The position numbers and the translations under genes were made by a program. A stretch of 7,126 nucleotides of DNA. Source: Planctomycetota bacterium. GTDB taxonomy: Bacteria; Planctomycetota; UBA1135; UBA2386. The stretch is taken from NCBI GenBank assembly GCA_020425885.1, contig JAGQRA010000191.1:1-7126 (forward strand), in the 5' to 3' direction. Positions 1-7,126 of this stretch are shown in pieces. The notes beneath the pieces are model-generated. The model worked only from the letters and a program-made list of their open reading frames with translations, was not told where the DNA came from and made no database searches. Position 1 is the first letter of the stretch, and every line of letters begins with the position of its first letter.

Positions 1-1344
1 GATGAGGATGGAGTCGCCGGTCGCGGTGGCGAGGCGGTCGCGTCCGTGCCGCACTTCACGCCGCGGGCCCGCCGCGTCGTCTATCTGTTCCAGGCCGGCG
101 GACGGTCGCCGTTCGAGACCTTCGATCCCAAACCGATGCTGCGGCGGCGGCACGGCGAGGACCTGCCGCCGTCGGTGCGCGGCGGCCAGCGGCTGACCGG
201 CATGAGCGGCTTCCAGGCGCGGTTGCCACTGGCCGGTTCGTTCGCCGGTTTCGCCCGTCACGGCGCCTGCGGTCGCGAGGTCAGCGACCTGCTGCCGCAC
301 ACGGCGCAGCTCGTCGATCGACTCTGCGTCGTACGCGCGATGCACACCGAGGCGATCAATCACGATCCGGCGATCACGTTCTTCTGCACCGGCAGCCAGA
401 TCAGCGGGCGGCCGGCGATGGGGGCCTGGGCCAGCTACGGACTCGGCAGCGACAACCGCGATCTGCCGGCGTTCGTCGTGCTGGTCAGCAAGGACGCGGC
501 GCGCGATCAGCCGCTCTACTCGCGGCTGTGGGGCACCGGCTTCCTGCCCGGCGAGCATCAGGGCGTGCAGTTCCGGCCCGGCAGCTCGCCGGTGTTGTTC
601 CTCGACAACCCCGACGGGGTCACGGTCGAGATGCGGCGGGCGCAGCTCGCGGCGCTGCGCGGTCTGCACGCCGACCAGCTCAGGCACGAAGGCGACCGCG
701 CGATCGCCGCCCGCACGGCGCAGGCCGAGCTCGCGTTCCGCATGCAGGCCAGCGTGCCCGAGGTCGCCGATGTCTCGACCGAGCCGGCGTCGGTGTTCGA
801 CCTCTACGGCGAAGGCGCGCGCGATCCCGGCAGCTACGCCGCCAACTGCCTGCTGGCGCGGCGGCTGCTCGAGCGCGGCGTGCGCTTCGTGCAGCTGTTC
901 CACCAGGGTTGGGATCAGCACGGCAACCTGCCGGCCGGCATCACGCGGCAATGCCGGCAGACCGACCAGGCGACCGCGGCGTTGCTGCTCGACCTGCAGC
1001 GGCGCGGACTGCTCGACGACACGCTCGTCGTCTGGGGCGGCGAGTTCGGCCGCACGGCCTACTGCCAGGGTCGGCTCGAGAACGGCAACTACGGTCGCGA
1101 CCATCATCCGCGCTGTTTCACGCTGTGGCTCGCCGGCGGCGGCGTGCGCGCGGGCCACGTCCACGGCGCGACCGATGACTTCGGCTACAACATCCAGGAG
1201 GGCGGGGTCCACGTGAACGACCTGCACGCGACGATGCTGCACCTGCTCGGCTTCGATCACGAACGGCTGACCTTCGCCCATCAGGGCCGCGACTTCCGTC
1301 TCACCGACGTCGCCGGCAAGGTCGTGCGCGAGCTGCTGGCGTAG
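1..1344 (+). CDS. DUF1501 family protein (alkaline-phosphatase-like fold), 5' partial
   Basis: The frame is already open at base 1 and ends at TAG 1342-1344, giving about 447 visible residues, so the N-terminus lies left of the window. Full-length DUF1501 proteins usually have an N-terminal twin-arginine-type leader and about 50 more residues, both missing here. Family signatures seen: a VVYLFQAGG strand near the visible start followed by ETFDPKP; MHTEAINHDP from 340; a GRPAMGAW stretch; WGGEFGRT at 1033-1056; GRDHHP from 1093 followed by FTLWLAGGG; and a C-terminal DLHATMLHLLG...GRDFRLTDV block. DUF1501 proteins are sulfatase/phosphatase-like, presumed exported, and abundant in Planctomycetota, where they often follow a DUF1549/DUF1553 cytochrome-type gene; whether that holds here is outside the window. 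Substrate and activity are unknown. The GTG at 46 lies inside the conserved region and is not the start. The gene converges on the selenoprotein gene. Confidence 0.93.
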   Translation, partial: DEDGVAGRGGEAVASVPHFTPRARRVVYLFQAGGRSPFETFDPKPMLRRRHGEDLPPSVRGGQRLTGMSGFQARLPLAGSFAGFARHGACGREVSDLLPHTAQLVDRLCVVRAMHTEAINHDPAITFFCTGSQISGRPAMGAWASYGLGSDNRDLPAFVVLVSKDAARDQPLYSRLWGTGFLPGEHQGVQFRPGSSPVLFLDNPDGVTVEMRRAQLAALRGLHADQLRHEGDRAIAARTAQAELAFRMQASVPEVADVSTEPASVFDLYGEGARDPGSYAANCLLARRLLERGVRFVQLFHQGWDQHGNLPAGITRQCRQTDQATAALLLDLQRRGLLDDTLVVWGGEFGRTAYCQGRLENGNYGRDHHPRCFTLWLAGGGVRAGHVHGATDDFGYNIQEGGVHVNDLHATMLHLLGFDHERLTFAHQGRDFRLTDVAGKVVRELLA

Positions 1345-1352
1345 GCGCGGGG

Positions 1353-1368
1353 CGTGGTGCCGACCACG
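1353..1368. terminator. Hairpin between convergent genes, candidate bidirectional terminator
   Basis: A perfect 6-bp inverted repeat, CGTGGT (1353-1358) and ACCACG (1363-1368), is separated by a 4-base loop in the 32-base gap between the DUF1501 stop (1344) and the selenoprotein stop (1377). The position suits a shared terminator. There is no T-run on either strand, so an intrinsic terminator is only weakly supported. On the - strand the hairpin begins 8 bases after the terminal TGA. Confidence 0.4.
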
Positions 1369-1376
1369 GCGAGGTC

Positions 1377-2342
1377 TCAGTCGCGTTGGCCGGTCTTCTG
1401 CAGCTTCGCGAACGTCGCCAGCTGGCGCGGCGACAGCCACCGCTTCGGGTCGCCGCTCGCATTCGGCGCCAGCGCGGCGTTGCAGCGCGCGGCCTGGGCC
1501 GGCGTCATCGTCACCGCTTTCCATGGCGAGTGTTGCAGATAATACTTCGGCTGCTCGTCGGGCCGCGGTTCGGTCGTGAGATCGTGGACGCGATCGCCGA
1601 TGAGCCTCGCCGCGATCGCCCGCTGCGCCGCGGTCGTGGTCCAGACCCGCTGGGCGCATCCCGCGCGCAGGCCGTGCGCCAGCAGCTTCTCGAACGCGAG
1701 CACCTTCGGATCGAACCAGACCTCGGTGACCTCGAGTTCGTCGAGCCATCCGGCGCGGGTCGCGAAGACGCCATCGAGGAGGCCGAACTCGGCCTCGCCG
1801 ACCCAGAATCAAGCCTGCGAGAACACCGCGCGCTCGAGGCCGCGACGGCGGGCGAGTTCCTCGGCCGCGAGCAGGCTCAGCCATTCGGGCACCTCGTGTC
1901 CGCCGCCCCGCAGTGCGGTCACCATGCCGGTGGCCATCGCGGCCACGCTCCAGTCCTCGTGCAACCTGGGCGCCAGCGCCTTCTCGTCGGCAGCGAGGAA
2001 GCGCACGACCGGGTTGTTCCAGGCCTTCTCGGCGAAGTGCACGAGCACCTTCTCGTCGTCGTCACCCTTGGTGTTGTTCTTGATCGCCACCGGCACGAAC
2101 AGGGTCTCGGCGGCCTCGTCGATCAGATGGTGGCTCAGCACGTGAGCCCCGAAGTCGCGGCAGGTGCTTCAACCGGGCACCTCCTGGAACAGCAGCAGCA
2201 ACGGCTTGTGCTCCTGTCGGGCTGCGGTCCTGGCGGCGGCGAAGTCGCGTCGCCAATCGATGGTGCCGAACTCGGTCGTCAACTTGTCCTGGGCCGCGAC
2301 GACGGCCGTCATGGCGATGGTCGCGACATGGCGGAGGATCAT
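1377..2342 (-). CDS. Thioredoxin-like/MsrA-like fusion selenoprotein with two selenocysteines (Sec58, Sec178)
   Basis: Reading from ATG 2342-2340 to TGA 1379-1377 gives 321 residues if TGA 2171-2169 and TGA 1811-1809 are both read as selenocysteine. All three TGAs share one frame, with no TAA, TAG or frameshift, and G/C-ending codons run through both sites. Residues 1-17 resemble a short Sec signal peptide (MILRHVATIAMTAVVAA, then QD). Residues ~25-125 are thioredoxin-like: a KPLLLLFQ strand, then VPG-U58-ST-C61, and a WNNPVVRF segment whose Pro111 could be the cis-proline. Residues ~165-300 resemble MsrA: SQA-U178-FW-VGE aligns with GCFWGVE (Glu at +5 in both), followed by GVFATRAGW and EVTEVWFDPKVLAFEKLL. 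The MsrA segment normally between those two blocks is missing. Other cysteines are C229 and C287. The VPGUxT motif matches a thioredoxin-like (seleno)protein family name I recall from NCBI, unchecked. The upstream in-frame stop at 2385-2387 makes ATG 2342 the earliest ATG; ATG 2312 is the alternative. No clear Shine-Dalgarno site. Likely role: periplasmic thiol/selenol oxidoreductase or methionine-sulfoxide reductase-like enzyme. Substrate unknown. Confidence 0.9.
1779..1796 (-). promoter_or_regulatory. Candidate bacterial SECIS element for Sec178
   Basis: On the - strand, GAGGCCG (1796-1790) pairs perfectly over 7 bp with CGGCCUC (1785-1779) around the tetraloop AGUU (1789-1786), which has G at its second position and contains the GU dinucleotide. 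The stem begins 12 nt and the loop 19 nt after the UGA, close to the spacing in the E. coli fdhF SECIS. The hairpin lies within the codons for EAEFGL, so it must be compatible with the protein sequence. Confidence 0.8.
1809..1811 (-). other. Selenocysteine UGA codon 2 (Sec178, MsrA-type UFW motif)
   Basis: The TGA lies in frame directly before TTC TGG (Phe-Trp), replacing the Cys of the MsrA GCFW catalytic signature. MsrA-like sequence follows at once (FWVGEAEFG, then GVFATRAGW). A SECIS-like hairpin begins 12 nt downstream. Selenocysteine at this catalytic position is known in MsrA from Chlamydomonas and some clostridia-type bacteria. Confidence 0.88.
2129..2150 (-). promoter_or_regulatory. 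Candidate bacterial SECIS element for Sec58
   Basis: On the - strand, GGCUCA (2148-2143) pairs perfectly with UGAGCC (2137-2132) around the loop CGUGC (2142-2138). Two more G-C pairs form below a single bulged A (2149-2150 with 2129-2130). The apical loop begins 27 nt after the UGA and has G at its second position. This fits the general bacterial SECIS description: loop roughly 16-37 nt downstream with G among its first two bases. The hairpin would be recognised by SelB. No thermodynamic calculation was done. Confidence 0.75.
2169..2171 (-). other. Selenocysteine UGA codon 1 (Sec58, UxxC redox motif)
   Basis: The TGA lies in frame between GGT (Gly57) and AGC (Ser59), producing VPG-U-S-T-C, a thioredoxin-type CxxC motif with the first Cys replaced. 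Thioredoxin-like sequence continues unbroken on both sides. A SECIS-like hairpin starts about 18 bases downstream. A nonsense mutation is the alternative, but it would have to hit exactly the nucleophile position. Confidence 0.9.
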
Positions 2343-2389
2343 GACGGCATGTTGCCACGCCGATGCGCCGTCCGGGAGGCCTGATCAGG

Positions 2390-2406
2390 GATACGTGAGA
2401 TACGTG
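2390..2406. repeat. Tandem direct repeat GATACGTG x2 in the intergenic gap, possible operator
   Basis: Two identical 8-base copies of GATACGTG (2390-2397 and 2399-2406) are separated by one base, giving a 9-base period. They lie in the 96-base gap upstream of the selenoprotein start. The palindrome CCTGATCAGG (2380-2389) abuts them. Together they could be a protein-binding site or part of a promoter for the selenoprotein gene. I see no convincing -35/-10 pair, and chance is possible. The rest of 2343-2438 shows nothing else I can support. Confidence 0.35.
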
Positions 2407-2438
2407 CGGTCTGCCGGTGTTGCCCGTCCGGTCCTGGA

Positions 2439-4184
2439 TCAGTTGCCGTTCAGCTGCTGCAGCAGTCCGAGCGACGGCGCGTAGTTCGGGTCGCAGCGCA
2501 ACGCCTCGGCGAGGCTGGCCCGCGCCTCCTGCCGCTTGCCGGTCAGGAACTGCAGGTGGGCGAGGTTGTGCCAGCCCTCGGCGTGATGCGGATCGATCTC
2601 GATGGCGCGGCGGAACGCGGCGTCGGCGTCGTGGGTACGGCCGACGACCCCGTTGGCGACGCCGAGTCCGATCCAGGCGGCGGCGTTCTCGGGGCCGGCA
2701 TCGACCGCGGCCTGGAACGCGGCGATCAGGACCTCCGGTGGCGGCGGCTTCGGCTTCGGTTCGAACAGCATGCACCAGGCGACGCCGAGCCGACCGGCCG
2801 ACAGGGTGCGGCGCACGATGCCGTTCTGTTGCGGCGGCGTGTTGTCGATGGCGCGCTGGTAGTACGCGCGCGCACTGGCGAAGCGCGCCGGGTCGCCGGC
2901 CTGGGCCTTGGTCAGGTCGAGATCGCCGGCGAGGGTCAACACGGTCGGATCCTCGGGTGAGGTGGCGAGCACGTGAGCGGTCAGGTGGTCGGCGTCGTGC
3001 CAGTTGTGGCACAGCGAGCGCGACACCGGCGCCATCGCGAGCGCCGCGATCATGAGCAGCCAGAGCCATCGCCCGCGCAGCCAGCCGGCGATGCAGATCG
3101 CGGTGCCGAGCACCGAGAGGTAGAGGTAGCGATCGCAGATCGGATGGGCGCCGATCGAACGGAAGTGCAGCATCGGCGCCAGCAACGGGATCAGCAGCAG
3201 GCAGAGGCCGATGCGGGTCGGCGGCAGCAGTCGTCCGCGGCGCCACCACAGCACGGCCGCGATCGCGATCGAAGCGCCGATGCTCGCCAAGAGCAGCGGC
3301 ACCGATGCCGGCGGCAGGGCGCGGAACGGGGTCGCCGGCAGCGGCATCACCAACAGCCCGAGATGGCGCAACAGCAGTTCGGGTGCGCGCACGAGGTTGG
3401 CGATCCCGGTCGCCGCCGGGGTCGGCTCGTTGTTGCCGAGCACGATCGCGCCGACCGCCTCCGAGAACACGACGGCGCGCAGCACGAGCCAGAGGAACAG
3501 GCCGGTGATCATCGTGATCGCGGCGGTGGCCAGGCGCATGCGGGGGCGGTGCCCGTTCGCCGTCGGCACGAAGGCCAGCGCGGCGAGCACGAGCGGCACG
3601 GTGGTGACGCCGGTCTCCTTGGCGAGCACGGCGCCGATGACCAGCAGTCCGACCAGCCACGGCGGGCCGCGCCGCTCTCGGTCGCGCCAGCGCAGCGCCG
3701 CGAGCATGGCCTGGAGCGCGAACAGGACCCACAGCGGATCGTTGAGCGAAGCCCCCCAGGCCAGGCTCTCGGTATGTACCGGATGCACGGCGAACACCAA
3801 CGTCGCCAGCAGCGCCGGGGTCGGCGCGAGCATGCGCCGGGCCAGGGCGAATCCCGCCATGCAGTTGAGCACGTGCAGCAGCAGCGACAGCGCGTGCACG
3901 CCGACGGCGCCGGCGGTGTGATGGCCGAGGAAGAACATCAGCATCGTCGCCGGTCGCCAGTAGCCGTGTTCCATGTCGAACAGCGGCTGCGTGAACATCG
4001 CCGCCGCGTCGCCGCGCAGCATGGCGCCGTTGCGGGCGATCAGGTGCAGGTCGTCGTGCACGTAGTCGCCGAACAGGGCCGGCCAGAACGTGGCCAGCAC
4101 GACGGCGACGAAGCCGGCGTGGATGGCGAGCGGCCGCAGCGGCCCGGGTCCGGTCGGGCTGCTGATGGGGGTGGACGCGGGCAT
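2439..4184 (-). CDS. Multi-spanning membrane protein, TMTC/GT-C-like, with C-terminal TPR repeats
   Basis: This 581-residue protein starts at ATG 4184-4182, 14 bases after the upstream gene's stop, and ends at TGA 2441-2439. Residues ~20-40 form a first membrane segment, followed by YVHDDLHLIARN with an acidic pair (D44-D45) at the first luminal/periplasmic loop, the usual place of the metal/catalytic acid in GT-C glycosyltransferases. Then come RPAT near 77-80, HPVHTESLAW at 134-143, AKETGVT at 188-194 and DRYLYLSVLG at 351-360. These landmarks recur in bacterial TPR membrane proteins related to eukaryotic TMTC O-mannosyltransferases. I count roughly nine or more hydrophobic segments up to residue ~385. 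Residues ~410-580 are soluble and helical, with two clear TPRs at ~500-533 and ~534-567 and a likely third near 435-500. Likely role: lipid-linked sugar transfer to exported protein, acting in the inner membrane. The substrate is not visible. No Shine-Dalgarno site; translation may be coupled to the upstream gene. Confidence 0.85.
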   Translation of the reverse strand: MPASTPISSPTGPGPLRPLAIHAGFVAVVLATFWPALFGDYVHDDLHLIARNGAMLRGDAAAMFTQPLFDMEHGYWRPATMLMFFLGHHTAGAVGVHALSLLLHVLNCMAGFALARRMLAPTPALLATLVFAVHPVHTESLAWGASLNDPLWVLFALQAMLAALRWRDRERRGPPWLVGLLVIGAVLAKETGVTTVPLVLAALAFVPTANGHRPRMRLATAAITMITGLFLWLVLRAVVFSEAVGAIVLGNNEPTPAATGIANLVRAPELLLRHLGLLVMPLPATPFRALPPASVPLLLASIGASIAIAAVLWWRRGRLLPPTRIGLCLLLIPLLAPMLHFRSIGAHPICDRYLYLSVLGTAICIAGWLRGRWLWLLMIAALAMAPVSRSLCHNWHDADHLTAHVLATSPEDPTVLTLAGDLDLTKAQAGDPARFASARAYYQRAIDNTPPQQNGIVRRTLSAGRLGVAWCMLFEPKPKPPPPEVLIAAFQAAVDAGPENAAAWIGLGVANGVVGRTHDADAAFRRAIEIDPHHAEGWHNLAHLQFLTGKRQEARASLAEALRCDPNYAPSLGLLQQLNGN

Positions 4185-4198
4185 GCGGCGGCGGCGAG

Positions 4199-7126
4199 TC
4201 AGTGCGCGGTCACCCAGATCGCGTTGCTCGCCGACACCAAGAGCGGGTTGCCGGTGTCGAGCAGCCAGGCCTGGACCGCCAGGTTCAGGCCGGATGGCAG
4301 CGGGAAGGCGAGCTGGAACGACAGTCGGAAGTGACCGTTGGCGTCGGCGGTCAGGAACGCCGGCGGCGGCGGGTTGTCGGGGATCAGGGTGCCGCCGAGG
4401 AACGGCTGGCAGTCGATCGAGGTGCCGTAGAGCAGCGCGACCGGTGCGAACGGCAGCGCGCCGTTCAGCTCCAGGGTCTGGGTCGTGCCGGCCACGAGTC
4501 GGCCGTTGCCGACCAGCCACGGCGTCTGCGCGTTCGATCCCGGCAGGGCAAAGCCGAGGTCGACCCACTTGTCGACGAGCGCCTCGCGGCAGCGGATCGC
4601 GAGGTAGAGCGTGTTGCGCTGGGTGACGGCGAGGCCGACGTTGCTGCCGGTGGCAGGGCTCGCGTCGCGGAACAGCAGCCCGCCCAGGGTGTTGACCGGG
4701 CCATCGGCGCGTCGGTCCGGGATCGACGTCGCGCGCAGTGCTGTCACCTTCGCGACCAGCCTGAACCTGTGGCCGGGCGGCAGCAGCCAGTCGACGGCGA
4801 GGAAACTGCGGCGATTGCGGCTCGAGGTGGTCCGGTTCAGCGTGCCGTTCTGGACCAGCACCGGGCTCGACAGTTGGGTCACATCCCACAGCGCCACGTT
4901 GAACGGACCATTGGGGCCGGTGACCGGAGCCGCGAGTTGGCCATCGAGCACGATCTCGGCGATGCGGACGTGATCCGGCGCATTGTTGGTGTCGAAGTCG
5001 AGACCGACGAACTGGTCCGGGTTCGGCGCCTGGCTCGGCGCCGGGTTCGGCGTCGTGGCCGTCGGCAGGCGCAGGCCGCCGCCGCTGGTGAACAGCGGTG
5101 GTGCCTCGTGGATGCTCGGTCGCATCTCGAAGCCGTTGATGCGGACCACGCCGCTGCGGAAGACCAGGATCTCGCGATCCGTGAGGGTGGCGAAGTCGAT
5201 CGAACCGAGCGCCGGGTTGACGTGCTTGTCGACGCGGTGGATGCCCTCTGCGGACCGGGTCGGGAAGTTGACGACGACGTCGAAACGCAGGTCGACGGCG
5301 GGATCGCCCGGATCCGGATCCTGCGGCAGCGCGAAGTGCAGCGCGTACTCGTTCTGGTTGAGGTAGCCGTGCCCGCTGGCCGTGAACTTGCGTCGCACGA
5401 CGTCGGTCTCGCCGGCGATCATGATCGTCACCGCGGCGCCGAACTCGGTCTGCAGTCCGGCGGCGACGGTCGCCGAATCGCGCAGCGGCTGGACGCGGAC
5501 GTAGCGTCGGTCCGCCGCCGGCGTCGTCGTGTCATAGAGTGTGTTCTCGTAGAAGTGCGCGGTGTTGAGCCAATTGCCGAGGGCGCAGTCGAGGTCGCCG
5601 TCGTGGTCCCAGTCGCCCCAGGCCGGTGTCGCCGACGTCAGGTGGTAGCTCGGGATGCCGTGCGTGGCGACGGTGAACTGCCGGGTGCCGGTCTCGACCA
5701 GCATGTTGCGGCGGAATACCTGTCGCGTCGTGAAGTCGATGTCGCCGTCGTTGTCCCAGTCCTCGGCCGACATGCCGAGGTCGAGGCCGATCGATGCGCT
5801 GGTGATGATCGTGGGTTCACCCTGGAAGAACATGCCATCGCCGTAGCTCTCCCACAGCTTCACGCCCTGCGAGGTGTAGACGACGAACAGGTCCTCGTCG
5901 CCATCCATGTCGTAGTCGAAGAACATCGCGCCTTCGTCGAGCTGGTTCTGCAGGCCGATGCCCGCGGCGGCGGCGGTCAGGGCGTCGAAGTCGATGCCCT
6001 GGGTCGTCCGGTTCTGGTAGAGGGTGCCGTTGCTGTAGAGGTCGAGGTCGCCGTCGTGATCGACGTCGCAGAACTGCGCGCCCTCGGGCCGGTAGCTCGT
6101 GGTCGGATTGTCCAGGCCCGAGGCGGCGCTGGTCTCCTGGAAGCGGTAGGCGCCGCTCGGGCCGGTCGGGCCGAGGTTGGTCCAGAAGAAGTTGCCGACG
6201 CTCGTGACCCAGGGCGGGTAGACCGGCAGGAACAGATCGAGATCGCCGTCGTTGTCGACGTCGGCCCACCCGGCGGTCTCGGCATCGAGGCCGCACGGCT
6301 CGGTGATGATGGTGCCGGCCGGCGTCGCGACTTCGGCGAAGGTCGCGCCGATGCCGAGGTTCTGCAGCAGGTGGAAACACCTGTCGGCGCCGTTGCAGCA
6401 GGCGCGCGGTTCGACGGCGAGGTCCGGGAAGCCGTCGTTGTCGTAGTCGCCGAACGACGAACCGTAGCGATACACGGTCGGCATCAGGATCTGCGTCGGC
6501 GATTGGTCGAGGTCGGCGACCAGCTGCCAACCGGTGCCCTGCAGATTGCGCCACAGCCGGGCCGACTGCAGGCAGAACACGTCGATCCAGCCGTCGCGAT
6601 CGTAGTCGCCGAACGACACGCCGTTGGAGCTGCCGAAGTCCAGTCCCGTCGGGAAGGTGGTGTTGGTCCACAGCGCGAGCGGCACGTCGAAGACCAGCGA
6701 CGGGCCGGGTGGTTTGCTCGTCGGCAGCCAGGTCATGGTGTAGGTGGCACCGGTCTCGGCCCCGGGGCGCAGGTCACCGAAGTCCCAGACGCGCCGGGTC
6801 ACGCCGGCCGGCGGTTCGGTCAGCCAGCTGCACCGGTCCATCGGGAAGCTGATGCCCGATCCCGTCGGATCCTGCCATTCGCGCGTGGCGAAGACGTCGT
6901 GCAGCGTGGTCGGGCCGCTGTTGCGCAGCAGCAGCTGCACGATGAGTCGCGGCCCGTCGGGGTCGAAACGGAACGTCGAGGTGATGTGTAGCGACGGTGC
7001 TTTCGTCACGACCTCGACCGCGTGCGGCGACGCCTTCATCGCGACCGGGAGCAGCGGGGCGCGGTTGGCCCAGTCGGCGACGAGGCCGGCGGCACCGGCC
7101 TCGACGACGCCATCGGCGTCGACGTA
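4199..7126 (-). CDS. Secreted VCBS/FG-GAP repeat protein with ASPIC/UnbV domain, 5' partial
   Basis: The frame is open from the right edge to TGA 4201-4199, giving about 975 visible residues. The ATG at 7039-7037 is probably internal, because 29 more in-frame residues precede it without a stop; the true start and any signal peptide lie outside the window. Numbered from that Met: ~15-120 is a beta-rich segment. Residues 145-484 hold seven calcium-type DxDxDGxxD motifs spaced 49-65 residues apart, as in an FG-GAP/VCBS beta-propeller. Residues ~530-615 match ASPIC/UnbV (EFGAAVTIMIAG, then SGHGYLNQNEYALHFALP). Residues ~630-800 form an unassigned beta-rich region. Residues ~815-946 resemble a C-terminal module I associate with large exported Planctomycetota proteins (WVDLGFALPG, then GNGRLVAGTTQTLEL). 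Likely an extracellular or surface calcium-binding protein; ligand unknown. Stop codon is TGA. It is the first visible gene of the three-gene - strand unit. Confidence 0.92.
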   Translation of the reverse strand, partial: YVDADGVVEAGAAGLVADWANRAPLLPVAMKASPHAVEVVTKAPSLHITSTFRFDPDGPRLIVQLLLRNSGPTTLHDVFATREWQDPTGSGISFPMDRCSWLTEPPAGVTRRVWDFGDLRPGAETGATYTMTWLPTSKPPGPSLVFDVPLALWTNTTFPTGLDFGSSNGVSFGDYDRDGWIDVFCLQSARLWRNLQGTGWQLVADLDQSPTQILMPTVYRYGSSFGDYDNDGFPDLAVEPRACCNGADRCFHLLQNLGIGATFAEVATPAGTIITEPCGLDAETAGWADVDNDGDLDLFLPVYPPWVTSVGNFFWTNLGPTGPSGAYRFQETSAASGLDNPTTSYRPEGAQFCDVDHDGDLDLYSNGTLYQNRTTQGIDFDALTAAAAGIGLQNQLDEGAMFFDYDMDGDEDLFVVYTSQGVKLWESYGDGMFFQGEPTIITSASIGLDLGMSAEDWDNDGDIDFTTRQVFRRNMLVETGTRQFTVATHGIPSYHLTSATPAWGDWDHDGDLDCALGNWLNTAHFYENTLYDTTTPAADRRYVRVQPLRDSATVAAGLQTEFGAAVTIMIAGETDVVRRKFTASGHGYLNQNEYALHFALPQDPDPGDPAVDLRFDVVVNFPTRSAEGIHRVDKHVNPALGSIDFATLTDREILVFRSGVVRINGFEMRPSIHEAPPLFTSGGGLRLPTATTPNPAPSQAPNPDQFVGLDFDTNNAPDHVRIAEIVLDGQLAAPVTGPNGPFNVALWDVTQLSSPVLVQNGTLNRTTSSRNRRSFLAVDWLLPPGHRFRLVAKVTALRATSIPDRRADGPVNTLGGLLFRDASPATGSNVGLAVTQRNTLYLAIRCREALVDKWVDLGFALPGSNAQTPWLVGNGRLVAGTTQTLELNGALPFAPVALLYGTSIDCQPFLGGTLIPDNPPPPAFLTADANGHFRLSFQLAFPLPSGLNLAVQAWLLDTGNPLLVSASNAIWVTAH
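5588..6607 (-). repeat. Seven degenerate calcium-motif repeats within the VCBS/FG-GAP propeller
   Basis: In coding order the motifs are DYDRDGWID, DYDNDGFPD, DVDNDGDLD, DVDHDGDLD, DYDMDGDED, DWDNDGDID and DWDHDGDLD, starting at residues 145, 198, 260, 325, 375, 427 and 476 counted from the Met at 7039. Several are preceded by Gly or Phe-Cys on a hydrophobic strand. Spacing of 49-65 residues fits one motif per propeller blade, so a seven-bladed propeller is the simplest reading. At DNA level they appear on the + strand as recurrent gtcgccgtcgtggtcc-like stretches, which explains the visible nucleotide repetitiveness here. Confidence 0.85.

Follow-up and report, generated by a model that had tools for sequence, protein, structure and literature searches.

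The Neisseria PilB protein is described as a single periplasmic chain with a thioredoxin-like, an MsrA and an MsrB domain, which is reduced by DsbD (PMC6210582). In Clostridium oremlandii, according to a title cited in PMC4479559, a selenoprotein glutaredoxin reduces a selenoprotein MsrA, these being two separate proteins. The family NF041383 (OS_HP5) is listed in Table 1 of a 2026 review with one selenocysteine (Sec), in the motif VPGU (PMC13188914). Furthermore, selenoproteins have been reported in planctomycetes from a red alga, and the candidate list of that study (S9 Table) could include the NF041383 family (PMC4807772).

The window analysed here is a whole stretch of 7,126 nucleotides, and its features are collected in Table 1. 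As the first-pass annotation had proposed, one frame holds exactly two internal stops, both of them TGA, at codons 58 (site 1) and 178 (site 2); it lies on the minus strand. The ORFs that standard gene calling could list in its place, namely fragments of 108 and 110 amino acids and an antisense ORF of 332 amino acids, are all present. The protein translated through both TGAs matches NF041383, the VPGUxxT family thioredoxin-like (seleno)protein type 2 (NCBIfam), with 395.5 bits against a cut-off of 275. The match runs from residue 24 to 310, spans both TGAs and covers model positions 1-286 of 287, and codon 58 occupies the position after VPG where the model expects Cys or Sec. All eight TGA-form relatives that were scored, out of 39 such relatives, also pass this cut-off. 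The type 1 model NF041382 reaches 109.3 bits of the required 350, in the N-terminal half only, and the Pfam domain Thioredoxin_7 is matched with 2.5e-09.

Table 1. Features of the double-TGA gene and its surroundings in the window, and canonical Msr genes beside relatives (the latter in coordinates of their own loci).
Feature	Position	Strand	Basis or remark
Gene with two internal TGAs, 321 codons and a terminal TGA	1377..2342	-	Frame translation, NF041383 match; ATG at 2342-2340, terminal TGA at 1379-1377
Likely signal peptide, residues 1-18	2289..2342	-	By eye: basic start, hydrophobic stretch, A-A-Q
Thioredoxin-like domain, residues 27-150	1893..2264	-	DsbD-gamma/DsbH-like
TGA codon 58, predicted Sec of the UxxC motif (U-S-T-C)	2169..2171	-	Context FQEVPG-U-STC
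Cys61, second residue of the UxxC motif	2160..2162	-	Cys in 94/104 rows, 18/18 double-TGA rows
Candidate SECIS hairpin, site 1	2129..2150	-	18 bases after TGA 58
MsrA-like domain, residues 168-318	1389..1841	-	About 13 residues of the L1 loop absent
TGA codon 178, predicted Sec	1809..1811	-	Context FSQA-U-FWVG; aligned with Sec16 of C. oremlandii MsrA
SECIS-like hairpin, site 2	1779..1796	-	12 bases after TGA 178; 7-bp stem GAGGCCG/CGGCCUC, loop AGUU
Glu204	1731..1733	-	Invariant in 104/104 rows; aligned with catalytic Glu55 of C. oremlandii MsrA
Cys229, putative resolving Cys	1656..1658	-	Aligned with MsrA Tyr90 (L2 loop)
DUF1501 protein	46-1344	+	Pfam 3e-153; convergent with the double-TGA gene; neighbour also in L002 and L114
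Protein rich in hydrophobic stretches, with TPR repeats at the C-terminus	2439-4175	-	Directly upstream of the double-TGA gene; relative upstream in L002; stop TGA at 2441-2439
Large FG-GAP-repeat protein	4199-7039	-	Weak UnbV_ASPIC match; stop TGA at 4201-4199
Msr gene beside a relative	L023:6987-8042
Msr gene beside a relative	L051:1877-2578
Msr gene beside a relative	L040:1398-2087
Msr gene beside a relative	L042:2265-2939
Msr gene beside a relative	L053:5021-5752
Msr gene beside a relative	L069:4152-4844
Msr gene beside a relative	L113:940-1407

Both TGAs were said to replace redox Cys residues, and the homologues agree. Cys is invariant at columns 58 and 178 in the 118 homologues aligned (120 were listed, of 310 reported), and 30 other genes have TGA at both columns. 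Since ordinary gene calling splits the TGA-bearing genes, protein databases show mainly the Cys versions, and the homologues taken from them are biased accordingly. Over all homologues compared at the two columns, the residue is Cys or TGA throughout with the exception of L157. A single-sequence query of viral contigs found no relative. Judged from sequence comparison, the family match across both TGAs, their position in Cys columns and their recurrence in 30 genes point to far more than chance in this frame.

Codons at the two sites were read in DNA from the best 80 loci of a scan with 429 relatives and from three genome sets: 392 genomes from the phylum of L001, 154 from its class and 57 from the phylum of L048, with matches in 39, 39 and 13 genomes, respectively. 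In the same order, they were read for 30 of 39, 30 of 40 and 13 of 13 matches. After duplicates had been dropped (6 in the first set, 10 in the second), 132 distinct genes were left, of which 31 are TGA/TGA (the window included), 9 are TGA/Cys, 90 are Cys/Cys and two could not be classified. The latter are L124, which lacks its first half and has TGA at the second site, and L157, where site 1 reads EIHGG instead of EVPGC, so that the first redox residue is lost and replaced by Gly while Cys178 is kept. No Cys/TGA gene is found among the 130 classified. A six-frame search of the class of L001 gave 40 matches, some of them partial, with two TGAs in 19, one in 7 and none in 14; the double-TGA form is thus the commonest among the matches in this class.

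Sequencing error, decay to a pseudogene or a general recoding of TGA would offer a quite different account of these stops. A stray TGA does exist in one Cys/Cys gene (L017), at the Trp of the CFW motif two codons after site 2, and is probably noise, from error or decay. The identical two codons are nevertheless found in 31 distinct genes. Two whole-genome searches gave 79 matches (39 and 40, with 8 in both), whose internal stops are all TGA, never TAA or TAG, and the 13 matches from the phylum of L048 contain no internal stop. The two minus-strand neighbours in the window terminate with TGA, hence this codon is an ordinary stop elsewhere in the window. Moreover, the differences between codon positions are patterned as in a selected gene and fit selection along the whole gene length. 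On these grounds we reject error, pseudogene and general recoding, whose remaining likelihood we regard as negligible.

The Sec machinery was searched in genomes of the relatives; the window's own genome and the 13 double-TGA genes found later lie outside these counts. SelB scores above its curated cut-off in all 17 TGA/TGA genomes and all six TGA/Cys genomes, in 15 out of 47 Cys/Cys genomes tested (2/4, 7/36 and 6/7 in the three batches) and in two out of 14 control genomes. Ten further genomes, nine with matches whose codons were unread and one with the cut gene L124, gave SelB in eight. The two below the cut-off are G028, which has a match without an internal stop, and G244, whose match is partial and contains one TGA. 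Although tRNA-Sec is matched with 72.7 bits in G244, this genome counts against a perfect rule linking TGA and SelB. A tRNA-Sec above the cut-off was found in 16 of the 17 TGA/TGA and five of the six TGA/Cys genomes; both genomes that miss it have SelB, and their candidates were scored in part. This tRNA-Sec test is loose: of the 14 controls five are positive, and in three of these SelB stays below the cut-off.

The history of the two sites was followed on a tree built from 104 proteins after masking the two Sec columns, in which 51 of the 101 inner branches are well supported and to which the 13 later double-TGA genes do not belong. The window clusters with L001 and L002 (100/99). The double-TGA label needs three changes on this tree, compared to a mean of 16.8 when shuffled. 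Sec at position 58 needs six changes and Sec at position 178 three. As the Cys/TGA combination is lacking among the classified genes, the second Sec seems to be confined to genes which already carry the first.

A properly placed hairpin had been proposed to follow each TGA, and this is well supported for site 2 and only in part for site 1. At site 2, 93.6% of the alignment cells pair across 18 double-TGA genes, with changes on both sides in four of the seven pairs. The pairing falls to 26-57% when the partner strand is slid, and RNAalifold returns the identical seven pairs. We calculated z scores by comparing each gene with its own shuffles of synonymous codons: the mean is -1.85 in the 18 double-TGA genes vs -0.17 in 80 Cys genes, and -1.03 in 13 held-out genes vs -0.36 in 19 Cys genes, nine of which repeat genes of the first set. 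A register-free test against 48 Cys genes, of which 38 were drawn at random from the first 80 and 10 were new, gave p values of 4e-07 for the first set and 0.009 for the held-out genes. A conserved, covarying hairpin after TGA 178 is therefore well supported by the aligned sequences.

At site 1 (alignment columns 22-43), 82.6% of the hairpin cells are paired, with changes on both sides at four pairs, a count that is matched by the shuffles in 86 out of 500. The mean z in the first set is -1.54 for TGA/TGA, -0.53 for six TGA/Cys and -0.21 for Cys genes, and the register-free test gave p values of 0.0014 in the first and 0.12 in the held-out set. RNAalifold returned no structure for site 1 when given all 24 TGA genes, and a weak one with 18. 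As a single fixed element the hairpin failed in the held-out genes (mean z -0.08 vs -0.56 in Cys genes). In the window, moreover, an AGCAC/GUGCU pairing straight after TGA 58 competes with it. The weak RNAalifold result, the failed held-out window and the competing fold make site 1 a SECIS candidate rather than a settled SECIS. A search of the window against Rfam gave nothing at the gathering level and four matches far below the threshold around the gene.

In six loci (L148, L149, L151, L153, L154 and L156) the site-1 hairpin lies about 11 bases after the TGA, compared to about 18 in the window and in others. Stems 11 bases after the TGA are found in several held-out genes, for example GACCUUC/GAAGGUC and GGCCUUC/GAAGGCC. 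A SECIS that changes register is one possible explanation.

The weaker hairpin at site 1 bears on whether Sec is inserted at only one of the two TGAs, 58 or 178, in the source organism, the other being a stop or a decayed codon. The nine distinct TGA/Cys genes and the one Sec given in the known entry (PMC13188914, Table 1) would fit such a reading. We consider it very improbable, as both TGAs and the frame downstream of them are kept in thirty other genes, none of the 130 classified genes is Cys/TGA and the codon-position differences speak for selection over the whole length. Decoding of both TGAs as Sec is the reading that we follow below.

A thioredoxin-like and an MsrA-like domain had been recognised in the translation, and the predicted fold bears this out, with the qualification that the second of them is shortened and falls short of the curated MsrA cut-offs. 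In the AlphaFold model of the read-through protein (pLDDT 94, residues 1-20 with low confidence), the first domain is DsbD-gamma-like and the second qualifies as an MsrA fold, though a shortened one. The closest solved structure to this second domain is the natural seleno-MsrA of C. oremlandii, in which Sec16 and Glu55 are aligned by sequence with residues 178 and 204. The MsrA traits present are the nucleophile position at codon 178, F179, W180 and E204. The curated profiles are not reached, with 17.8 of 108.1 bits for TIGR00401 and 18.8 of 23.7 for PMSR (Pfam: PF01625), the sub-threshold Pfam match beginning at residue 172. The protein gave no match to an MsrB (SelR) domain up to an E-value of 1. 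Cys229 is missing in 22 of 102 rows, including two of the 16 double-TGA rows with a residue there. All ten rows without Cys61 are also without Cys229, although these represent only two independent pairs.

We think it likely that the gene encodes a single chain in which both TGAs are Sec, working as an exported, self-recharging reductase of methionine sulfoxide or a similar sulfoxide, with export predicted from the signal-like stretch at the N-terminus. In the proposed mechanism, Sec178 would attack the sulfoxide with Glu204 as the proton donor and become a selenenic acid. This would be resolved by Cys229, which stands where MsrA has a tyrosine in its mobile L2 loop. The resulting bond would then be reduced by the Sec58-x-x-Cys61 pair of the thioredoxin domain, and a DsbD-like partner may re-reduce this domain, by analogy with the thioredoxin-like N-terminal domain of Neisseria PilB.

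A canonical MsrA, MsrB or MsrBA gene is found 76-246 bp from the aligned part of this gene in seven of the 97 loci searched, from about five lineages by the tree. The pattern was noticed post hoc in a scan of ORFs of at least 100 amino acids with unequal flanks. Of these seven Msr neighbours, none stands beside a double-TGA gene and one beside a TGA/Cys gene, and 11 of the 18 double-TGA loci have flanks of about 1.5 kb or less. In the window itself no canonical Msr gene was found. The adjoining Msr genes support a role in sulfoxide repair, and they also show that the protein is no mere substitute for MsrA; where a canonical MsrA is present beside a copy, the job of the protein could differ from that of MsrA.

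The double selenoprotein might accordingly act on another substrate, such as a different sulfoxide, a selenoxide, a peroxide or a thiol adduct, instead of methionine sulfoxide. The absence of much of the L1 loop, the change of Tyr to Cys229, the MsrA scores below the cut-off and the canonical MsrA genes beside some relatives all lean this way. The retained nucleophile position, F/Y-W and catalytic Glu (Glu204 in all 104 rows) lean the other way, as do the nearest solved fold, which is that of a functional seleno-MsrA, and the identity of the neighbours in those seven loci as Msr genes. We regard a different substrate as rather unlikely and keep to the methionine-sulfoxide or similar sulfoxide reductase. 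A more specific picture is an intramolecular selenium relay outside the cytoplasm, in which Sec178 would act on protein-bound sulfoxide and be recharged by Sec58-Cys61, such that donor and acceptor are both selenium, with the double-Sec form as the commonest in one planctomycete class and the second Sec evolving only after the first. We put this full picture forward tentatively, at somewhat less than an even chance.

The neighbourhoods of double-TGA genes have little in common: the DUF1501 gene recurs in the window, L002 and L114, and the TPR membrane protein lies upstream in the window and L002. No tRNA was found in the window.

What is new here is limited by what was already catalogued. The first-pass annotation had presented the gene as a hidden double-Sec protein. 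The selenoprotein family itself is known (NF041383; PMC13188914, Table 1), but the second Sec is new to the literature searched, and the double-TGA form is widespread. No report of a second Sec in this family was found in the open-licence literature; the NF041383 curation note or supplements may mention one. Compared to the reviewed entry, the window gene shares the whole-length match and the VPGU motif and adds a second TGA in the MsrA-like domain (PMC13188914, Table 1). Bacterial proteins with several Sec had been called rare. They are few, but cases with two or three Sec are known (PMC13188914, Table 1). One is the arsenite methyltransferase/AhpD selenoprotein NF041537 with three Sec, whose chemistry, compared by description only, differs by name. 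The natural series Cys/Cys, Sec/Cys and Sec/Sec offers a way to ask why and in which order selenium replaces sulfur and, if the relay is true, the protein is a compact example of a redox relay in which both partners use selenium.

Among proteins of known structure, the C-terminal (gamma) domain of DsbD, DsbH and 3f9u have the fold of residues 27-150 in common with the window protein, which has in addition the UxxC motif and the fusion to an MsrA-like domain. Neisseria PilB, as described in PMC6210582, shares the plan of a thioredoxin-like and an Msr domain in one chain, whereas the window protein is without MsrB, has a thioredoxin domain of the DsbD-gamma/DsbH type and has TGA at both sites. 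With the seleno-MsrA of C. oremlandii (PDB: 4u66, 4lwj), the MsrA-like domain shares the fold, the Sec nucleophile position, the F-W and the catalytic Glu. The C. oremlandii enzyme is described as a separate protein without Cys which is reduced by glutaredoxin (PMC4479559), whereas the window protein is shortened, has Cys229, is fused to a seleno-thioredoxin domain and is probably exported. A pair analogous to the glutaredoxin and MsrA of C. oremlandii would thus be fused in the window protein.
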